Shown: piece after piece, positions 1-64,000 of the stretch | Numbering within the stretch: the stretch's first letter is position 1 | Layout: every line of letters starts with the position of its first letter | NCBI RefSeq assembly: GCF_029338395.1 | Contig: NZ_CP119809.1 | Location: 868,001-932,000 of the forward strand | Origin: Halorussus caseinilyticus | GTDB taxonomy: Archaea; Halobacteriota; Halobacteria; Halobacteriales; Haladaptataceae | Reading direction: 5' to 3' | DNA: 64,000 nt | Notes under the pieces: generated by a model | Told to the model about the DNA's origin: nothing | Seen by the model: only the letters and a program-made list of their open reading frames with translations | Databases searched by the model: none | Position numbers and translations under genes: made by a program

Positions 1-247
1 CGTACGCTCGGGCCTCCCGGAGGATGGTGACGTAGTGGCTCGGAAGCTGTCGGGCCAGCGAGTACTTGCTGGTCGCCAGTTCGCCGTAGACGACGTGCGG
101 GATGTCGTAGTAGTCGAGCAGGTCGAGCGTGCATCCGTAGTCGCGCGCCAGCACCAGCGTCTCGTGGCCACGCGCCTCTAACTCCGCGATGGCGTTGCGA
201 TAGAGGTGGACGTGGGCCGGGGTGTTCGTGAAGAACAGGTAGTTCAT
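1..247 (-). CDS. Glycosyltransferase-like protein, DUF354-type N-terminus (partial)
   Basis: Only the first 82 codons are present; the gene runs off the left edge. The protein opens with MNYLFFTNTPAHVHLYRNA and continues with HETLVLARDYG and a buried hydrophobic pattern. This matches the N-terminal Rossmann half of DUF354/MGT-like glycosyltransferases, which typically start with a 'NTPAHVH' stretch and a basic/His loop. A role in cell-surface glycan or archaellin/S-layer glycosylation is inferred from the family only. Without the C-terminal nucleotide-sugar half the donor cannot be guessed. It is divergent from nothing nearby and shares the minus strand with the beta-helix gene at 426-1925, but the 178-bp gap gives no evidence for an operon. 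Confidence 0.75.
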   Translation of the reverse strand, partial: MNYLFFTNTPAHVHLYRNAIAELEARGHETLVLARDYGCTLDLLDYYDIPHVVYGELATSKYSLARQLPSHYVTILREARAY

Positions 248-425
248 GTCTCGGATACGTATCGCCCCGACGAGGGTATTGTTCTACGGCGCGTTCCGTT
301 TATTCAGATTCCGACAACCGATTTTTCCGGACCGCGTACGGCCGGTTCATCCTGTCGGTAATCGCGCCCTGTCGGGACGAAGGCGGCCGACGACGAGAAG
401 AAGTGCTACCTCGAACCGCGCGGAG

Positions 426-1925
426 TCAGGAGCCGTCTTCGACCTGTACGGTCGCCGGGCCGTCGAGTTCGAAGGCCGTGATTTCGCCCGAGAAGCGGAA
501 CCCGTCCTTCCCGCCGATGACCCGACCGGAAATCTGGCCATCCGAGATGGTGTCGTGGTCGTTGACCGACCCGAGCGCCGCGCTCTTGCGGGCCGTGCCG
601 CTGACCTCGAAGGTGTAGTCGCTGGCGAGTCGCGGCGCGTTGCTCCCGTCGATGACGAGTTTGTTCGGGAGCGAGAGGTCGGAGACGCCGACTTCCTCGC
701 CGCCGTACCGGATGGTCCACTTGCTCTCGTCGAGGTCCATCGAAATCACGTCGCCGTCAACGAAGTACGAATCGCCGTAGCCGTTACCCGCGACGCCGGA
801 GACGGTCACCGTGCCGTCGCCGTTGTCCGTCACGCTGTCGTTGCCCTCCGAGGCAACGTCGTCGGGCGACATGCGCTTTTGGACGCTTCCCTCGACGGTG
901 AACTGGTAGGAGACACTCGACGTGTTCGAACCGGCGACGAGTTCGAGAACCGTGCCGGGGGCGTCCGAGTCGTCGGGTTCGCTGGTCGTGGAGTCGGACC
1001 CGGAACCGCCGTCGGCGCTCGACGTGCCGCTTGCGGCTTCCTCGGCGGTCATCGGGACGCCCGCGGGGACTCTGCTCGTGTCGGCGTCCGAACCCCACCG
1101 GGTGTTCTGCGAGAGGATTTCGGGGTCCCCGGCTCTGTTGTCCTGTTCGCGGCGGGCGGGCGACGTGCCGATGTCGGAGTCTCGGACCTCGACTGGACCC
1201 CACCACGCCCAGACGCCGCGGCTACTGATACTACCGGGACTCGAACAGCCAGCACCGCAGGGACGCGCGGTGCCGCCTTCCACCACGCAGTTCTCGACGT
1301 GGCAGGTCCGGCCGTCGCGCGACCCGACGCGGATGTTGGCGATGTTGTTGCTGTTGAAGTAGCTATCGTAGACGTTGACGACGCCGCCGTGACCCTGCGC
1401 GCCCGGACCGGTGCCGTACAGTCCGTTGTCGATGAAGTGGGCGATGTGGACGTTCCGGAAGTTCAGCGTGCCGTAGTGGGCGTTCGCGTTGACCCAGATA
1501 CCGCCCTTGGCGGTCTGTGCGGTCTGGCCGTCGCCCATGTAGAGGTTCTCGACGGTGGCGGTGCCGCCCTTCGAGACCGCGGGCGTGAACAGGTAGTGGC
1601 CGCCGGGGTGGTTGCCCTTGAAGGCGACGTTCCTGACCGTCCACCCGTCACCCTTCGCGTAAATCTTCGCCGACGCGCCGTCGGCGGTCATGTCGATGAG
1701 GAGGTTCTCCAGCGTCTCGCCGCTTCCGACGCTGAACGTCTTCGTCCCACCGGCGGGAACCGTGACCGTCCGGTAGTCCGCCGCGTTCGCCACGTCGCTC
1801 GCGTTCGCCAGCGTCCCGACGCCGAGTGCGGCGGCGACGCCGGTTCCGGCGGCCCCCAAGAAGGAGCGCCGATTTACCGTCGTGTCGCACTGTTCGCGTT
1901 CGCGTGCTGTCTTGTCGCGTGCCAT
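426..1925 (-). CDS. Tat-exported right-handed parallel beta-helix protein
   Basis: A 499-residue protein. A twin-arginine signal (NRRSFLGAAGTGVAAALG, residues about 18-36) predicts folded export. Residues about 55-270 show the short Asn/Gly/His-rich repeating strands of a pectate-lyase-like beta helix, for example VENLYMGDGQ, LNFRNVHIAHF, VNVYDSYFNSNN and CHVENCVVEGG. A Ser/Asp/Gly linker follows (about 310-335), then a C-terminal domain of about 160 residues made of two similar beta-rich segments ending GPATVQVEDGS. The fold is that of polysaccharide lyases, but no catalytic Lys/Arg motif is recognisable, so enzyme activity is not claimed. Similar haloarchaeal proteins are normally left as hypothetical. 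The start at 1925 puts the Tat motif close to the N-terminus; the first 17 residues are hydrophilic. Confidence 0.85.
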   Translation of the reverse strand: MARDKTAREREQCDTTVNRRSFLGAAGTGVAAALGVGTLANASDVANAADYRTVTVPAGGTKTFSVGSGETLENLLIDMTADGASAKIYAKGDGWTVRNVAFKGNHPGGHYLFTPAVSKGGTATVENLYMGDGQTAQTAKGGIWVNANAHYGTLNFRNVHIAHFIDNGLYGTGPGAQGHGGVVNVYDSYFNSNNIANIRVGSRDGRTCHVENCVVEGGTARPCGAGCSSPGSISSRGVWAWWGPVEVRDSDIGTSPARREQDNRAGDPEILSQNTRWGSDADTSRVPAGVPMTAEEAASGTSSADGGSGSDSTTSEPDDSDAPGTVLELVAGSNTSSVSYQFTVEGSVQKRMSPDDVASEGNDSVTDNGDGTVTVSGVAGNGYGDSYFVDGDVISMDLDESKWTIRYGGEEVGVSDLSLPNKLVIDGSNAPRLASDYTFEVSGTARKSAALGSVNDHDTISDGQISGRVIGGKDGFRFSGEITAFELDGPATVQVEDGS

Positions 1926-2339
1926 GCCACTTTCAAGGCTATCTTACTATATTACAAGCTTTGCGGTTTCGCTTCAATGGTAAATTAACGATTTATGTGC
2001 CATCTTCGTTCCCCCGTTGGGGACCGAATCGGGCGACGTTCCGGTCGAGCGCCGAAACCGCACTCGCCGCCGCGAGGTGGCGTCTTCTCGGCGAGCAAGG
2101 GGTGGTTAACGCGAGCGTTCCGGCGGTAATCGCGGCTTGTAGCTGGCGGAAATCCGCACGTATCGACAGCGAGGGACGACCAGTCCCGCGGGTCGTCGCG
2201 GTTCGGCGACTCCGAACCGCGACGGGACGGCGAGGGTCGGTCGTCCCGCCGCGTCGGGTCCCGGCCGAGCGAAGAAACGGTCAACGAGTTCTGCGTTGTT
2301 CCGGAACGCTTTTGGCCGAAACGACACTCACCAACGGAT
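1926..2339. other. Intergenic gap with a strong hairpin
   Basis: This 414-bp gap separates the divergent beta-helix gene and the MTH865-family gene. The first about 70 bp are AT-rich (ttactatattacaagc and following) and probably hold the promoter of the minus-strand gene. The remainder is GC-rich, with a 13-bp perfect inverted repeat at 2194-2224 listed separately. No open frame here has credible composition. Confidence 0.6.
2194..2224. other. 13-bp perfect inverted repeat (hairpin)
   Basis: Left arm 2194-2206 CGTCGCGGTTCGG, spacer CGACT, right arm 2212-2224 CCGAACCGCGACG. The arms pair without mismatch. The hairpin lies about 115 bp upstream of the MTH865-family gene and about 270 bp from the beta-helix gene, so it is neither an obvious terminator nor a start-proximal operator. 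Confidence 0.7.
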
Positions 2340-2603
2340 ATGGCAGACGAAGAAACCAAAGCCGAACTCCGCGAGCAGTTCACCGAAGCGTTCGAAGGTG
2401 CCGACTACCCCGTCAGCAACCCGATGGACCTCGTTCCGGCGCTCCCCGATGGACCGGGCACGCGCTTCGAGGCGGGCGACGTTAGCTTCACCGCGATGGA
2501 ACTGTCCACGAAGCTTTCGGACATACAGGACTTCCCCTACGACGATGTCGAGACGCTCGTCGACGACCTCATCGTGGGACTGGACGAGAAGGACATGCTG
2601 TAA
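2340..2603 (+). CDS. MTH865-like family protein
   Basis: An 87-residue acidic protein that begins MADEETKAELREQF, has the PxxxLVPALPDGPGTRFEAGD segment in the middle and ends in a helical DLIVGLDEKDML. Length and pattern match the MTH865-like family (PF07747), a small helical fold known from a Methanothermobacter structure, whose cellular role is unknown. It ends exactly where the convergent small ORF at 2604 ends, so the two stop codons abut. Confidence 0.8.
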   Translation: MADEETKAELREQFTEAFEGADYPVSNPMDLVPALPDGPGTRFEAGDVSFTAMELSTKLSDIQDFPYDDVETLVDDLIVGLDEKDML

Positions 2604-2825
2604 CTACTCGTCTTCTTCTTCACCCTCGTCCTCGGGTAGCGCGACCAGTAGGACCTCCCACACGTCCTGCTGGTGATTGAACTCGCTGTCGAGGACCCTA
2701 TCGTTCTCGCCGATTGGAATCGGCTGTTGCGGGTGTGATACTTCCAGCCACGTTACCGTCGGCTCGGTGATGTCCATCTCGGCGATGTCGTCTGGTTGCC
2801 GAGCGACATCGGTCTGTTCACCCAT
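2604..2825 (-). CDS. Small acidic hypothetical protein
   Basis: A 73-residue ORF starting MGEQTDVARQPDDIAEMD, with a hydrophobic strand-like stretch (VWEVLLVALPEDE) and an acidic end (EGEEEDE). The composition is typical of a real haloarchaeal protein, and it fills the gap up to the stop of the convergent MTH865 gene. No family is recognised. A GTG at 2867 would add 14 residues; a TATA-like GGTTTTATGG at about 2908-2917 fits a start near either position. The much longer antisense frame continuing upstream to 5426 is a GC artefact and is not part of it. Confidence 0.45.
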   Translation of the reverse strand: MGEQTDVARQPDDIAEMDITEPTVTWLEVSHPQQPIPIGENDRVLDSEFNHQQDVWEVLLVALPEDEGEEEDE

Positions 2826-3005
2826 CTCGCGTTCCCCCGGACCTGTCGGTGTACCTTGACGTTCCACGGTAATCTCCCCGTCGCTCCGTACCACAGCATC
2901 CCATAAAACCTTGCTGGCGCGCCCGGCCGAGACTCGACTCGTCACCTGCCGGGACCGCCCGTGGACTTCGGAAGCGACAAGTTCCGACCGGCCCAAGGAC
3001 CGACG

Positions 3006-4382
3006 ATGAAACGGCCGACCGCTCGAACGCTGGCCGGGGGATTCGCACTGCTCGCCGGGACGCAGTTCGTCGGGACTGCGCTCGCCCACGGCGGCGGCCT
3101 GCGCGCGGCCGCGGGGTCGCTTTCGGTTCCGACGTGGCTCTTCCTGCTGACCGGCGGCGGCGTCGTCGGCGCGTCGTTCCTGCTCGCCAGTTTCGTCACC
3201 GACCGGGCGTTCATCCGGGCGGTTCACGGCTGGCGGCGGGTCGCCGGTGGACGACCCGACGGCGCGGTGACGGTGACGCGCCTCGTCTCGGTCGCGGGAC
3301 TGGTCGGGGTCGTCGCGGTCGGCTTCCTCGGACCGGAGTCGATGTTTCGGAACGCCGCCATCCTCTTCGTCTGGGTCGGGTGGTGGGCCGGGTACGTCGC
3401 CACGGTCTACCTCGTCGGCAACAGTTGGCCCGCGCTGAACCCGTGGCGGGCAATCGCCGAGTGGATGCCGTCGCTCGACCGAGACTACCTCGACGGACTC
3501 GGTGCGTGGCCGAGCGTCGTCGGTCTGCTCGCGCTGGTGTGGTTGGAAGTCGTGAGTCCGCTGGCCGACGACCCTCGACTGCTGTCGTGGGTCGTCGTGG
3601 GCTACTCGACTGTCACGCTGGCGGGCGCGCTTCTCGTCGGCCCGGACCGGTGGTTCGGGAGCGTGGACCCCGTGGCGCGACTGTTCCGATACTACGGCAG
3701 TGTCGCGCCGATTGGTCGGAACGAAGAGGGGTCGCTGGAACTCCGAGCGCCGGGGATGGCGCTGACCGACGCCCGACTCGCCGACGGTCGGGACGAAGTG
3801 GCGTTCGTGGTGGCGATTCTGTGGGTCACGACCTACGACGGGTTCGTCGGGACGCCGCTGTGGTCGGACATCGCTCGGGGCACGGTGGGTCTGGGTCTGC
3901 CCGCCGCCGTCCTCTACCCGGCCGGACTGCTCGCGGGGTACGCCCTCTTTCTGGGGGTCTACTGGCTCGCGGCCCGCTACTCCCGGCGGACCGCCGAGAC
4001 GTACCTCACGCCCGACGCTATCGCGCGCCGGTTCGCGCCCTCGCTTCTGCCCATCGCGGCGGGCTATCACCTCGCGCACTTCCTCGGCCTGTTCGTCTCG
4101 CTGTCGCCCGCGTTCCTCTCGGCACTGTCGAACCCGCTGAACCCGCCCATCAACCCCTCGGTGGTCGTCCTGCCGAGTTGGTTCGGAGGGCTGGCGGTGG
4201 CGTTCGTCCTGTTGGGCCACCTGCTGGCGGTGTGGGTCGCGCACGCGAGCGCGTACGAAGTGTTTCCGGGCCGGTTGCAGGCAGTCCGGAGCCAGTACCC
4301 CTTCGTCGTCGTGATGGTGCTGTACACCATGACCAGTCTCTGGATAGTCTCCGCACCGAGCGCCGAACCGCCGTTCGTCTGA
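3006..4382 (+). CDS. Multi-pass membrane protein, cox-neighbourhood
   Basis: A 458-residue integral membrane protein with about 10-11 hydrophobic helices. MKRPTARTLAGGFALLAG at the N-terminus is a cleavable-signal or first-helix segment, so the ATG at 3006 is preferred to the in-frame ATG at 2961. Conserved-looking polar spots are NSWPALNPWRAIAEW, TTYDGFVGTPLW and GYHLAHFLGL (two His in one helix). The His-bearing helix and the position 1.5 kb from cytochrome oxidase genes suggest a role in respiration or metal handling, but this is inference. A 3-bp gap separates it from the zinc-finger membrane protein at 4386, so the two are probably co-transcribed. No enzyme family is recognised. Confidence 0.75.
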   Translation: MKRPTARTLAGGFALLAGTQFVGTALAHGGGLRAAAGSLSVPTWLFLLTGGGVVGASFLLASFVTDRAFIRAVHGWRRVAGGRPDGAVTVTRLVSVAGLVGVVAVGFLGPESMFRNAAILFVWVGWWAGYVATVYLVGNSWPALNPWRAIAEWMPSLDRDYLDGLGAWPSVVGLLALVWLEVVSPLADDPRLLSWVVVGYSTVTLAGALLVGPDRWFGSVDPVARLFRYYGSVAPIGRNEEGSLELRAPGMALTDARLADGRDEVAFVVAILWVTTYDGFVGTPLWSDIARGTVGLGLPAAVLYPAGLLAGYALFLGVYWLAARYSRRTAETYLTPDAIARRFAPSLLPIAAGYHLAHFLGLFVSLSPAFLSALSNPLNPPINPSVVVLPSWFGGLAVAFVLLGHLLAVWVAHASAYEVFPGRLQAVRSQYPFVVVMVLYTMTSLWIVSAPSAEPPFV

Positions 4383-4385
4383 GCC

Positions 4386-4694
4386 ATGACCGGAGAACCC
4401 ACCTACGACACCGACGTGCCGCCGGGCGAATCGTCCGCCGACTGCCCCTACTGCGACCGACCGCTGGAGAGCGAGGAGCTGCTCGTCCTCCACGAGGGTC
4501 TGGACCACTGGGAGCGACTCGACGAGGACCGACGCGAACAGTTCCGCGAGACCTACCAGCGCGAGAGCGACGACCTGCGAGGGTTCCGACTCAAGATGCT
4601 CGGACTGCTGGTGGTGGTCTACTTCGTCTTCCTGTTCGTCTACTCGTGGCAGACGACCGACCCCTACAGCGTGATTTCGCTGGTGTTCGTCTGA
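4386..4694 (+). CDS. Small membrane protein with N-terminal C2H2-type zinc finger
   Basis: A 102-residue protein. Residues about 20-42 carry CPYC followed by HEGLDH, a C2-H2 zinc finger spacing. A charged helical linker and one C-terminal transmembrane helix (about 75-95, LGLLVVVYFVFLFVYSW) follow. In haloarchaea such proteins occur beside the preceding multi-pass membrane gene, and the 3-bp spacing supports an operon. The zinc finger would face the cytoplasm if the N-terminus is inside. Function is unknown; DNA binding is possible but unproven. Confidence 0.75.
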   Translation: MTGEPTYDTDVPPGESSADCPYCDRPLESEELLVLHEGLDHWERLDEDRREQFRETYQRESDDLRGFRLKMLGLLVVVYFVFLFVYSWQTTDPYSVISLVFV

Positions 4695-4751
4695 GGGGTG
4701 CGAGACGGAGTGTGGTGACGGCGTGGCGTACTCGCGGAGTGATGTGCGGTC

Positions 4752-4976
4752 GGCGCGCGCTGGCGCGGCTTTATGCCGCGCCATCGTCGCGCGAGGGATG
4801 AGCATCGCAGGGAGGAACGACCTGAGGGAGTGACGACCGAGACGCGCAATCGGTTGGGGAGGCGTGTGGCCCGCGGTAGCGGGGCGGGGCGGGGCGGTGC
4901 GGTATGATTGGTTCAAGCCTGTAGTTAGCTCCGATGACTCATTGACGTGTTCGAGCCTGTAGCTAGCTCCGATGAG
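4752..4976 (+). repeat. Modular intergenic repeat, copy A (full, tandem terminal cores)
   Basis: Order on the plus strand: GC-rich segment with hairpin TGGCGCGGC/GCCGCGCCA (4761-4769, 4775-4783); a CGCAGGGAGGAACGACCTGA-type stretch; TCGGTTGGGGAGGCGTG at about 4850-4866; GGGGC/GCGGT tract; core GGTTCAAGCCTGTAGTTAGC (4910-4929); and a second diverged core at about 4950-4970 followed by the same CCGATGA. It shares CGGCGCGCGCTGGCGCG with copy B. The 387-bp gap 4695-5081 contains nothing else recognisable. Confidence 0.75.
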
Positions 4977-5081
4977 TCGTTCACGGCGGTAGATTCCGGC
5001 ACGTACACGTTCAGACCACCCTCCGAGACCGCTCAACCTCGGAGCGGTGCCCTTTAGTCTCGGCCCTCCCGAGTCGTAGCT

Positions 5082-5441
5082 ATGGACGAACAACCCGGAC
5101 TGAGTGACGAATACCGCAAAGCGAGTCCGTGGCCGGTGTTCGTCGCCTTCGGACTCGCCATCTTCGAGGTCGGCATCGTGTGGCCACTCTTCCCCGTCGC
5201 GGTCGGCGGTCTCCTGCTGTTCGTTGGGAGCGTCGTGGGCATCCTCCGCGAGTCGGGCTACATCGCCGACCCGTGGAAGGGACTGGTCGCCGCGTCGGTC
5301 CTCTGTCTCGGCGTCGGCGGTCTCATCGCGTACGCGACGACCGGGTCGGTCCACCTCCGCGGGGTCGCCATCCTCGTCGGCGGCATCATCATCCTCTTCG
5401 GCGGCGTCTTCGGGAGTTTCTGGCAACCGAATAGCGTGTAG
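5082..5441 (+). CDS. Cox cluster small membrane protein
   Basis: A 119-residue protein beginning MDEQPGLSDEYRKASPWPVF, followed by four hydrophobic segments (about 17-35, 38-52, 64-82, 90-108). Proteins with this opening are found next to cytochrome c oxidase genes in many haloarchaea and are commonly labelled 'cox cluster protein' (recalled, not looked up). The role is probably assembly or a peripheral subunit of the terminal oxidase. It lies upstream of the small cox protein at 5853 and coxA, but a 411-bp gap with repeats suggests separate transcription. Confidence 0.8.
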   Translation: MDEQPGLSDEYRKASPWPVFVAFGLAIFEVGIVWPLFPVAVGGLLLFVGSVVGILRESGYIADPWKGLVAASVLCLGVGGLIAYATTGSVHLRGVAILVGGIIILFGGVFGSFWQPNSV

Positions 5442-5476
5442 AACTAGAAGTTTGTTTCTTCGAGAATTGCTTTTCG

Positions 5477-5518
5477 TTGTTAGGAGTCATTATAGTTGTC
5501 TCTGATGTGGTTGTAGTT
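5477..5518 (+). repeat. Short intergenic repeat family 2, copy 1
   Basis: The pattern TTGTTAG-x-AGT-x3-TATAGTTGTCT-x(5-6)-GTGGTTG-x-AGTT is shared almost base for base with 16378-16418 (which reads GTGGTTGAAGTT). A weaker match, TGTAGTTGTCTCTG, lies on the minus strand near 51169-51202. All three are in gaps that also carry other repeats. Function is unknown. Confidence 0.55.
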
Positions 5519-5586
5519 GTTTCCCGCGTCGTTTTCGTTGGGTTCGTCTCTGTTGTTCGCTCCGTACTGTCACCGCGAGCGCGCGG

Positions 5587-5650
5587 CCCCTTTCATCCAC
5601 CCACACCGGGGTTTGGTCGGCCGGGCGTTCGCTGGCGGTTGGGCGGGCGG
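5587..5650 (+). repeat. Short intergenic repeat family 3, copy 1
   Basis: CCCCTTTCATCCACCC...TTGGTCGGCCGGGCGTTCGCTGGCGGTTGG is about three-quarters identical to 50749-50802 (CCCCTTCATCCCACCC...ATTGGTCGAGCGTTTGCTGGCGGTTGG). The shared GCTGGCGGTTGG end is exact. Confidence 0.5.
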
Positions 5651-5852
5651 GCGCGACCGGTGGAACGTGTCGGCGGGCGCGTCCCGTGGACTGGTCGGTC
5701 GAGCGTGCCCCACGGAGAAGTCAATCGCCTATCACCTATCCGATTCACGCCGCCGAAGGGGGTACCGAACCCATCCCACCGGCCCGGAGCGTGGCGTTCG
5801 GCGTCGGAGGGAATCGCCAACCTATTTGATACCCCGGTGGCTACCGACGTAC

Positions 5853-6080
5853 ATGGCAACCCCCATCTTCGAACGGGAGACGTGGCTCGACATCTCGGTC
5901 AACATCATCCCGCTCTTCATCATCGGCTTCTTCGTCGCGCTGTTCGCCGTCGCATCGCCGTGGGCAATCGAAGGGCTGACCTCCATCCTCGGGTTCGCCC
6001 TGCTGGTCGTTCCCTTCGTCCTGCTGGCGTACCTGACCTACATCGCCGCCCGTCTCATCGAGGACGCCGAGGCGGAGTGA
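5853..6080 (+). CDS. Small cox-cluster membrane protein (DUF6684-like)
   Basis: A 75-residue protein with two transmembrane helices. MATPIFERETWLDISVN is the cytoplasmic start, helices lie at about 17-36 and 43-65, and an acidic tail EDAEAE ends the protein. Size, the ERETWLDISVNIIPL opening and the position just before coxA match the small haloarchaeal family labelled DUF6684 (recalled). A role as a minor subunit or assembly factor of the oxidase is inferred from neighbourhood only. The ATG at 5853 is chosen; the in-frame upstream extension to 5517 runs through repeat DNA and is not credible. Confidence 0.75.
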   Translation: MATPIFERETWLDISVNIIPLFIIGFFVALFAVASPWAIEGLTSILGFALLVVPFVLLAYLTYIAARLIEDAEAE

Positions 6081-6254
6081 GTCCGACGAATCGGTCCTGA
6101 TTCTTCCGGTATCGTTCGAGTACGTGTCGAAGACGCGACGGTGACGCGTTCGGAACAGGTCTCCGTAACGTTTGAGACCAGTTGACACGAAATTCCGCGA
6201 CTGGGCGGGGGCGTATCCTAACCTTTCTTTACCTTGTAGTCCTGACCAAGGCGT

Positions 6255-7991
6255 ATGGTAGAAGCCGGGCAAATCGCACTCACCGTCATCATGGGGGTAC
6301 TCCTCTTCGGAGTCGCCGCGTTCCTCACCCGACTCGAGGACTGGCGCTCCTACACGCCCCTCTCGACTGGCGGTGGCTACGTCGGCGAACAGACTGGGCA
6401 GGCACACCACGAGAAGCCTGCCGGAATCGTGCGTTGGCTAACCACCGTAGACCACAAGGACATCGGTCTCCTCTACGGTCTCTACGGTCTCGTCGCGTTC
6501 ACGTGGGGCGGCATCGCCGTCCTCCTGATGCGGGCAGAACTGGCCGCGCCCGCCGAGGACTTCATCGGGGCGAACTTCTACAACGCCCTGCTGACGACCC
6601 ACGGTATCACGATGCTGTTCCTGTTCGGGACGCCCATCATCGCGGCGTTCGGGAACTACTTCATCCCGCTACTCATCGGCGCGGACGACATGGCGTTCCC
6701 CCGCATCAACGCCATCGCGTTCTGGTTGCTCCCGCCCGCGGCGGTCCTCATCTGGGCTGGCTTCCCGCTGGCGTCGTTGACCGAGACTATCGACCCGGCC
6801 CAGACTTCGTGGACGATGTACACGCCGCTGTCGGTCGAACAGACCAACCCCGGCGTGGACCTGATGTTACTCGGGTTACACCTCTCAGGGGTGTCGGCGA
6901 CGATGGGGGCGATAAACTTCATCGCCACCATCTTCACCGAGCGCGGTGACGACGTTGGCTGGGAGAGCCTCGACATCTTCTCGTGGACGATGATTACCCA
7001 GTCGGGACTCATCCTGTTCTCGTTCCCCCTGCTCGGGAGCGCCCTCGTGATGCTCCTGCTCGACCGGAACTTCGGGACCCTCTTCTTCGCGGCCGAAGGC
7101 GGCGGTCCCATCCTGTGGCAACACCTGTTCTGGTTCTTCGGCCACCCCGAAGTGTACATCCTCGTGTTGCCCCCGATGGGTCTCGTCAGCCTCATCCTGC
7201 CGCGGTTCGCGGGCCGAAAGCTGTTCGGGTTCAAGTTCGTCGTCTACTCGACGCTCGCCATCGGCGTCCTGTCGTTCGGCGTCTGGGCGCATCACATGTT
7301 CAGCACGGGCATCGACCCCCGGATTCGCGCGTCGTTCATGGCGGTGTCGTTGGCGATTGCGGTGCCGAGCGCAGTCAAGGTGTTCAACTGGATTACGACG
7401 ATGTGGAACGGCAAACTCCGGCTAACCGCGCCGATGCTGTTCACCATCGGGTTCGTCCAGAACTTCATCCTCGGCGGCGTCACCGGCGTCTTCCTCGCGT
7501 CCATCCCGGTTGACCTCGTGCTTCACGACACCTACTACGTCGTCGGCCACTTCCACTTCATCGTCATGGGTGCCATCGCGGTGGCCGGGTTCGCGGGCAT
7601 CTACTACTGGTTCCCGCTGTTCACCGGTCGGATGTACCAGAAGACGCTCGCCAAGTGGCACTTCTGGCTCACGATGATTGGGAGCAACGTGACGTTCATC
7701 GCCATGCTCCTGCTGGGTTACGGCGGGATGCCGCGTCGGTACGCCACCTACCTCCCGCAGTTCACCGACATGCACCTCGTCGCCACCGTGGGCGCGTTCA
7801 TCATGGGCTTCGGTCAGCTCATCTTCGTCTACAACCTGCTGGTCTCGTGGCTCGAAGGCCCGCTCGTGGAGAGCGGCGACCCGTGGGACCTCGAAGAGAC
7901 CGGAATGAAGACCAAAGAGTGGGCGTGGTTCGAGCGCAAGCGCGAGACCGCCCTCACCGACGGCGGCGAAGAAGTCGCCGAAGACGAATAG
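6255..7991 (+). CDS. coxA: Cytochrome c oxidase subunit I
   Basis: A 578-residue heme-copper oxidase subunit I, the proton-pumping catalytic core that reduces O2 in the cell membrane. All metal ligands are visible: His116 in TTHG (low-spin heme), His297 and Tyr301 in GHPEVY (CuB and the His-Tyr cross-link), His346-His347 in WAHH (CuB), and His432 and His434 in VGHFHF (high-spin and low-spin heme). GHPEVY marks an A-type oxidase. TTVDHKDIG at about 63-71 is the usual start of the conserved core. The N-terminus has one additional helix before it. Subunits III and II are at 29.3 and 34.3 kb, so the subunit genes are dispersed. An oligo-T stretch follows the stop. Confidence 0.97.
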   Translation: MVEAGQIALTVIMGVLLFGVAAFLTRLEDWRSYTPLSTGGGYVGEQTGQAHHEKPAGIVRWLTTVDHKDIGLLYGLYGLVAFTWGGIAVLLMRAELAAPAEDFIGANFYNALLTTHGITMLFLFGTPIIAAFGNYFIPLLIGADDMAFPRINAIAFWLLPPAAVLIWAGFPLASLTETIDPAQTSWTMYTPLSVEQTNPGVDLMLLGLHLSGVSATMGAINFIATIFTERGDDVGWESLDIFSWTMITQSGLILFSFPLLGSALVMLLLDRNFGTLFFAAEGGGPILWQHLFWFFGHPEVYILVLPPMGLVSLILPRFAGRKLFGFKFVVYSTLAIGVLSFGVWAHHMFSTGIDPRIRASFMAVSLAIAVPSAVKVFNWITTMWNGKLRLTAPMLFTIGFVQNFILGGVTGVFLASIPVDLVLHDTYYVVGHFHFIVMGAIAVAGFAGIYYWFPLFTGRMYQKTLAKWHFWLTMIGSNVTFIAMLLLGYGGMPRRYATYLPQFTDMHLVATVGAFIMGFGQLIFVYNLLVSWLEGPLVESGDPWDLEETGMKTKEWAWFERKRETALTDGGEEVAEDE

Positions 7992-8006
7992 CCCAGAAGC
8001 GACTCG

Positions 8007-8021
8007 TTTTTCGTTCTTTTT
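8007..8021 (+). terminator. Oligo-T terminator of coxA
   Basis: Two T-runs (TTTTT at 8007-8011 and TTTTT at 8017-8021, separated by CGTTC) lie 16-30 bp after the coxA stop. T-tracts of this kind are sufficient for archaeal termination. They also lie just beyond the 3' end of the convergent decayed gene. Confidence 0.5.
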
Positions 8022-8037
8022 CGCCGACCAGCGCGAG

Positions 8038-8505
8038 CTATCGCCGGAACTCGTCGGCGTAGTCGGCGACGTACTCCCGGAGCGTCCGGGGGTTCCGGTC
8101 GAGGAGGCGCGAGGCGTCGTCGGTGGGGTAAAAGCAGATTCTTCTCCGCGCCGAGGACCGACAGGTAGGCGATTCGCTCGACGCCGGTCCGGACCGCGGC
8201 GTCCGCGAACGTCGTGAGGTGGCGCTTCACGTCGCTGACCGCGGGCGGGCGCATCAGGAAGAGTCGGTCGGCGTCCGCGAGCGCCCGGCCCCACGTCCCG
8301 GGTCGCTCGAAGTCGAACTCCGCGAGTTCGACGTGTTCGTCGAATCGCTCTCGTGTCCCCGCGGGGTCGCGCACTGCCGCACGTACCCGCACGCCCCGGT
8401 CCGCGAGTGCGCGCACGACGTGCGACCGACGGTGCCGGTCGCGCCAGTCACGAGAACCGTCTCGGACTCAGATTCCGAGGAGTCACAGGTCTCGTCTCGA
8501 GTCAC
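8038..8505 (-). pseudogene. NmrA/SDR-type NAD(P)-binding protein, frameshifted and internally deleted
   Basis: From a GTG at 8505 one frame reads SESETVLVTGATGTVGR, a classic NAD(P)-binding glycine motif. It then loses phase: a single missing C near 8423-8424 would restore HVVRALADRGVRVRAAV, which the next frame continues with no break through AEFDFERPGTW, DADRLFLMRPP and VERIAYLSVLGAEKN. After 'AEKNLL' a third frame gives only FYPTDDASRLLDRNPRTL followed by REYVADYADEFRR and a stop, the typical end of this family. About 130 central residues (substrate domain) are missing compared with the usual about 280 residues. So there is one frameshift plus one internal deletion. The start codon overlaps the stop of a 28-residue ORF upstream. 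Confidence 0.8.
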
Positions 8506-8588
8506 GTTACCGCCAGCACGATGCCCATGGCGAACATGAGAACGGCGATGCCCCCCAGAAGGTAGGCCAGCATATCTTTCTCGGACAT
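8502..8588 (-). CDS. 28-residue single-helix membrane microprotein
   Basis: The ORF MSEKDMLAYLLGG...MGIVLAVT starts at 8588 and stops at 8502-8504. The stop TGA overlaps the GTG start of the decayed NmrA gene (GTGA), suggesting translational coupling in the past. Residues 6-27 form one hydrophobic helix with a charged N-terminus, like tiny accessory subunits of membrane oxidases. It sits between coxA and the gene at 8650. It is short enough to be missed by ordinary gene callers. Composition is convincing but there is no family evidence. Confidence 0.5.
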   Translation of the reverse strand: MSEKDMLAYLLGGIAVLMFAMGIVLAVT

Positions 8589-8649
8589 ACCGGAGGTAGG
8601 GGCCGTCCGGATGAAAAGGCTAATCCTTCCGCCGCCCGGACTCCCGGAC

Positions 8650-8922
8650 GTGAGCGAGACGTTCGGCGGACGGTCGTTCGTGGTCGGGTTCTACGGCGTC
8701 ATCGTCACCCTGACCGGCGTGGTCGGCGCGGTACTCGGCGTGGCGGGTCCCGACGACCTGACCGCCGTGAAACTTCTCGGTCTGGTCGAACTCCAGCCGA
8801 CGCCGCTGGGTCTGGCGGTCTACGGCATGGTCACGGTGGGTCTGGCGCTCGGCGTTCCGCTGGCGCTGGTCGTCCTCGTCTCGAAACGGGCCGACGCCGA
8901 GCGACCCGGTGGGAACACTTGA
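8650..8922 (+). CDS. Small membrane protein (DUF7520-like) in the cox neighbourhood
   Basis: A 90-residue protein with two transmembrane segments (about 8-30 and 50-76). GTG at 8650 (VSETFGGRSFVVGFYG) is preferred to the in-frame ATG at 8611. The stretch before it (ATGAAAAGGCTAATCC) looks like a promoter A/T box rather than coding sequence, and the first 13 residues would otherwise be an unlikely PPPG-rich leader. Related haloarchaeal proteins near cox genes are, from memory, grouped as DUF7520. Function is unknown. It is divergent from the microprotein at 8502-8588, with which it shares a 61-bp promoter gap. Confidence 0.7.
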   Translation: MSETFGGRSFVVGFYGVIVTLTGVVGAVLGVAGPDDLTAVKLLGLVELQPTPLGLAVYGMVTVGLALGVPLALVVLVSKRADAERPGGNT

Positions 8923-8970
8923 ACGCGTCCGCCGGAAGTTTTACGCCGCGTTCGTTCCAACGTCGCCGAC

Positions 8971-9501
8971 GTGGATAGCGTCGAACTCAGCACCGTCGTC
9001 TACGTGCCGCCCGAGGAGGCCTACGACTTTCTCGTGGACTTTCGCGGATACGCCGACTACTCCAAGCATCTCGGCCGGGTCGAGCGTCACGGCGAGGGCG
9101 GTCCCGGAACCGAGTACGACATTCATCTCGAGTGGTGGAAACTGAACTACGTCGTCCGGTCGGAAGTGACCGACTTCGAACCGCCCGAGCGCATCGGGTG
9201 GAAAATCGTCAAGGACCTCCGCGCGCACGGCGAGTGGGTAGTCGAACCCGCGCCAGAAGAGGCCCCGCCCGACAGGGAGTCGGCCTCGCGGGTGCGACTC
9301 GTCGTGAAGTTCGACGCGGACTCGGCGAGTTCCGACATGCTCGATTTGCCGCGACTCGTCTCGCTCGACTGGGTAATCGGCAAGGTGCGACCACTCGTCC
9401 GCAAGGAGGCCGAGCGCGTCGTCGCGCGCATCGTCGAGGACCTCGAAGGCGAGCGCCGCGAAGTCGAACTGACGCTCCACGAATCGCCGGACACCGTGTA
9501 G
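8971..9501 (+). CDS. SRPBCC family protein (polyketide cyclase/coenzyme Q-binding like)
   Basis: A 176-residue START-like protein: VDSVELSTVVYVPPEEAYDFLVDF at the beginning, a Gly-rich turn GEGGPGTEYDI, then the beta sheet LNYVVRSEVTDFEPPERIGW and a long C-terminal helix (VRKEAERVVARIVEDLEGE). This is the helix-grip fold of SRPBCC proteins, which bind hydrophobic ligands such as lipids, quinones or hemes. In this respiratory neighbourhood a quinone ligand is possible but inferred. GTG start at 8971, 48 bp after the preceding stop. It converges on the halocyanin gene. Confidence 0.8.
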   Translation: MDSVELSTVVYVPPEEAYDFLVDFRGYADYSKHLGRVERHGEGGPGTEYDIHLEWWKLNYVVRSEVTDFEPPERIGWKIVKDLRAHGEWVVEPAPEEAPPDRESASRVRLVVKFDADSASSDMLDLPRLVSLDWVIGKVRPLVRKEAERVVARIVEDLEGERREVELTLHESPDTV

Positions 9502-9534
9502 CGCCGCGGAGCGACCGCTCGACGCGGTACGCCC

Positions 9535-9540
9535 AAAAAA
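9535..9540 (-). terminator. T6 terminator of the halocyanin gene
   Basis: A6 on the plus strand, i.e. TTTTTT on the minus strand, 27 bp beyond the halocyanin stop at 9568. No GC hairpin is needed in archaea. It lies 33 bp after the stop of the convergent SRPBCC gene. Confidence 0.4.
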
Positions 9541-9567
9541 GCGAAACGAAGCGAAACCGCGACTGCG

Positions 9568-10128
9568 TTACTCGGCCTGTCCGTAGTCGCCGCCGTACTT
9601 CATGAAGAAGTACGCCAGTCCGAGCGTGAACACCAGTGCGGCCGTCGTAGCGATGCTGAGCGTCTTCGCGCTACTCGGGATTGCCGGGCCGCTACTCCCC
9701 GAGGAGGCACCGCCCTCTTGGACGGTGATACTGGCGGTCATCCCGGCGGTCTTGTGGGGTTGACAGAAGTACTCGTAGGTGCCGGTCGTCTCGAAGGTGT
9801 GGCTGTACTCGTGACCGGTGTTGTACGTCTTGCTCGCGCCGCCCTTCGTCCCCTCCCAACCCGCGCCGTCGGGTTGGCTCTCCACGACGATGTTGTGGTT
9901 GTCCGACTCCCAGACGAAGTTGACCGTCGTGCCGGGCGCGATAGTCAAGTCGGCGGGTTCGTAGACGAGACTCCCGCCGGGACCGACTGCAACTTCCTGA
10001 GTGCCACCGCCGCCACCGCCTTCTTCTTGTGCGGCGGCGGTTCCCGCCGCACCCGCGGCCGCCGCGGTTCCCGTGGCGGCCCGCATGAATCCACGCCGCG
10101 TGACCGACTCGCTTCCTTCCGTACTCAT
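9568..10128 (-). CDS. Halocyanin (blue copper protein) with C-terminal membrane anchor
   Basis: A 186-residue plastocyanin-like electron carrier. Tat signal VTRRGFMRAATG at residues 9-20, Gly-rich linker, cupredoxin domain about 45-138. The type 1 copper ligands are visible: His78 (DNHN) and Cys122, His125, Met130 in FCQPHKTAGM. A Ser/Gly spacer and one C-terminal helix (about 150-177) tether it to the outer face of the membrane. The copper domain is nearly the same as that of the halocyanin at 20367 in the bc operon, so this copy probably serves the terminal oxidase side. Two halocyanins in one neighbourhood point to duplication. Confidence 0.95.
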   Translation of the reverse strand: MSTEGSESVTRRGFMRAATGTAAAAGAAGTAAAQEEGGGGGGTQEVAVGPGGSLVYEPADLTIAPGTTVNFVWESDNHNIVVESQPDGAGWEGTKGGASKTYNTGHEYSHTFETTGTYEYFCQPHKTAGMTASITVQEGGASSGSSGPAIPSSAKTLSIATTAALVFTLGLAYFFMKYGGDYGQAE

Positions 10129-10459
10129 ACTCGGGGCTAACGGTGGTGGGTACTCTATACTTTCGATACGACCCCACCTTTTTCGTCGTCGGGTGTCCTC
10201 GGGCGCTCACTTCGTTCGCGCCCTGCGGCACCGCTCCTCGAAAAAGCTGGACCAAAAGTCCCGCTCGCTCCTCCCTTCGGTCGTCGCTCGCGGTCGAATC
10301 GCCAGTTCGACGGCCCGACGACCGAGCGACCGGCAGGGAGCGAGGGTCGTAGTCGGACAAACGTCTCGGTTTGCGAAAGAAACAACTTTCGTGCTTAGAG
10401 AACGGAAGAGATTGTCCTTCCGGCCGCGCTCGACGGCCCGTCGCTTGGCCGGGACCGAC
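10129..10459. other. Intergenic gap, no gene
   Basis: A 331-bp gap between two minus-strand genes. The part next to 10128 is A/T-richer (GGGTACTCTATACTTTCGAT) and probably holds the halocyanin promoter. A GGGCGC (10201-10206)/GCGCCC (10218-10223) inverted repeat is followed by CTCGAAAAAGCTGGACC and purine-rich, strongly biased GAGCGA-type sequence. It could be an intergenic repeat, but no second copy was found in this window. Confidence 0.5.
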
Positions 10460-11500
10460 CTACAGGCTGTAGTCGTGGTCGCCCGTCTCGGTTTCGAGGA
10501 ACGCCGTCAGGAGGTCGATGGTCGCCTCCACGTCGGCGTGGTGGACGCTCTCGGTGACGGTGTGGAGGTAGCGCGTCGGGACCGAGATGGCTCCGACGGG
10601 TTTCGCGCCGTGGGTGTTCTGGAAGCCCGAGGTGTCGGTCGCGCCCGAGGGAAGCACCTCCATCTGGTGGTCGATGCCGCGGTCCTCGGCGACCGACCGC
10701 ATCCGTCGGTGGACCTTCGGCGTCGTGACGACGCTGGAGTCTTTGAGCTTAATCGCCGCGCCCTCTCCGAGTTCCGTCACGTACTCGCTCTCCTTGCGGA
10801 CCGCGGGGATGTCGTTTGCGACCGTCACGTCGAGCGCGACCGCGAGGTCCGGGTCTACGTCCGTGCTGACGGCGGGCGCGCCGCGGACGCCCAGTTCCTC
10901 TTGGACCGTCGCGCAGAAGTGGACCGTCACGTCGGGGTCGTCGAGTCGCTTGGCCGCTTCGAGCATGGCGAACAGGCACACCCGGTCGTCCAGCGCCTTC
11001 CCGGTCACGTTGTCGCCGACCCGCACCGTGGTCTGTTCCATGCTCACGAGGTCACCGACCGAGACTCGCTCTTCGACCTCCTCGGCGGGGAGTCCGAGGT
11101 CGATTGCCACGTCGTCGATGTCGAACTCCTCCTCGTCGTCTTGGACGTGGGTCGGAATCGACCCGATGACGCCCGTGAGGTCCTCGTCGGGGGTGTGAAC
11201 CGTCACGCGCTGAGCGCGGAGTACGTCGGGGTCCCACCCGCCGAGCGTGTCGATTTCGAGGAAGCCCTCGTCGGTGACGTGTTTGACCATGAAGCCGATT
11301 TCGTCCATGTGGGCCGCGATAGCGACCTCGTAGTCGCCAGACCCCTCTATCGTCCCGACGACGTTGCCCATCGGGTCGGTATGGACCGAATCGGCCACGC
11401 CCTCGAATTCCCGGCGGACGAGGTTCCGAACTCGGTCCTCGTAGCCCGGCACGCCGCTGGTCTCGGTGAGTTCCCGCAACAGGTCGAAGTCGAAATCCAT
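10460..11500 (-). CDS. M42 family metallopeptidase (TET/endoglucanase-like aminopeptidase)
   Basis: A 346-residue peptidase of the M42 family, which forms large tetrahedral aminopeptidase particles in archaea and trims peptides released by the proteasome. Metal-site segments are visible: AAHMDEIGFMV (His64), the bridging Asp in KALDDRVCLFA, the catalytic Glu pair in VQEELGVRGA, LDVTVAND, and the late His in RYLHTVTESVHH. The start ATG at 11500 is chosen. The track upstream in frame is junk, and a TATA-like GGTTTTAAGC lies at 11522-11531, about 27 bp before it, which fits leaderless transcription. It is probably monocistronic. Confidence 0.93.
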   Translation of the reverse strand: MDFDFDLLRELTETSGVPGYEDRVRNLVRREFEGVADSVHTDPMGNVVGTIEGSGDYEVAIAAHMDEIGFMVKHVTDEGFLEIDTLGGWDPDVLRAQRVTVHTPDEDLTGVIGSIPTHVQDDEEEFDIDDVAIDLGLPAEEVEERVSVGDLVSMEQTTVRVGDNVTGKALDDRVCLFAMLEAAKRLDDPDVTVHFCATVQEELGVRGAPAVSTDVDPDLAVALDVTVANDIPAVRKESEYVTELGEGAAIKLKDSSVVTTPKVHRRMRSVAEDRGIDHQMEVLPSGATDTSGFQNTHGAKPVGAISVPTRYLHTVTESVHHADVEATIDLLTAFLETETGDHDYSL

Positions 11501-11521
11501 GTGAACCACTGGCGTCCCGCA

Positions 11522-11531
11522 TAGCTTAAAA
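11522..11531 (-). promoter_or_regulatory. TATA-type promoter of the M42 peptidase
   Basis: On the minus strand the sequence reads GGTTTTAAGC, centred 27 bp before the ATG at 11500. This is the spacing expected for a leaderless haloarchaeal transcript. Confidence 0.5.
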
Positions 11532-11611
11532 CCGTCTTTCCCGTTCTCGGACCGCTCGCTACGCCCCGCCGTGCGCACGCCTCGGTGGTCCGTCCCGCCG
11601 GGCGCGTCCCC

Positions 11612-11959
11612 TCAGGCCTCCTCGATGGTGTCGAGGACTCGCTGTGAGAGGTCCACGTCCGAGAGTTCGCCGCGGTCGTGAGCGACTAACCACTCGCTAT
11701 CCGCGCGCCACGCGCCGCGGTGGTCCCCGTCGATGTCGGCGACGGTGCCGCGCACGTCGGTCGGGTCCCACCCGTCGTCGGCCAGCGCAAGCAGACGGTT
11801 CAGGACCCGGCCTACCTCCTGATGGGGAACTCCCTCGCCGGGCGTGGCCGTCTCGTAGTCGATTCGGAGCGTCCCGTCGTCGGTTTCGAGGTGGGTGACG
11901 TAGACGCCGTGGCTCATCAGTCGCTGTTCCAGTCGCTCGCGGAGGTCCTCGTCGTCCAT
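11612..11959 (-). CDS. Conserved haloarchaeal hypothetical protein
   Basis: A 115-residue soluble acidic protein (MDDEDLRERLEQRLMSHGV...), predicted alpha/beta. VYVTHLETDDGTLRIDYETA forms strands, VGRVLNRLLALADDG a helix and WDPTDVRGTVADIDGD a further strand, with DSEWLVAHDRGELSDVDLS near the end. No catalytic motif is recognised. It shares a strand with the zinc-ribbon protein upstream (36-bp gap), so the pair may be co-transcribed. No function is proposed. Confidence 0.75.
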   Translation of the reverse strand: MDDEDLRERLEQRLMSHGVYVTHLETDDGTLRIDYETATPGEGVPHQEVGRVLNRLLALADDGWDPTDVRGTVADIDGDHRGAWRADSEWLVAHDRGELSDVDLSQRVLDTIEEA

Positions 11960-11995
11960 GCGTGATGATACGGGTCGAAGCGGGTAAACGACTCG

Positions 11996-12217
11996 TTACC
12001 AGAAGTCGTGGAAGTCCCGCGGCGCGACGCAGGCGCAGGTCACTGTCGGGTCGAGTACGTCGTCTACCGGCATCGACTCGCCACACTCCGTACAGACGAC
12101 GGTCGTTCCTTCGTTCCCTCGATAGCGGCGTAGTGCGTGCGCGCCGATGACCGCTCCGGCGGCGATACCGACGAACCCTGCGAGCGCCTTGTCGAACAGC
12201 GCAGTCTCGCGTGCCAT
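11996..12217 (-). CDS. Small membrane-associated zinc-ribbon protein
   Basis: A 73-residue protein. MARETALFDKALAGFVGIAAG gives one short hydrophobic helix (about 11-28), followed by a ribbon with CTECGES and CACVAP, four Cys in CxxC-x(15)-CxC spacing able to bind zinc. The ATG at 12217 is taken because upstream in-frame sequence includes the A/T-rich promoter zone (AAACTTAAACCC). It is divergent from the SHOCT gene at 12332. Function is unknown. Confidence 0.65.
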   Translation of the reverse strand: MARETALFDKALAGFVGIAAGAVIGAHALRRYRGNEGTTVVCTECGESMPVDDVLDPTVTCACVAPRDFHDFW

Positions 12218-12331
12218 GCGCTCCCGAGGTTGGCCCACAAACTTAAACCCATTGACGGCGGAAAAACAACACAATTCCGTCGCGTCCGCGAAGTTGCAAC
12301 CTTTTTGTCACCGTCCCCGATAGCCACTCTC

Positions 12332-12784
12332 ATGGACGACCCTCTGGAAGACGACGAGAACGCGCTGGTGAAACTCACCTCGTTGCTCGTTCTCGGCGTC
12401 GGACTCGCCGGACTCTTTCTGGGCTACGACTGGTTCTGGCTCGCGTTCGTACTCGGGTTCGCGGTTCTCGTCCCAATCGTGAAAGTCGTGACGCGCGCGC
12501 TCGGCATCGGTACGACCCCGGAGACGAGCGACCACGTTCCGCGGAGTCGGACCGCCGACGAACCCGACTCGAAGCAGGACGCCCTCGACACCCTCCGGAA
12601 CCGATACGCCCGCGGGGACCTCACCGAAGCGGAGTTCGAGCGGAAGGTCGAAGCCCTGCTCGACACCGAGACCCCCGAGAGCGCGCGCAAGCGGGTTGAG
12701 CGCGGGCGTGGCGAGCGCGAGCGAACGCGGGCAGACGCCCGCGACCGGACGGACGCGACCTTCGAAACCGACGAGAACGCGTGA
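12332..12784 (+). CDS. SHOCT-domain membrane protein
   Basis: A 150-residue protein. Two N-terminal transmembrane helices (about 13-28 and 31-53, LLVLGVGLAGLFLGYDWFWLAFVLGF) are followed by a charged linker and a SHOCT (short C-terminal) domain at about 95-125 reading ALDTLRNRYARGDLTEAEFE. SHOCT helices pair or oligomerise, and the role of these haloarchaeal proteins is unknown. The ATG at 12332 (MDDPLEDDE) follows a CCTTTTTGTCACC box by about 26 bp. The tail after residue 128 is very charged, rich in Arg and Asp. Confidence 0.85.
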   Translation: MDDPLEDDENALVKLTSLLVLGVGLAGLFLGYDWFWLAFVLGFAVLVPIVKVVTRALGIGTTPETSDHVPRSRTADEPDSKQDALDTLRNRYARGDLTEAEFERKVEALLDTETPESARKRVERGRGERERTRADARDRTDATFETDENA

Positions 12785-12830
12785 ACGCCGCGCCTCGAGG
12801 GGGTCGCCGCTCGGCGACCGACAGACGCCA

Positions 12831-12840
12831 CATATAATAG
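12831..12840 (+). promoter_or_regulatory. Strong TATA box for the gene at 12865
   Basis: CATATAATAG is centred about 30 bp before the ATG at 12865. It is the clearest TATA element in this part of the window. Confidence 0.55.
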
Positions 12841-12864
12841 GCCGGTCGAAACAGATACAGGTAC

Positions 12865-13239
12865 ATGGTAGGGTTCCTGAACTTCGTCATCGGATTCGTC
12901 GTAAGCCTCCTCATCGGGGCGTTCGGCATCTACGTCGGCGCGCGCGTCATCGCCGACCGGGACGACTACGAGTACGCAATCCTGACCGCGCTCGTCGGCG
13001 CGTTCGTCTGGTGGTTGGTCGCGGGCCTGTTCAGCATCATCCCCATCGTCGGCGGTCTCATCGGGTCGGTTCTCGGCCTGCTGGCGTGGGTGTACGTCAT
13101 CAACGCCCGCTACCCCGGCGGATGGGGCAACGCCGTCGGCATCGCACTGGTCGCGTACCTCACCGTCTGGGTCGTGTTGGTCCTGCTCAACTCGGTCGGT
13201 CTCCTCGCGTCCGGCGCGCTCGGCGTCCCCGGACTGTAG
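12865..13239 (+). CDS. Small multi-pass membrane protein
   Basis: A 124-residue protein with four predicted transmembrane helices (about 3-24, 38-52, 56-80, 88-112). It has Gly/Val-rich packing and a short polar loop RVIADRDDYEYA after the first helix. No family is recognised beyond 'haloarchaeal membrane protein'. It ends 5 bp from the stop of the convergent NDH-2-like gene. The promoter CATATAATAG supports independent expression. Confidence 0.75.
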   Translation: MVGFLNFVIGFVVSLLIGAFGIYVGARVIADRDDYEYAILTALVGAFVWWLVAGLFSIIPIVGGLIGSVLGLLAWVYVINARYPGGWGNAVGIALVAYLTVWVVLVLLNSVGLLASGALGVPGL

Positions 13240-13244
13240 CCCGA

Positions 13245-14408
13245 CTACTTCTCGTACCCCAGTTCCTCGCTCACGAGGTCCGCGGCGTTGCGTATCGCGC
13301 CCACCGACGATAGGTATCCGGCTCCGACGGTGGTCTTCAGTGCTTTCGCGGCCGTCCCCGTGAGGACCGTCGGACCGACTTGGGCGACTGCGCCGTCGCC
13401 CACCGACACCAACCACCCCGGCGAGTCGAACGCGAAGGGGTCGAGTCGCGGTTCGAAGATGTCCTCTCCCTCCCGGTCGTAGCTCACGAGGCGAGCGACG
13501 TTCTCGGCGACTGCGCGGGCCTCGCGGACCGCCGCCTGCGCGCTGGCCGGTACCGGTTCCCCGTCGGCGTCCACAACGCGGGCCGCGTCGCCGACGACGA
13601 AGGTGCCGTCGCCGAGGCGCAGGGTGTTTTTTACGTCGGGGCGCTCGCCGTCCAACGCCGCGGGGCCGCGGATGCCGCCCGTCCAGACGAACTGGTCGTA
13701 GTCGAGTCGCTTGCCCGAGTCGAGTTCGATGGCCGAGTCGTCCGCCGAGGCGACGGCCGTGTTCGTCCGAATCTCCACGTCGCGGTCTTCGAGTTGGTCT
13801 CGGACCGCCGCCTGAAAGTTCTCGGGGAACGCAGGTGCGACGCTGTCGAACTGTTCGAGGAGAGTGATGGTCGTCGTCTCGCGGGCGTCCTCCTCCCACG
13901 CGAGCGCCGCGAGTTCGCCCGCGACCTGAATCCCCGAGAGACCCGCGCCGCCGACCACGACGCGACTGTTCGACTCGCGCGCGCGACCGGTCTCCAACAC
14001 GTCGAGGAAGTCCGCGCGGATGCGCTCGGCGTGGTCGAGCGTCTTGAGCGGCGTGGCGCGCTCCTCGACGCCCGGCAGGTCGTAGAACGCGGTCTCGGCT
14101 CCGAGACAGACCGCGCCGTAGTCGTAGTCGATGGTCTCGCCCGACGCCAGCGTGACGACGCCAGCGTCGGGGTCCACGTCGGCGACTTCGGCCTGCCGGA
14201 CCTCCGCGCGGTCCAGCACGTCTTCGAGGTCGACGACGATTTCGTCGGCCAGCGACGGGCGGCGAATCACCCGGTGGAGTTCGTGCTGGACGAGGTGGCG
14301 GCCGGTCTTCTCGATTACGAGAATCTCCACGTCGTCGGGGACGGTGCGCTCCAGTTTTCGGGCGAGGGTCAGTCCGGCGTAGCCCGCGCCGAGGACAGCG
14401 AGTCGCAT
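13245..14408 (-). CDS. NAD(P)/FAD-dependent oxidoreductase, NDH-2-like
   Basis: A 387-residue flavoprotein of the pyridine nucleotide-disulphide oxidoreductase superfamily. The FAD-binding motif is VLGAGYAGLTLARKL at residues 5-19, a second dinucleotide motif VVVGGAGLSGIQVAGEL is at about 150, and the FAD-anchoring TFVVGDAARV is near 285. The closest general class is type II NADH dehydrogenase, which feeds electrons into the membrane quinone pool without pumping protons. That fits the surrounding respiratory genes and the absence of cysteines forming a redox disulphide. The C-terminus (LKTTVGAGYLSSVGAIRNA) may form the amphipathic membrane-docking helix. Sulphide:quinone reductase is a less likely alternative, because no conserved Cys pair is visible. 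Confidence 0.85.
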   Translation of the reverse strand: MRLAVLGAGYAGLTLARKLERTVPDDVEILVIEKTGRHLVQHELHRVIRRPSLADEIVVDLEDVLDRAEVRQAEVADVDPDAGVVTLASGETIDYDYGAVCLGAETAFYDLPGVEERATPLKTLDHAERIRADFLDVLETGRARESNSRVVVGGAGLSGIQVAGELAALAWEEDARETTTITLLEQFDSVAPAFPENFQAAVRDQLEDRDVEIRTNTAVASADDSAIELDSGKRLDYDQFVWTGGIRGPAALDGERPDVKNTLRLGDGTFVVGDAARVVDADGEPVPASAQAAVREARAVAENVARLVSYDREGEDIFEPRLDPFAFDSPGWLVSVGDGAVAQVGPTVLTGTAAKALKTTVGAGYLSSVGAIRNAADLVSEELGYEK

Positions 14409-14508
14409 TCGGCCGTGGGTAAGGGGCCGACCGGCTTAGAAGTGAGGGGACGACGCGCTCAGCGGTCGATTGGTTCTCGACAGGGTATAGCAGACAGTAG
14501 TTACGAAG

Positions 14509-14529
14509 GTTACTGACTTACGTAGTAAC
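14509..14529. promoter_or_regulatory. Candidate autoregulatory operator of the toxin-antitoxin operon
   Basis: GTTACT (14509-14514) and AGTAAC (14524-14529) form an inverted repeat around GACTTACGT, 32 bp before the antitoxin ATG. Related motifs (GTAGTTAC, TACGTAGTAAC, GTGTACACTACGTAC) crowd the same 60 bp. The position overlaps where TATA/BRE should be, so binding would repress. Confidence 0.4.
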
Positions 14530-14560
14530 GCTAATTACGTCGTGTACACTACGTACTCCC

Positions 14561-14941
14561 ATGTCAATCGACATCGACACCTTCGAGGAGAAGAGCGAGA
14601 GCGAACTCGCCGACATGACGAACGGCGAGCGAGTCCTCCGATTTCTGGCACACAACGACAACCGCGCGTTCAAGCCAGCGGAAATCGCCGAGCAGACGGG
14701 CGTGAACAAAAACTCCATCGGCAACGTCCTCGGGCGTCTCGAAGACCGCGAACTCGTCCGCCACAAGGGACCGTACTGGGCTATCACCGACGACGAGGAA
14801 CGACTTGCGTCGTTCAGCACGTACTTCCAGACGACTTCCGCACTCAACGAGCGTCTCGGCGAAGAAGACCCCGACGAGTGGGCCGCACACGCACCGGACG
14901 AACCGCATCCGAACGCTGGACGGGAGAGCGACGACGAATGA
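14561..14941 (+). CDS. Winged-helix (MarR-like) antitoxin of a MazF module
   Basis: A 126-residue protein. Residues about 20-75 form a winged helix: NGERVLRFLAHNDNRAFKPAEIAEQT, recognition helix NKNSIGNVLGRLEDREL, wing VRHKGPYWAITDDEE. The C-terminal half (FSTYFQTTSALNERLGEED...) is acidic and could wrap the toxin. It overlaps the PemK/MazF toxin gene by 4 bp (ATGA), the standard antitoxin-first arrangement, so it is probably both antidote and autorepressor. This is not a classic MazE/AbrB antitoxin; the winged-helix type is common in haloarchaea but little studied. Confidence 0.8.
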   Translation: MSIDIDTFEEKSESELADMTNGERVLRFLAHNDNRAFKPAEIAEQTGVNKNSIGNVLGRLEDRELVRHKGPYWAITDDEERLASFSTYFQTTSALNERLGEEDPDEWAAHAPDEPHPNAGRESDDE

Positions 14942-15276
14942 AGTACGACCGAGGCGATGTCGTCTACGGTCGGGACCCCTTCGACAACAGTACGGACGCC
15001 CGGCCGTGGCTGATAGTCTCCGACGACTCCCACCCGTTCTACGGAAAACAGTACGTCGCCCTCACACTGACCTCGAAATCGTGGTACGACGAAGGGTTCG
15101 AGTTGTGCGACGAACACTGGATTCGCGGCGGAATGCCAGCGCAGAGCAAGGTCGTGACGTGGGGGTTCGCTTCACCGGACCACGACGACCTCGACCACGA
15201 CCGGTGGCAAGGGACGCTCGAAACTGAGGTAGTCGATGCCTGCGTCGAACAGGCGACCGACTACATGGGTCGCTGA
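14938..15276 (+). CDS. PemK/MazF-type mRNA interferase toxin
   Basis: A 112-residue toxin-like protein. MKYDRGDVVYGRDPF is the usual MazF start (RG(D/E)V at the active-site strand), RPWLIVSDD is the second core strand, and SKVVTWGFASPD near residue 75 corresponds to the conserved K/S loop. MazF enzymes cut RNA at short motifs and act in the cytoplasm. The gene starts inside the antitoxin stop (ATGA overlap). It converges on the mvaD gene with an 8-bp gap. Cleavage specificity cannot be predicted. Confidence 0.85.
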   Translation: MKYDRGDVVYGRDPFDNSTDARPWLIVSDDSHPFYGKQYVALTLTSKSWYDEGFELCDEHWIRGGMPAQSKVVTWGFASPDHDDLDHDRWQGTLETEVVDACVEQATDYMGR

Positions 15277-15283
15277 CGCCGGT

Positions 15284-16267
15284 TCAGAACAACGCTTCGC
15301 TCTCGTCCAGAACCCGGGCGGGACCGCCGACTTCCCACACCATCGTCTCGACGCCGCAGTCGGCGACGACTTCCTCGACTCTCTCGACGTACTCGTCGGT
15401 CGTGTTGACGTAGACGCTCGCGCCGGTGTCCGTCGAGAAGTAGACCGGCACGTCCTCTTCCTCGCGGAGTTCCCTGACGGCGTTGAAGATGGCTAAGGTG
15501 TCGGGTTTCCAGTAGACCCACCCCGCGGGACCGGTCATGGTCGTCGCGGCCAGCGACAGCGAGTCGTGTTCGGCCGTCTCGAAGACGCGCTGGAAGTCGC
15601 CCTCGCGGAGCGCGTCGCGCATCTCGGCGAGTTGGTCGTGGATGTGCGCGAGGCGGGCCTCGAACATGTGGCTGTCGGCGGCCTCGCGGTGGGCGTGTTC
15701 GGTCTCCTTGTAGGCGGGGACGAGTCCCGCGACGATGCGCAGGTCGTCTTCGAGCGGCGAGTCGAGGCGCTCGGACCGGCAGTCCTCGTCGTTGAGTCCG
15801 GCGTGGAGGTCCGAGAACCCGCCGGTGACGGCGCGGGCGGCCGAGGAGGACCCGCGGCGCGCGATGGTCGAGATTTCGGGCCGGGAGAGACCGAGGTCGG
15901 CGGCCTCCGCGAGCGCCGTCGCGGCCGCGGCGAACCCGGACGACGAGGACCCGAGACCCACGTTCGACGGGAAGGAGTTCTCGCTCTCCAGTCGGACGGG
16001 GTAGTCGGCGTGGTCGGCGTCGGCGCGCGCCCGGACCTCCGCGACGACGTTCGCCACGCGGTCGGCCTCGTGGTCGGCGAGTTCTTCCCCGCCGACGACG
16101 AAGGTGTCCGAGTCGAGTTCGGGGTCGAACTCGACGGTGGTCTTGGTGTGACTCGGCGCGGTGCAGACGCTGATGCTGTCGTGGTAGGGGAGTCGCAACT
16201 GCTCGTCGCGCATCCCGTGGTACTTGACCAACCCTTGGATGGGGTGGGCTTTCGCGGTTGCCTTCAT
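15284..16267 (-). CDS. mvaD: Phosphomevalonate decarboxylase (MvaD family)
   Basis: A 327-residue GHMP-superfamily enzyme. MKATAKAHPIQGLVKYHG is the typical opening, PSNVGLGSSSSGFAAA at about 115-130 is the ATP-binding loop, and SSSAARAVTGGFSDLHAG includes the Ser/Arg-rich active-site segment. The C-terminal PVYFSTDTGASVYVNT holds the catalytic Asp region. The haloarchaeal enzyme of this family was shown in Haloferax to decarboxylate mevalonate 5-phosphate, giving isopentenyl phosphate in the archaeal mevalonate pathway for membrane ether lipids. That substrate is assumed here by family. The promoter GGTTAAAACT on the plus strand (16291-16300) lies 28 bp before the ATG. Confidence 0.93.
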   Translation of the reverse strand: MKATAKAHPIQGLVKYHGMRDEQLRLPYHDSISVCTAPSHTKTTVEFDPELDSDTFVVGGEELADHEADRVANVVAEVRARADADHADYPVRLESENSFPSNVGLGSSSSGFAAAATALAEAADLGLSRPEISTIARRGSSSAARAVTGGFSDLHAGLNDEDCRSERLDSPLEDDLRIVAGLVPAYKETEHAHREAADSHMFEARLAHIHDQLAEMRDALREGDFQRVFETAEHDSLSLAATTMTGPAGWVYWKPDTLAIFNAVRELREEEDVPVYFSTDTGASVYVNTTDEYVERVEEVVADCGVETMVWEVGGPARVLDESEALF

Positions 16268-16290
16268 GCTTGGACCGGTGTGGGAAGAGA

Positions 16291-16300
16291 GGTTAAAACT
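16291..16300 (-). promoter_or_regulatory. TATA-type promoter of mvaD
   Basis: AGTTTTAACC on the minus strand, centred 28 bp before the ATG at 16267, suits a leaderless transcript. Confidence 0.5.
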
Positions 16301-16377
16301 CTCGGTACTCCGATAGTGTTCTCGGGTGGACGGTACGGCGAGGGACGCGGGATGGATGGCTTCGCATATCCATTTGA

Positions 16378-16418
16378 TTGTTAGAAGTTGGTATAGTTGT
16401 CTTTTCGGTGGTTGAAGT
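16378..16418 (+). repeat. Short intergenic repeat family 2, copy 2
   Basis: TTGTTAGAAGTTGG, TATAGTTGTCT and GTGGTTGAAGTTA match the copy at 5477-5518 in order and spacing. It sits between the mvaD promoter and the modular repeat copy C, in the 599-bp gap 16268-16866. Confidence 0.55.
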
Positions 16419-16547
16419 TAGCCGAATCGGTGATGCGGGGTCCGTCTCGCGGCATCGACGCCGGAGGACTGGCTACTGTTGAAGTTGCGTGGACGACGAC
16501 ACGGCACCGCAACTACTCACCGTGATTCGGAGGAATTGACCCGGCGA

Positions 16548-16800
16548 GAGCTAACTTCAGGCTTGAACCTACGAGAGTTGTCCAGCACTGCGACCGTGAA
16601 CGGTGGAAGACGCGACGAGAGCTAACTTCAGGCTTGAACCAATGAGAACCGCAACCACAACCGCAACCGCAACCGCGACCGCAACCGCGACCGCAACCGC
16701 ACCGCGACGGCCACATCCTCCCCAACCGACTGCGTTGCTCACTTCGTTGCGCTACTCGTCCCTCGCGCGGTGAGCGCGACACGCTTACGCGGTCGCGCCC
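16548..16800 (-). repeat. Modular intergenic repeat, copy C (full, tandem terminal cores)
   Basis: Reading on the minus strand: GC-rich start with hairpin arms GCGCGAC/GTCGCGC (16774-16780 and 16792-16798 on plus), a block GAGGGACGAGTAGCGCAACG, AGTCGGTTGGGGAGG (about 16717-16731), a long GCGGTT/GCGGTC tract (16645-16713), then core GGTTCAAGCCTGAAGTTAGC (16621-16640) and an identical second core at 16550-16569, about 71 bp further on. Orientation is opposite to copies A and B. Confidence 0.8.
16645..16713. repeat. GCGGTT/GCGGTC hexamer tract
   Basis: On the plus strand about ten AACCGC or GACCGC hexamers run in a row with little variation. It is the variable-length middle part of repeat copy C, and the pattern suggests growth by replication slippage. 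Copies A, B, D and E have shorter or more degenerate GCGGT-rich tracts in the same place. Confidence 0.75.
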
Positions 16801-16815
16801 GCACGCGCCGGACCG

Positions 16816-16867
16816 AAAATCGGGTCGCCCTACCATCCGGTAAAATCGGGTCGCCCTACCATCCGGT
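16816..16867. repeat. Perfect tandem 26-bp duplication containing a terminator-like end
   Basis: 16816-16841 and 16842-16867 are identical (AAAATCGGGTCGCCC followed by TACCATCCGGT). On the minus strand each unit ends CGACCCGATTTT, a GC-rich stretch plus T4, directly after the stop codon of the membrane glycosyltransferase gene; the last base of unit 2 is part of that stop codon. A duplicated transcription terminator is the simplest reading. Confidence 0.8.
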
Positions 16868-17931
16868 CAATCCGCCTCGGCGCGCGTGGGCGAAGTCTCC
16901 ATCCTCTGCAAGTCGCTCACGACGTACAGCGCCGCCAGCGCCGAGAGGAACGGGAGCGGCAGAATCCAGTAGTCGATGAGCGTGCGCACGAGGAACGGCA
17001 GGGCCGCGAGCGCCGCCGCCGCGACGAGTCCGAGGCGGAAGGGAGTCCGCTCGGTCCGTAGGGTGTGGGTGACTCCCAGTACCGCACCGAAGAGAACCGG
17101 GACGATTGGTGCGCTGTGGAGACCGAACCGGGCGAACCAGAGGCGCGGACGGGCGACCAGCCACGACCGGGCCAGATAGCTCGCCGGTTCCGTGCCGCCG
17201 CCGACGCCGGTCCGGTCGCCCCACGCGGGTTCGGTCTCGACGCCCGTCGGCAGACCGTAGGTCCAGTTGAGACCCGCCAGTAGCGACTCTTGGCCCCAGA
17301 TGCCGAAGACGGCCGCCCACGCGAGCGCGGTCACGCCGACGCCGCCCGCGCAGAACGCCGCGACTCGCCGGGCGTCGAACCGCGAGCGGGCGACGACCGG
17401 GTAGGCGACCAGCGGAAGCAGGAAGACGACGTACTGGGTGAACAACCCGGCCGCCGCGAACAGCACGCCGCGGACGCTCGGTCTCGACGCGAGCAGACTT
17501 CCGAGCAGGAACAGAACCGCGAAACTCCGGACGTTGATGTAGTAGCCCGAAACGGGGTAGAGCGCCAGCAGGTGGATGCCGCCCGCGGCCACCCCCACGC
17601 GCCAGTCGGCCCGCGAGACGTATCGGTACAGGAGGTACGCGCCGCCGAAGTTGCAGAGTCCGACCGCGAGGAGAAACACCGGCAGATAGAGGTCGCCTAG
17701 CGACTCGATTGCCACGTCCGCCAGCAGGAACCCCGGCGGTTTGTTCGTCGCCGCGCCGTCGAAGTACAGCGGCGTTCCGGAGTTGACGGCCTCGGCCAAC
17801 GGCCGATAGGAGTGTTCGGCGTCCTTGTCGAGCGTCGCGTCGCCGAACGCGACGTGGCCGTATCTCGCGGCGGCGTTCGCCAGCGAGACGACGAGGTAGA
17901 CGAGACTCACCCGCCAGTTGCGACCGTCCAT
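16867..17931 (-). CDS. Multi-pass membrane protein, probable GT-C glycosyltransferase
   Basis: A 354-residue protein with about eight to nine transmembrane helices. The first external loop (about 28-65) has DATLDKDAEHSYRPLAEAV and PLYFDGAATNKPPGFL. This arrangement of acidic residues after helix 1 and an NKPPG motif before helix 2 is typical of GT39/ArnT-like GT-C enzymes, which transfer sugars from polyprenyl-phosphate donors on the outer membrane face. The substrate is unknown. At 354 residues it lacks the soluble C-terminal domain of larger family members. It is divergent from endonuclease III and not in an operon. Confidence 0.7.
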   Translation of the reverse strand: MDGRNWRVSLVYLVVSLANAAARYGHVAFGDATLDKDAEHSYRPLAEAVNSGTPLYFDGAATNKPPGFLLADVAIESLGDLYLPVFLLAVGLCNFGGAYLLYRYVSRADWRVGVAAGGIHLLALYPVSGYYINVRSFAVLFLLGSLLASRPSVRGVLFAAAGLFTQYVVFLLPLVAYPVVARSRFDARRVAAFCAGGVGVTALAWAAVFGIWGQESLLAGLNWTYGLPTGVETEPAWGDRTGVGGGTEPASYLARSWLVARPRLWFARFGLHSAPIVPVLFGAVLGVTHTLRTERTPFRLGLVAAAALAALPFLVRTLIDYWILPLPFLSALAALYVVSDLQRMETSPTRAEAD

Positions 17932-18063
17932 ATGCAGTTCGTTTCACTTTCTGTATTTGTTATCTTCGATACTGTTCGGCGTTTCAGTTTGGATTTCACG
18001 ACGGCAAGACGTGAGCGCGGATAAGCCGAATAGCTCAAACCCTCCCCGTCCCACGCGTGTCAC

Positions 18064-18747
18064 ATGGGAGAGCCACTCGACACCCGCGACGCCCAAGCCG
18101 AGGAGGTCATCGACCGACTCTACGACGAGTATCCCGACACGACTATCTCGCTCGACTTCTCGAATCGCCTCGAACTCCTGATTGCGGTGATGCTCTCGGC
18201 CCAGTGTACCGACGAGCGCGTGAACAAAGAGACCGCCCACCTCTTCGAGAAGTACGAGACAGTCGAGGATTACGCCGAGGCCGACGTGGACGAACTTTCC
18301 GAGGACATCGGGTCTATCACCTACCACAACAGCAAGGCCGACTACATCGTCTCCTCGGCCCGGACCATGCTCGACGAGTACGACGGCGAGGTCCCGGACA
18401 CGATGGACGAGTTGACCGAACTCAAGGGCGTCGGGCGAAAGACCGCCAACGTCGTCCTCCAGCACGGCCACGACATCGTAGAGGGCATCGTCGTGGACAC
18501 CCACGTCCAGCGACTCACCCGTCGCCTCGGCATCACCGAGGACGAGCGCCCCGAAGACATCGAGGAGGACCTGATGGGCATCGTCCCCGAGGAACACTGG
18601 CAACAGTTCACGCACCTCTGCATCAGCCACGGCCGAGCGACCTGCACCGCGCGCAACCCCGACTGTGGCGACTGCGTGCTGGAGGACATCTGTCCGTCCT
18701 CGAAACTCGACCACGACGTTGACCTCGCCAGCGGCGAGGCGTGGTGA
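18064..18747 (+). CDS. nth: Endonuclease III (DNA glycosylase/AP lyase)
   Basis: A 227-residue base-excision repair enzyme that removes oxidised pyrimidines and cleaves the abasic site. The helix-hairpin-helix ELKGVGRKTANVV carries catalytic Lys126; VVDTHVQR carries catalytic Asp145. The [4Fe-4S] loop has Cys194, Cys201, Cys204 and Cys210 in C-x6-C-x2-C-x5-C spacing. LIAVMLSAQCTDERVN near residue 39-54 is the usual damaged-base pocket segment. All key residues are present and the length is normal. It is convergent with the next minus-strand membrane protein. Confidence 0.96.
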   Translation: MGEPLDTRDAQAEEVIDRLYDEYPDTTISLDFSNRLELLIAVMLSAQCTDERVNKETAHLFEKYETVEDYAEADVDELSEDIGSITYHNSKADYIVSSARTMLDEYDGEVPDTMDELTELKGVGRKTANVVLQHGHDIVEGIVVDTHVQRLTRRLGITEDERPEDIEEDLMGIVPEEHWQQFTHLCISHGRATCTARNPDCGDCVLEDICPSSKLDHDVDLASGEAW

Positions 18748-18781
18748 GAAGCGACAAGCACGCTCGCGTCGGGGCGACTCG

Positions 18782-19270
18782 TCAGTACAGGAAGTAGTCG
18801 CTGACGAACCGGACCATCCCGACGAGCCACGCCAGCATCCAGAAGAGGACGTACCCCGCGACGCCGACGCGGAGTCGCCCCCGCCACGCGCCCATGTTCT
18901 CGTGGAGGTCGTCTATCTCCACGTCACGGTCGGCCGCGCCGCGTTCGTACATGTCGTGTTGACGCTTGACCTGAAAGATGCGGACGATGCCCGTCAGCGC
19001 GACCAACAGCATGGCGTAGGCCTGCAACCCCAGAAAGACGTGGAGTGCCGCGAACCCGCCGAGTTGGTCGAGAAAGCGCGGGGCCATCCACGTCACCACG
19101 GGCACCGTGGTCAGCAACAACCCCACCGTGATGAACTTGAGGTGGTGTATCAGCACGTCCCACGTCACCACCTCTTGGTCGAGGATGTACCACGCGCCGT
19201 AGAGGTAGAAGGGGAAACTGGCGGTGACGACGAGGGCAACCACGGTCGCAACCAGCGTCTCGCTCGCCAT
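18782..19270 (-). CDS. Membrane protein of the cytochrome bc neighbourhood (DUF7321-like)
   Basis: A 162-residue protein with four to five transmembrane helices (about 6-28, 43-62, 73-95, 137-155). The loop VKRQHDMYERGAADRDVEI is cytoplasmic. His residues in the second and third helices (IHHLKF, ALHVFLG) could bind heme, but this is speculative. From memory it matches the haloarchaeal family DUF7321, found beside cytochrome bc genes. It is divergent from the DUF7319-like gene at 19404, sharing a 133-bp promoter region. Confidence 0.7.
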   Translation of the reverse strand: MASETLVATVVALVVTASFPFYLYGAWYILDQEVVTWDVLIHHLKFITVGLLLTTVPVVTWMAPRFLDQLGGFAALHVFLGLQAYAMLLVALTGIVRIFQVKRQHDMYERGAADRDVEIDDLHENMGAWRGRLRVGVAGYVLFWMLAWLVGMVRFVSDYFLY

Positions 19271-19403
19271 GCGCGGCGATTAGGAGCGAGGGTGGATAAG
19301 GGGTGCGAAGTGAGCGTGAGGCGGCCCTCCGGTCCCGACGGTGTTCTCCCAGTCCGAAGTCACGTCGCGGCGCTTATGCCGCTTCAGGTGTGAGTTTCGG
19401 ACG

Positions 19404-20282
19404 ATGACCGACGCCTCGGACGACCCGGCGGGCGAACGACCCGCGGACGCCCCGGAGACGCGCGAAGAGGCTTCCCCGGAGTCGCGGGACGATTCCCCGG
19501 CGTCACGGGACGACGGCGACCGACTCACCGCCGAGGAAATCGAGGAGAAGTACGACTTCGAGAACTTCGGCCCGCGCGAGATGGCCGAGATGAGCTACGA
19601 GGAGTGGCAGGTGGCCTTCGACCACGACTCGTGGATAACCGGCGAGAAGCTCTTAGACAGGGTGGAGGCCGACCTCAAGAGCAGGGTCGCCGACCGCGAC
19701 GTGTTCGCCGTCGTCGAGCGCATCGAACAGGAGGGCGAACCCCAACTGCTCGCGTACTCCGACGAGGGGTACGCCGTGGTCTACCCCGACGGGAGCGTCG
19801 AGGGGAGCGGCACCGTCCTCCGGGACGTGAAGCCCTCCGTCGCGCTGGCGTCGATGGAGAGTTACGAGGTGCCCGACCCGCCCGAGGGCGACGTGCTTCC
19901 CGAACCCGCCGAGGTGCCCGAAGGCTCCGGGAAACTCGGCAACCAGTTGATGCAGGTCGTCGCCGCGGTCCACGTCCTCGCGGGAGTCGCGCTGTTCGCC
20001 GCGTGGATTGCGATGGGCCTTCCGCTCGTCGCGGCGGTGGCCGCGTTCGGCTTCTTCTTCTTCGGCGTGTTCGTCTTCCTGTTGGTGGCCAACGCCCGAC
20101 TCTCCGACCGGTTCCGTGCCGAGGAGTACCGAAACCGTCTCCGCGCGGTGGGTCTCGAAGACGACGAGCGACCCGATTTCCTCCCCGGCGAGGAGGGTCC
20201 GGTCCCCGAGGACCACCCCGAGCGTCCGGGCGACGGGACGGCCGAAACCGAGGTTTCTTCGGCGTCCGACGGCCGTAACTAG
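19404..20282 (+). CDS. Acidic membrane protein of the bc cluster (DUF7319-like)
   Basis: A 292-residue protein. A disordered Asp/Glu/Pro-rich N-terminus (about 1-45), a soluble domain (about 46-160: LTAEEIEEKYDFENFGPREM, FDHDSWITGEKLL), two adjacent transmembrane helices (about 180-228, with FFFFGVFVFLLVANA), and a charged tail. It precedes the halocyanin and Rieske genes on the same strand. From memory it resembles DUF7319, a bc-cluster protein. A structural or assembly role for the bc complex is inferred. The ATG at 19404 follows 'GGTGTGAGTTTCGGACG'; the in-frame extension upstream is not credible. Confidence 0.75.
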   Translation: MTDASDDPAGERPADAPETREEASPESRDDSPASRDDGDRLTAEEIEEKYDFENFGPREMAEMSYEEWQVAFDHDSWITGEKLLDRVEADLKSRVADRDVFAVVERIEQEGEPQLLAYSDEGYAVVYPDGSVEGSGTVLRDVKPSVALASMESYEVPDPPEGDVLPEPAEVPEGSGKLGNQLMQVVAAVHVLAGVALFAAWIAMGLPLVAAVAAFGFFFFGVFVFLLVANARLSDRFRAEEYRNRLRAVGLEDDERPDFLPGEEGPVPEDHPERPGDGTAETEVSSASDGRN

Positions 20283-20330
20283 GCCGCACTCGGCGCGTCG
20301 GCGTCGAAAACCCCGCTACGGCGGCATCGG

Positions 20331-20340
20331 TGGCTTTAAG
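20331..20340 (+). promoter_or_regulatory. TATA-type promoter of the bc operon
   Basis: TGGCTTTAAG is centred 30 bp before the halocyanin ATG at 20367. It probably drives the tightly packed genes from 20367 to 24439. Confidence 0.45.
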
Positions 20341-20366
20341 CAATTCCTGTCCTGAGTTTCATCTGT

Positions 20367-21023
20367 ATGAAGAGGCGGGACTTTCTGATGGCAGCCACCG
20401 GTGTTGCTGGCGGCGCTGGGGCGGGCGCGACGGCCGCCGCGGCACAGGAGACGACCACCACGTCGTCCGGCAATACCACTGCCTCCGGAAACGAGACCAC
20501 GACCGTCGCCAACGGGACCACCACGAGTGGCGGTGCATCCAGCGGCGGCGGTCCAACGAAAGAGGTGATAGTCGGTCCCGGCGGGAGCCTTGTGTACGAA
20601 CCCGCCGAGTTAACCATCGCACCCGGAACGACGGTCAACTTCGTCTGGGAGTCGGACAACCACAACGTCGTCGTGGAGAGCCAACCCGACGGTGCGAACT
20701 GGCAAGGGACCGAGGGCGCGCCGAGCAAGACGTACAACACCGGTCACGAGTACAGTCACACGTTCAGTACGACGGGGACGTACGAGTACTTCTGTCAACC
20801 GCACAAGACCGCCGGAATGGTCGGAACCATCACCGTCCAAGAGGGCGGTGGTGGCGGTGGCGGTGGTGGCGCTGCGGAGGCGGACCCCGAACACATGGGC
20901 GTGCCGTTTCAGGCCCACTTCGTCGGGCTGGCGACCCTCCTGATGATGGTCGTCTCGCTCATCTACACGTTCTTCCTCCTGAAGTACGGCGAATCACCGC
21001 ACGCGAGTGGGAGTAACCGATAA
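20367..21023 (+). CDS. Halocyanin of the cytochrome bc operon, membrane anchored
   Basis: A 218-residue blue copper protein. Tat signal MKRRDFLMAATG, a Thr/Ser/Gly-rich spacer (about 28-62, likely glycosylated), cupredoxin domain about 63-160. Copper ligands are His99 (DNHN) and Cys143, His146, Met151 in FCQPHKTAGM. A nine-Gly hinge and one C-terminal helix (about 180-202) follow. It is the first gene of the bc operon (2 bp before the next start), placing the electron acceptor with its donor complex. The Cu domain is about 85 percent identical by eye to the halocyanin at 9568, but the linkers differ. Confidence 0.95.
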   Translation: MKRRDFLMAATGVAGGAGAGATAAAAQETTTTSSGNTTASGNETTTVANGTTTSGGASSGGGPTKEVIVGPGGSLVYEPAELTIAPGTTVNFVWESDNHNVVVESQPDGANWQGTEGAPSKTYNTGHEYSHTFSTTGTYEYFCQPHKTAGMVGTITVQEGGGGGGGGGAAEADPEHMGVPFQAHFVGLATLLMMVVSLIYTFFLLKYGESPHASGSNR

Positions 21024-21025
21024 CC

Positions 21026-21412
21026 ATGTCATCCACAGGTTCAACGTACGGCGACATTCACCGCTACGAACCGGCCCGCGAGAGTACGGCCGCGGCCATC
21101 GCTATCGTCCTCCTGACGGTAGTAGAAGTCGTGTTCGTCGGCATGTTCACCTACGGGCTGGTGAGCGGTTGGGGGTACAGCGAAGTCGGTAACATGTATC
21201 TCGGGTTCATTCTCGCGGTCATATTCATCGACCTCGCGTTCGTCCTCCTGTTGTACCGCAAGGAGTTCCTCCCCGACGTGATGATTGTCAAGAAGCGTCG
21301 TCGCAAGTGGGAGGACCTCTACGTCCGCGAAGACCAGCAATACGGTACCGAGACGCTCGGTAGCGCGTGGGAACAGTTCAAGCACGCAGTCTACCCGTAC
21401 TACAAACGATAA
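21026..21412 (+). CDS. Small bc-complex-associated membrane protein (DUF7318-like)
   Basis: A 128-residue protein with two transmembrane helices (about 22-46 and 55-75), then a basic cytoplasmic segment (KKRRRKWEDLYVREDQQYG) and a helix AWEQFKHAVYPYYKR. It lies 2 bp after the halocyanin and 2 bp before the Rieske gene, so it is almost certainly a subunit or assembly partner of the bc complex. From memory the family is DUF7318. No cofactor ligands are evident. Confidence 0.8.
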   Translation: MSSTGSTYGDIHRYEPARESTAAAIAIVLLTVVEVVFVGMFTYGLVSGWGYSEVGNMYLGFILAVIFIDLAFVLLLYRKEFLPDVMIVKKRRRKWEDLYVREDQQYGTETLGSAWEQFKHAVYPYYKR

Positions 21413-21414
21413 CT

Positions 21415-22263
21415 ATGCCAGAAGAAGACGACAAATATCCGGAAAGCACAGGTCGTCGCCGCTTCGTCAAGGGCGTCGTCGGCAGCGCCTCCCTCGCCGG
21501 GGTCGGCACCGCGACCGCGGCGGGTATCAACTCCGCCACCGCGCCGACCGGCGCGGGCGGAGGTATCACCCAGTACATGGCGATGGAGAACACGGCCGGT
21601 CCCGCCCCGCGCGGAATGCCCCAGATTCCGGTCGAAGTAGACTCTGAGGGCTACCTCAAGGGCGTCTGGCCCGAGGTGAAGACGGTCGAACAACAGGGCC
21701 GAGAGGTCAAAATCGCCGAGACGCAACTCGGCGGCGTCACCTACTCCAGCGAGTGGTTCCAGTACTGCGGTGTCCAGACCTACCCCGGCGTCCAACCCGA
21801 CGCCGACCAAGACAACTACTTCCGCTACATCGACAACTCGAAGTTCGAGTGGCAGAACGACGAGATGAGCGGCGGACAGAAGATTCACGTAGACGACTTC
21901 AGCGATTACGAGTCGTGGGGCAACGGTATCGGCAAGAGCGGTCTCGGCAAACCCGCACAGGGGTCGTGGCGCTCGCAGGACGTTCCCCCGAGCGGAACGA
22001 TGCCGGTTCAGGTCATCCGTAGCAAGCGCGTCGAACAGTTGGCGAAGAAAGACGACTGGTTCGCGGCCAGCACCGACGAAGGATTCATCGCAAACCTGAA
22101 CAAATGCACGCACTTTTGTTGCGTGCCGACGTTCAAGGGACTCGCAGGCTCGAAGGTCGCTAGCGCAGAAGACATGATATACTGCCAGTGCCACCAGTCG
22201 GTGTACGACCCGTTCAACGTCGTGAAGAAATCGTTCGTGGCACTCCCGCGACCGGAGGAATAA
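21415..22263 (+). CDS. Rieske iron-sulfur subunit of the cytochrome bc complex
   Basis: A 282-residue Rieske protein that passes electrons from quinol to halocyanin. A Tat-type GRRRFVKGVVGSASLAG signal-anchor spans residues 13-30. The cluster ligands are Cys231-Thr-His233 and Cys257-x2-His260 (KCTHFCC and YCQCH), and Cys236 with Cys259 supply the stabilising disulphide. A long insertion (about 85-225) precedes the cluster, as in other haloarchaeal members. It lies 3 bp upstream of the cytochrome b gene. Confidence 0.95.
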   Translation: MPEEDDKYPESTGRRRFVKGVVGSASLAGVGTATAAGINSATAPTGAGGGITQYMAMENTAGPAPRGMPQIPVEVDSEGYLKGVWPEVKTVEQQGREVKIAETQLGGVTYSSEWFQYCGVQTYPGVQPDADQDNYFRYIDNSKFEWQNDEMSGGQKIHVDDFSDYESWGNGIGKSGLGKPAQGSWRSQDVPPSGTMPVQVIRSKRVEQLAKKDDWFAASTDEGFIANLNKCTHFCCVPTFKGLAGSKVASAEDMIYCQCHQSVYDPFNVVKKSFVALPRPEE

Positions 22264-22266
22264 CCA

Positions 22267-23070
22267 ATGAGTATCGAACGCAAGGACGAACACGACCACG
22301 GCGAGTGGATGCAGACGAAGGACCTCACGCCGGTAGAGACGACGTTCCTGACGGCGCTCATCTGGATGGACAAGCGGTTCCGCATCGTGGATTACCTCGA
22401 AATCCTCGAGACTCTGTACTACAGGGTCAACATGCAGATGCCAAAGAGTCACACCGAACAGTACAGTCTTGACAACAAGTTCTGGTACTGGTACCCGCTG
22501 TACGCGCTCGGTAGTTTCTCGACCATCGCGTACGTCGTCGCGGCGCTGAGTGGGGCCTTACTCGGGTTCTACTACGCGCCAGCGACGGTATCGGCGTCCG
22601 GAGACGCGTCGGCGGCCTACAACCAATTGGCGTTCATCATGACCGACCTGAACTTCGGGTTCATGCTCCGGTCCATCCACCGATGGTCGGCGCAGGTCAT
22701 GGTCGCCGCGGTGTTCCTCCACATGCTCCGGGTGTACTTCACCGGCGCGTACAAGGAACCGCGCGAACTCAACTGGATAATCGGCATCATCCTCATCAGC
22801 CTCACGATGGTCTTCGGGTACACGGGCTACCTGCTCCCGTGGGACCAACTGGCGTTCTGGGCCGGTCAGATTGGCGTCGAGATGAGCCTCTCGATACCGC
22901 TGGCGGGCGAGTGGGTCGCCCAACTACTGTTCGGCGGCTTCAGCCTCGGACAGGCAACGCTCCAGCGGATGTACATCATCCACGTGTTCCTGCTCCCGTT
23001 CGTGGTGACGACGCTCATCGCGGTCCACATCGCTATCGTGTGGATTCAGGGCATCGCTGAACCCCACTAA
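22267..23070 (+). CDS. Cytochrome b (N-terminal, b6-type) subunit
   Basis: A 267-residue membrane protein corresponding to the heme-binding half of cytochrome b. Heme ligands: His138 and His152 in helix B, His239 and His254 in helix D. The second pair is 14 residues apart, as in cytochrome b6, not 13 as in mitochondrial bc1. Other marks are IHRWSAQVM, GYTGYLLPWDQLAFWA and the quinol-site PLAGEWV region. A charged extension of about 70 residues precedes the first helix. The C-terminal half is a separate gene, 2 bp downstream. Confidence 0.96.
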   Translation: MSIERKDEHDHGEWMQTKDLTPVETTFLTALIWMDKRFRIVDYLEILETLYYRVNMQMPKSHTEQYSLDNKFWYWYPLYALGSFSTIAYVVAALSGALLGFYYAPATVSASGDASAAYNQLAFIMTDLNFGFMLRSIHRWSAQVMVAAVFLHMLRVYFTGAYKEPRELNWIIGIILISLTMVFGYTGYLLPWDQLAFWAGQIGVEMSLSIPLAGEWVAQLLFGGFSLGQATLQRMYIIHVFLLPFVVTTLIAVHIAIVWIQGIAEPH

Positions 23071-23072
23071 CA

Positions 23073-23852
23073 ATGACAGATAACGAAACAAAAACCGACG
23101 GCAGCGGCGAGGCACAGACGGACGGTGGCGGCACCGGCATCGTCCCGCCGGACGACGAGACCCCGACGTGGAGCGAGCGCAAGCAACGCACGCAGGGTCT
23201 CTCCCGGCTGACGTACGAGTACTTCGAGCGCGCACGACGGGAAGACCAAGACCTGCGACAGGAGTCCAGTTACGTCGAGCGCGACGTGCTGGCGTTCCCG
23301 GTGTGGCCCCACGAGATGATTCGGAACCTCTCGTTGACGAGCTTCTTCGTCGGGATGATAATCTTCCTGTCGGCGACGCTCCCGCCCCACCTCGGGCCGC
23401 CCGCCGACCCGAGTTCGACCCCGGCGGTCATCCTGCCCGACTGGTATCTCTACTGGTCGTTCGGCCTGCTGAAGCTCGGTCCGCTCAACCCCGAACTGGC
23501 GATTCTGGGCGGCGACAAGCTGATGACCGACCGGATGTACGGCGTCGTCGCCAACGTCATCGTGGTCGGGTTCATCGCCATCGTGCCGTTCCTCAACAAG
23601 GGGAGCGCCCGGCGTCCCGTCGAACAGCCGTTCTGGGCCGCGGTCGGTATGGCCGGGTTCGCGTTCGCGTGGACTATCAGCGCGCTGTCAATCAAGAACC
23701 TCATCCCCATCGACTCCCACCTGCTGTTCGACCTGACGTTCCTCGTCCCCATCATCGTCGGGACCATCACCTACGCGGTGCTGAAGTCGATGCAGGAAGG
23801 GTACATGTTCGACCTCAACCGGCGGTACTACCGGCTCCGACCGCCGAAGTAA
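23073..23852 (+). CDS. Cytochrome b C-terminal (subunit IV-like) protein
   Basis: A 259-residue partner of the split cytochrome b. A hydrophilic acidic N-terminus (about 1-75), then helices at about 88-107, 128-145, 157-178, 185-207 and 215-235. PDWYLYWSFGLLK (about 125-137) matches the PEWY quinol-oxidation loop of cytochrome b/subunit IV, with Asp in place of Glu. DLTFLVPIIVGTITY is a later helix. Together with the preceding gene it forms a b6f-like two-piece cytochrome b. Confidence 0.93.
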   Translation: MTDNETKTDGSGEAQTDGGGTGIVPPDDETPTWSERKQRTQGLSRLTYEYFERARREDQDLRQESSYVERDVLAFPVWPHEMIRNLSLTSFFVGMIIFLSATLPPHLGPPADPSSTPAVILPDWYLYWSFGLLKLGPLNPELAILGGDKLMTDRMYGVVANVIVVGFIAIVPFLNKGSARRPVEQPFWAAVGMAGFAFAWTISALSIKNLIPIDSHLLFDLTFLVPIIVGTITYAVLKSMQEGYMFDLNRRYYRLRPPK

Positions 23853-23871
23853 CGCCGTAGCGATTTTTCTC

Positions 23872-24192
23872 ATGGATTCCAGTTCAGACACGACCGACAC
23901 CGAAGGGGAGTCTCGCGCCCGCGAAGTCGAGGTGCCGCTCCGACTCTACAAGGTCGTGACGGTGTTCTCGACGATGTTCGCCGTGGCGTTCGTCGTGGGC
24001 GGGTTCATCGTCCTCGACACGGCGACACAGCGCGCACAGCTTTCGGTCTCGGAGATGGACCTGCCGTTGGCTATCCTCGGCGTGGCGATGATTGGGGCGG
24101 GCGCGCTCGTCTACGCGTTCGCAACTCGGTTTCGCGCCGAAGGAATGGGAAAACCTAAAGACGAACCCGACGAACCATCAAACAATGGCTGA
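23872..24192 (+). CDS. Small membrane protein of the bc operon (DUF7315-like)
   Basis: A 106-residue protein with a hydrophilic acidic start, two helices (about 26-48 and 62-83) and a charged tail KPKDEPDEPSNNG. It follows cytochrome b and overlaps the next gene by 8 bp, so it is part of the operon. It is probably the family labelled DUF7315 in haloarchaea (recalled). Function is unknown, likely a minor bc subunit. Confidence 0.8.
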   Translation: MDSSSDTTDTEGESRAREVEVPLRLYKVVTVFSTMFAVAFVVGGFIVLDTATQRAQLSVSEMDLPLAILGVAMIGAGALVYAFATRFRAEGMGKPKDEPDEPSNNG

Positions 24193-24439
24193 CGAATTCG
24201 CAAAGGGACTCGGTATCCTGACGGGCGGTGGCCTCATCTGGATGGTGCTGTCGGGTTGGTACACCACGCCGGGATTCGAGGACACGCAACTCCTCGGCGA
24301 GATACCCGGTGACCTCGACACGTACGGACAGGCCGCAATCATGCTCCGGGAAGTGATGTTCTGGTTCGTCGTCATCGGCGTCCTGACGTTCTGGGTCGTC
24401 ATCCCGGCGCTGGACCAACTTCGAGAAGCGTCGTCGTAG
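24185..24439 (+). CDS. Small membrane protein closing the bc operon (DUF7314-like)
   Basis: An 84-residue protein starting MADEFAKGLGILTGGG, with helices at about 8-24 and 55-76 (VMFWFVVIGVLTFWVVIPAL). The start overlaps the previous gene by 8 bp. From memory it matches DUF7314, always found at this place. No cofactor motif is seen; a small bc subunit is the likely role. Confidence 0.8.
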   Translation: MADEFAKGLGILTGGGLIWMVLSGWYTTPGFEDTQLLGEIPGDLDTYGQAAIMLREVMFWFVVIGVLTFWVVIPALDQLREASS

Positions 24440-24949
24440 AACCGACCGGTCTCGTCTTTCTCGTCTCGCCGCTAGCCTGCGAGCGACTGCGCTCTTCTCC
24501 GAACTCCTCGCGGCCGAGCGGTCGCCGAGACGCTCCGAGGCGAGCGTCGCTCTCGGGTCGCTGTTCGTCCTTCGGGGGACCCGCGCCGCGTCGAGTCACC
24601 TCGCGTGAGCGCTTCGGGTCTCGGTCGGGCGCGTGACGCGCGTCACGGGAGAGTCCACCGACTGCCGTCCTCGACGGAGGACCGCGGTCGGCGGAGGGCG
24701 TGGTCGCCACTCTGCTTCCACGCGGACGGTGACGACCCGCCATCGGTCACGCAGGGTGAGAGAGGACGGACGGCAGAGCGACCGGCCAGCAGTCACGGTG
24801 GGGCGACGAGATGCGCAGGTCGGATGTCCGCGGTGCGTTGCTCTCTCGCCACGCTCGCGTCACTCGGCGGCGTCCGACCTCGCGGCGTCTCGCGCGAAGC
24901 GTGGATGCGTCTCCGTGGAATCGGAGAACCGGAAAAAAGCGGACCGAAG
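24440..24949. other. Intergenic gap, no recognisable gene
   Basis: A 510-bp GC-rich gap between the bc operon and a convergent membrane gene. Several arginine-rich frames are open on both strands but have no plausible start, helices or domain. It includes a GCGCGTGACGCGCGTCACGG stretch near 24630-24650, a partial palindrome. An A6 run at 24933-24938 near the end is treated separately as a terminator. Confidence 0.5.
24933..24938 (-). terminator. T6 terminator of the gene at 24950
   Basis: TTTTTT on the minus strand, 12 bp past the stop of the membrane protein, preceded by CGCT. Confidence 0.4.
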
Positions 24950-25390
24950 TTAGACGATGGCGCTCCAGACGGGTTCGATGAGGAAGAAGAGGCTGAGGTA
25001 CCCCGCGTAGAGGAACACCACGAACGAGGCGGTCATCGCGCCCTTCGGACTCGAAAGCGTCTCGTCGCTCCGAAGTTCGACCTCCTTGGCCTCGAACTCG
25101 AAGAAGTCCGTGACGAACAGGCCGAGGACGAGCGTCGAGAGGACGATGCCAGCGTGGTGATGGAGGCTCAGCAGGTAGAACGACCCGAGGACGAGGACGA
25201 CGTTCGACACCTCGTGGACCCAGTTGCGGTCGAGCGCCTCGTCGTGGTCGTCGCTCCGTGCCTGCTTGCGGTAATCCCGATACGCCCACCAGCGCGTGCC
25301 CATGTTGACCAACACGAGGGCGAACACCACGTACTCGATGATGTCCGCGAAGAGCGCGTCAATCGGTCCGAGCAGTGACAGCGGTTCCAT
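24950..25390 (-). CDS. Four-helix membrane protein near the bc operon (DUF7313-like)
   Basis: A 146-residue protein. Helices lie at about 15-33, 62-76, 80-99 and 122-142. Notable are LLSLHHHAGIVLS (three consecutive His at a membrane boundary) and the acidic loop DFFEFEAKEVELRSDE. The ATG at 25390 is used; the upstream in-frame part is arginine-rich leader sequence. It is convergent with the bc operon. From memory haloarchaea carry DUF7313 at this place. The His triplet could bind a metal or heme, which is speculation. Confidence 0.75.
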   Translation of the reverse strand: MEPLSLLGPIDALFADIIEYVVFALVLVNMGTRWWAYRDYRKQARSDDHDEALDRNWVHEVSNVVLVLGSFYLLSLHHHAGIVLSTLVLGLFVTDFFEFEAKEVELRSDETLSSPKGAMTASFVVFLYAGYLSLFFLIEPVWSAIV

Positions 25391-25501
25391 ACACGATAAT
25401 CGGAAAGGCGACGTATTAAACCTTGATTTCTGCGTCCGTCGATACCGCCGCGTCCCGCCGACGCGGGCGGGACGCGGCGCACTCACTCCGAACCCGCCCG
25501 G

Positions 25502-26308
25502 TCATCGCTCGAAGAACGGACGACTCTCGGGCACCGCGACCAGTTCTATCGTGTCGTCTTCGACCACCTCGACGCGCGTGTCGGGCGCGACCCGACGGAC
25601 GGTCCGGTCGTCGATGAGAAGCGACACCGCGCCCTCGTCGCGTTCGACCGTCAGCGCGACCGGCCGGTCGGCCGACACCACCCAGTGGTCCACGTTCACC
25701 GCGAAGGGCGCGACGGGGACGACGCCGACGACCCCCGACTCCGGTTCGAGCAGGGGACCGCCCGCGCTCCGGCCGTAGCCGTGGCTTCCGGTCGGGGTGG
25801 AGACGACCACGCCGTCGGCGCGAAACCGTGCGACCCGTTCGTCGCGCGACTCGACGGCGTACTCGGAGATGCGAGCGGGTTCGGTGGTGACGAGCATCAC
25901 GTCCGCGAGCGCGGAACCGACGCGCTCGCCGCCGACCGTGACCCCGAGGAGTGTCCGCGAGCCGGTCTCGAACTCGCCCGCGAGCAGGGCGTCGAGCGCG
26001 CCCCACACCGGTTCGAGTTCGCGGGGTTCGGCGTCGGTCTCGGCGGACGACTCGCGGTCGGTGGACGCCACCGCCACGTCGTCCAGCGAGACGCCACCGT
26101 AGCCCGGTCCGGCGTCCACCGGGAGGACGGGCGCTTCGACGCCTTCCCGAACCAGCGCGAGCAGGGCCGACTCGCCGACCGCGACGACCGATTCGGGGTC
26201 GGCCGCGACGACTTCGGTCGCCGAACCGAGAACGGCCGTCGCCTCGGTCGCCGCCGCGTCGTAAATCCAGTCGGCGAGCGCACCCTCGCCCACGATTCCG
26301 AGCGTCAT
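25502..26308 (-). CDS. NAD kinase-like protein lacking the N-terminal GGDG motif
   Basis: A 268-residue protein. The C-terminal half has the NAD kinase core: VVVSTPTGSHGYGRSAGGP (NAD-binding; the usual motif is TPTGSTAY), VVPVAPFAVNVDHWVV and late beta strands. The N-terminal half is a reduced Rossmann-like domain: where NAD kinases have GGDGT this one has VVAVGESALLALV, so the phosphate-donor and catalytic Asp site is missing. It may be a regulatory or NAD-binding paralogue rather than a kinase. Haloarchaea have a second, canonical NAD kinase elsewhere (expected, not seen here). Confidence 0.75.
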   Translation of the reverse strand: MTLGIVGEGALADWIYDAAATEATAVLGSATEVVAADPESVVAVGESALLALVREGVEAPVLPVDAGPGYGGVSLDDVAVASTDRESSAETDAEPRELEPVWGALDALLAGEFETGSRTLLGVTVGGERVGSALADVMLVTTEPARISEYAVESRDERVARFRADGVVVSTPTGSHGYGRSAGGPLLEPESGVVGVVPVAPFAVNVDHWVVSADRPVALTVERDEGAVSLLIDDRTVRRVAPDTRVEVVEDDTIELVAVPESRPFFER

Positions 26309-26583
26309 TCGCTTCCGACCCCCTCTACGTTCGCGCTACCCATCAGTCTCGTCTTGGACCGCCATCCGTGAAAAGGGTACGGAGTTTACCGACTCGGATA
26401 GGGAGGGCCGTGGTGAACGTGGCCCGCGATGCGGTGTGGAGGGTCGTCGTGGGTCCCGGTCCGGACTCAGTGTCGTCCACTCCGTCCGCCGCGTCCCATC
26501 TCGAAAAGAAATCCGAGTCTTTGAGAAATAGAAAAGCTACCGAAGCAAAGAATATTGTTCTTCTAAGACATCTCTACCGGTCC

Positions 26584-27894
26584 CTACTCGTCGTAGGGCC
26601 AGTCGCCGATAATCTTCATCCCCGCGGCTTGGTCTTCGTCCTCTAGCGCCGCCGCGATTTCCTCGGAGTCCGCGTGGCCGACTTCGAACTCCTCGCCCGC
26701 GAGACGCACCGTCAGTTCCGTCAGCAGGATGGCCTGCTCGCGGAGGTCACGGACTTCGAGTTTGTCGAGGGTGTCGGCGTAGGTGTGGCCCCACCCGCGG
26801 CCCTCGTCGCCGGTCTCGCTCATGACGTGGAATCCCGGCACGCCCCACTTGACGTAGGGCCAGTGGTCGCTGTGGGGTCCCTGCTCGGGAATCGTCTTCA
26901 CCGGGTGGTCGAAGTCCGCGCCCACGTCTTCGGCCGCCGACGCGAGGGCGTCGAAGCCGTGGGTGTGGAACGAGAGCGTCCGCCCGCGGACCACGCCGTC
27001 GTTGTTCACGATGGCTTTGATGGAGTCGAAGTCGCGCACGTCGGCGTCGTATCCGGACCCGACGAGACCCACCTCTTCGGCACCGTAGGCGATGAAGTGG
27101 ACCTTCGTGTCGAGTTCGTCCTCGCGCTCTGCGAGCGCGTTCGCCATCTCGACGACCATCGCCGTGCCAGCGCCGTTGTCCATCGCGCCCTCGCTGATGT
27201 CGTGGGCGTCGACGTGGCTGGTCACGAGGACTTCCTCGTCGGTGTCGGGACCGAGTTCCGCGTGGACGTTCTGACTGGTCGCGTCGTGAACGTCGGCCTC
27301 GACCGACACCTCGACTTCCTCGCCCTCGAAGCGCCGCGAGAGGCGCGCGCCGACCTCCTTCGAGACGCCGACCGCCGGGATGTCGCCGATGGGGTCCTCG
27401 GCGGTGCCGACGCTACCGGTCGGGGGGAGACATCCCTCGACGTGGTTGCGGAAGACGAACCCCGCCGCCCCGCCCTCGACGGCGTAGTAGTACTTCTCGC
27501 GCCGGTGGATGAACCGGTCGTAGTAGTCGGGGACGTTCGAGGCGACCATCACGACCTTCCCCTCGAAGTCGGTCTCCTCGAAGTCCTCGGGCAGGCCGTA
27601 CCCGAGGTCCACGAGTTCGCCCGTCGCCGCCGCGTCCGGACTCCGCGGGAGCGCGATAGACGATTGGACGGTCTCGCCCGCCCGAATCTCGCTGTCGCCG
27701 CGGGTCCACCCCTGCACGTCGAACTCCTCGATGCGGGCGTCGCGCGCGCCGACGCGTTCGAGGGCGTCGCGGGTCAGTTCCGCCGCCTCGCGTTCGCCGT
27801 CGCTCCCGGCCATCCGGTCGCCGATGTCCACGAGCGATTCGAGGTGGTTCCACCCAACGTCGCTAGTGAACGTCTCGCCTATCCACTGTGTCAT
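26584..27894 (-). CDS. M28 family metallopeptidase with PA domain
   Basis: A 436-residue aminopeptidase-like protein. A PA-type insert (about 100-200: GKVVMVASNVPDYYDRF, AAGFVFRNHVEGC) sits inside the zinc domain. Zinc ligands are visible in TSHVDAHDISEGAMDNGAG (His and bridging Asp), FIAYGAEEVGLVG (catalytic Glu-Glu) and the late His of PHSDHWPYVKWG. No Tat or Sec signal is apparent, so it is probably cytoplasmic. The ATG at 27894 gives MTQWIGETFTSDVGW. It is monocistronic; an AT-rich 207-bp gap separates it from the next gene. Confidence 0.93.
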   Translation of the reverse strand: MTQWIGETFTSDVGWNHLESLVDIGDRMAGSDGEREAAELTRDALERVGARDARIEEFDVQGWTRGDSEIRAGETVQSSIALPRSPDAAATGELVDLGYGLPEDFEETDFEGKVVMVASNVPDYYDRFIHRREKYYYAVEGGAAGFVFRNHVEGCLPPTGSVGTAEDPIGDIPAVGVSKEVGARLSRRFEGEEVEVSVEADVHDATSQNVHAELGPDTDEEVLVTSHVDAHDISEGAMDNGAGTAMVVEMANALAEREDELDTKVHFIAYGAEEVGLVGSGYDADVRDFDSIKAIVNNDGVVRGRTLSFHTHGFDALASAAEDVGADFDHPVKTIPEQGPHSDHWPYVKWGVPGFHVMSETGDEGRGWGHTYADTLDKLEVRDLREQAILLTELTVRLAGEEFEVGHADSEEIAAALEDEDQAAGMKIIGDWPYDE

Positions 27895-28050
27895 ACGGCC
27901 GCATGAATCCGGAGACGGCGTAAGCTTTTCGAATCGAAACTTCCGACGATTCTTCACTCGACGGGGACTCTTCGGGACTATCGAAGACGAATCTGTATTC
28001 TTAACTTAAACGAGGTAGACAATTTTCGACTTTTTGGTGTCCCAACAACA

Positions 28051-28060
28051 CTTTATAACA
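28051..28060 (+). promoter_or_regulatory. TATA-type promoter of the E1-alpha gene
   Basis: CTTTATAACA lies in an AT-rich stretch (28010-28085). Transcription about 26 bp downstream would start near 28081, giving a short leader to either the GTG at 28090 or the ATG at 28102. Confidence 0.55.
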
Positions 28061-28101
28061 CTGGACCTTCTTTATCTGATAGAAAGTCGGTGATTGACGA
28101 C

Positions 28102-29172
28102 ATGGCAATACAGGAACCCGAAGTCACTCGCGTCGTCGCCCCGGACGGAACCGTTGACGAACGAACCGACCCGGACCTCTCGGAGTCGGTGGTGACTGAC
28201 CTGTATCGACAGCAGGTACTCGCCCGGACGTTCGACGAGAAGGCCGTCAAACTCCACCGACAGGGACGCATCGGAACCTACGCGCCGCTTCAAGGCCAAG
28301 AGGCCGCCCAAGTCGGCGCGGCGTCGGCGCTCGCGGACTCGGACTACTGCTTCCCGACGTATCGGGACCACGCGATGTATCTCGCGCGGGGTCTCGAACT
28401 CGAAGACGTGTTGGTCTATCTGCTCGGCGAGGGCAACTACGTCGACCGCGAGGACCCCGACGGACTCCGGACGTTCCCGCCGACCATCCCCATCGCCACC
28501 CAACTGCCCCACGCCGTCGGGACGAGTATGGCGGCGGACTACCGCGGCGACGACTGCGCGACCCTCGTCAGTTTCGGCGACGGCGCGACCAGCGAAGGCG
28601 ACTTCCACGAGGGCATGAACTTCGCTGGCGTCTTCGAGTCGCCCACCGTCTTCTTCTGTCAGAACAACCACTGGGCGATTTCCGTCCCGCAGGAGCGCCA
28701 GACCGCCAGCGCCACCATCGCTCAGAAGGCCCAAGCGTACGGGTTCGAGGGCGTCCGCGTGGACGGCAACGACGTACTGGCGGTCTACGGCGCGGTCGAA
28801 AACGCCCTCGAAGCCGCGAAGAACGGCGACGGGCCGCGCCTCATCGAAGCCGTCACCTACCGGAAGGGCGCACACACGACCACCGACGACCCCTCGAAGT
28901 ACCGCGGCGACGAAGAGGTCGAGGAGTGGCGCAAGAAGGACCCGATAGAGCGCACCCGCGAGTATCTGGAGGACGCTCACGGCTGGACCGACGACGACGA
29001 GCTACGAGTTCAGTCGTGGGCCGACGACCGAGTGGTCGAGGCCATCGCCAACGCCGAGGAGCGGACCGGTCTCGACGTTGACGACATCTTCGAACACGTC
29101 TACGCCCAGACGCCCGACTCCCTCCGGCGACAGCGCCAGCGAGTGGTGGACGAACCGGAAGTCGAGCGATAA
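28102..29172 (+). CDS. Pyruvate dehydrogenase E1-alpha-like thiamine enzyme
   Basis: A 356-residue 2-oxoacid dehydrogenase E1-alpha homologue. The thiamine diphosphate motif spans GDGATSEGDFHEGMNFA to FCQNNHWAIS (GDG-x~27-NN), with upstream RIGTYAPLQGQEAAQVG and YRDHAMYLARG also typical. Such proteins decarboxylate pyruvate or branched 2-oxoacids as part of an alpha2-beta2 E1 linked to lipoyl E2 and E3. The beta, E2 and E3 genes are not adjacent here. Haloarchaea usually use ferredoxin oxidoreductase (present at 58.6 kb), so the physiological substrate is uncertain. ATG at 28102 is chosen; GTG at 28090 (adds four residues) is the alternative. Confidence 0.88.
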   Translation: MAIQEPEVTRVVAPDGTVDERTDPDLSESVVTDLYRQQVLARTFDEKAVKLHRQGRIGTYAPLQGQEAAQVGAASALADSDYCFPTYRDHAMYLARGLELEDVLVYLLGEGNYVDREDPDGLRTFPPTIPIATQLPHAVGTSMAADYRGDDCATLVSFGDGATSEGDFHEGMNFAGVFESPTVFFCQNNHWAISVPQERQTASATIAQKAQAYGFEGVRVDGNDVLAVYGAVENALEAAKNGDGPRLIEAVTYRKGAHTTTDDPSKYRGDEEVEEWRKKDPIERTREYLEDAHGWTDDDELRVQSWADDRVVEAIANAEERTGLDVDDIFEHVYAQTPDSLRRQRQRVVDEPEVER

Positions 29173-29257
29173 TCGCGGCGAACCCACCGCCGTCCGACCG
29201 ACGACGTAGCGGCGCGTCCCCTCGCAGTCGAGTCGTATCGCGGACGCGTTCAGGTGC

Positions 29258-29267
29258 CTTTTTACTA
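29258..29267 (+). promoter_or_regulatory. TATA-type promoter of cox subunit III
   Basis: CTTTTTACTA is centred about 26 bp before the ATG at 29289, suggesting a leaderless transcript separate from the E1-alpha gene. Confidence 0.5.
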
Positions 29268-29288
29268 TTCCACGCGCAACCACCTCGT

Positions 29289-30140
29289 ATGACAGTAGCG
29301 GACGATTCAACAGAAGAGCACGGCCATCACCTTCCGGCCGTCGAGGACTGGCCTCGCGGGTTCGGCGAGGCGAGCTGGTGGCCCTTCATCACCGCACTCG
29401 GTGGTGCGGGCATCTACGTCGGGGCCGCCTTGTTCCTGCTCGGGAAGGGACAGCAACCGATAATCGACCCCATCTTCGGCCCGGTGACGTTCGTCGCGTC
29501 CGTCGGTCTGTTCCTCGCGGGCCTGTACGGGTGGGTCTACCACGCCTTCGTGAAGGCGTTCTGGTCCAGCGACGGTCACGGCGGCGGCGCGCTCAGATGG
29601 GGGATGATACTGTTCCTCGGGTCGGAAATCGCAACGTTCAGCGCCGGGTTCGTCTACTACTTCTTCATCCGCGTCGGCACGTGGTCTACGGAAGGATTCC
29701 CCCACTTGCTCGGGTCGCTGGTTCTCATCAACACCACCCTGCTGGTGTTGTCGAGTTTCACGCTCCACTGGGGCCACGTCGAACTCCGGAAGGGCAACCG
29801 CCAGAACTTCCTCATCGGACTCGCGGCCACGCTCCTGCTCGGCGTCGTCTTCATCGGCGGGCAGGTGCTGGAGTACTACGAGTTCATCCAGCACGAAGGC
29901 TTCGACCTCACGTCGGGCATCTTCGCTAGCGCGTTCTACGGTCTGACCGGCCTGCACGGACTCCACGTCTCGATGGGTGCGGTCCTCATCGCTATCGTGT
30001 TCATCCGCGCGCTCTACGGGCAGTACACCGCAGACCGCCACGTCTCGGTCACGACGGTTTCGATGTACTGGCACTTCGTGGACGCGGTGTGGATTTTCCT
30101 CGTCGTCGTGCTGTACGCTGGCGCGGAAATCACGCTGTAA
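29289..30140 (+). CDS. coxC: Cytochrome c oxidase subunit III
   Basis: A 283-residue subunit III with seven transmembrane helices. The conserved WPFITALGG (about 31-39), GSEIATFSAGFVYYF (about 118-132) and the C-terminal FYGLTGLHGLHVSMGA and MYWHFVDAVWIFLVVVLY segments are diagnostic. Subunit III stabilises the catalytic core and aids proton uptake; it binds no metal. It follows E1-alpha with its own promoter and lies 4 kb from subunit II and 21 kb from subunit I. Confidence 0.96.
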   Translation: MTVADDSTEEHGHHLPAVEDWPRGFGEASWWPFITALGGAGIYVGAALFLLGKGQQPIIDPIFGPVTFVASVGLFLAGLYGWVYHAFVKAFWSSDGHGGGALRWGMILFLGSEIATFSAGFVYYFFIRVGTWSTEGFPHLLGSLVLINTTLLVLSSFTLHWGHVELRKGNRQNFLIGLAATLLLGVVFIGGQVLEYYEFIQHEGFDLTSGIFASAFYGLTGLHGLHVSMGAVLIAIVFIRALYGQYTADRHVSVTTVSMYWHFVDAVWIFLVVVLYAGAEITL

Positions 30141-30239
30141 CTCGGTCTCACTTTTCACCGTTCGTTCCGAATCCCGAAAGCGACCGCTTCGAGTCACCCA
30201 CAGTTTTGACGTTGGCCCGAGATTTCACCCGACATCGGT

Positions 30240-31556
30240 ATGACGACCCTCTCTCCCTCCGGCGGTGACGGCGGCGCGCGCCGACAGGTCGCCGTCATCG
30301 CAGTCGCAGTCGCCGTCCTCGTCGCCAGCATCGGTCTCGTCGCAACGTCGGTCCCGTTCGGGACCGACGACGGCCGCGCCTCGACGACTCCGCTCGACGC
30401 CACCCACCGACTCGACCGGTTGCACGCCGCGGGCGTCACCGGCGCGAACGTCAGCGTGGGCGTGGTCGGCGTGACGGGGTTCGACCCCGGCGACGCTTCG
30501 CTTGAGGGCCGAGTCACCGACTCGCGGTCGTTCGCGGCGGGCGAGACGATTCGCAACGGCGGGCAAAACGACCACGGTACCGCCGCGGCGTCGTTGGTCG
30601 CCCGGACCGCACCGGACGCCGACCTCTATCTCGCCTCGTTCGACACCGCCGAGGGGTTCCGGGACGCGGTCGCGTGGCTGGTAGACAGCGACGTGGACGT
30701 AATCGTCGCACCCGTCTCCTTCTACGGCAAAGTCGGCGACGGGTCGTCTGCGGTGGCGCGAGTCGCCGACCGCACCGCCGACCGCGGCGTGGCGTTCGTC
30801 GCGCCGGTCGGCAACCTCGGTCGGGGCCACTGGCGCGACCGGTTCGCGCCGAATCGCCGTGGGACCCACCGCTTCGAGGGCGGACTCCGGAACTACCTCG
30901 TTGGCGACTCGCGGCGACTCGCGCTCTGGCTTTCGTGGGACGACTGTGAGTCCTGTGAGTTCTCGATGGAACTCTACCGGTCGGACGGGACCGACGCGCG
31001 ACTCGTCGCCCGGTCGCGGCCCTACGCGGGCGACGCGACGCCAAACGAGCGTATCGTCGCCCGAATCGACCCGCAAGCGACCTACTACTACGCGGTTCGG
31101 GGGTCGCGGAACGCGACCGGCACGCCGCTGGAAGTCTCCTCGCCGACCCACGGGTTCCAGTTCCGCGAGCGCGCGGGGAGCGTCGTCGCGCCAGCGACCG
31201 CAGACGACGCGCTCGCGGTCGGCGCGTACGACGCTAAACGCGAACGGGTCGAACCGTTCAGTTCCGCCGGACCGGTCGCTGGCGACCGGCCCGGCGTGGA
31301 CGTGATTGCGCCCGACAGACTCCGGGCGGCCAGCGAACCCGGCGGTCTGGTGGGGTCGTCGGCCGCCGCGCCCTACGTCGCGGGCGTCGTCGCCCTCGTC
31401 CTCGACGCGAACCCGGCTCTCGAACCCGGAGCGGTCGAGACGCTTCTCGAACGGACCGCCTTCGACGCGGGGCGGCCGGGCACCGACCCGGTGGCCGGTC
31501 ACGGACTCGTCGCGCCCGAGCGAGCGGTCGAGCGCGGCCGGAACGCGACCGCTTAA
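30240..31556 (+). CDS. S8 subtilase-like protein lacking the canonical catalytic Asp motif
   Basis: A 438-residue protein with an N-terminal helix (about 16-38, signal-anchor). The subtilase fold is clear: NDHGTAAASLVA (catalytic His), APVGNLG (oxyanion-hole Asn) and GSSAAAPYVAGVVAL (catalytic Ser, normally GTSMAAP). The first motif, normally VAVIDTG, reads VGVVGVTGF, so the catalytic Asp position is Gly or Val. A C-terminal P-domain-like segment is not present. An inserted beta region (about 200-310) separates His and Ser blocks. It may be an inactive or unusual peptidase exposed outside the cell. Confidence 0.82.
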   Translation: MTTLSPSGGDGGARRQVAVIAVAVAVLVASIGLVATSVPFGTDDGRASTTPLDATHRLDRLHAAGVTGANVSVGVVGVTGFDPGDASLEGRVTDSRSFAAGETIRNGGQNDHGTAAASLVARTAPDADLYLASFDTAEGFRDAVAWLVDSDVDVIVAPVSFYGKVGDGSSAVARVADRTADRGVAFVAPVGNLGRGHWRDRFAPNRRGTHRFEGGLRNYLVGDSRRLALWLSWDDCESCEFSMELYRSDGTDARLVARSRPYAGDATPNERIVARIDPQATYYYAVRGSRNATGTPLEVSSPTHGFQFRERAGSVVAPATADDALAVGAYDAKRERVEPFSSAGPVAGDRPGVDVIAPDRLRAASEPGGLVGSSAAAPYVAGVVALVLDANPALEPGAVETLLERTAFDAGRPGTDPVAGHGLVAPERAVERGRNATA

Positions 31557-31613
31557 AGCCCGATTTTAGCTATGGACAGCTATTATTAGCCGGTCTTCGA
31601 AATCCCGCCGAGT

Positions 31614-32225
31614 ATGGCGAGCCTCGTGGACCGACTCCGAGACCGGACCGGAAGCGCGGACGAACAGCCCCGAGTGCTGGAGATGACCGACGCCGACGCC
31701 GACGAGGTGCTGGACGCGCTGGCCACGGAGACCCGGCGGCGAACCTTCCGGGCGCTGTTCGACCGACCGGCGACCACCTCGGAACTCGCCGACCGACTCG
31801 ACACCTCGGTCCAGAACGTCCACCACCACCTCTCGGAGTTGGAGGAGACCGGACTGGTCGAACCCATCGACACCGTGTACTCCGAGAAGGGCAACGAGAT
31901 GACGGTCTACGGACCCGCCAGCGACCCGATAATCTTCGTCGGCGACGGCGACCGGGTGCCCCGAGTCAGGCGCTCGCTGTCGAACGTGGTGGGCGGACTC
32001 GGGTTGCTGGCGGCCGCGAGCCTACTCGTCCAGTGGGCCGGGGAGCGACTCGTCCGCGCGCGACTCCCGGCCGACGACATCGGCCCCGCGAGTTACTCGC
32101 CCGCCGACCCGACCGCACCGGAGACCCTCGCGTGGCTACTCTTCGAGGTGTTGGAACCCGGACTCGTCTTCTTCCTCGGATGTCTGGTCGTGGCTGGAGT
32201 CGCCACGCTGGTCGCCGACCGGTAG
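31614..32225 (+). CDS. ArsR-type winged-helix regulator with C-terminal membrane helices
   Basis: A 203-residue protein. Residues about 30-95 form an ArsR-like winged helix: VLDALATETRRRTFRALFD, TTSELADRLDTSVQNVHHHL (recognition helix), VYSEKGNEMTVYGPA (wing). Two helices at the C-terminus (about 127-147 and 177-200) anchor it in the membrane. Such one-component membrane-bound regulators are frequent in haloarchaea; the signal is unknown. It follows the S8-like gene by 57 bp with a TATA-like TATTATTAGCC at about 31581, so it is probably separately expressed. It is convergent with the BGTF surface protein. Confidence 0.85.
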   Translation: MASLVDRLRDRTGSADEQPRVLEMTDADADEVLDALATETRRRTFRALFDRPATTSELADRLDTSVQNVHHHLSELEETGLVEPIDTVYSEKGNEMTVYGPASDPIIFVGDGDRVPRVRRSLSNVVGGLGLLAAASLLVQWAGERLVRARLPADDIGPASYSPADPTAPETLAWLLFEVLEPGLVFFLGCLVVAGVATLVADR

Positions 32226-32227
32226 TC

Positions 32228-34027
32228 TCACCGGCCGAACTCGAACGCGCCGACCAGAAGCGCCACGCCGACAACGCCGAGGACGGCGGCGAGACCGAAC
32301 GCACCGACTGCCATCAGCGGCGGTCCGGAGTCGCCCGCCGCGCCCTCGGTGACCGCGAGCGTGGGCGTCGTCCCCGTCTCGGTGACGACGAGGGTTCCGG
32401 TGTGGAGCAGTCGATACTTTTTCGGACCGTCGAGGTCCCCGCTGAGTTCGACGCTCGGCCCGACGTAGACGTGGAGGTCGTACTCGGCGGCCGCGAACGA
32501 CCCGCGCTCGGTCGTCACCGTCACCTCGTCGTCGGGGTCGGCCGCGGTCAGCGTCGGCGACCCGCCCGCGCTCCGGGCCGCGGTGGTGTTGAAAAGCAGG
32601 ACGACGCGCTCGTCGCCGTCGCCGTCTCGGACGGTCGCCGACAGGGTGTAGTCGCGGTCGAACTCCCCGACCGTGACCGTCGCCGACTTCGCCTCGTCGG
32701 TCCAGAGTTCGAACCGGGCAGTCTCGCCGACTCTGGTCTCGACCGAGCGGTCGGTCGGATAGTTTTTCGCGGACAGTCCGGACCGGCCGGGGTCGGTAGC
32801 GACCGAGGCGTTCTGAATCCCGAAGTCCGCGACGACCGGCCCGTCGTCCGACCCGCCATCCGACTCGCCGCCAGACCTGACGCCGACCGTGAGCGCCCCG
32901 CGGTCCTCCGAGGGCGCTCCCGTCGGCCGGTCGCCGCGGTACTGGAGTAGCGGATACTCCCCGGCGTCTAGAACGTTCTCACCGGACGAGGGGCCGGACT
33001 CGTGGCGGACCGACGCGGCGTCGGCGTCGTCGGCGACGGTTATCGGTTTCCGGTCGAGACCGACTTCGCCCGTGTCGAACAGGAGCGTGACCCTCCCGTC
33101 GCCGTCGCCGTCTTCGACCGCGGCGTCGAGCGAGTACGTCATGTTCTCGCCGCCGACCGAGAGCGTGGCGGTTCCGTTCGGGGAGACTCCAATCGGCATG
33201 CGAACGGTCCCCCCTCGCGTCACCGAGAACACGGTCAGGTCGTCCGCTTCGGAGGAATCTCGGTCGTCGTCCGGCGACTCGCCGTCGGCGTGGGGCGAGT
33301 CGCACTGGACCGAACACGCGACGACGGTCCCCCCCGTCGCCGCGAGTTCCCGGTCCTCGCGGTGGACCGACGCCTCGAACTCGGTTCTGGACGGGATGTC
33401 CCAGAGGTCGAACACCGCACGGACCCGACCGTCGGCGTCCACCGTGACAGTTCGGGCCTTGAGAAAGAGCCCCGAGGACTTCAGTCGGACCGAAACTTCC
33501 GTCCCCGCGGGCAGGGCGGTCCGGACTCGGACCGCCCTGCCCGGCCCGTTTCCGAGGGTGAAGCGGTCGCCCGCGAAGGCGAAGTTCGTCTCGGTCGCGG
33601 CGTCTCCGGACCGGCCGCCGCAGTCGTCGCACTCCACGACGGTCCCTTCGGTCTCGGTCAGGTCGGTGCCGTCGTGGTGGATGACCACGCTGAAGTTGGT
33701 GTCGGGCGGCACGTCCGAGAAGTCCACGACGGCCCGGAACGTGCCGTTTCGGTCCACGGTCGTCTCGTCGGTCATCAGGAACGGGTGTTCGCCCGACTGC
33801 GACTGGACGCGGACGCTGAGTTTCGTCCCGGCGGGCAGGTCGGTCCGGCCGCGAATCGCCCGTCCGGGTCCGGATTCGAGGACGAGTCGGTCGCCGTCGG
33901 AGACGACGTGCGTCCCCTCGCCGACCGCGAGACCGCTTGCCGTGAAGACGGCGCTACCGGTCGCGGCGACGGCGGACGCTCCGACTGCGAGAGTGAGAGC
34001 GACCGCGAGCAGTCTCGCGCTGGTCAT
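32228..34027 (-). CDS. BGTF-type surface/secreted protein with paired internal repeats
   Basis: A 599-residue exported protein: signal peptide MTSARLLAVALTLAVGASAVA, then two related beta domains (about 25-125 and 130-225: GPGRAIRGRTDLPAGTKLSV and GPGRAVRVRTALPAGTEVSV, each with a CxxC at its end), then two further related domains (about 250-365 and 410-530: DGDGDGRVTLLFDTGEV and DGDGDERVVLLFNTTAA, Asp-rich loops that may bind calcium). A C-terminal transmembrane helix (about 573-593) anchors it outside the cell. The pattern matches proteins labelled 'BGTF surface domain' in haloarchaea (recalled). Role is structural or adhesive by inference. It precedes coxB on the same strand but is not obviously linked. 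Confidence 0.85.
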   Translation of the reverse strand: MTSARLLAVALTLAVGASAVAATGSAVFTASGLAVGEGTHVVSDGDRLVLESGPGRAIRGRTDLPAGTKLSVRVQSQSGEHPFLMTDETTVDRNGTFRAVVDFSDVPPDTNFSVVIHHDGTDLTETEGTVVECDDCGGRSGDAATETNFAFAGDRFTLGNGPGRAVRVRTALPAGTEVSVRLKSSGLFLKARTVTVDADGRVRAVFDLWDIPSRTEFEASVHREDRELAATGGTVVACSVQCDSPHADGESPDDDRDSSEADDLTVFSVTRGGTVRMPIGVSPNGTATLSVGGENMTYSLDAAVEDGDGDGRVTLLFDTGEVGLDRKPITVADDADAASVRHESGPSSGENVLDAGEYPLLQYRGDRPTGAPSEDRGALTVGVRSGGESDGGSDDGPVVADFGIQNASVATDPGRSGLSAKNYPTDRSVETRVGETARFELWTDEAKSATVTVGEFDRDYTLSATVRDGDGDERVVLLFNTTAARSAGGSPTLTAADPDDEVTVTTERGSFAAAEYDLHVYVGPSVELSGDLDGPKKYRLLHTGTLVVTETGTTPTLAVTEGAAGDSGPPLMAVGAFGLAAVLGVVGVALLVGAFEFGR

Positions 34028-34254
34028 CGGTTCGCCTTTGAGGGGTTCGAGCGAGTAACACCGGCGCGCGCCGGGCGTCGGTTCGGTCGGGGACGAGGCG
34101 TTCGAGAGGGCGGGGAGTGGTGACACCGCATGTTGTTCACACGTCGTTTCGGCCGAAAGATAACTCCGGCGTAAGCTAAAATACGGCGTTTAGTCGCCGG
34201 AAGGTCGTCGCCGTCACACGGTCGAGAACGCGAGAGAAAGGGCGCGAGGGGTTC

Positions 34255-34968
34255 TCAGGCCGAACTGTTACCCTGCTGTTCGTCGAGCCAATCCTGATAC
34301 TCCTGCTGGGAGACGACTTCGACTTCGCCCAGCATCTTGGAGTGGCCGACGCCGCAGTACTCGGCGCAGTAGAGTTGGTACGTGCCTTCCTCGGTCAGTT
34401 TCGTCTTGATGGTGTTGTGCGCGCCGGGGATGGCGTCCTGCTTCAGGCCGAGTTCGGGAACGTGGAACGCGTGCAACCAGTCGGTCGAAGTGATGTTGAG
34501 GTAGACATCCTGACCCTTCGGCAGGACGAGCGTCCCGGTCGCCGAGACGTTCTCACCCTCGTAGTTGTAGTTCCAGAGGTACTTCTGGCCGACGACTTCG
34601 ACTTCCACCGCGTCCTCGCTCGGTTGGAACTCGCCTTTGGCGTTCGAGACGTACGGGTCTGCCATCACGCCGTAGGAGGCGTACCCGACGACCAACAGGA
34701 CCAGCGCGGTGGCGATGGTCCACGAGATTTCGAGGCGACGGTTCTCCTTGGTTGGCTTGGGTTCGTCGTTGTTCCGGTACTTCCACACGGTGTAGATGAG
34801 GATGCCCTCGACCAGCACCGTGATGGGAATCGCCATGTAGAGAAGCTGTGTGTTCAGCGACCGAATTAGCTCCTCCGTGGTGGACTCGTAGGCAAGTACC
34901 GGGTCGGCGAACAGGGCGAGCGCCGCGATACCCAGTAGCGTTGCGAACGCTGTCCGCTTTGAACTCAT
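34255..34968 (-). CDS. coxB: Cytochrome c oxidase subunit II (CuA)
   Basis: A 237-residue subunit II. Signal peptide about 1-26, transmembrane hairpin about 42-62 and 85-102, then a cupredoxin domain outside. The binuclear CuA ligands are complete: His166 (DWLHAFH), Cys201, Glu203, Cys205, His209 and Met212 in CAEYCGVGHSKM. LWNYNYEGENVSATG is the Trp-rich electron entry region. It receives electrons from halocyanin. A clear TATA box sits 29 bp upstream. It is divergent from the heme O synthase fusion, a natural pairing for oxidase biogenesis. Confidence 0.97.
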   Translation of the reverse strand: MSSKRTAFATLLGIAALALFADPVLAYESTTEELIRSLNTQLLYMAIPITVLVEGILIYTVWKYRNNDEPKPTKENRRLEISWTIATALVLLVVGYASYGVMADPYVSNAKGEFQPSEDAVEVEVVGQKYLWNYNYEGENVSATGTLVLPKGQDVYLNITSTDWLHAFHVPELGLKQDAIPGAHNTIKTKLTEEGTYQLYCAEYCGVGHSKMLGEVEVVSQQEYQDWLDEQQGNSSA

Positions 34969-34993
34969 GCTGGTTGCGGATTAGGCCGAGACT

Positions 34994-35001
34994 CATAAAT
35001 A
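34994..35001 (-). promoter_or_regulatory. TATA-type promoter of coxB
   Basis: TATTTATG on the minus strand, centred 29 bp from the coxB ATG at 34968, consistent with a leaderless message. The opposite gene has TCTAAATACG at 35041-35050 and a GGAG 11 bp before its GTG. Confidence 0.55.
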
Positions 35002-35081
35002 CCTACTGACTTTCCTATTGGCCTCACCCGATTCGGTTCTTCTAAATACGACGAGTACCCACAATCGGCTAGGAGATTCGC

Positions 35082-36488
35082 GTGACCGAACACACGTCTC
35101 GGCGATTCGTCTCTATGCTCGCTGGCACGGCCATCGGCGTCTACCTGCTGGTCGTCGTCGGTGCGACGACTGCGTTGACCGACGCCGCGGCCGCCTGCCC
35201 GACGTGGCCCGCGTGTAACGGTCAGTGGCTGGTCCCGCTCGACGAGCCGAAACTGGCAGTCGCGTGGGGCCACCGAGTCGCCGCGCTCGGGGTCGCGCTC
35301 GCACTGACTGCCACGACCGCGCTCGCGTGGTGGACCGGGAGTTCCCGGCGAGTCCGCGGCGCGCTCACCGCCTCCGCGCTTCTCTATCCGGCGCAGGTGG
35401 GTCTCGGCGCGTTCGCGGCGACCACCGCCACCCCCGCCCTGCTGTCGGCGGTCCACCTCGTCGTGGGCATGGCCATCTTCGGCGGCATCGTCGTCGCCCT
35501 CGCGTGGACGCTCGAACCCGAGACGTTCGACGACCCCGAGGGCGTCGAAGACCCCGACGAGATTCCGGACGCCACCGAACCCGAACCCTCGCCGACGAGC
35601 GACCGACCCGAAGGGGTGGTCGCTCGCGCGAAGCGAATCGGGTTCGCCTACTTCCGACTGATGAAACCGCGGCTGATGTGGTTGCTCTGTCTGGTCGCGT
35701 CGGCGGGCATGGCGCTCGCGGCGGGTCCGGCCCTGCGCGTCGAGACGGTGGTCGCCACCCTCGCGGGCGGAGTCCTCTCAATCGGTGCGTCGGGCACGTT
35801 CAACCACGTCCTCGAACGCGACGTGGACCGGAAGATGAACCGGACCGCGGACCGCCCGTCGGCGACCGACCAGATTCCGGTCCGGAACGCGGTGGCCTTC
35901 GGCGTCGCGTTGGCCGCCCTCTCGCTGGTCGCGTTCCTGACGGTGAACGTGCTGGCCGCGGTACTCGGCGCGTTCGCCATCCTGTTCTACAGCGTCGTCT
36001 ACACCTTGTTGCTCAAGCCCAACACGGTCCAGAACACGGTCATCGGCGGGTTCGCCGGGGCGCTCCCGGCACTTATCGGCGGGGCCGCGGTGACCGGCGA
36101 CATCGGGCTTCCTGCGGTCGTGCTGGCTGGCATCATCTTCCTCTGGACGCCCGCGCACTTCTACAACCTCGCGCTGGCGTACAAGGACGACTACGCCCGC
36201 GGCGGGTTCCCGATGATGCCCGTGGTTCGGGGCGAAGCCGTCACCCGCAAGCACATCCTGCTGTACCTCGGCGCGACCCTGCTGGCGGCGGTCATGCTCT
36301 CGGCGGTCACGACGCTCGGGTGGGTCTACGCCGCGACCAGCGTGGCGTTCGGTGCCATCTTCCTGTGGACCGTCGTCCGACTCCACCACGAGCGAACCGA
36401 GCAGGCGGCCTTCCGGTCGTTCCACGCCTCGAACGCGTATCTGGGCGCGCTCCTGCTCGCGGTGGTCGCCGACGCGCTGGTCTTCTGA
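35082..36488 (+). CDS. ctaB: Heme O synthase (CtaB) fused to an N-terminal half heme A synthase (CtaA/Cox15-like)
   Basis: A 468-residue membrane protein in two parts. Residues about 10-145 are a four-helix half of heme A synthase: Cys39/Cys45 in CPTWPAC, the loop GQW, and heme-ligand-type His64 (AWGHRVAAL) and His125 (AVHLVVGM). An acidic linker (about 150-180) follows. Residues about 185-468 are protoheme IX farnesyltransferase: LMKPRLMWL, NHVLERDVDRKMNRT with the Asp-rich site, and LALAYKDDYARGG with the second Asp motif. Heme B is farnesylated to heme O; the CtaA half would convert heme O to heme A, possibly as a dimer. GTG start at 35082 with a GGAG Shine-Dalgarno. Confidence 0.92.
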   Translation: MTEHTSRRFVSMLAGTAIGVYLLVVVGATTALTDAAAACPTWPACNGQWLVPLDEPKLAVAWGHRVAALGVALALTATTALAWWTGSSRRVRGALTASALLYPAQVGLGAFAATTATPALLSAVHLVVGMAIFGGIVVALAWTLEPETFDDPEGVEDPDEIPDATEPEPSPTSDRPEGVVARAKRIGFAYFRLMKPRLMWLLCLVASAGMALAAGPALRVETVVATLAGGVLSIGASGTFNHVLERDVDRKMNRTADRPSATDQIPVRNAVAFGVALAALSLVAFLTVNVLAAVLGAFAILFYSVVYTLLLKPNTVQNTVIGGFAGALPALIGGAAVTGDIGLPAVVLAGIIFLWTPAHFYNLALAYKDDYARGGFPMMPVVRGEAVTRKHILLYLGATLLAAVMLSAVTTLGWVYAATSVAFGAIFLWTVVRLHHERTEQAAFRSFHASNAYLGALLLAVVADALVF

Positions 36489-36494
36489 CGAGCT

Positions 36495-37202
36495 ATGACC
36501 GGAACACTCGACTTCGACGCGGACCGACTCCGCCCGAGTCGTGACACCCTGCTGTGGGCGGGCCTGCTCGTCAACACCGAACTCGTCCTGACGTTCGCGT
36601 ACCTCCTGCTGGCGGACGTGACTATCACCGAGTGGCGCTACCTCGTCTTCCCGTTCGTCTGGATTAACGTCGCGGTGTGGGCGTTCGTCCGGACGACTCC
36701 GACCGCGGGGTCCGACCGGGCGCGCTACCTCGGCGTAGCCATCGCGGTCGGCTACTTCCTCCTGCTTGCCTACGTCGGGGGACTCGTCAAACCGGGGCTC
36801 GTGGCTCACAGTCACGCAGGCGGGACGGTCGGACACAACCACGCTACCGGCTGGCAGGTCAGTTGGCTCCCGCCGGGTTGGGGACCAGCAGTCACCTACA
36901 TCGGGTCGTTCGTCCAACTCACTCTGATGCCGTACAAACTCGTTGGCTACGTGGCGCTGGCGTATCTGGTCTACGACACGGTGCTGGACACCGCGGGGTC
37001 GGCGGTGTCGGGCGTCCTCGGTCTGGTCTCGTGCGTGAGTTGCACGTGGCCGGTCATCGCCACCCTCGCGGCGGGAGTCACGGGGAGCGGAACCGCGGTC
37101 GCGGCCGCCGCCAGCGAGTGGTCCTACACTCTCGGCACCGTCGCGTTCCTCCTGACGGTCGGACTGTTGCGGTGGCGGCCCAGTTTCGGCGGTCGGCTCT
37201 AA
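36495..37202 (+). CDS. Membrane protein with His cluster and CxxC, oxidase assembly candidate (DUF7546-like)
   Basis: A 235-residue protein with six transmembrane helices. A loop at about 105-116 holds four His (HSHAGGTVGHNH) and a helix start at 180-183 carries CVSC followed by TWP. Together these resemble a metal transit site, for instance copper delivery to CuA or CuB. It lies 6 bp after the heme O synthase fusion, so it is in the oxidase biogenesis operon. From memory the haloarchaeal family is DUF7546. Copper handling is inference; quinone or heme binding is an alternative. Confidence 0.8.
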   Translation: MTGTLDFDADRLRPSRDTLLWAGLLVNTELVLTFAYLLLADVTITEWRYLVFPFVWINVAVWAFVRTTPTAGSDRARYLGVAIAVGYFLLLAYVGGLVKPGLVAHSHAGGTVGHNHATGWQVSWLPPGWGPAVTYIGSFVQLTLMPYKLVGYVALAYLVYDTVLDTAGSAVSGVLGLVSCVSCTWPVIATLAAGVTGSGTAVAAAASEWSYTLGTVAFLLTVGLLRWRPSFGGRL

Positions 37203-37205
37203 GCG

Positions 37206-37475
37206 TCAGCGCCCGCCGTCGAGTTCGTACTCCGTAACGTCTTCCACCTCGCCGCCAGCGACCCCGAGCAACCAGTTCCACTTCTCGGGGACGCTCCGGT
37301 CTTTCGGCGCGTCGGCCATCCGCTCGGCGACGAACGACGGACTCCACTCGACGCCCTCGGCGTCGCGGAGTCGGACCGCGGCGTCGGCCACGCGCTCGGC
37401 GTCCCGCTCCGAACCGAACTCGGCCGCGACTTTCGCCTCCACGTCGGCCCGGAAGTAGTCGGTCGCGTCGGTCAT
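37206..37475 (-). CDS. Small acidic hypothetical protein
   Basis: An 89-residue soluble protein: MTDATDYFRADVEAKVAAEF, helical DAERVADAAVRLRDAEG, WSPSFVAERMADAP, and ending WNWLLGVAGGEVEDVTEY. No family is recognised. Codon use and acidity match the neighbours. It is convergent with the membrane protein at 36495 (3-bp gap) and divergent from the ABC transporter operon. The start ATG at 37475 is chosen because the longer frame into 38411 lies antisense to the ABC gene. Confidence 0.65.
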   Translation of the reverse strand: MTDATDYFRADVEAKVAAEFGSERDAERVADAAVRLRDAEGVEWSPSFVAERMADAPKDRSVPEKWNWLLGVAGGEVEDVTEYELDGGR

Positions 37476-37559
37476 ACCGGTCCCATCCGACCGCTTACAC
37501 AAATACCTGCTGGCGACCGAACCGAACTTCTTAGGAGCGAACCGCCACAACCCACGGTC

Positions 37560-38525
37560 ATGAACGACGTACTCGTCGCCGAGGACCTTCGGCGGTCCTA
37601 CGGCGACACCGAGGCGCTCGCGGGCGTCTCGCTGTCGGTCGGCGAGGGCGAGGTGTTCGCGCTCATCGGACCGAACGGCGCGGGCAAGACCACGCTGGTC
37701 CGGGCGCTGACGGGGACGACCGACCCGGACTCGGGGTCGGTGTCGGTGTTCGGGACCGCTCCCGAGTCCGCCGACCGCCAGCGCCTCGGTCTCCTGCCCC
37801 AGTCGTTCGACCCGCCCGAGCGACTGACCGCTCGGGAGTTGGTCGAGTACTACGCCGGACTGTACGACGAGGCCCGCGACCCCGAGGAAGTCCTCGCCGA
37901 GGTCGGGATGGCCGACGACGACGGGACCCGGTACGAGAACCTCTCGGGCGGCCAGCGACGCCGGACCTGCGTCGGGACCGCGCTGGTCAACGACCCCGAC
38001 CTGCTGTTTCTGGACGAACCCACCACGGGCATCGACCCCGCGGGTCGGCGGGCGCTCTGGGACCTCATCGAGGGGTTGGCCGACCGCGGGACGACGGTCT
38101 TCCTGACGACTCACTACATGGAGGAGGCCGAACGCCTCGCCGACCGGGTGGGCCTGCTCGCCGACGGCGAACTCGCGGCGGTCGGGTCGCCGTCGGAACT
38201 CGTGGCCGAGTACGGCGGGCGGACCCGCGTCGTGGTCGAGACCGGCGAGGGCGACGGCGAGGCGCGCGAGGCGCTGGCCGGGACCGACTTCGAGGTCGAA
38301 TCGACCGCCGAGGGGTTGGTCATCGGCGGCGTCCGGCCCGAGGACATCGGAGAGGTGGTCACGGCGCTGAACGACCGCGGAGTCGCCTACGACGCCCTGA
38401 CGTGGAAACAACCCGACCTCGAAGACGCCTTCCTCCGGGTGACCGGCCAGTCGGTCGCGGGCGGAGCAGGGGTGTCGCTCGGGGGCGACTCCGGCGAGAC
38501 TGCGCTCGCGGGAGGTGAGCGATGA
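37560..38525 (+). CDS. ABC transporter ATP-binding protein
   Basis: A 321-residue ATPase of an ABC-2 export system. Walker A GPNGAGKTTL (about 36-45), Q-loop LLPQSFDPPERL, signature LSGGQRRR, Walker B LLFLDEPTTGIDP and H-loop TTHYMEEAERLA are all intact. The C-terminal about 100 residues form the usual extension of heme/lipid/drug exporters. The partner permease overlaps by 4 bp. The substrate is unknown; position between oxidase biogenesis genes allows a link to heme or copper export, not shown by sequence. Confidence 0.93.
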   Translation: MNDVLVAEDLRRSYGDTEALAGVSLSVGEGEVFALIGPNGAGKTTLVRALTGTTDPDSGSVSVFGTAPESADRQRLGLLPQSFDPPERLTARELVEYYAGLYDEARDPEEVLAEVGMADDDGTRYENLSGGQRRRTCVGTALVNDPDLLFLDEPTTGIDPAGRRALWDLIEGLADRGTTVFLTTHYMEEAERLADRVGLLADGELAAVGSPSELVAEYGGRTRVVVETGEGDGEAREALAGTDFEVESTAEGLVIGGVRPEDIGEVVTALNDRGVAYDALTWKQPDLEDAFLRVTGQSVAGGAGVSLGGDSGETALAGGER

Positions 38526-39322
38526 CGGCCGCGAGTCGGGTCCGCGCGGAGGCGAGTGCGGCGTGGCGGTCGTTCGTCCGGCGACGGACCGCGGTGTTCT
38601 TCACGTTCTTCTTCCCGGTCATCCTCATCCTCATCTTCGCGGTGCTGGTCCAGACCAACCCGACCGGCGGCGGCCTGTTCGCACAACCGCCGGGCTACTA
38701 CCTGCCGGGGTATCTCGCGGTCGTGGTGCTGTTCACGCCGCTGTCGCGGGTCGGGTCCGAGGTGGCGCGCCACCGCGAGGGCAACCGCTTCGAGAAGTTG
38801 GCGACGACGCCGCTGTCGCGCCCGGAGTGGTTGCTCGCGCACACGCTGGTCAACGTCGCCATCATCGGCATCGCGGGTCTCCTCATCCTCGGGTTGATGG
38901 CGCTGGTGACGGGCACCGCGACCCTCTCGCTCGGTCCCGCCACCCTCGCGCTCGTCGCCGTCTTCGTCGGGTTCGCGGTAGCGCTGTTCTGCGGTCTCGG
39001 CGCGGTCCTCGGGGGTCTGGCCGACTCCCAAGACGGCGTGATTGCGGCGAGCAACGCCATCGCGCTCCCCCTGCTGTTTCTCTCGGACACGTTCGTCACG
39101 CCCGACATGCTGCCGACGTGGTTCCGGCCCGCGATGAACCTCTCGCCGCTGACGTACTTCGCTCGCGGCGTCCGGGACCTGACGTATCAGCCTCCGGAGA
39201 CCGCTGTCACCGTCCTCGCCGAAACGCCGCTCGACGGGTGGACGACCTCACTCGCGGTGCTGGCGGTGCTGACGCTGGCGTTCTTCGCGGCCGGGGCCGC
39301 CGCGATTCCCCGGACGGACTGA
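38522..39322 (+). CDS. ABC-2 type transporter permease
   Basis: A 266-residue permease with six transmembrane helices. TAVFFTFFFPVILILIFAVL is helix 1; EVARHREGNRFEKLATTPLSR is the cytoplasmic coupling segment typical of ABC-2 permeases; and IALPLLFLSDTFVTPDMLP and ARGVRDLTYQP lie near the end. It overlaps the ATPase gene (ATGA), forming a two-gene exporter. The substrate cannot be deduced. Confidence 0.92.
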   Translation: MTAASRVRAEASAAWRSFVRRRTAVFFTFFFPVILILIFAVLVQTNPTGGGLFAQPPGYYLPGYLAVVVLFTPLSRVGSEVARHREGNRFEKLATTPLSRPEWLLAHTLVNVAIIGIAGLLILGLMALVTGTATLSLGPATLALVAVFVGFAVALFCGLGAVLGGLADSQDGVIAASNAIALPLLFLSDTFVTPDMLPTWFRPAMNLSPLTYFARGVRDLTYQPPETAVTVLAETPLDGWTTSLAVLAVLTLAFFAAGAAAIPRTD

Positions 39323-39360
39323 CGCCTCCTTCGGCGGGTGCGAATCTCGGCTACCGACTC

Positions 39361-39429
39361 GGCGTGTGGTCCGCGGTTGCGGTGCGGGGCAGTGCGGTCG
39401 CGGTCTGATTGGCTCAAGCCTGAAGTAGC
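39361..39429 (+). repeat. Modular intergenic repeat, copy E (3' part only)
   Basis: GGCGTGTGGTCCGCGGTTGC matches copy A (GGCGTGTGGCCCGCGGTAGC), GGGGCAGTGCGGTC matches copy D, and the terminal core reads GGCTCAAGCCTGAAGTAGC. The 5' hairpin and the GTTGGGGAGG block are missing. Located in the 190-bp gap 39323-39512. Confidence 0.65.
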
Positions 39430-39512
39430 GTTTCGTCTTCGGCTTTCGTCTCGCTCCGTCCTCGCCGATACGGGACAGCAACACACTTGAGTCGATAGTC
39501 CAAACCCCAAAT

Positions 39513-40133
39513 ATGGCTACCTCGAACGCGAAGCGACGGGTCAAGGACAACCCGCGGGCCGCGAGTGCGGTCCTGTCGGTACTCGGCTACGTCCTCGTCC
39601 TCGGGACGTTCGCGGGACTGCTCCCCGTCTACCCGGAACTCGAACGCGCGACCGTAGACCTGCTGAGTCACGCCATCGCGGTGGTCAACACCGTCGCGCT
39701 GACCGCTCTGCTCGCCGGGTGGCGGTGGATTCGCCGCGGCGAGGTCCGCAAGCACCGCGCCGCGATGCTGACCGCGTTCTCGCTCATCATCGTCTTCCTC
39801 GCGCTCTATCTCGTGAAGGTGGGCGGCGGCGGCGAGAAGGCCATCGCCGTGACGGGACCGGTCTACTACGCTTACCTCGTGATGCTGGCGATTCACATCC
39901 TACTGTCGGTGGTCGCGGTCCCGGTGGTCGTCTACGCCGTCGTCCTCGGCCTGACCCACACGCCGTCGGAACTCCGCGAGACGGCCCACGCTCGCGTCGG
40001 GCGGTGGGCCGCGGGCGCGTGGGCGCTGAGTCTGGCGCTGGGCATCGTGACCTACCTGATGCTCAACCACGTCTACGGCGTCGAGGAGTACATGGCGGCG
40101 CTCGCTCCGCTCGCGGCCCTCCGGCGGCGATGA
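39513..40133 (+). CDS. DUF420 (CtaM-like) heme-copper oxidase maturation protein
   Basis: A 206-residue protein with five transmembrane helices. Conserved His positions in or near helices (LLSHAIAVVNT, EVRKHRAAML, LAIHILLSVVA, ETAHARVGRWA, LNHVYG) are typical of DUF420, the family of Bacillus/Staphylococcus CtaM (YozB), which is required for heme A-type oxidase assembly. It therefore fits the surrounding oxidase genes. It overlaps the following fructosamine-kinase-like gene by 4 bp (ATGA). The promoter is close to the repeat copy E. Confidence 0.9.
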   Translation: MATSNAKRRVKDNPRAASAVLSVLGYVLVLGTFAGLLPVYPELERATVDLLSHAIAVVNTVALTALLAGWRWIRRGEVRKHRAAMLTAFSLIIVFLALYLVKVGGGGEKAIAVTGPVYYAYLVMLAIHILLSVVAVPVVVYAVVLGLTHTPSELRETAHARVGRWAAGAWALSLALGIVTYLMLNHVYGVEEYMAALAPLAALRRR

Positions 40134-41056
40134 GCGACGAGTCGTCCGGCGGGTCGTCGGATGACGCGTCCGGTAGGGAGTCTGGCGACGAGTCGCCGGA
40201 CTCCCGCATTCGACGCCGAGTCGCCGACGCCCTCGGCGTCGGCGTCGAATCCGCGACCGAACTCGACGGCGGCGAAGTCGGGCGGGTCCACCGAGTGGCG
40301 CTCGCCGACGGTCGGACCGCGGCGGCCAAGACCGGCGACACCTCGCTCGGCGTGGAGGCGTTCATGCTCGACTCGCTGGCCGACCGCGGCCTGCCGGTTC
40401 CCGAGGTGTACCACCGTGCCGACGACCTGCTGGTGATGGAGTACGTCGCGGGCGACGACGAACTCTCGCCCGCCGCCGAGCGAGACGCCGCCCGGCACCT
40501 CGCGGCCCTCCACGGGGAACGACCGCGGGAGCGTCCGGGGTCCTTCGGCTTTCCGCGCGACACCCTGACCGGGCCGTACCGCCAACCGAACCCGTGGACC
40601 GACTCGTGGGTCGCGTTCTTCCGGGACGAGCGACTCCGGTACTTCGCGGGGATGGCGGACGAGGCGGGCGTCCTCTCGTCGGAACTCGCCGACCGCATCG
40701 ACTCGCTCGCGCGAAATCTCGACTCGTGGCTCCCTGACTCGCCGCCCGCGGCGCTAATCCACGGCGACGCGTGGGCGAACAACCTCGTCGTGGACGAGGG
40801 CCGCGTCCGGGCGTTTCTCGACCCCGCGTGCTACTTCGGCCACGCCGAGGTCGAACTCGCCTACGTCGCGTTCGCGGGGTCGTTCGGCGAGGACTTCTTC
40901 GCGGCCTACGACGACGCGCAAGGCATCGACCCCGGTTTCTTCGAGGGCCGCCGCGAGGTGTATCAGGTGATCCCGCTACTCGAACACCTGCTGTACTTCG
41001 GCGAGGACCGCTACGCCGCGGAACTCGACGCGCGCTTGTCCGACCTCGGTTTCTGA
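40130..41056 (+). CDS. Fructosamine kinase family protein
   Basis: A 308-residue aminoglycoside phosphotransferase-fold kinase. The N-lobe has GGEVGRVHRVALADGRTAAAK (the K is the ATP-contacting Lys), and the catalytic loop is IHGDAWANNLVV followed by FLDPACYFGHAEVELAY, the fructosamine/ketosamine-3-kinase form of the metal-binding Asp. FN3K-type enzymes phosphorylate sugar adducts on proteins or small amines and so repair glycation. It is translationally coupled (ATGA) to the oxidase-maturation gene; this pairing has no obvious metabolic sense. A low-complexity Ser/Asp start (about 1-24). Confidence 0.9.
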   Translation: MSDESSGGSSDDASGRESGDESPDSRIRRRVADALGVGVESATELDGGEVGRVHRVALADGRTAAAKTGDTSLGVEAFMLDSLADRGLPVPEVYHRADDLLVMEYVAGDDELSPAAERDAARHLAALHGERPRERPGSFGFPRDTLTGPYRQPNPWTDSWVAFFRDERLRYFAGMADEAGVLSSELADRIDSLARNLDSWLPDSPPAALIHGDAWANNLVVDEGRVRAFLDPACYFGHAEVELAYVAFAGSFGEDFFAAYDDAQGIDPGFFEGRREVYQVIPLLEHLLYFGEDRYAAELDARLSDLGF

Positions 41057-41089
41057 CCGGCGTGGAGTCGAACCGCCCCACTGAAGCCC

Positions 41090-41723
41090 TCCGGCGTCGG
41101 GTCCCGAGTCGTGACCGACGAGTGGACGTTTCGGACGACTACCGCAACCGGGACTGTCCCCGACGGCCGACCTGCCGTCGGTGGTGGTCGTCGCGGGCGT
41201 CTGCGTGGTCGACCTCGCGGCCGCGTACCGGGCGACTTGAAGTCGGACGCCTCCGAGTCGAATGTAGACCGACGGCGACGAAGCGGTCGAAATTCTCCGA
41301 CTCCGCGGCGGTCGTAGTCGAGTTCCCAACGGAGGACGACGCGGTAGCCCTCGGCGGTCGGTTCGACTTCCCCGCCGCTCCGGAGGTGGTGATTGAAGTA
41401 GGTGTGTTCCTCGACGCGGGCCGACTGGTAGCGCGACTCGACGGTTTCGGCGACTCGACGGGCGGACCCGGCCGAGAGCGCGGTCGGTTCCGAGACGGAG
41501 CGGTTTAGTCGGTGTCGGGCGAGCAGGGCGTCTCGGTGGTCGTCGCGGTCGATTCGGTCGTCGTTGTCGGAGTCGAGGACGACGCCGCAGTCGCGGCGTC
41601 GTCCATCGGCGCGTCAGTAGTCGCGAACGGCGCGGACGCGCTACCGAGACACCCGGCGGCGACCAGCAGGACCGCGAGCGAGAGGGCCGCAAGTGGAAGG
41701 TCGGTGGAGGGACGCGAGAGCAT
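41090..41723 (-). pseudogene. Frameshifted lipoprotein gene
   Basis: From ATG 41723 the protein reads MLSRPSTDLPLAALSLAVLL and VAAGCLGSA, a lipobox signal, then a Thr/Ser-rich linker, and stops at 41505 (SPDTD). Just beyond, another frame has excellent coding composition without interruption: NRSVSEPTALSAGSARRVAE, TVESRYQSARVEEHTYFNHH, EVEPTAEGYRVVLRWELDYD. After about 41310 coding quality shifts again (AESENFDRFVAVG in a third frame). So one lipoprotein gene appears broken by at least two frameshifts, with the 3' end near 41090 uncertain. A shorter intact lipoprotein (41505-41723) is the alternative reading. Confidence 0.55.
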
Positions 41724-42327
41724 GGTTGGTCGTCGCACGGACGCCGATAAGTGTCTTCTGTCTGAGTGTTCTGTGGCGGTGTCTTGCAAATATTTATATT
41801 TGTTAAGAATATCTAAAGAATTATTAGAGGTGTGTGAATGTGGTCGTGGCGGACGGGAGAATAGACGGCTCTTCGGTTATCACGACTGCGCAGTACCGCG
41901 GACGGCGACGACGCTAGCTTCAGGCTCGAGCCAACGAGAACCGCACCGGCTCCGCGGGCCACTATTCGAGCGAGCGAAAATATCCCGCGGAGTCACCGAA
42001 AATCTTCGATTTTCGAGATGACGAGCGCATCGTCTCGAACCACGACCGCCGGAAGACAAACCGCGTCTTCCGAGGTCACACTCGCTTTGCTCACGGTTGC
42101 ACCGTTCGCAGTCGCGGCGCTCCGCGCCGCGCACCGCTCGCGTGACCGCGAGCGGGCGGGGGCTTTCGAGACGGCCGCCCCCTCTCCGGTCCCCACCGAT
42201 ACAGCAACCAGTGACGCCGCGACACACCCCGAGTTCCCACGCACATCAACTGTGCTTGCACGAAACAAAATGAACTTTCAGCAAGGTTTCCGTAACTGTG
42301 AAAGTCAGACGGGAAGAACAAGGGAGT
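41724..42327. other. 604-bp gap with AT-rich patch, repeat fragment and hairpin
   Basis: It holds an AT-rich patch at 41785-41830 (AAATATTTATATTTGTTAAG), partial modular repeat F, and a hairpin CGAAAATC/GATTTTCG at 41997-42015. The final 60 bp lead into the methylmalonyl-CoA mutase subunit with GGGAG before its start. No credible gene was found. Confidence 0.55.
41913..41962 (-). repeat. Modular intergenic repeat, copy F (3' part only)
   Basis: On the minus strand: GGCCCGCGGAGCCGGTGCGG, TTCTCGTTGGCTCGAGCC, TGAAGCTAGC. It matches the terminal core with two changes (GGCTCGAGCC for GGTTCAAGCC) and the preceding CCGCGG...GCGGT tract. The 5' hairpin block is absent. Confidence 0.6.
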
Positions 42328-42744
42328 ATGAGCGCAGAACAGGAACAGCAGTCGATTCGTTGTCTCGTCGCCAAGGTCGGACTCGACGGACACGACCGGG
42401 GCGCACACGTCATCGCCCGTGCGTTCCGTGACGCCGGGTTCGAGGTCATCTACTCGGGCCTGCACAACGCGCCCGACGAAATCGTGCAGGCCGCGGTCCA
42501 AGAGGACGTGAACGTGCTTGGTATCTCCATTCTCTCGGGCGCGCACAACACGCTCGTCCCGAAGGTTATCGACGGTCTGAAAGAGTACGACGCGTTCGAG
42601 GACACCCTTGTCCTCGTCGGCGGCGTCGTGCCCGACGACGACAAGGCGGACCTCAAGGAGATGGGCGTCGCCGAGGTGTTCGGTCCCGGTACGCCGATGG
42701 AGGAGACCATCGAGTTCGTCCGCGAGAACGCGCCCCAGCGATGA
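42328..42744 (+). CDS. mcmA2: Methylmalonyl-CoA mutase, cobalamin-binding (C-terminal) subunit
   Basis: A 138-residue B12-binding domain protein. VGLDGHDRGAHVIARAF contains the DxHxxG cobalamin motif (His is the lower ligand), followed by the downstream GISILSGAHNT (S-x-L) and VLVGGVVPDDD (GG) motifs. It works with a separate catalytic large subunit, located elsewhere, in propionyl-CoA metabolism or the methylaspartate cycle. ATG 42328 is chosen over 42298 because of the GGGAG ribosome site. It overlaps the MeaB gene by 4 bp. Confidence 0.95.
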   Translation: MSAEQEQQSIRCLVAKVGLDGHDRGAHVIARAFRDAGFEVIYSGLHNAPDEIVQAAVQEDVNVLGISILSGAHNTLVPKVIDGLKEYDAFEDTLVLVGGVVPDDDKADLKEMGVAEVFGPGTPMEETIEFVRENAPQR

Positions 42745-43820
42745 GCGGCGACGCGGCGACCGACGTGCGAGACGAGAACGCCGAACTCGTCGAGGAGTTG
42801 CTCGCGGGCAAGCACCGCGCGCTCGCGCGAGTCATCACCAAAATCGAGAACCGCGCGCCGGGCTACCGAAACCTCGTCTCGGAACTCCACGAACACACCG
42901 GCCACGCCGAAGTCGTCGGCATCACCGGAAGCCCCGGTGCGGGCAAATCGACGCTCGTGGACAAGATGGCTAACTACTACCGCGAACGCGGCGAGACCGT
43001 CGGCGTCATCGCGGTAGACCCCTCCTCGCCGTTCACGGGCGGGGCGGTGCTGGGCGACCGCATCCGGATGGCGAGCAACGTCGGCGACATGGACGTGTTC
43101 TTCCGGTCGATGAGCGCGCGGGGCACCCTCGGCGGTCTCTCGACGGCGACCACCGACGCCGTGAAAGCCCTCGACGCCTTCGGCAAGGACAAGATTCTCA
43201 TCGAGACGGTCGGCGCGGGCCAAAACGAGATAGACATCGTGAAGTCCGCCGACACGGTGGCCGTGCTGGTCCCGCCGGGGAGCGGCGACGACGTGCAGAT
43301 GCTCAAGGCGGGCATCCTCGAAATCGGCGACGTGTTCGTCGTCAACAAGGCCGACTTGGACGGTGCGGACCGCACGGTCCAAGAACTCCGCGAGATGATT
43401 CACATGCAGAACGACCACACCGCGGGGCTGGCGACCGGACACCACGGCGCGGGCGCGGTCGGAAGCGACGAAACCGACGACGCCGAGAGCGACGACGAGG
43501 AAAGCTGGGAACCCGCCGTGGTCGAGACAATCGCCAAGGACGGCGAAGGCGTCGCCGACCTCGTGGAGACGCTGGCCGACCACCGCGCGTACCTCGAATC
43601 CTCGGGCCTGCTCGAAGAGAAGGCGCGGATGCGCTACGCCGAGGAGATTCGCAACCTCCTGCGCGACGACGTGGGCGGACTCCTCGAAGGCGAAATCGAG
43701 CGCCACGGCGGAATGGACGAACTGGTCGAAGGCGTTCGCAAACGCGAGACCGACCCCTACACGGTCGCCGACGAGGTTATCGGTCCCATCGAGGACTGTC
43801 TGGACGAACTCCGGGACTGA
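42741..43820 (+). CDS. meaB: Methylmalonyl-CoA mutase-associated GTPase MeaB
   Basis: A 359-residue G3E-type P-loop GTPase that loads and protects B12 in the mutase. Walker A GSPGAGKSTLVDKMA (about 56-70), VIAVDPSSPFTGGAVLGDRI (switch), IETVGAGQNEIDI (switch III/Walker B) and NKADLDGADRT (the NKxD guanine motif) are all intact. An acidic insert at about 225-255 (ETDDAESDDEESWE) is probably a halophilic loop. Translation is coupled to mcmA2 (ATGA). Confidence 0.95.
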   Translation: MSGDAATDVRDENAELVEELLAGKHRALARVITKIENRAPGYRNLVSELHEHTGHAEVVGITGSPGAGKSTLVDKMANYYRERGETVGVIAVDPSSPFTGGAVLGDRIRMASNVGDMDVFFRSMSARGTLGGLSTATTDAVKALDAFGKDKILIETVGAGQNEIDIVKSADTVAVLVPPGSGDDVQMLKAGILEIGDVFVVNKADLDGADRTVQELREMIHMQNDHTAGLATGHHGAGAVGSDETDDAESDDEESWEPAVVETIAKDGEGVADLVETLADHRAYLESSGLLEEKARMRYAEEIRNLLRDDVGGLLEGEIERHGGMDELVEGVRKRETDPYTVADEVIGPIEDCLDELRD

Positions 43821-43923
43821 CCCCGAACGCTGTTTTCACGTCCGTTTCTCCGACCGATAGCCGACGCTACCGAGCGACCAGCGAGTGCGAATCGAAAAAC
43901 GCGCAAAACGGAAAATCTACCGT

Positions 43924-44715
43924 CTAAATCTCGCTCTCGAAGTCGTCGAGCGAGTAGGTCGGTTCGGCACCGCGCCGGTCGAGCGTCTCGTTGGCGAGCA
44001 ACCAGTAGACGACCGACAGCGCCTTGCGACCCTTGTTGTTCGTCGGGACCACGAGGTCCACGTTGCTGGTGTTGTTGTTGGAGTCACACATCGCGATGAC
44101 CGGGATGCCCACCGTGATGGCTTCCTTGACGGCTTGGGCGTCACCGATGGGGTCGGTGACGACCAGCGCGTCGGGTTCGATGTAGCCCTCGTACTTGGGG
44201 TTGGTGAGCGTGCCGGGGATGAACCGACCGGTCCGGGCGCGCGCGCCGACCGCTTCCGCGAACTTCTCGGCGGGGAAGCGACCGTACTGGCGCGAACTCG
44301 TCACCAGAATCTGCTCGGGGTCGTAGTTGGCGAGGAAGTCCGCGGCGGTCCGAATCCGCTGGTCGGTCTTGGATACGTCGAGGACGTACAGACCGTCGGT
44401 CCGGACGCGGTGGATGAACCGCTCCATGTCCTGAGTCTTCTGCTGGGTACCGATGTGGACGCCAGCGCCGAGGTAGTCCTCGACGGGGATGAGGAGGTCG
44501 GCCTCCTCTTGGTTCTCCATCACGTCTTCGTCGAGGTTCGGTCCCTCGTCTTCGACATCTTCGGTTGCTTGCTCGTCGTCAGCCTCACTTGCCACGTCCT
44601 CGTCGGGCTGTTCCGACGGCTCTGCGCCGCCAGCGCCCTCGGGTTCCGCGTCGATTTCGGATTCCGCGGCGTCGAGGCCTTCTTCGTCTACCTGTTCGGG
44701 GTCGTTCTCGCTCAT
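43924..44715 (-). CDS. rps2: Ribosomal protein S2 (uS2)
   Basis: A 263-residue small-subunit protein. The conserved core starts near residue 72 with [19 protein letters not shown] and includes [35 protein letters not shown] and [21 protein letters not shown] highly acidic N-terminal extension (about 1-70, mostly Glu/Asp/Ala) is longer than in most archaea and is a halophilic feature. It ends the translation operon and overlaps enolase by 4 bp. Confidence 0.97.
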
Positions 44716-45923
44716 AGTCTCGAAACGTTTTGCTCGATGCGAATGAGTTCGTTCAGTTTAGCAGTTCGCTCGCCGCCGACCGCGCCCGTCTTGATGTACG
44801 GGGCACCGGTCGCCACGGCGAGGTGTGCGATGGTCGTGTCCTCGGTCTCTCCGCTCCGGTGGGAGATGACCGGCTGATAGCCGTTCTCGACGGCGAGTTC
44901 CACGGCGTCCACGGCGTCCGAGAGGGTACCGATTTGGTTGGGCTTGACCAGAATGCTGTTGGCCGCACCCTGCTCGATGCCCGTCTCCAGTCGCTTTACG
45001 TTGGTGACGAACAGGTCGTCACCGCAGACGAGTGTCCGGTCGCCGACCTTCTCGGTCAACTCCGCGAAGCCTTCGTAGTCGTCTTCGTCCAGCGGGTCCT
45101 CGACGTACGCGAGGTCGTACTCGTCTACGAGTTCGGCGACGTACTCGATTTGCTCGTCGGTCGAACGCGTCGTGTCGCGGTAGACGTACTCCTCGTCGTC
45201 TTCGTCGTACATCTCCGCGGCGGCCACGTCGAGACCGAATCGAATCTCGAAGCCGAAGTCGTCGGCCACCGAGTCGGTCGCCGCTTGGACGATTTCGAAC
45301 GCCTCCTCGTCGTCGATGGATGGTGCCCACGCGCCCTCGTCGCCTTTCCCCGCGGCGATGTCTCGGTCGGCCAGCAGGTCGTGGACTTCCCGATGCACCG
45401 CGGCGTTTGCGAACACCGCGTCCTGCACGTTGGGTGCGCCGACGGGCACGGAGAGGAACTCCTGAATCGCGGTGGCGTCGGCGGCGTGTTCGCCGCCGCC
45501 GACGACGTTGCCCAGCGGCGTGGGCGACTCCTCGCCGCGGAACGCACCGCCGAGGTGCTGATACAGCGGCGCGCCGAGTACGTCCGCCGCGGCTTTCGCG
45601 GCGGCCATGCTGATGGCGACTGCGCTGTTCGCACCGATTTCCGAGAAGTCGTCCGTGCCGTCGGCCGCGCGCAACGTGCGGTCCACGTCGCGCTGGTCGC
45701 CGACGAAGACCTTGCCCTCCAGTCGAGGGACGGCGTGTTCGCGGGCCGAGGCGATGGCTTCGCTCGGGTCGAGTTCTATCGCTTCGTACTCGCCGGTCGA
45801 AGCACCGCTCGGTGCGGCCGCCCGGCCGAAACCACCGCTCTCCGTGCGCACGTCGGCTTCGACCGTCCGATTTCCTCGGGAGTCGAGAATCTGTCGAAGT
45901 CGGACCTCGCTGACGAGCGTCAT
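44712..45923 (-). CDS. eno: Enolase
   Basis: A 403-residue phosphopyruvate hydratase interconverting 2-phosphoglycerate and phosphoenolpyruvate. [14 protein letters not shown] (start), GASTGEYEA (mobile loop), the Mg ligands Asp in [10 protein letters not shown], Glu in [10 protein letters not shown] and Asp in VCGDDLFV, catalytic Lys in LVKPNQIGT, and [18 protein letters not shown] are all seen. It is part of the r-protein operon, overlapping both rpoK (ATGA) and rps2 (ATGA), the usual archaeal arrangement. Confidence 0.97.
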
Positions 45924-46099
45924 TGCTCACCTCGGCGGACGGTGAACGGCAGGACGCCCGCGTCGTACTCGTCGGCCGCGATGAGAATCGGCTCGGTCTG
46001 TTCGGTGTCGGTCAGCACGGGCGCGCCGTAGGATACCTGCAGGGCGCGCGCCCCGATGATGCGAGCTTTCTCGTAGCGGGAGTAGCGTTTCTGAGCCAT
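45920..46099 (-). CDS. rpoK: DNA-directed RNA polymerase subunit K (Rpb6/omega homologue)
   Basis: A 59-residue protein: [29 protein letters not shown] and [19 protein letters not shown]. This is the conserved Rpb6/omega core, which helps assemble the polymerase. The ATG at 46099 overlaps the rpoN stop by one base (TAATG). Confidence 0.95.
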
Positions 46100-46299
46100 T
46101 ACTGGTAGGGTGCGACGATGTCCACGAGGTCCTTGTGCGCGACGAGCATCCGGCGACAGCACTGTCGTTCGACGCCGAGTTCGTCGAGGACCTTCTCCGG
46201 GTCCTCGTCACCCTCTTTGGTCTCCGACCGTGCTTTGAACTCTTCCCAGTACTCCCCGACGACCTTGCCGCACGTGAAACAGCGGACTGGTACCATCAT
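46099..46299 (-). CDS. rpoN: DNA-directed RNA polymerase subunit N (Rpb10 homologue)
   Basis: A 66-residue zinc-binding subunit: [17 protein letters not shown] and [17 protein letters not shown], giving the CxxCG...CC zinc bundle of Rpb10. MM start; the second Met is equally possible. In the translation operon between rps9 and rpoK. Confidence 0.96.
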
Positions 46300-46346
46300 G
46301 GATTACGTTGCCTCCGTTTTGGACCGCGGGTTTCCTGTCATGGTAA

Positions 46347-46745
46347 TCACCGGTAAGACTTCTGGTAGCGCGCGCGAGCGCCGGGACCGCCCCACTTCTT
46401 GGGTTCGGAACGCCGCGAGTCGTTGACCAACAGCGAGCGGTCGAACTCGATGAAGGCGTCCCGAAGCTCGGCGTCGTTCGTGTACTGGACGAGTCCGCGC
46501 GCGATGGCGGTGCGAACGGCGTCGGCCTGTCCGCTGATGCCGCCGCCCTGCACGTCCACTTCCACGTCCACGGTGTCGCGACTCTCGTCGCCCGCGATGC
46601 GGAACGGTTCCAGCATCTTCAGACGGGCCATCTCCGGTTCGACCAGCTCGACGGGCTGGGAGTTGATTCGCACGCGGCCTTCGCCTTCCGTGACGGTGGC
46701 GCGGGCGATGGCCGTCTTCTTCTTTCCGCTCGTGTTCGTTACCAT
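46347..46745 (-). CDS. rps9: Ribosomal protein S9 (uS9)
   Basis: A 132-residue protein with [13 protein letters not shown] at the start, [19 protein letters not shown] in the middle and the rRNA-binding tail [20 protein letters not shown]. It overlaps rpl13 by 7 bp. Haloarchaeal charge balance is visible (acidic insert, basic tail). Confidence 0.97.
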
Positions 46746-47176
46746 GTGACGTTAGCACCCAGAGTTTCGCTGATGTCGCCCAGTTGGACGAAACGGATGT
46801 TCGATAGTCGGTCCAGCGACGTGCCGTCGAGGACTTCGCCGTCCTCCTCGAAGGGGTTGCCGACGTAGACCCGAACGTTCTCGAACGCCTCGCGGCCCTT
46901 GTCTTCCTTGTAGGGGACCATCCCGCGGATGGTCCGCTTGAAAATCATGTCGGGGCGCTTGGGGTAGTACGGACCGCTGTCCGAACCCAGTTCGGCGCGT
47001 TTCTCGTATTTCGCCATCACGTCGTCTTCGCTCCCGGTGATGACCGCGTCCTCGGCGTTGACCACCGCGACACGCTCGCCATCGAGGGCGCGCTGTGCGA
47101 CTTGACTCGCCACGCGACCGAGAATGCAGTCGCGGGCGTCTACAACTACGTCTGCGTCGAATTCTGCGAGACTCAT
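46739..47176 (-). CDS. rpl13: Ribosomal protein L13 (uL13)
   Basis: A 145-residue protein with [52 protein letters not shown] (conserved rRNA-contact part) and [11 protein letters not shown]. Starts within the rpl18e stop (ATGA). Confidence 0.97.
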
Positions 47177-47526
47177 CGGATCACCCGCACGTTCGACCCG
47201 TCGGGGTTCTGTTCGATAGCCTGTTCGATTTCAAGAGCCTCACCGTCTGCTTGCTGAATCTTCGTCTCCGCGCTGGACGAGAAGTCCACTGCGGCGACTG
47301 TGACGGTCTTCTGCAGGACCCCACTACCGAGAACCTTACCGGGTACGATGACGGTCTCGTCCTCCTCGGCGTATCGCTCGATGCGACCGAGGTTGACTTC
47401 CGCGTGCGTACTCCGGGGCTTCTCGAGGCGGTCCGCGACAGTACTCCACACGTCGGCGTCCGAATCGCGGGACACCGACTTCAGGTCAGCGATGAGACTG
47501 GTGAGCCTCGGATTCGTCTTGCTCAT
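47173..47526 (-). CDS. rpl18e: Ribosomal protein L18e (eL18)
   Basis: A 117-residue archaeal/eukaryotic-type protein: [58 protein letters not shown]. First gene after tRNA-Leu, which ends 33 bp upstream and probably lies on the same transcript. Confidence 0.96.
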
Positions 47527-47559
47527 AATACTTCCTCCTGATGGGAATAAGAACTGAAG

Positions 47560-47644
47560 TGCAGGGAGCAGGATTTGAACCTGCGGACTCCTACGAGACA
47601 GCGCCCTGAACGCTGCGCCGTTGGCCTGACTTGGCTATCCCTGC
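47560..47644 (-). tRNA. tRNA-Leu (CAG anticodon)
   Basis: An 85-nt type II tRNA. Acceptor GCAGGGA pairs with TCCCTGC, discriminator A at 47560, anticodon stem CAGCG/CGCTG around the loop TTCAGGG (anticodon CAG, reads CUG), a long variable arm, and T-arm GCAGG/CCTGC with TTCAAAT. No CCA is encoded and no intron is seen. It sits between rpoD and rpl18e. Confidence 0.95.
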
Positions 47645-47805
47645 ACGTAGAACACACGTGCAGCCCGTCGCGGGCAACAGTGTGTTGTAGGTGGCCCTTC
47701 AAACCAGTTTCGGTCTGACTTCGAGTTCGCCCGACGGGAGTACGGTCTCCCGACTCGCCGGGGCGGACGAACGCCGAAACGTGGTTCGAAGGTCCCTGCA
47801 TGGTT

Positions 47806-48552
47806 CTAAAGTTGTACAGCTGCTTCGAGTTCGTCTGCGCGGTCGGCAATCGAGTCGGCCGCGGCAGTGACGAGTTCGTCTATGGACAGCGACCCGTCGG
47901 TCTCGACGTGGAACACGAACGCGTTGGGCACGTCGTGGACCTCGACCTCTTTACCGGGGAACCGGTTGGTCAGGTCGTTGTCGAACGCCTCGGTCGGGAC
48001 GAGTTCGCCGTCGTCTTCGATGACGCCGCGGAGAATGTTGGTCTCCTCCTCGTCGTACTCGTCCCGGTCGCCGACGACCTCCACGCGCTGGAGATGTCGG
48101 TAGCCGACGGCCACGCCGCCCTGATGTTTGGCGTGGTCTTTCCCCGTCGAGAGAACGGCGTCCGCTTCGAGTTCGAGACGCTGGTCGTCCTTGAGGTCGA
48201 TGATGGGGATGTTGTCGTCGGCGGGTTGGACCATCCCGTCCGAACTCACGAGGTCGCCCGAGTAGGCGGTGCCCGGTCCCGACACGTCGAGACTCAGGGT
48301 CACTGTATCGCCTTCCTCGAACTCGCCCAGCGGCGTGCTGAGCGGGACGAGACCGAGCCGGAGGCCGATTTGCTCGTCGAACATCACCGACGAGTTCTCC
48401 ACGAACCGAACGGTGTCGATAGAGAGCGTCGGCACGTCTGCGACGATGGCTCGGCGAATCCCGTTAGCGAACGCCGGGGTCGCGCCTCGAACGAGGAACC
48501 GCGCTTCTCGGTCCCCGCGTTCGACGAACTCGACCTCGTACTCTTCTGTCAT
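47806..48552 (-). CDS. rpoD: DNA-directed RNA polymerase subunit D
   Basis: A 248-residue Rpb3/alpha homologue: [41 protein letters not shown] (the alpha motif), [16 protein letters not shown] and [13 protein letters not shown] in the dimer region. Residues of the usual archaeal Fe-S domain are not present, as in other haloarchaea. It starts 3 bp after rps11. Not the bacterial sigma factor of the same symbol. Confidence 0.97.
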
Positions 48553-48555
48553 GGG

Positions 48556-48948
48556 TTAGAATCCACTCTTGCCTTTGGGTGCGCGGGTGCCGTCGTGCGG
48601 GATGGGGGTCACGTCCTCGATGCGACCGATTTCGAGTCCGGCGCGAGCGAGCGCGCGGATGGTCGCCTGCGCGCCCGGACCGGGGTTCTGCTGAAGGTTC
48701 CCGCCGGGACCGCGCACGCGGACGTGGACGCCATCGATGCCCGCGGCCTTGACCTCTTCTGCGACCGTCTCGGCCATCTGCATCGCGGCGTACGGCGAGG
48801 ACTCGTCGCGGTTCTGCTTGACGACGGTGCCGCCGGAGGACTTCGCAATCGTCTCCGCGCCGGTCAGGTCAGTGACCGTGATGATGGTGTTGTTGAACGA
48901 TGCGTGAACGTGGGCTACGCCCCATTTATCGTCGTCGTTTGCGCTCAT
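48556..48948 (-). CDS. rps11: Ribosomal protein S11 (uS11)
   Basis: A 130-residue protein: [60 protein letters not shown] and [19 protein letters not shown]. Overlaps rps4 by 4 bp. Confidence 0.97.
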
Positions 48949-49469
48949 TCGTTACCCTCCGCTCGTTCGGGATGCAGTTCGTCCGCGAGGGGACTGTTCT
49001 CGTCGAACTGGACGGTGCCCTCCTCGGCGACTTCGACCTTGTACGAGGGGGCCTGCACGCGCCGCCCGTCCACTTTGACGTGTCCGTGGACGACGAACTG
49101 GCGCGCTTGGTTGGGCGTGTTGCCCAGACCCTTCCGGTAGGCGACGGTCTGGAGACGACGCTCCAGCACGTCGGTCACGTCGAGCAGAAGCACGTCGTCC
49201 AGTTCGTCGCCGTCGTCGAGGACGCCGACTCGCTGGAGGCGGGAGACGAACTCCTCGCCCTCGGTGGCCTCGGTGTCACCCTGCGCACGCTGTGCGAGGA
49301 TGTTCCGGGCCTCGCGGCGGTAGCCGCGGAGTTCGGACTGGGCCTTCCAGAGTTCCTGCTTGTTCTGGAGACCGTAGCGGTCGAGAAGACTGCTCTCCTC
49401 GGAGATGCGTTCGCCCTGATAGGGGTGGTTCGGCGTCTCGTAGAACTTGGTGTTTTCGCCGAGCGCCAT
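48945..49469 (-). CDS. rps4: Ribosomal protein S4 (uS4)
   Basis: A 174-residue protein with an S4 RNA-binding domain: [60 protein letters not shown] is the archaeal start. Overlaps rps13 by one base and rps11 by four. Confidence 0.97.
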
Positions 49470-49984
49470 TATTCTTCACCACCCTCTTCTTCTGCTTCGG
49501 CGGCCTGTTCTTCCTTGATTTCCTCGACGTTGACGCCGATGGTGCCCTCGGTACGGCCCGTCGAGCGGGTCCGCTGACCGCGCACCTTCTGACCGCGCTT
49601 GTGTCGGACGCCCTTGTACGAGTCAATCATCTTCATCCGGTTGATGTCCTGCCGACGGGTCATGTTCAGGTCGTTGCCCGTCTGGTGGGTCGTCTCTCCG
49701 GAGAAGTACTCGTTGCGGTGGTTTGCGAGCCATTCAGGGACCTCGTTGGCGAAGTTCTCGACGGCCTCGACGACGGTATCGATTTCGTCGTCGTCGAGAC
49801 GGCCGAACGTCGCCGTGCGGTCTACGCCGGTCTTGTCGGCGATGATTCGCGCCGCTCGGCGACCGATCCCGTTCAGTTCGGTCAGGGACCGTTCGACGGA
49901 CTTCGTCCCATCGAGGTCGGTTTGCCCGATGCGGACGAAGTAGCGGAGGTCCTCGTCTTCCTCCTGTGGTTCTTCCGTACTCAT
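49469..49984 (-). CDS. rps13: Ribosomal protein S13 (uS13)
   Basis: A 171-residue protein: [77 protein letters not shown], with an acidic Glu/Ala tail. ATG 49984 is preferred to the in-frame ATG at 50053, because that lies inside tRNA-Ser. First coding gene of the operon. Confidence 0.97.
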
Positions 49985-50002
49985 GGTTTGGATACTGGAA
50001 AG

Positions 50003-50087
50003 CGTCGAGGGAGGGATTTGAACCCTCGAGGCTTGACGCCACAGAGTTAGCAACCCTGCGCCGTGGGCCAGACTAGGCTACCTCGAC
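50003..50087 (-). tRNA. tRNA-Ser (GCT anticodon)
   Basis: An 85-nt type II tRNA. Acceptor GTCGAGG pairs with CCTCGAC, discriminator G at 50003, anticodon stem CAGGG/CTCTG around TTGCTAA (anticodon GCT, reads AGC/AGU), a long variable arm, and T-arm GAGGG/CCCTC with TTCAAAT. No encoded CCA. It ends 18 bp before rps13 and probably starts the operon transcript. Confidence 0.95.
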
Positions 50088-50257
50088 ACGCTTGCATTCA
50101 CTGTCGCCCTCTCGGACTCGGGACCGGACGCCCCTACAGGTTTGCAACTAATCGTACCGGCGGCGAGTATATAAATACAACGAAACGGCTTACCCGCGTG
50201 GGTTCTTCTCACCCTCCCGGTAGGTTCCCCGTAGTCGGTCCCCCGCCGGTTCTCCGA

Positions 50258-50584
50258 CTACGCGGTCCCCCAGTTCCACTCGCCTTCGTCGTCTCCCGGC
50301 TCGACCGCTTCGACGGCACCGAGGTCTTCCCACCCTTCGGACTCCCCGGCGGCGTCGGCGTGCCGGACCGACACCTCGGACCATCCGGCGTCGTACTCGG
50401 CCGACAGTTCGTAGCGGTCGGTGGTCCCGCCCTCGGGTCGGACTTCGACCCGGAGGGACTCCTCGGGCACGTAGTCGATGGGACTCGCGGGTCCCTCGAA
50501 GGTGGTCCCGTCGGCGAGTGTGACCCGAACGCGGTCGTTCGGGTCGAGTCCGCCGAGGCGTTCGACCAGTTCGGTTTCGCTCAT
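50258..50584 (-). CDS. Haloarchaeal hypothetical protein, small beta-barrel-like
   Basis: A 108-residue acidic protein: MSETELVERLGGLDPNDRVR, VTLADGTTFEGPASPIDYV, LRVEVRPEGGTTDRYELSAE and WSEVSVRHADAAGE. The strand pattern with a short N-terminal helix resembles an Sm/SH3-like barrel, but no family is recognised. ATG 50584 is used; the longer frame upstream has weak composition. Its right side is a 703-bp repeat-rich gap. Confidence 0.65.
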   Translation of the reverse strand: MSETELVERLGGLDPNDRVRVTLADGTTFEGPASPIDYVPEESLRVEVRPEGGTTDRYELSAEYDAGWSEVSVRHADAAGESEGWEDLGAVEAVEPGDDEGEWNWGTA

Positions 50585-50748
50585 GGGTCGGCCTTCATCG
50601 GAGTCGGGGTTAAGCGTGCGGGCCGGTTTCGGGACGCGTTCGGCGGTCGTGAGATTGGCACACGAATCTATGGAGCGTCCCGTTCCGACCCGTGACAGCA
50701 ACCGCCAGAAACTGCAGTGAAGCAGTCCTCGAAAGCCCGCGACCGGGC

Positions 50749-50802
50749 GACCCCTTCATCCCACCCCGTCGGTTGATTGGTCGAGCGTTTGCTGGCGGTT
50801 GG
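50749..50802 (+). repeat. Short intergenic repeat family 3, copy 2
   Basis: CCCCTTCATCCCACCCCGTC, then GGTTGATTGGTCGAGCGTTT and GCTGGCGGTTGG, matching 5587-5650. It leads directly into a hairpin and modular copy B. Confidence 0.5.
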
Positions 50803-50805
50803 TCG

Positions 50806-50835
50806 GCCACGACTGCTACGCCGACCAGTCGTGGC
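50806..50835. other. 10-bp perfect inverted repeat (hairpin)
   Basis: GCCACGACTG (50806-50815) and CAGTCGTGGC (50826-50835) with a 10-nt spacer. It lies between repeat family 3 and modular copy B. Confidence 0.65.
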
Positions 50836-50857
50836 TTCGAGACAATATAATTTTGAT

Positions 50858-51054
50858 TCCGGCGCGCGCTGGCGCGACGCGCACGAGCGCGCCGCGCCAA
50901 CCCGCGCAAGGGACGACCGAACGAGCGAAGCGAGTGAGGGAGTCGGTTGGGGAGGACGTGGCCGTCGCGGTGCTGTCGCGGTGGCGATGCCGTGCGGTGG
51001 CGGTGCTTTCGCGGTGGCGGTGCGGTCTGGTTGGTTCAAGCCTGAAGCTAGCTC
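50858..51054 (+). repeat. Modular intergenic repeat, copy B (full)
   Basis: GC-rich start CGGCGCGCGCTGGCGCG (shared exactly with copy A) with TGGCGCG/CGCGCCA pairing; a GGGACGACCGAACGAGCGAA type block; GAGTCGGTTGGGGAGGACGT (50940-50959); a GCGGTG/GCGGT tract; and core GGTTCAAGCCTGAAGCTAGC (51033-51052). It is the clearest single-core copy, about 197 bp long. Confidence 0.8.
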
Positions 51055-51168
51055 TACGACTCTCCTGCCGTTCGTCGTCGCGGTGCGGTAGCGGTACAGT
51101 GCGGTAGCGGTGCCGTCGCGGTGGCAGTGCCGTCGCGGTGCTGTTCGGTCTCTGTAACATCGCCGCCG

Positions 51169-51202
51169 TAACAGAGACAACTACACCATTCCGGGACAAT
51201 CA
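51169..51202 (-). repeat. Short intergenic repeat family 2, weak copy 3
   Basis: On the minus strand GATTGTCCCGGAATGG followed by TGTAGTTGTCTCTG. The 14-mer differs from copy 1 by one base, but the flanks match less well. Confidence 0.35.
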
Positions 51203-51287
51203 AAGACCTATACGAAGAAAACATCTACCCGCCTAAGAGAAACACGAAACTTTCGTTCACCGAACGCTCACACTCCGACTCCGACGC

Positions 51288-52274
51288 TCAGGCTTGGACG
51301 TTCCCGACGTACTCGTCGTTTATCTCCCACTCGCCGTCGTCGTCTCGCACCATGTACTCGCCGTAGTAGGGCACGCGGTTCGCCACCGTCTCGCGGAACG
51401 TCTCCCGAATCTCGTCCTTCGTCATCTCGCCCATCGACCGCAGGTCGTCGTTGCGGTTCAGACACCCCTTGAGGTATCCTTCGTGCGTGACGCGCACGCG
51501 GTGGCAGTTGGCGCAGAACTGCGGGTTCTCAACGGGGTCCACGATTTCGACCATGCCGCCCGACTCGTCCGCGGTGCCGCCCACCCAGTATCGGTTCCGG
51601 TTGTGCATCTCGCGGGTCTCCACCTCGTCGGCGATGTCGGCTAGCCAGTCGTGGACTCGCTGGATGTCGATGTTCCACTCGGGTCTGCCCGTGAGTTCGG
51701 GCATGTACTGGATGAGTTGCAACTGCAACCCCTCGTTGTCGGCGACGTGTTCGACCATCTCCTCGACGTAGCCCGCGGTGTGTTCGAAGACGACCATGTT
51801 CAACTTCACCGGGTCGAGTCCGGCGTCCACGGCGGCGTGGACGCCTTCGATAACCTTGTCGTAGGCACCGCTCTGGGTGACTTCGGCGAAGGCTTCCGGG
51901 TCGAGCGCGTCTTGGGAGACGTTGACTCGCTCCAGTCCGGCGTCAACGAGGTCCTCGGCCCGGCCGGGCAGGAACGTGCCGTTGGTCGTGAGCGACACCT
52001 CCATGCCGTCGGGCGTCCGCCGGACGATTTCTTCGAGGTCTTGGCGAAGCATGGGTTCGCCCCCCGTGAACTTGACCTTCCCCACGTCGAACTCGTGGGC
52101 GACCTCCAGAAACCGGACGACCTCGTCGGCGGTCATCTCGTCGTCTCGGGGGTCCATCGGACCGCGCGTGTCGCCCAATCCCTCGTTGTGGCAGTACACG
52201 CAGTCGAAGTTGCACCTGTCGGTGAGCGAGACTCGCACGCCCGAGACCTCGCGCCCGAAGTCGTCCTCCAGCAT
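51288..52274 (-). CDS. moaA: GTP 3',8-cyclase MoaA (molybdenum cofactor synthesis)
   Basis: A 328-residue radical SAM enzyme. The SAM cluster is Cys21, Cys25, Cys28 in [11 protein letters not shown]; the C-terminal second cluster is in [11 protein letters not shown] and [22 protein letters not shown] is the conserved GGEP. It converts GTP to the cyclic intermediate of molybdopterin. GTG at 52277 or ATG at 52274 are both possible. The gap downstream is repeat-rich. Confidence 0.95.
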
Positions 52275-52370
52275 CACTTGGAGACGTTTCGCGTGCGTAT
52301 CCTTAAATTCGCTGTCGAATCCCGACTCTGCGTAACCGTATCCGGTTACGTTCTACGCCGGGCGATAACG

Positions 52371-52610
52371 CTATTCGTCGCGGTCGCTCTCCCTCCGGTC
52401 GCCCTCCTCGTCCTCCACTATCGACGCCGTGGCGTGACTCCCGCCGACTTCCTCGATGCGGATGTCCACGCGGTCCCCGAGGTCCGCGCCGGGGACGAAC
52501 ACGACGAACGACTCGATTCGGGCGATACCGTCGCCTTCGCTCCCGAGGTCTTCGATTTCGACGGAGTAACGTTCACCGGACTCGACCGGAGCAGTCTCGC
52601 GGTCTGGCAT
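52371..52610 (-). CDS. TRAM domain protein
   Basis: A 79-residue protein that is nearly all TRAM domain: VESGERYSVEIEDLGSEGDG, IARIESFVVFVPGADLGDRV, DIRIEEVGGSHATASIV. TRAM is a beta-barrel that binds RNA; small single-domain TRAM proteins act as RNA chaperones in archaea. ATG 52610 is chosen over 52622. It is divergent from the Mrp gene. Confidence 0.9.
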   Translation of the reverse strand: MPDRETAPVESGERYSVEIEDLGSEGDGIARIESFVVFVPGADLGDRVDIRIEEVGGSHATASIVEDEEGDRRESDRDE

Positions 52611-52748
52611 GGGACCGTCCACGACCCCCCATCGGTTAAGTAATCGGTGCGTGACCGGCGCGGACCGACGCCGACCACGCCGACCGACGCCACCTGCCCG
52701 ACTCCCAAGTTGACAAGGCTTATCGACGCTTCGGACCGTAGCCCCGGT

Positions 52749-53780
52749 ATGAACGAATCAGAGGTACGCGACCTGCTCCGGGAGGTCGAAGACCCGGACC
52801 TCGGCGACGATATAGTCTCGCTGAACCTCGTCAACGACGTGTCCGTGGAGGGCGACACCGCCGACATCTCGCTCGCACTGGGCGCGCCCTACTCGCCCCA
52901 CGAGACCCAAATCGCCAACCGCGTCCGGGAAGTTCTCTCGGACCACGGCATCGAAGCCAACCTCTCGGCCCGCGTGGACGACGGCATCTCTGCCGACGAG
53001 CAGGTCCTGCCGAACGTCGAGAACATCATCGCCGTCGCCTCCGGCAAGGGCGGCGTCGGCAAGTCCACCGTCGCGGTCAACCTCGCGGCGGGACTCTCCC
53101 AGATGGGCGCGCGCGTCGGCCTGTTCGACGCCGACGTGTACGGTCCGAACGTCCCCCGGATGGTGGACGCCGAGGAAGTACCGAAAGCCACCGAGGACGA
53201 GACCATGATTCCGCCCGAGCAGTTCGGCGTGAAACTCATGAGCATGGCGTTCCTCGTCGGCGAGGACGACCCCGTTATCTGGCGCGGCCCGATGGTCCAC
53301 AAGGTCCTCACCCAACTCTGGGAGGACGTGGAGTGGGGTCACCTTGACTACATGGTCGTAGACCTCCCGCCGGGCACCGGTGACGCCCAACTCACCCTCC
53401 TCCAGAGCGTCCCGGTCACGGGCGCGGTCATCGTCACGACACCACAGGAAGTCGCCATCGACGACGCCCGCAAGGGCCTGCGGATGTTCGGCAAGCACGA
53501 CACCCCCGTCCTCGGCATCGCCGAGAACATGTCCACGTTCAAGTGCCCCGACTGCGGGTCCGAACACGACATCTTCGGGCGCGGCGGCGGCGCGAAGTTC
53601 GCCGAAGAGAACGACATGCCGTTTCTCGGCTCTATCCCCATCGACCCGACGGTCCGGACCGGCGGTGACGAGGGTAGACCCATCGTCTTGGACGACGACG
53701 ACACCGGGGACGCTTTCCGCGTCCTGACCGAGAACGTGGCGAACAACGTCGGGATTATCAGGCGACGCCAGCAACGCTGA
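52749..53780 (+). CDS. Mrp/NBP35 family iron-sulfur carrier ATPase
   Basis: A 343-residue protein. An N-terminal MIP18-like (DUF59) domain (about 1-85, SEVRDLLREVEDPDLGDDIV), then the deviant Walker A VASGKGGVGKSTVAVN (about 96-111), VDLPPGTGDAQLTL, and a CPDC motif (FKCPDCGSEHDIFG) for bridging [4Fe-4S] binding. It transfers clusters to apoproteins, useful for the many Fe-S enzymes here (Rieske, MoaA, ferredoxin oxidoreductase). Confidence 0.93.
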   Translation: MNESEVRDLLREVEDPDLGDDIVSLNLVNDVSVEGDTADISLALGAPYSPHETQIANRVREVLSDHGIEANLSARVDDGISADEQVLPNVENIIAVASGKGGVGKSTVAVNLAAGLSQMGARVGLFDADVYGPNVPRMVDAEEVPKATEDETMIPPEQFGVKLMSMAFLVGEDDPVIWRGPMVHKVLTQLWEDVEWGHLDYMVVDLPPGTGDAQLTLLQSVPVTGAVIVTTPQEVAIDDARKGLRMFGKHDTPVLGIAENMSTFKCPDCGSEHDIFGRGGGAKFAEENDMPFLGSIPIDPTVRTGGDEGRPIVLDDDDTGDAFRVLTENVANNVGIIRRRQQR

Positions 53781-53783
53781 ACC

Positions 53784-53996
53784 ATGTCACACGACGACGG
53801 CGCGTACGGTCCGGACGTGGAGCGCACGAAAACCCTCCGAGAAGTCGCCGACGACATCCGTGCCGAGAGTTCCGAGAGCAAGATGATTGCGGCGATTCTC
53901 TACCGCATCAGCGACCTCTACGACCCCGACGAGGAGACCTCCCCGCGAGACATCTACGTCAACATGCGCGAAATCATCCGCACGAAGGAGTCGTAG
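53784..53996 (+). CDS. Small acidic helical protein linked to Mrp
   Basis: A 70-residue protein: MSHDDGAYGPDVERTKTLRE, VADDIRAESSESKMIAAILY, RISDLYDPDEETSPRDIYVN. It is 3 bp after mrp and therefore co-transcribed. Conserved only in haloarchaea as far as can be judged; no function is suggested. Confidence 0.8.
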   Translation: MSHDDGAYGPDVERTKTLREVADDIRAESSESKMIAAILYRISDLYDPDEETSPRDIYVNMREIIRTKES

Positions 53997-54009
53997 GTCG
54001 AAAACCCCG

Positions 54010-54948
54010 CTAGCGGAACTTCCGGACGACCATCCATCCGACGAGAAGCCCGATACCTAAGTACGCTAGCGGTATCCCGCCGAGTTCGTGCCCGCCGCTG
54101 ATTTTCTCACCGAAACTCCGAGTATAACTGTCGTTGCGGTACTCGTAGTGGTCGCTCATCCACGTCGGCCTAACGGGTTCGTAGGAGGTGTTCCACGTCC
54201 GAGTCTTCGCTCCGTCCCGTCCCGCGAACCCGACTTGGTCTATCGCACCCTCCTTCGTGGTCATGTTCCCGGTGTAGAGTCGCGCCTCCCCGGCGATTTT
54301 CGCACCGCGGTCGTCGAGGAGTTCGACCGTAATCGTCCGCGAGTCGCCCGGCCGGACCGACGCGGGGTAGAGACTCCCGTCGGTCCCAGTGGTGTGGACC
54401 ATGAGCTTGGTCCCGTAGAGTTGTCTCGACGGGTTTACGAGCGTCACCTCGGCGACTGCGGACGGTTCGCCGTCGATGGTACCCTCTCGGACCTCTACGT
54501 CCGAGACGTACGGCGTCGGTATTCGACCAGACTCGGCGGAGTCGACGCTCCGAGTGAAGTTTCGGTGGGTGTGTCCCCCGAACGTCGAGAACGTGACGGT
54601 GTGGTCGTCCCGATTGACATCGATGCCGGGCGTGATGTTTACGCGCTCGGTCCGGTACTCACCTTCGGAGAGATTGACGTTCTCTTCGTAAACTCGTTGC
54701 CCGTCCACTGTAACGACGTATCCCGCTGATTCGATTTCTCTGTCCGTCGGATTAGTGTACTCGACCAGCATCGTCGAGTCGTTCGTTCCGAGAGAGACTC
54801 GGTACTCGATACCACCTACCGACGTGACGTTTCCGTTCGTTCCGTCGTCGTTCGAGAGGTCGGCGGTAACGACTCCGACTTGGGGGACGGCTACAACGGC
54901 GAGTAACGCCAGTACACCCCAGACGGCGTACGTGTTTTCTCTACTCAT
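54010..54948 (-). CDS. Membrane-anchored extracellular beta protein, partner of the PKD protein
   Basis: A 312-residue protein. Signal/anchor helix about 6-29 (VWGVLALLAVVAVPQVGVV), extracellular beta region about 35-285 with two or three Ig-like sections (VEYTNPTDREIESAGYVVTV, AVAEVTLVNPSRQLYGTKLM), and a C-terminal transmembrane helix about 290-308 followed by RKFR. Many NxS/T sites suggest glycosylation. It starts 8 bp inside the stop of the 1130-residue PKD gene, so the pair is one operon and may form a surface complex. Confidence 0.75.
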   Translation of the reverse strand: MSRENTYAVWGVLALLAVVAVPQVGVVTADLSNDDGTNGNVTSVGGIEYRVSLGTNDSTMLVEYTNPTDREIESAGYVVTVDGQRVYEENVNLSEGEYRTERVNITPGIDVNRDDHTVTFSTFGGHTHRNFTRSVDSAESGRIPTPYVSDVEVREGTIDGEPSAVAEVTLVNPSRQLYGTKLMVHTTGTDGSLYPASVRPGDSRTITVELLDDRGAKIAGEARLYTGNMTTKEGAIDQVGFAGRDGAKTRTWNTSYEPVRPTWMSDHYEYRNDSYTRSFGEKISGGHELGGIPLAYLGIGLLVGWMVVRKFR

Positions 54949-57900
54949 GGGAACGAGTTCGAAGGTCTTTCGTCTCGCGTGAACACGCGGCTTTCACTTC
55001 GCACCATCTCGTATTATCAGAATTAGAAGTTATATTTTGCCGTATCTCGTTTCGGTCTCTGGCTCCGCGATACGTCACCTCCGACGACTCGAATTCGCTC
55101 CGCTCGACGGTTTCGCCCGTATCGGGGTCGGAATACTGTTTCACGAGTTCGCCGGTGACCGTCGCTGTCGTCTCCGAGACTCGACTCCTGTTCTCGTACG
55201 CGGGAGTCCAGAAGCGCGACTCGACTTCGGTCCGAACGAGCGTCCACCGCTTTACGGGTTCCTCGGCGATTCGCCACTCGTCGCCGACAGCGGCTTGCTT
55301 TCTGGCGATAGCGTAGTCCATCGTCGAACTCCTTCCATCCCACTCGTAGCGCGCCTCCTGCACCTTCTCGTCGCGCGCGGCCTCATAGTACGTAACTAAT
55401 TCGGTCGATTGGGACTTGTACCGAACCTCGAACTGGGTCTCGTACACTGCGTCCCGGACTTTCACCCGTTTCGTCTTACCGGTAAACCAGTGGTCGTACG
55501 CGTAGCGGGAGGTAGCCCAGTAGGTCGAGTACTCGGTGTCCGTGTAGGTGTAAGTGACCGTCTCCGTTTCACAACCGAAACGGAGGCTACAGCGTTTTAC
55601 CGTTCGAGTACCCGTTTTCCGGACTTCGTAGCTGTACCGGTACTTTCGTTTGGTTTCGTACTCCGCGGGTTCGACCTGAACCTCCCGCGTCGCGCCGGTG
55701 TGTTCGCCGTTCCAGAGACTCGAATCGTGCCACTTTCGGGGTGAAGTCGTCGTCGAGGCGTCGAACCAGTTCGAGTACGTCCTCGTTCGGGTCTCCTCGG
55801 TCTGGTGGGTCCCGGCCGCGTACCACGCACGGGCCGAGTCGAGAAACATGTCTCGCTGGCGTTCGTTCGGGAAGGTTTCGGTCACCGTCTCGTACTTCGC
55901 GTCCCGAACTTTGACCCGCTTTTCGAGGACGTATCGCGTATCGTTGTTCACTTCCTCGACGCGGTATCCCTGACGAAGGTACTCGTCGCGCCGTTGCTTC
56001 GTATCGACTTCGGCCTTCTTCACTCGACGCTTTTCCACGAGATACGCGAGGTCTCGGACGCTGACGTTTCTCCAGTAGGTTTCGTCTTCGAGCAGAACGT
56101 CGGTTTCGGGGAGTTCCACACGAACTCGCTTCCTCGCGTTGTCCTCGTTGTATATCGTCACCGTCGGGGGCCGAGACGTGCCCGCGAGTTCGTCGGCGGG
56201 AATCTCGATTGTCCCGACGTACCGGTAGGCGTCTTCGGTCGGTTCCGAGTGCCGACTCTTCGGTGCTTCGACCGCTCTCCACTCGACGACGCTTGCGGCC
56301 GGGTTCGACACCGAGGCACCGAGACCGAAATCCCGATAGTACGTCTGCTTCGAGAAGTGATACGGCTCCGTCTTCACCCGAAACCGAACCGTTTCGTTCG
56401 GATAGTGCGGCCCGTCACCGACGACCGTCTTCTCCGACACGTCCGGCACGAAGTAGTTCAGGAAGTCGAAGTTGCGCTTCGTCCGCAAATCGTACTCGTC
56501 TTCCACGATACTCGCGGCCCGTTCGTACGCGCGGAACTTCGCCGTCGTGTTGTCCGGTTTGGTCGGCTCTGCACCGTACTTCCAGATGTATTTGAGTTCC
56601 GTCCCGTCGGGGTCGAACGACCCGGTCGCGTTCACCAAAATTCCGTGTTCTCGGGTTATGTATCCCCTCGTTCCGTCGTTCACCACGTCGAGACGGAGTT
56701 CGGGCTTGCTGGGGGTGACCTTGAAATTAGTCCTGTTACTTCCTCCCCACATCTGCTTCGAACTTCTCTGTCGGACCTCCCAAATGGCGTTTACGTAATA
56801 CTCTTGTGGAACATCACCAGCCCAGAAGCTATCTACCGTAATCGTATCACTGGATGTGGTTTTGACTTGGTGGTAATTTGATGTCTGAATCCTCCGTGAT
56901 TTTTCATCTCTTTTTCCAATTTCTATATCTAATCTCTCCGGTTCGACACCGTTCAAATCAATCTCCAACACATGATGGGCGACGTATCGTTTCGGGTCGA
57001 TGCGCTCGTGGTAGGAGTCCACCGGGTCGTTGACGAACTCGGACCGGACGACTTCGGGTTTCTGGACTGGAACGACATCGCGGGTCACGCGGGTCGTCTG
57101 ACCGCGGTCGTCGGTGGCAACGACAGTCACGGAGTACTGCTTTCCCGGCGTGAGGTCCGTGTGTGAGAAGCGTATCGTGCGCTGGCGGTCGAAACCGAGT
57201 CGGTGGCGACCGCGCATCGTAGAACGCGCGGTCGCAACGGTCTCGCCGTCGATTTCGACGCGAAGCGCGTCCAGATTTTCGTACTCGTCGATACCGGTCG
57301 CACTTCCCGTTATCGACCCGTATCGGTCGAGCGAACCGAACGATACGTTCGGCCGCGGGTCCGCCGTAACCGTGGTCGTTCCGTCAGCGAAGGTGGCGAC
57401 GTTCTTCGACCCGTCGGTGTAGGTTACGACCGCGTAGAGTTCGTGGTCTCCGGGGTTCCACGTCCGGGTTAGCGACTCGCCGTTTCCGACGGGTCCGGCG
57501 GCGTTCCGCCATTCGACCGAGACCACGAATCCGGTGGCGGCGTCGAAGCGCACGGCGTACTGTCCTCGGAGTGGCCGCGCCCCGGTTACGAGTTCGTCAC
57601 CGGTGACGTGGGGCGAATTACGGTCGGCGATAGACTCAGGGTCGAGGCGCTCGTTCGGTCGTCGGGGTCGCACCCCGACCGAGAGTGAACTGGTACTCGA
57701 CTGACCGTCGGCGTCGTAGACCGTCGCGGTAATCGTCCGATTGCCCGGCGTCGGGAAGTGTTTCGTCGCCGAGTCGGTCCGCTGGTCCGGCGAGAGCGAG
57801 TGGTTGGCGAGGACGACGCCACCGACTCTCCAGACGACGTAATCGAGCGTCGCGGCCCCCGCGTCGAGGTCTGCGGTGTAGTTCGCGGGAGTTCCGGCGG

Positions 57901-58333
57901 TGGGTCGCGTCGGTCCGGAGAGCGAGACGGTGGGTTCCGTGCCGGGCGAAACGTCCACGTAGAGCGTGTCGGAACTGCTCGCGCCGTCCTCGTCGGTGAC
58001 AGTCAGCGTGACGCGATAGCGACCTGTCTCGGCCGGGGTGAATCGGGTTCGGGCGCAGTCGGCGCAGTCGGGCGTGATGGCGTCGTCGCTCGGCGTTCTT
58101 ATCGACCAATCGTAGCGCGCGATGCGCCCGTCGGGGTCGCGCGAACCGGTCGCGTCGAGAAGGACCGTCGCCCCTTTCGTTACGTCTTGGTCGAGTCCGG
58201 CGTCCGCGAGGGGTGCCTCGTTCGAGAGTCCGGTCTCGTTCGCCGGTGTTGCGTCGGTAGGCGGAAGCGTTCCGGCGGCAGTGGTCGTCACGACGAGGAG
58301 TACGGCGATGGCGACCGGCGTCGGCTTCGACAT
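54941..58333 (-). CDS. Large secreted PKD/Ig-domain protein with Tyr-Glu-Thr C-terminal repeats
   Basis: An 1130-residue protein. Sec signal about 1-28. PKD domain about 42-133 (LLDATGSRDPDGRIARYDWS, YRVTLTVTDEDG), then Ig-like domains to about 435, a second PKD-like domain near 560-600 (VNATGSFDPDGTELKYIW), and a charged region from about 690. From residue 808 comes a repeated unit: KVRDAKYET (808), VEPAEYET (887), KVRDAVYET (958) and VQEARYEWD (991), with WFTG/W-rich turns before. No transmembrane helix at the end, so it may attach through the downstream partner. The middle of the gene (56868-56975) is AT-rich. Role is unknown; adhesion or S-layer association is inferred. Confidence 0.8.
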   Translation of the reverse strand: MSKPTPVAIAVLLVVTTTAAGTLPPTDATPANETGLSNEAPLADAGLDQDVTKGATVLLDATGSRDPDGRIARYDWSIRTPSDDAITPDCADCARTRFTPAETGRYRVTLTVTDEDGASSSDTLYVDVSPGTEPTVSLSGPTRPTAGTPANYTADLDAGAATLDYVVWRVGGVVLANHSLSPDQRTDSATKHFPTPGNRTITATVYDADGQSSTSSLSVGVRPRRPNERLDPESIADRNSPHVTGDELVTGARPLRGQYAVRFDAATGFVVSVEWRNAAGPVGNGESLTRTWNPGDHELYAVVTYTDGSKNVATFADGTTTVTADPRPNVSFGSLDRYGSITGSATGIDEYENLDALRVEIDGETVATARSTMRGRHRLGFDRQRTIRFSHTDLTPGKQYSVTVVATDDRGQTTRVTRDVVPVQKPEVVRSEFVNDPVDSYHERIDPKRYVAHHVLEIDLNGVEPERLDIEIGKRDEKSRRIQTSNYHQVKTTSSDTITVDSFWAGDVPQEYYVNAIWEVRQRSSKQMWGGSNRTNFKVTPSKPELRLDVVNDGTRGYITREHGILVNATGSFDPDGTELKYIWKYGAEPTKPDNTTAKFRAYERAASIVEDEYDLRTKRNFDFLNYFVPDVSEKTVVGDGPHYPNETVRFRVKTEPYHFSKQTYYRDFGLGASVSNPAASVVEWRAVEAPKSRHSEPTEDAYRYVGTIEIPADELAGTSRPPTVTIYNEDNARKRVRVELPETDVLLEDETYWRNVSVRDLAYLVEKRRVKKAEVDTKQRRDEYLRQGYRVEEVNNDTRYVLEKRVKVRDAKYETVTETFPNERQRDMFLDSARAWYAAGTHQTEETRTRTYSNWFDASTTTSPRKWHDSSLWNGEHTGATREVQVEPAEYETKRKYRYSYEVRKTGTRTVKRCSLRFGCETETVTYTYTDTEYSTYWATSRYAYDHWFTGKTKRVKVRDAVYETQFEVRYKSQSTELVTYYEAARDEKVQEARYEWDGRSSTMDYAIARKQAAVGDEWRIAEEPVKRWTLVRTEVESRFWTPAYENRSRVSETTATVTGELVKQYSDPDTGETVERSEFESSEVTYRGARDRNEIRQNITSNSDNTRWCEVKAACSRETKDLRTRSHE

Positions 58334-58491
58334 GCGAACGGTTTGCTCCTTACCTACTTAAAAAATTATGTGTTTGAAAACGTAAATACCGGGGGCGACG
58401 GCCGCCGGAACCGGGACGCGGGATGAGGATACAGAGCGAGTGAAAAATAGTAGGAAACCCGCCATTACCGCCAAACCCTCACGAAAGATGC

Positions 58492-58508
58492 TTGCTAATC
58501 AATAGCAA
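58492..58508. promoter_or_regulatory. Inverted repeat TTGCTA/TAGCAA
   Basis: TTGCTA (58492-58497), spacer ATCAA, TAGCAA (58503-58508). It is 63-79 bp before the ferredoxin oxidoreductase ATG and next to the larger palindrome; together they may be two operators of one regulator. Confidence 0.45.
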
Positions 58509-58512
58509 AGGC

Positions 58513-58540
58513 TTTACTGATTCCCCGCCGAATCAGTAAA
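58513..58540. promoter_or_regulatory. 10-bp perfect palindrome, candidate operator of the oxoacid:ferredoxin oxidoreductase operon
   Basis: TTTACTGATT (58513-58522), spacer CCCCGCCG, AATCAGTAAA (58531-58540). It ends 31 bp before the ATG at 58571, the position of TATA/BRE in a leaderless promoter, so a bound protein would block transcription. The Lrp gene downstream of the operon is a candidate ligand protein by proximity only. Confidence 0.6.
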
Positions 58541-58570
58541 CACTGGGCCTAACGGCCGTGAGCTACAAAT

Positions 58571-60472
58571 ATGACGGATGACGAACTCATCTGGCGAATC
58601 GCAGGTGGTTCCGGTGACGGAATCGACTCGACGAGCCAGAACTTCGCCAAAGCGCTGATGCGCTCGGGGCTGAACGTCTTCACGCACCGACACTACCCGT
58701 CGCGCATCCGCGGCGGCCACACATACGTGGAGATTCGGGCGAAAGACGAACCGGTAAAGTCGCGCGGAGACAACTACAACTTCCTGCTCGCGCTGGGCGA
58801 CAGTTTCGCCCGGAACCCGCAGGAAGAGGCTTACTACGGCAACGAGGAGATAAAGCCGCTGTCGGAGAACCTCGACGAACTCCGGGAAGGGGGAGTCATC
58901 GTCTACGACTCGGGGCTACTCGACGCCAGCGAAATCGAGAACTTCGACCAGCGCGCCGAGGAGAACGACTGGCACGTCTACGACCTCGACCTGCGAGGAC
59001 TCGCCAAGGAACACGGCCGTGAAGTCATGCGTAACACCGCGGGTGTCGGTGCGACCGCGGCGCTTCTGGACATGGACCTCGAACACATCGAGGGCCTGAT
59101 GGAGGACGCGATGAGCGGCGACGTGCTGGAGGCGAACCTCCAGATTCTCGAAGAGGCCTACGAGTCGGTCAACGAGGACTACGAACACACCCACGACCTG
59201 CGAGCCCCGACCGGAAGTGCCGACGAGGAGCAGGTCCTCGTCTCCGGGTCTCACGGCATCGCTTACGGTGCCTTAGACGAGGGCTGTCGGTTCATCTCGG
59301 GCTATCCGATGACCCCGTGGACCGACGTGTACACCATCATGACCCAACACCTGCCCGAGATGGGCGGTATCTCCGAGCAGGTCGAGGACGAAATCGCCGC
59401 GGCGTCGCTGGCAATCGGTGCGAGTCACGCGGGCGCGAAGGCCATGTCCGGGTCCTCGGGCGGTGGCTTCGCGCTGATGTCCGAACCGCTCGGTCTCGCC
59501 GAGATTACCGAGACGCCAATCGTCCTCGTAGAGGCGATGCGCGCCGGTCCCTCGACCGGGATGCCGACCAAGCCCGAGCAGGGTGACCTCGAACACGTCC
59601 TGTACACGAGTCAGGGCGACTCGAACCGCGTGGTGTTCGCGCCGGGCGACCCCGCGGAGTGTTACGAACAGACTCGCAAGGCCTTCGAAATCGCCTACGA
59701 GTACCAGATTCCGGCCATCGTCCTCTACGACCAGAAACTCTCGGGCGGCCACCAGACCGTGCCCGAGGACGTGTTCGACGAGGAGCCGAACCCCGACATC
59801 GGAAGCGTCGTGACCGAGCAGGACCTCGAAGAGGCCGTCCAAGAGGCCGGTCGGTTCAAGCGATACATGTACGACGACGAGGAGAGCGGATTCGGCGGCG
59901 TCAGTCGCCGCTCGCTCCCCGGTCAGAAGGGCGGGAACTACCTCGCGTCGGGTAACGAACACAACGAAGTCGGTCACATCAGCGAGGACCCCGACAACCG
60001 TACCATCCAGATGAACCGCCGGATGGCCAAACTCGACGCCATCCGGACGGAACTCTCGGAGGAAGCCGACCACCAGCCGGTCTACGGACCGGAGGACGCC
60101 GACTACGGCATCCTCAGCTTCGGTTCGACCAAGGGCGTCATCGAAGAGGCGGTTGACCAACTCAACGACGAGGGCCACTCCGTCAAAGCGATGAACGTCA
60201 GCGACATCATGCCGTTCCCGAAGGACGAAGTGACTGCATTCTTGGAGAGCGTGGACGAGTCGCTCGTCGTGGAGATGAACGCGTCGGCGCAGTTCCGCCG
60301 CCACATTCAGGGCCAGTTGGGTCGCTTCGGCGAGAAACTGTACAGTCTGCTCAAGTACGACGGCAACCCCTTCGAACCGGAGGAAATCGTCTCCGGGTTC
60401 GAGAGTCGTCTCGGCGAGGAGGCCGACTTGAGCCAGTACAACGTCCGCATCGAATCCGCAACGGGTGATTAA
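58571..60472 (+). CDS. porA: 2-oxoacid:ferredoxin oxidoreductase alpha subunit (probably pyruvate)
   Basis: A 633-residue fused gamma-alpha subunit: the N-terminal part (about 1-190: RIAGGSGDGIDSTSQNFAKA, RGGHTYVEIRA) is the gamma domain; from about 215 (VSGSHGIAYGALDEGCRFIS, GYPMTPWTDVY) is the alpha core with CoA/substrate contacts. PFPKDEVTAFLESVDESLVV belongs to the C-terminal domain. Together with the next gene it oxidises a 2-oxoacid with CoA and reduces ferredoxin. The lengths 633/311 match the haloarchaeal pyruvate enzyme better than the shorter 2-oxoglutarate enzyme. Confidence 0.9.
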   Translation: MTDDELIWRIAGGSGDGIDSTSQNFAKALMRSGLNVFTHRHYPSRIRGGHTYVEIRAKDEPVKSRGDNYNFLLALGDSFARNPQEEAYYGNEEIKPLSENLDELREGGVIVYDSGLLDASEIENFDQRAEENDWHVYDLDLRGLAKEHGREVMRNTAGVGATAALLDMDLEHIEGLMEDAMSGDVLEANLQILEEAYESVNEDYEHTHDLRAPTGSADEEQVLVSGSHGIAYGALDEGCRFISGYPMTPWTDVYTIMTQHLPEMGGISEQVEDEIAAASLAIGASHAGAKAMSGSSGGGFALMSEPLGLAEITETPIVLVEAMRAGPSTGMPTKPEQGDLEHVLYTSQGDSNRVVFAPGDPAECYEQTRKAFEIAYEYQIPAIVLYDQKLSGGHQTVPEDVFDEEPNPDIGSVVTEQDLEEAVQEAGRFKRYMYDDEESGFGGVSRRSLPGQKGGNYLASGNEHNEVGHISEDPDNRTIQMNRRMAKLDAIRTELSEEADHQPVYGPEDADYGILSFGSTKGVIEEAVDQLNDEGHSVKAMNVSDIMPFPKDEVTAFLESVDESLVVEMNASAQFRRHIQGQLGRFGEKLYSLLKYDGNPFEPEEIVSGFESRLGEEADLSQYNVRIESATGD

Positions 60473-60474
60473 CC

Positions 60475-61410
60475 ATGAGTGCATTCAACGCAATCGGCGA
60501 AGAACGCGAGATAGACAGAGACGAGTTCACCCCGGAAATCGAACCGCAGGCGACGTGGTGTCCGGGTTGTGGCGACTTCGGCGTCCTGAAGGCACTGAAG
60601 CAGGCGATGCCCGAAGTAGGACGCAACCCCGAGGAGACCCTGCTCGTGACGGGTATCGGCTGTTCGGGCAAACTGTCGAGTTACTTCCGGAGCTACGGGT
60701 TCCACTCCATCCACGGCCGGTCGCTACCGGTCGCTCGCGCGGCGAAGATGGCGAACCCCGACCTCGAAGTCATCGCGGCGGGCGGTGACGGTGACGGCTA
60801 CGGCATCGGCGGGAACCACTTCATGCACACCGCCCGCGAGAACCACGACATGACCTACATCGTCTTCGACAACGAAATCTTCGGGCTGACGAAGGGCCAG
60901 ACCTCCCCGACCAGTCCGAAGGGTCACAAGTCGAAGACCCAACCCCACGGGAGCGCCAAACAGCCCATCCGACCGCTGTCGCTCGCGCTGACCTCCGGGG
61001 CGTCGTACGTCGCCCGGACCGCGGCGGTCAACCCGAATCAGGCCAAGGAGATTCTCGCGGAGGCGATGGAACACGACGGCTTCGCCCACGTGGACTTCCT
61101 GACCCAGTGTCCGACGTGGAACAAGGACGCCAAGCAGTACGTCCCGTACATCGACGTGCAGGACAGCGACGACTACGACTTCGACATCACCGACCGCGGC
61201 GAGGCGTCGGAGATGATGCAGGAGGCCGAGAACGCCCTCTACGAGGGCACCGTTCTCACGGGTCGCTTCTACCACGACGAGGACCGGCCGTCCTACCAGC
61301 AGGAGAAGCAGGCCACGGGCGACATGCCCGAGGAACCGCTGGCGGAGCGGTACTTCGACGACGACTACGAGTGGGAGCGTAGCTACGACCTGCTCGAACG
61401 GCACAAGTAA
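60475..61410 (+). CDS. porB: 2-oxoacid:ferredoxin oxidoreductase beta subunit (probably pyruvate)
   Basis: A 311-residue thiamine subunit, 2 bp after porA. WCPGCGDFGVLKAL (Cys29, Cys32) and TGIGCSGKLSSYF supply Fe-S ligands; AAGGDGDGYGIGGNHFMHT is the ThDP/Mg motif, followed by DNEIFGLTKGQTSPTSPKG. A C-terminal acidic tail (from about 225) is a halophilic extension. There are too few Cys for the extra ferredoxin domain of bacterial enzymes. Confidence 0.93.
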   Translation: MSAFNAIGEEREIDRDEFTPEIEPQATWCPGCGDFGVLKALKQAMPEVGRNPEETLLVTGIGCSGKLSSYFRSYGFHSIHGRSLPVARAAKMANPDLEVIAAGGDGDGYGIGGNHFMHTARENHDMTYIVFDNEIFGLTKGQTSPTSPKGHKSKTQPHGSAKQPIRPLSLALTSGASYVARTAAVNPNQAKEILAEAMEHDGFAHVDFLTQCPTWNKDAKQYVPYIDVQDSDDYDFDITDRGEASEMMQEAENALYEGTVLTGRFYHDEDRPSYQQEKQATGDMPEEPLAERYFDDDYEWERSYDLLERHK

Positions 61411-61492
61411 GCCGAATCCGTCGGCTTCGGCGTCTTCTTCGCTCTCCGCTCCGACAGCGACGGCGTTCCGCGTCGATAGTGACGGTGGTTCG

Positions 61493-61717
61493 CTACTCGT
61501 CGGGGAACGGGGGCGCGGACCGACTATCTTCCTCGTCGCCCTCGTCGCCCTCTTCGCCTTCCTCGTCGCCCTCTTCGCCTTCCTCGTCGCCCTCTTCGCC
61601 TTCCTCGTCGCCCTCTTCGCCTTCTCCTCCACCGCCGGGGAAACTGCATCCGGCGAGACCGGCGGCGACTCCGGCGAGCGAGACCTGTAGGAAACGTCTC
61701 CGCGAGCGTCGTGCCAT
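61493..61717 (-). CDS. Tat lipoprotein with Gly-Asp-Glu heptapeptide repeats
   Basis: A 74-residue protein. MARRSRRRFLQVSLAGVAAG has a twin-Arg signal and LAGC is the lipobox (Cys about 25). After SFPGGGG comes (GEEGDEE)n, encoded by four identical 21-bp units at 61540-61623, then DSRSAPPFPDE. The mature protein is an almost purely acidic string held to the membrane by lipid. It may bind cations; role unknown. Repeat number is probably variable between strains. Confidence 0.65.
   Translation of the reverse strand: MARRSRRRFLQVSLAGVAAGLAGCSFPGGGGEGEEGDEEGEEGDEEGEEGDEEGEEGDEGDEEDSRSAPPFPDE
61540..61623. repeat. Four perfect 21-bp tandem repeats
   Basis: Unit CCTCGTCGCCCTCTTCGCCT plus T, repeated at 61540, 61561, 61582 and 61603 without mismatch. 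In frame in the minus-strand lipoprotein gene, so each gain or loss adds seven residues. Not CRISPR: there are no spacers. Confidence 0.9.
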
Positions 61718-61937
61718 GTCCACGGGTAGACGAGCGAGTCCGAAAAGGGTCGCGGCCGTCCCGCACCGTTCGGCGGGTTCCGTTCGTCGAGCGACGGTAA
61801 CGAGTCGTTCTCGGTTCCGAGACCCGGTTACGCCAGACCGAACGCCGCCGAGTCCGTCGCCAACCCGGATTCGGTCACCGCACAGACCGTTTTTCCGTTC
61901 GCAAGGTATTTTTTCCCGTATCCGAAATACTCTGTCA

Positions 61938-62366
61938 ATGAGTGCCCAGTCCACGGAAGACAGAATTCTATCGGTTCTCGAAGAGGACGCCCAAGCGTCC
62001 TACGCCGAGATTGCCGAACGGGCGAACGTCTCGAAGCCCACGGTCCGTAAGTATATCGAAAAGCTCGAAGACGAGGGGGTCATCGTGGGGTATTCGGCCG
62101 AAATCGACCCGAAGAAACTATCGAGCAAGTCCATCGCGCTGGTCGGCATCGACGTAGCCAGCGAGCAGTACGTCGAAGCGACCCGCGACCTGAAGGAACT
62201 CGAGGAGGTGGAGACGCTCTACTCGTCGTCGGGCGACCACATGCTCATGGCGGAGGTCCGCGCCGCCGACGGCGATGCCGTCGGCGAGGTCATCAGCGAG
62301 AAGATTCTGGACATCGGCGGCGTGACCGCCGCCCATCCCTCGTTCCTCCAAGAGCGACTGAAGTAG
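61938..62366 (+). CDS. Lrp/AsnC family transcriptional regulator
   Basis: A 142-residue regulator. Helix-turn-helix at about 6-50 (DRILSVLEEDAQASYAEIAE, VSKPTVRKYIEKLEDEGVI) and a RAM ligand/oligomer domain (about 65-140: IALVGIDVASEQYVEATRDL, TLYSSSGDHMLMAEVRAADG). ATG 61938 gives the normal family start; the longer in-frame extension crosses the lipoprotein antisense. It lies 0.5 kb after porAB, so it may control this operon or amino-acid metabolism. Confidence 0.92.
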   Translation: MSAQSTEDRILSVLEEDAQASYAEIAERANVSKPTVRKYIEKLEDEGVIVGYSAEIDPKKLSSKSIALVGIDVASEQYVEATRDLKELEEVETLYSSSGDHMLMAEVRAADGDAVGEVISEKILDIGGVTAAHPSFLQERLK

Positions 62367-62495
62367 GCGTCGGAGGTGTCCGGTTCGGAAGCGTCGGCTA
62401 CGTTTCGAGTCCTTAGAGTCGTAGCCGTGGACAAAAACCACTATCTCTGAACCGAGAGAGACCGTACCGTGACAGTAAACGACCGGAGAGATAGG

Positions 62496-62671
62496 GAGCT
62501 AGCTACAGGCTTGAACCTATCGAGACCGCACTGCCCCACCGCGAACCGCCGCCGCGAACCACGCCCTCCCCAACCGACTCCTTCGTTCCCTGCGGTCGCT
62601 CAGTCGTCCGCCGTCGGAAGCAAGTTCCGGCGACCTCGCGCGGATGGGCGCGGTCACGAGTGACCGCGCCC
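62496..62671 (-). repeat. Modular intergenic repeat, copy D (full)
   Basis: On the minus strand: a 12-bp perfect hairpin GGGCGCGGTCAC/GTGACCGCGCCC (62646-62657, 62660-62671), a GACTGAGCGACCGCAGGGAA type block, GAGTCGGTTGGGGAGGGCGT, a GGCGGCGGTTCGCGGTGGGG tract, and the core GGTTCAAGCCTGTAGCTAGC (62498-62517). It occupies most of the 397-bp gap 62367-62763; the rest, 62680-62740, is AT-rich. Confidence 0.8.
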
Positions 62672-62763
62672 GCGCGCCGACGTGGAACGATAAGAAATGC
62701 TCTAAGAAACATCTAGATGGTCTAAAGAAATAAAATAATTGCTGAAACGCCGTCGCGCCGTCC

Positions 62764-63921
62764 TCAGTCCGCGGCCGAAATCTCGACGCGCTCCAAGGCG
62801 CGCTGGATGCGCTCGGACGCCTCGGCCAGTCGCTCGGCGCTGTTGGCGTAGGAGACCCGCAGGCACTCCTCGGCGTTCGTCCCGAAGTCCGGGCCGGGGG
62901 TCATCGCCACGCCCGCGTCCTCTAAGAAGAAGTCCGCGGCGTCGAAAGCGTCTCCCGGCAGGTCGCTCACGTCCACGAGCAGGTAGTAGGCTCCGCCCGG
63001 CGTGTACCCCATGCTCAAGCCCCAGTCCTCGACTTCGCTCACGAGGTAGTCCCGGCGCTCGCGGTAGGTGTCCCGGACCTCCGCGAGGAAGTCGTCGCCG
63101 GATTCGAGCGCCGCGACCCCGCCCGACTGGACGAAGTTTGGCGCGCAGATGAGCGTGTTCTGGGCGATGCGGTTGACGTGGCCGACGTACTCCTCGGGCG
63201 CGACCATCCACCCGAGTCGCCACCCCGTCATGGAGAACCGCTTCGAGAAGCCGTCTATCACGAAGGCGTCGTCGGTGTACTCCAGCACGGTGTGGTCCTC
63301 GCCCTCGTAGGTCAGGCCGTGGTACACCTCGTCGGAGAGGACCGTCGCGTCGGCGTCGTCGGCCAGCGCCACGAGTTCTTCGAGCGTCGAACCGTCCAAC
63401 ACCGCGCCGGTCGGGTTCGCGGGCGAGTTCAACAGTAGCGCCTCCGTCTCGGAACTCACCGTGCGCGCGAACTCGCCGACGCGCGGGCGAAAGCCCTCGT
63501 CGGCCGACAGCGGGACCGTCGAGATTCGACCCCCGGTCTGGCGGACGAAGTTCGGGTAGCAGGCGTAGTAGGGGTCGGTCAGCACCACCTCGTCGCCGGG
63601 GTCCACCAGCGCCGAGAACGCCAGAAGAAGCGCGGGCGAAGACCCCGAGGTGACGACGATTCGTTCGGGGGCCACGTCCACGCCGTACCGACGGTCGTAG
63701 TAGGCAGAAATCGCCCGGCGGAGTTCGGGTTTGCCCTTCGAGGAGGTGTATCCGGTCTCACCTGCTCGGAGCGCCGCGACTGCCGCCTCGGTCACTGCAT
63801 CCGGCGTCTCGAAGTCGGGTTCGCCTACTTCGAGGTGTACCACGTCGTCCATGCGGTTGGCCCGTTCGAGAACGTCCATCGCGGCGAACGGGGTCGTTCG
63901 AGTCGCGCGCTCCGAAGCCAT
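62764..63921 (-). CDS. Class I/II PLP-dependent aminotransferase
   Basis: A 385-residue fold type I aminotransferase. GEPDFETPDAV is the substrate-contact start, YTSSKGKPELRRAIS follows, VTSGSSPALLLAF binds PLP phosphate, NSPANPTGAVL contains the conserved Asn/Pro, and DGFSKRFSMTGWRLGW holds the PLP-Lys (about residue 226). LRVSYANSAERLAEA with the Arg binds the carboxylate. Likely an aspartate/aromatic-type aminotransferase; exact substrate is uncertain. A TATA box lies 28 bp upstream. Confidence 0.92.
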   Translation of the reverse strand: MASERATRTTPFAAMDVLERANRMDDVVHLEVGEPDFETPDAVTEAAVAALRAGETGYTSSKGKPELRRAISAYYDRRYGVDVAPERIVVTSGSSPALLLAFSALVDPGDEVVLTDPYYACYPNFVRQTGGRISTVPLSADEGFRPRVGEFARTVSSETEALLLNSPANPTGAVLDGSTLEELVALADDADATVLSDEVYHGLTYEGEDHTVLEYTDDAFVIDGFSKRFSMTGWRLGWMVAPEEYVGHVNRIAQNTLICAPNFVQSGGVAALESGDDFLAEVRDTYRERRDYLVSEVEDWGLSMGYTPGGAYYLLVDVSDLPGDAFDAADFFLEDAGVAMTPGPDFGTNAEECLRVSYANSAERLAEASERIQRALERVEISAAD

Positions 63922-63944
63922 GTAAACAACAGAAGGGTACTCGG

Positions 63945-63952
63945 CATATAAA
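63945..63952 (-). promoter_or_regulatory. TATA-type promoter of the aminotransferase
   Basis: TTTATATG on the minus strand, centred 28 bp from the ATG at 63921. The last 48 bp of the window hold nothing recognisable. Confidence 0.6.
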
Positions 63953-64000
63953 CCTTCGATGTGACAGTCAGTATTTGCCGCGCTCCCGAATCCGTCACAG

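Follow-up and report, generated by a model that had tools for sequence, protein, structure and literature searches.

Short non-coding repeats with a conserved two-hairpin 5' module are dispersed across haloarchaeal genomes

What kind of element lies at positions 50858-51054 of the window, a stretch of 64,000 nucleotides from Halorussus caseinilyticus? A sequence-only reading had described this copy (the reported copy) and three others in both orientations, and had suggested a structured RNA or a non-autonomous mobile element. We read each full copy on its own strand; all four are where they had been placed, and all four have the described order of parts (Table 1). Two details of that description were incomplete. 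The copies at 4752-4976 and 16548-16800 have a duplicated 3' core, and the GGGA.GA/AACGAAG block is indeed present, but it is a hairpin rather than a plain block. The fixed blocks clearly exceed the level of shuffled DNA. The 3' core has six matches in the window (at most three mismatches) against none in 100 dinucleotide shuffles, and the linker block AGTCGGTTGGGGAGG has four (at most two mismatches) against a mean expectation of 0.34.

Table 1. Parts of the four copies in the 64-kb window, and host loci carrying the second element type
Feature	Position	Strand	Basis
Reported copy, 5' module	50861-50955	+	covariance model coordinates
Reported copy, hairpin A: nested stem GGCGCGCGC..GCGCG and variable covarying inner stem	50861-50907	+	cmsearch 79.2 bits, covariation
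Reported copy, hairpin B	50912-50944	+	sequence; family-wide ladder statistics
Reported copy, linker GGTTGGGGAGG	50945-50955	+	nearly invariant in 41 aligned copies; block search
Reported copy, variable-length GCGGT-rich tract	50956-51032	+	sequence; differs between copies
Reported copy, 3' core GGTTCAAGCCTGAAGCTAGCTC, lineage-specific type	51033-51054	+	core searches
Copy 1, 5' module (hairpins A, B, linker)	4752-4862	+	cmsearch 64.7 bits
Copy 1, two tandem 3' cores	4910-4931, 4948-4969	+	38-bp period
Copy 3, 5' module	16717-16809	-	cmsearch 84.7 bits
Copy 3, two tandem 3' cores	16619-16640, 16548-16569	-	71-bp period
Copy 4, 5' module, extra sequence between hairpins A and B	62565-62678	-	cmsearch 45.9 bits
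Copy 4, 3' core	62496-62517	-	core search
Second-type copies	L010, L066, L071, L076, L084, L085, L091, L110, L112, L113

The element is not confined to a few copies. The host genome (4.39 Mb, five contigs) contains 81 matches to the 3' core with at most two mismatches, against none for the reversed-pattern control. We oriented 93 core sites (at most three mismatches) and read them for anatomy. Full copies consist of hairpin A, GAGGGA, hairpin B, GGTTGGGGAGG, the GCGGT-rich tract, TNATNGG and the core TTCAAGCCTGAAGCTAGC. Hairpin A is laid out as GGCGCGYGC, a variable inner stem and GCGCG. The element is about 100-250 bp long, and the two hairpins take up about 95 nt. In some copies further hairpins are inserted between A and B. 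Cassettes of the type TCGTCGGCGCTGTGCGCCGACTGCTCGGCAGACC.. recur in this position at L062, L079, L107 and L073; a similar cassette sits within hairpin A of L159, as if hairpins were swapped as units. In a second element type the double hairpin is replaced by CCACGGGACGCGC-hairpin-GCGGGGAGG, and the tract and the core are the same; this 5' end is repeated in tandem in several copies. A minority core, GGAGTCGGCAGTAGCTAGC, also occurs in the host genome.

All 93 core sites lie outside genes, as called by a simple codon-usage gene model, and the examined copies have no coding capacity, in agreement with the earlier description. The neighbouring genes are found in every orientation (29 ++, 23 -+, 20 +-, 20 --, one site without a call). 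Therefore the element does not act as leader or trailer of the genes beside it, and cis-regulation of this kind is ruled out by the lack of orientation preference. The copies are evenly spread along the chromosome with a median gap of 28 kb, and their strands form no pattern along it (runs z = -0.22).

The copies belong to a haloarchaea-wide family of short non-coding dispersed repeats, a spread beyond what could be seen from the window. The query of the DNA search was window positions 49000-53000. The 5' module is repeated in every Halorussus genome searched, and several of these lack the TTCAAGCC core. Named relatives with this core are H. ruber YC25 and H. aquaticus; Halorussus genomes without it have a different core in a similar place, e.g. 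TCTCATAGGTACCGGGAGTAGCTAGC. The 3' core differs between lineages, and the conserved signature of the family lies in the 5' module instead, which runs from hairpin A through GCGAGGGA to hairpin B and GGYTGGGGAGG.

The covariance model R1 was constructed from 41 copies and has 92 positions and 14 pairs. At E <= 1e-5 it matches 69 of 146 Halobacteriales genomes and 27 of 57 genera, with E-values that are rough because of a short calibration, so that the weakest genomes, with E near 1e-6, may be matched by chance. Twelve genomes re-searched one by one gave matches at 1e-11 to 1e-17. Among the matches listed, no more than 29 per genome, 30 of the 69 R1-positive genomes have at least 20 each. The sample of 120 genomes from the phylum contains ten R1-matching genomes, all from Halobacteriales, and no matches outside this order. 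Matches were also found in named plasmid records of Halorussus, Haloarcula, Natrinema and Haladaptatus. The copies checked in H. halophilus, N. thermotolerans and Haladaptatus salinisoli lie between annotated genes. No sign of phage carriage was found: the records of the phage collection gave no match, nor did viral contigs searched with an exact two-block pattern.

The family is apparently undescribed, consistent with the earlier remark that no named haloarchaeal family has this architecture. Rfam 15 yielded no family above the gathering threshold and only a chance-level microRNA match. Searches of the open-licence literature turned up no description of the family or of the linker sequence, although subscription journals could hold one, and the term 'halo' is absent from the text of the RepRanger REP survey.

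The 5' module is conserved in 27 genera while its stems change in a compensating fashion, and its plus strand folds into two hairpins. Among 32 copies from outside Halorussus, 12 of the 14 pairs of hairpin A have changes on both sides, 96.8% of cells are paired compared to 17-59% with the partners slid, and the covariation score is 0.480 compared to 0.159 after shuffling, all in an alignment that was fitted to the model and thus leans towards structure. An independent MAFFT alignment retains double changes at seven of the 14 pairs; paralogues inheriting one change could account for a part of the covariation. The stem mismatches are strand-specific: in both alignments together G.T is observed 63 times and A.C six times, and the sense strand is more stable than the antisense strand in 114 of 125 cases. 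The excess of G.T over A.C means that the plus strand folds as a single strand, as such mismatches are not expected from a duplex or a cruciform. It follows from the covariation that some factor recognises the single strand in its folded form. Thus the earlier suggestion that the element is structured has gained strong support.

Hairpin B is built differently. Outward from the loop, two Watson-Crick pairs followed by two G.A pairs occur three times. In the reported copy (GAC GA CC GA AC GA GC [GAA] GC GA GT GA GG GA GTC) this gives a perfect ladder, in which Watson-Crick doublets alternate with tandem G.A pairs up to a C-GAA-G triloop cap. The ladder is asymmetric, with GA and never TC. Of 122 copies, 94 have a C-GNA-G loop, against 24 in shuffles, with A, G, C or T at the N position, and C-GNRA-G tetraloops are depleted (8 against 24 shuffled). 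The doublet test was limited to 57 hairpins, picked because their ladder starts exactly; in these, doublets 1, 2 and 3 are fully complementary in 95, 79 and 53% of cases, compared to 35, 22 and 13% after permutation. When run on the plain MAFFT alignment, RNAalifold recovers hairpin A only, because the length of hairpin B varies and G.A pairs are not scored; for this reason hairpin B was analysed outward from its triloop.

GNA loops closed by at least two G-C pairs form extraordinarily stable DNA mini-hairpins, with a Tm of 78 C for d(GCGAAGC) (PMC4686876). The d(C-GNA-G) mini-hairpins of Hirao and co-workers, as cited there, have the same cap as hairpin B; in that account they are synthetic oligonucleotides, whereas here the motif is natural and sits atop tandem G.A ladders. 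By analogy, the likeness leans towards single-stranded DNA as the folded molecule. RNA too tolerates tandem G.A pairs and uses G.U, and thus the folded molecule may be RNA instead. With a regular G.A ladder and a GNA triloop occurring naturally in many genera, it becomes directly testable whether secondary structure of single-stranded DNA is selected for in a genome.

Orthologous sites differ between genomes in whether they contain the element. Where the reported copy lies, H. ruber (G015) and G011 also have an element, oriented alike, and H. aquaticus (G003), G007, G014, G016 and others have a short gap without it. For the 62.5-kb copy, the alignments of G004 and G011 run through the element, and an R1 match falls in the gap of G002; the gaps of other genomes are about 200-300 bp compared to about 400 bp in the host. 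Neither a target duplication nor an empty site resolved to the base was seen; the intergenic DNA of other species is too diverged for exact junctions. Inverted pairs are also observed, with six head-to-head pairs in G019 (L234-L238, L214) having spacers of about 41-44 bp, and tail-to-tail pairs in several genomes (L154, L161, L169, L241, L242).

The 3' flank has features of its own. Downstream of the core the strand is pyrimidine-rich (85% in the first six bases). Tandem duplications scoring at least 20 were found in the non-coding DNA immediately downstream in 17 of 77 cases, compared to one of 73 element-free gaps (p = 6e-5), and in two of 54 upstream flanks. At L022, L016, L080, L107, L112 and other loci, tandem duplications 20-50 bp in size lie directly against the element's 3' end. 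In further copies, e.g. L002, L004, L005 and L111, the core itself is tandemly repeated. The repeats are places where tandem duplication recurs, which is one way in which genomes of Halorussus change.

We tentatively prefer, with a probability of roughly 0.45, to regard the element as a REP-like non-autonomous repeat that is read as a folded single strand, probably of DNA, and spread by a putative trans-acting enzyme. When the region becomes single-stranded, on the lagging strand or during repair or transfer, the hairpins would fold as DNA. They may then be bound or nicked by a putative single-strand-processing protein, encoded by the host or borne by an element, that would also recognise the lineage-specific 3' core. 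Copies would be made by this protein in trans, as for REPs, and the adjacent DNA could be duplicated when processing at the 3' end is aborted or repeated. We infer mobility and function in this scheme. Non-autonomous mobility, as suggested from the window, is plausible given the copy number, the presence and absence at orthologous sites and the lack of coding capacity, yet unproven, since no base-resolution empty site, target duplication or mobilising enzyme was found. The copies are diverged, so that present-day activity is unproven as well. The lack of chromosomal orientation bias counts against this preferred reading, as such a bias might be expected for lagging-strand transposition.

Candidate movers were considered in turn. 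Mobilisation by Y1 or RAYT enzymes is rejected, as the host genome has no Y1 (HUH) transposase genes (Pfam PF01797), and over 146 genomes such genes are found in 37 of 69 with the family and 40 of 77 without it (p = 0.87). No match to reverse transcriptase (PF00078, RVT_1) was found in the host genome, and thus retro-element or SINE-like reverse transcription was set aside. The ends of the eight clear host TnpB loci do not match the element, and IS605/TnpB ends were set aside as unrelated. No replication-strand orientation bias was found. Although GGTTCAAGCC looks like a tRNA T-arm, this likeness was dropped because other lineages carry unrelated cores.

The main alternative, less probable but possible, is a structured non-coding RNA or RNA module present in multiple copies. 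The plus strand of each copy would be transcribed, either by itself or through read-through, and the two hairpins would serve to bind a protein or a partner RNA. It would account for the strand-specific folding with G.T far above A.C, for the strong covariation and for the frequency of G.U, about 9%, in the outer stem outside Halorussus. However, there is no AT peak at -30 to -21 in 54 copies of the host and 28 of other genomes, and therefore no promoter of its own was seen. The neighbours in all four orientations, the absence of an Rfam match, and the depletion of GNRA tetraloops with enrichment of DNA-type GNA triloops also argue against it, and dozens of diverged copies with presence and absence at orthologous sites are unusual for an RNA gene. 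Of the structured RNA proposed earlier, the structure has thus been upheld, whereas neither a promoter signature nor a fixed relation to genes was seen.

It is rather unlikely that the element is a chromosomal protein-binding site of the nucleoid, gyrase or segregation type, passively multiplied, with the hairpins as the recognition element, as proposed for bacterial BIMEs. Even chromosomal spread, intergenic and orientation-neutral placement and inverted pairs would fit such a site. On the other hand, a site read as a double helix would not be expected to have the strand asymmetry of the ladder and of the mismatches, the family is missing from about half of haloarchaeal genomes, and the 3' core is not conserved between lineages.

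Still less probable is a PATE, that is, an IS200/IS605-type element that has degenerated and is moved by the TnpA of such transposons. The published profile (PMC3119063) fits, as the element is non-coding, heterogeneous and high in copy number, has a hairpin near one end and lacks terminal inverted repeats, but the host TnpB loci have non-matching ends, and Y1 TnpA is absent from the host and not associated with the family across the order. Finally, chance similarity in GC-skewed low-complexity intergenic DNA, which would suit the freely varying low-complexity GCGGT tract, is refuted by the absence of matches in shuffles and reversed-pattern controls, by compensatory changes across genera and by the lack of model matches outside the order.

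The element shares several features with bacterial REP, BIME and REPIN sequences with their RAYTs (Nunvar et al. 2010, PMC2817692): these are short, extragenic, present in dozens to hundreds per genome, have a GC-rich hairpin kept by complementary mutations, and form inverted pairs and clusters. As for the REP head GT(A/G)G, GTGG is found at hairpin A in 18 of 30 non-Halorussus copies, and CCGG or TCGG in most Halorussus copies. Unlike REPs, the present element is longer, its second hairpin is a G.A ladder, and it has a separate lineage-specific 3' core; unlike in REP/RAYT systems, the host genome has no RAYT/Y1, and across the order the family is not associated with one. With haloarchaeal PATEs (Dyall-Smith et al. 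2011, PMC3119063) it shares non-coding sequence, high copy number, heterogeneity and palindromes near the end; it too has no terminal inverted repeats and is too short for a transposase. However, its ends are unlike those of the resident IS605-type (TnpB) elements, and in the copies read two hairpins occur at one end only. Haloarchaeal MITEs and SMRs (PMC3119063) are likewise short non-coding dispersed elements, but have terminal inverted repeats, whereas the ends CGGCGCGCGC.. and ..AGCTAGC of the present element are not inverted repeats.

The best explanation is thus an element that is REP-like in its working, yet outside REP/RAYT, PATE and MITE by the tests made, with no Y1 association, host reverse transcriptase, matching TnpB end, AT-rich promoter signature or strand pattern found. 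Bacterial REP-type repeats are well studied, and none of the present anatomy occurs in the sources searched. A broader proposal, which we consider doubtful, is that the family represents a class-wide archaeal counterpart of REP/RAYT independent of Y1, in which a putative haloarchaeal enzyme that processes single-stranded DNA would recognise the conserved fold, have seeded thousands of copies across Halobacteria and drive adjacent tandem duplication. Identification of the recognising factor would uncover either a mobilisation system not seen before or an abundant, likewise new RNA or DNA-binding partner.

Two further observations concern the host genome. A second dispersed repeat, CGGGCGACCCCTTCATCCCACCCCGTCGGTTG.., lies at window positions 50736-50808, just upstream of the reported copy; numerous sites in H. 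ruber (G015) and one further site in the host genome are about 90% identical to it. A unit that looks related to this repeat, GGGACTGAAAGGGGC ... GGGGCTTTC, is frequently found directly behind the 5' module in genera other than Halorussus. The 427-kb contig C2 is probably a circular replicon with an untrimmed overlap, because two features recur on it at the identical offset of 383,291 bases: an element at 2101-2229 and 385392-385520, and TnpB at 41953 and 425244 (L174, L175, L183, L184). The two C2 copies of this one element differ by TA within GCTAGC.

Follow-up and report, generated by a model that had tools for sequence, protein, structure and literature searches.

The DNA in front of the pyruvate:ferredoxin oxidoreductase genes porAB of a Halorussus-like haloarchaeon carries two inverted repeats, one large and one small, which raises the question of whether either of them belongs to a regulatory site for the enzyme responsible for committing pyruvate to acetyl-CoA. 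In the window, by which we mean the whole 64-kb stretch of DNA analyzed, porA encodes the alpha subunit of this enzyme on the forward strand (58571-60472; Pfam POR_N 1.2e-45, POR 3.2e-38 and PFOR_II 1.1e-10). It is followed on the same strand by porB (60475-61410; Pfam TPP_enzyme_C 1.7e-31), which lies directly after porA in 20/20 genomes, and then by an lrpA1-type gene for an Lrp/AsnC regulator (61938-62366, forward strand, start assigned by homology; Pfam HTH_24 6.8e-14 and AsnC_trans_reg 3.3e-12), beyond which stands a convergent aminotransferase gene. The regulator gene starts 3.4 kb after the start of porA and 0.53 kb after the stop codon of porB, and not at 1.5 kb as originally predicted. 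Between porB and lrpA1, a small open reading frame without a Pfam match runs on the minus strand (61493-61717); by eye, its beginning resembles a twin-arginine lipobox (RRRFLQVSLAGVAAGLAGC), after which come acidic EEGDEEG repeats. The nearest named relative among the loci compared is ‘halophilic archaeon LT46’, whose PorA is 100% identical over the first 200 residues.

Both inverted repeats exist at the predicted place, −31 to −79 from the porA ATG (58571): the small repeat, TTGCTA-ATCAA-TAGCAA with a 5-bp spacer, at 58492-58508, and the large palindrome, TTTACTGATTC-CCCGCC-GAATCAGTAAA with a 6-bp spacer, at 58513-58540. The large palindrome had been described as TTTACTGATT/AATCAGTAAA with perfect 10-bp arms. 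It is indeed perfect, over 28 bp, with arms of 11 bp, and 4 bp rather than 5 bp separate it from the small repeat. It is very likely that the repeats overlap the core promoter, as predicted. Haloarchaeal promoters are characterized by a BRE (CGAAA), a TATA box (TTWT) and a WW element at −10 (PMC4983044), and, judging from sequence and conservation, the same three elements stand before porA at canonical spacing to a predicted transcription start. The probable TATA box, CTTTACT (58512-58518, forward strand), contains a T conserved in 98% of 110 distinct promoter footprints followed by two Ts conserved in 82% each, and lies about 28 bp before a conserved CACTGG/TACGG. A BRE-like GCAAAGG (58505-58511), assigned from its position relative to the TATA box, overlaps the right half-site of the small repeat, and AA occupies the expected −11/−10 (WW) position (58531-58532). 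From the TATA spacing and the family-conserved CACT(G/A)G, transcription would start at the A of CACTGG (58542).

The large palindrome spans the interval between the probable TATA box and the predicted transcription start. Its left arm opens with the TTTACT of the former; the right arm takes in the site of the WW element and stops two bases short of the latter. The regulatory role proposed for it failed the conservation test set beforehand: when 28 genomes of the family were aligned, the right arm occurred in the window alone (0/27 other genomes), and the perfect palindrome is found in 1/139 distinct porA promoters, which is the window itself, the next best repeat at this position among them matching 8/11. 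The exact right arm was detected in 1/179 porA upstream regions, with two others within two mismatches. The size of the palindrome is likewise unexceptional because 20 perfect inverted repeats of at least 10 bp per arm and gaps of 3-20 occur in the window (counted as distinct centers, three of the 20 overlapping), 8 of which have arms of at least 11 bp, and because 35 of 60 dinucleotide shuffles of the window contain an arm-11 repeat at least once; the shuffles average 3.4 repeats for the shorter arm limit and 0.93 for the longer. The other repeats with arms of at least 10 bp in the window are mostly GC-rich. On the basis of its absence from the relatives and of the number of such repeats in the window, we rejected the large palindrome as a conserved operator. 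We consider that, among the genomes seen, it is most likely private to this species and without function, probably a coincidence in a fast-changing spacer. A template-switch origin was considered and is not needed, because this spacer varies freely in relatives. The perfection of the 28 bp and their exact fit between TATA box and transcription start would suit a recently acquired operator or hairpin that functions in this species only. Such an origin seems highly improbable in view of the rapid evolution of the spacer, the abundance of repeats of similar arm length in the window, and the comparison with LT46, which matches the window at every position of the 39-nt footprint and from CACTGGGCC up to the start codon, yet has GTCTATCTTCAGA in place of CCGAATCAGTAAA and lacks the palindrome. 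A regulon is equally unsupported, the pattern with 10-bp arms having a single copy in the genome.

The small repeat tells a different story, although as a repeat alone it has no statistical weight, with 60 perfect places of 6-bp arms and 5-bp gap in the window; its weight comes from its conservation. We collected 179 porA upstream regions from the family, from 80 named loci, which were the best 80 among 194 confirmed ones, and from additional families, some genomes being entered twice. These regions align without gaps over 40 positions with the TATA box at the end, and 164/179 score above 15 in this ungapped comparison, which delimits a conserved footprint at 58478-58517 (forward strand) comprising an upstream box, a dyad, the BRE and the TATA box. 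Within the family (27 genomes, one with a TATA deletion being left out), mean pairwise identity reaches 0.87 in the footprint, compared with 0.46 in the spacer between TATA box and transcription start and 0.34 in the DNA just upstream; across the class, the corresponding values are 0.69, 0.35 and 0.27 (132 distinct rows scoring above 15). The predicted regulator in front of porAB thus finds support in the strong constraint on the region of the small repeat across Halobacteria and none in the large palindrome, which is not conserved: the striking palindrome is most likely a coincidence, and the modest repeat belongs to a promoter element with deep conservation. The 15 regions scoring 15 or less include five of genus g11, three of g24, two of g27 and a few others, genera in which the footprint appears to be diverged or dispensable. 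In g11, the porA promoter retains a diverged relic, TAACGATTAATGAGTGG...GGAAAATCTTTAG. The porA-porB-lrpA1 order is kept at loci L200, L201 and L207, which represent g11, g24 and g27 and whose porA footprint is gone or heavily altered. Translation of the footprint within an extended PorA was discarded, many genomes having a TAA in the dyad and the variation being, by eye, without a codon pattern.

The constrained core of the footprint is a partial dyad, TGnnA-N5-TnnCA (58493-58507). Its three base pairs of symmetry hold in 53/53, 50/53 and 53/53 divergent footprints, a set drawn from regions scoring above 15, a choice that favors a conserved core. The five other pairs of the dyad, outermost and inner, are symmetric in just 26, 24, 17, 5 and 4 of the 53. 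Because these outer and inner pairs are mostly asymmetric, the perfect 6-bp arms of the window appear as one version of a looser dyad, and the asymmetry of five pairs out of eight makes a monomeric or multi-protein footprint possible. Upstream of the dyad lies the conserved box TCACGAAAGATG (58479-58490, forward strand; TCAYnAT...T in the class), of which columns 1-3, 6, 7 and 11 each exceed 1.1 bits and which may offer a contact to a second protein. The original prediction had invoked two regulators or two half-sites of one; this reading is not supported, since a single conserved dyad together with BRE/TATA and the upstream box accounts for the site.

We then asked where else this element occurs, using a sequence-only model built from 40 of the 53 divergent footprints. 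In the window's own genome, the model has a single match, at porA (E 3.3e-8), and nothing else at E≤10. It matches 162/194 haloarchaeal genomes at E≤0.5 and finds no match in the remaining 32 at that threshold. Among the matches listed, 149/150 places (102/102 and 47/48) precede a porA start by 84-103 nt. The one exception is a partial match in genome G191, whose other two matches precede two porA copies. In 23 genomes, the model has more than one match (two or three) at E≤0.5; most of the second matches were too weak to appear among those listed, and the extra ones that do appear are those of G191. The two porA copies of G191 (C11:405427-406032 and 411936-412541) are 6.5 kb apart, have equal scores and carry a footprint each. 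A strict pattern of dyad core plus TATA box gave a consistent picture, occurring once in 9/12 genomes and being absent from 3/12, while its reversed control never occurred. By comparison, the small repeat with one mismatch allowed has 7 places in the genome against 22 for the reversed control, with one perfect copy, at porA; since nothing beyond porA exceeds the control, a regulon-wide role of this repeat was rejected. Our results indicate that an element of about 40 bp stands before porA in most of the haloarchaea examined and rarely anywhere else. As a cis-regulatory site it is ordinary in kind; its breadth and its restriction to one promoter are notable. To our knowledge, few archaeal regulatory sites combine class-wide conservation with confinement to a single promoter, and we recognized no earlier description of a haloarchaeal porA promoter element in the literature searched, which was mostly outside subscription journals.

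These observations are probably best explained, overall, by an operator dedicated to porAB, fused to BRE/TATA and bound by a dimeric regulator. The region would be the porAB promoter, with a cis-regulatory element of about 40 bp present in most of the class Halobacteria and, in practice, only before porA. The dimer-type operator TGnnA-N5-TnnCA would occupy the predicted positions −49 to −35, with its right half overlapping the BRE and adjoining the TATA box, and the upstream conserved box would form a further part of the element. The constant phasing to the TATA box and the dimer-sized dyad point to an effect of the bound protein on TBP/TFB, which it would help or hinder. We favor a dedicated regulator that sets porAB expression. 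Activation would be favored over repression, a guess that we make because the site lies upstream of the TATA box and because of the analogy with Ss-LrpB discussed below; for two TrmB family regulators, a site upstream of the TATA box is reported to activate and one downstream to repress (PMC10817205). A simpler interpretation dispenses with a separate regulator and sees in the footprint only a core promoter that is strong and extended, its BRE/TATA being recognized by a particular pair of TFB and TBP. It accounts for the nearly invariant spacing to the TATA box and for the 9 columns, out of 21 exceeding 1.1 bits in the footprint, that belong to BRE and TATA. We nevertheless regard it as distinctly unlikely, because the porA site, while sharing GCAAAGG, CTTTACT and AA at expected spacing with the haloarchaeal core promoter, adds about 26 conserved bp upstream of the BRE, specific to porA and with a symmetric core, and because the footprint marks one promoter per genome whereas core promoters recur genome-wide.

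If a dedicated regulator does bind the dyad, its neighbor LrpA1, encoded just downstream of porAB, is a candidate for local control in the manner of Ss-LrpB, the Sulfolobus Lrp protein that acts on the adjacent porDAB operon (PMC4046817; PMC2894021). The porA-porB-lrpA1 order on one strand is found in 18/20 genomes compared, from several families, and an LrpA1 orthologue is present in 17/17 genomes tested (at E≤1e-25, one match in 16/17 and two in the remaining genome), a ubiquity that makes a test by absence impossible. Ss-LrpB is reported to activate porDAB in Sulfolobus solfataricus through a palindromic, AT-centered site that likewise precedes a por operon near an lrp gene and whose consensus, TTGCAAAATTTGCAA, ends in TTGC/GCAA as does TTGCTAATCAATAGCAA (PMC4046817). 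The spacing differs: the Ss-LrpB palindrome measures 15 bp and leaves 7 bp between TTGC and GCAA, whereas the site before porA is 2 bp longer, at 17 bp, and leaves 9 bp, so that the porA dyad does not reproduce the Ss-LrpB spacing. Three such sites control lrpB itself, in contrast to a single predicted site class-wide here and a porA dyad in 0/19 lrpA1 promoters. In the window, the lrpA1 promoter (61898-61930, forward strand) contains TTCGCAAGGTATTTTTTC together with GTATTT-N13-AAATAC (61906-61930), which differ from the porA dyad. At its own gene, LrpA1 of Halobacterium salinarum is reported to bind another repeat in the promoter, with a proposed operator at −31/−25 and −12/−6 of lrpA1 (PMC2894021). 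The two sites have in common a regulator gene at the same locus and an inverted repeat over the core promoter, but the arms of the Halobacterium operator are of 6-7 bp spaced by 12-13 bp and unrelated in sequence to the porA dyad. Furthermore, porAB does not appear in Table 1 of the Halobacterium LrpA1-dependent genes, of which the full list is in the supplement (PMC2894021), the presumed recognition helix of LrpA1 is identical in 18/18 proteins, including three from genera that have lost or changed the footprint, and the g21 and g53 genomes keep the footprint with lrpA1 far from porAB. LrpA1 as the regulator of porAB is rather unlikely on this evidence, and the Lrp link of the original prediction, while gaining from the gene order and the Ss-LrpB precedent, is left suggestive only by the missing dyad at lrpA1 and the missing porAB in Table 1. 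Neither porA nor pyruvate features in the main text of a study of structure-based Lrp motifs (PMC4177876). Separately, we observed that the lrpA1 promoter element TTCGSAAGRTATTTTTTC is exact in 13/19 promoters, with variants in the rest, and that GTATTT-N13-AAATAC is shared by the window and its nearest relative.

A second candidate is TrmB, the sugar-sensing regulator of gluconeogenesis, which might bind the porA footprint by analogy with Haloarcula hispanica, where a TrmB ChIP peak between HAH_1365 and porA (HAH_1366) is stronger without glucose (PMC10817205). The porA promoter is thus TrmB-bound in that species, but the footprint misses the site of the TrmB regulon: TACT-N(7-8)-GAGTA, reported for Halobacterium (PMC3794607), is absent from the 250 bp before porA of the window, as is the relaxed pattern TACT-N5-11-AGTA, and the TACT...AGTA inside the large palindrome is separated by 16 bp. 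Genus g11, which we infer to be Haloarcula, has only the diverged relic of the footprint, no other promoter of the window's own genome shows the footprint, and as far as the same report describes it, the trmB mutant changed no pyruvate oxidation gene and had no effect on porAB expression (PMC10817205). TrmB is, in our opinion, a very unlikely owner of the site. Identifying the protein predicted to bind the porA dyad would reveal what regulates a branch point of central carbon metabolism in haloarchaea, and would put to the test the idea that Lrp control of pyruvate:ferredoxin oxidoreductase is shared with Sulfolobus.

Downstream of the predicted transcription start, the porA mRNA would open with a hairpin rich in GC, which in most cases lies 10-13 nt ahead of the start codon. 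In the window, GGCC-UAAC-GGCC (58546-58557, forward strand) lies near the predicted 5′ end of the leader (58542-58570), and a predicted hairpin recurs there in haloarchaeal porA leaders with a varying stem sequence, the innermost stem existing in 27 different versions among 124 distinct leaders. A stem of at least 4 bp that encloses a 3-10 nt loop, admits G-U pairs and ends 7-17 nt before the ATG can form in 123/124 leaders against a mean of 81/124 in shuffled ones, a loose criterion that alone says little. A hairpin score of at least 12 is reached by 119/124 distinct leaders, whereas 50 shuffles gave 33.7 on average and 44 at most. Folding energies point the same way, with a mean z of −1.94 for the 124 leaders against mononucleotide shuffles. 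In 25 clusters below 60% identity, dinucleotide shuffles gave z −1.67, with 11/25 at p≤0.05, against −0.21 and 3/25 for control windows 165 nt upstream. RNAalifold, run on 40 leaders aligned with MAFFT, returned no pair, short divergent leaders aligning badly; for this reason, the case for the hairpin relies on per-sequence folding and shuffles, which speak less strongly for covariation. Since 72% of the protein-coding transcripts of Haloferax volcanii are reported to be leaderless (PMC4983044), a structured porA leader would belong to a minority. As to its role, it might protect the 5′ end or control initiation, both of which are guesses. Taken together with the promoter, the leader could be the RNA-level element of a one-promoter circuit that haloarchaea keep for pyruvate:ferredoxin oxidoreductase, probably with the neighboring Lrp as sensor. 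This combination is unlikely on the whole; if true, Lrp control of the pyruvate/acetyl-CoA node would, with Ss-LrpB and porDAB in Sulfolobus, be a link common to distant archaeal phyla. In many genera, inspection by eye also reveals a GTGA/GGAG-like stretch after the leader hairpin and before the ATG.
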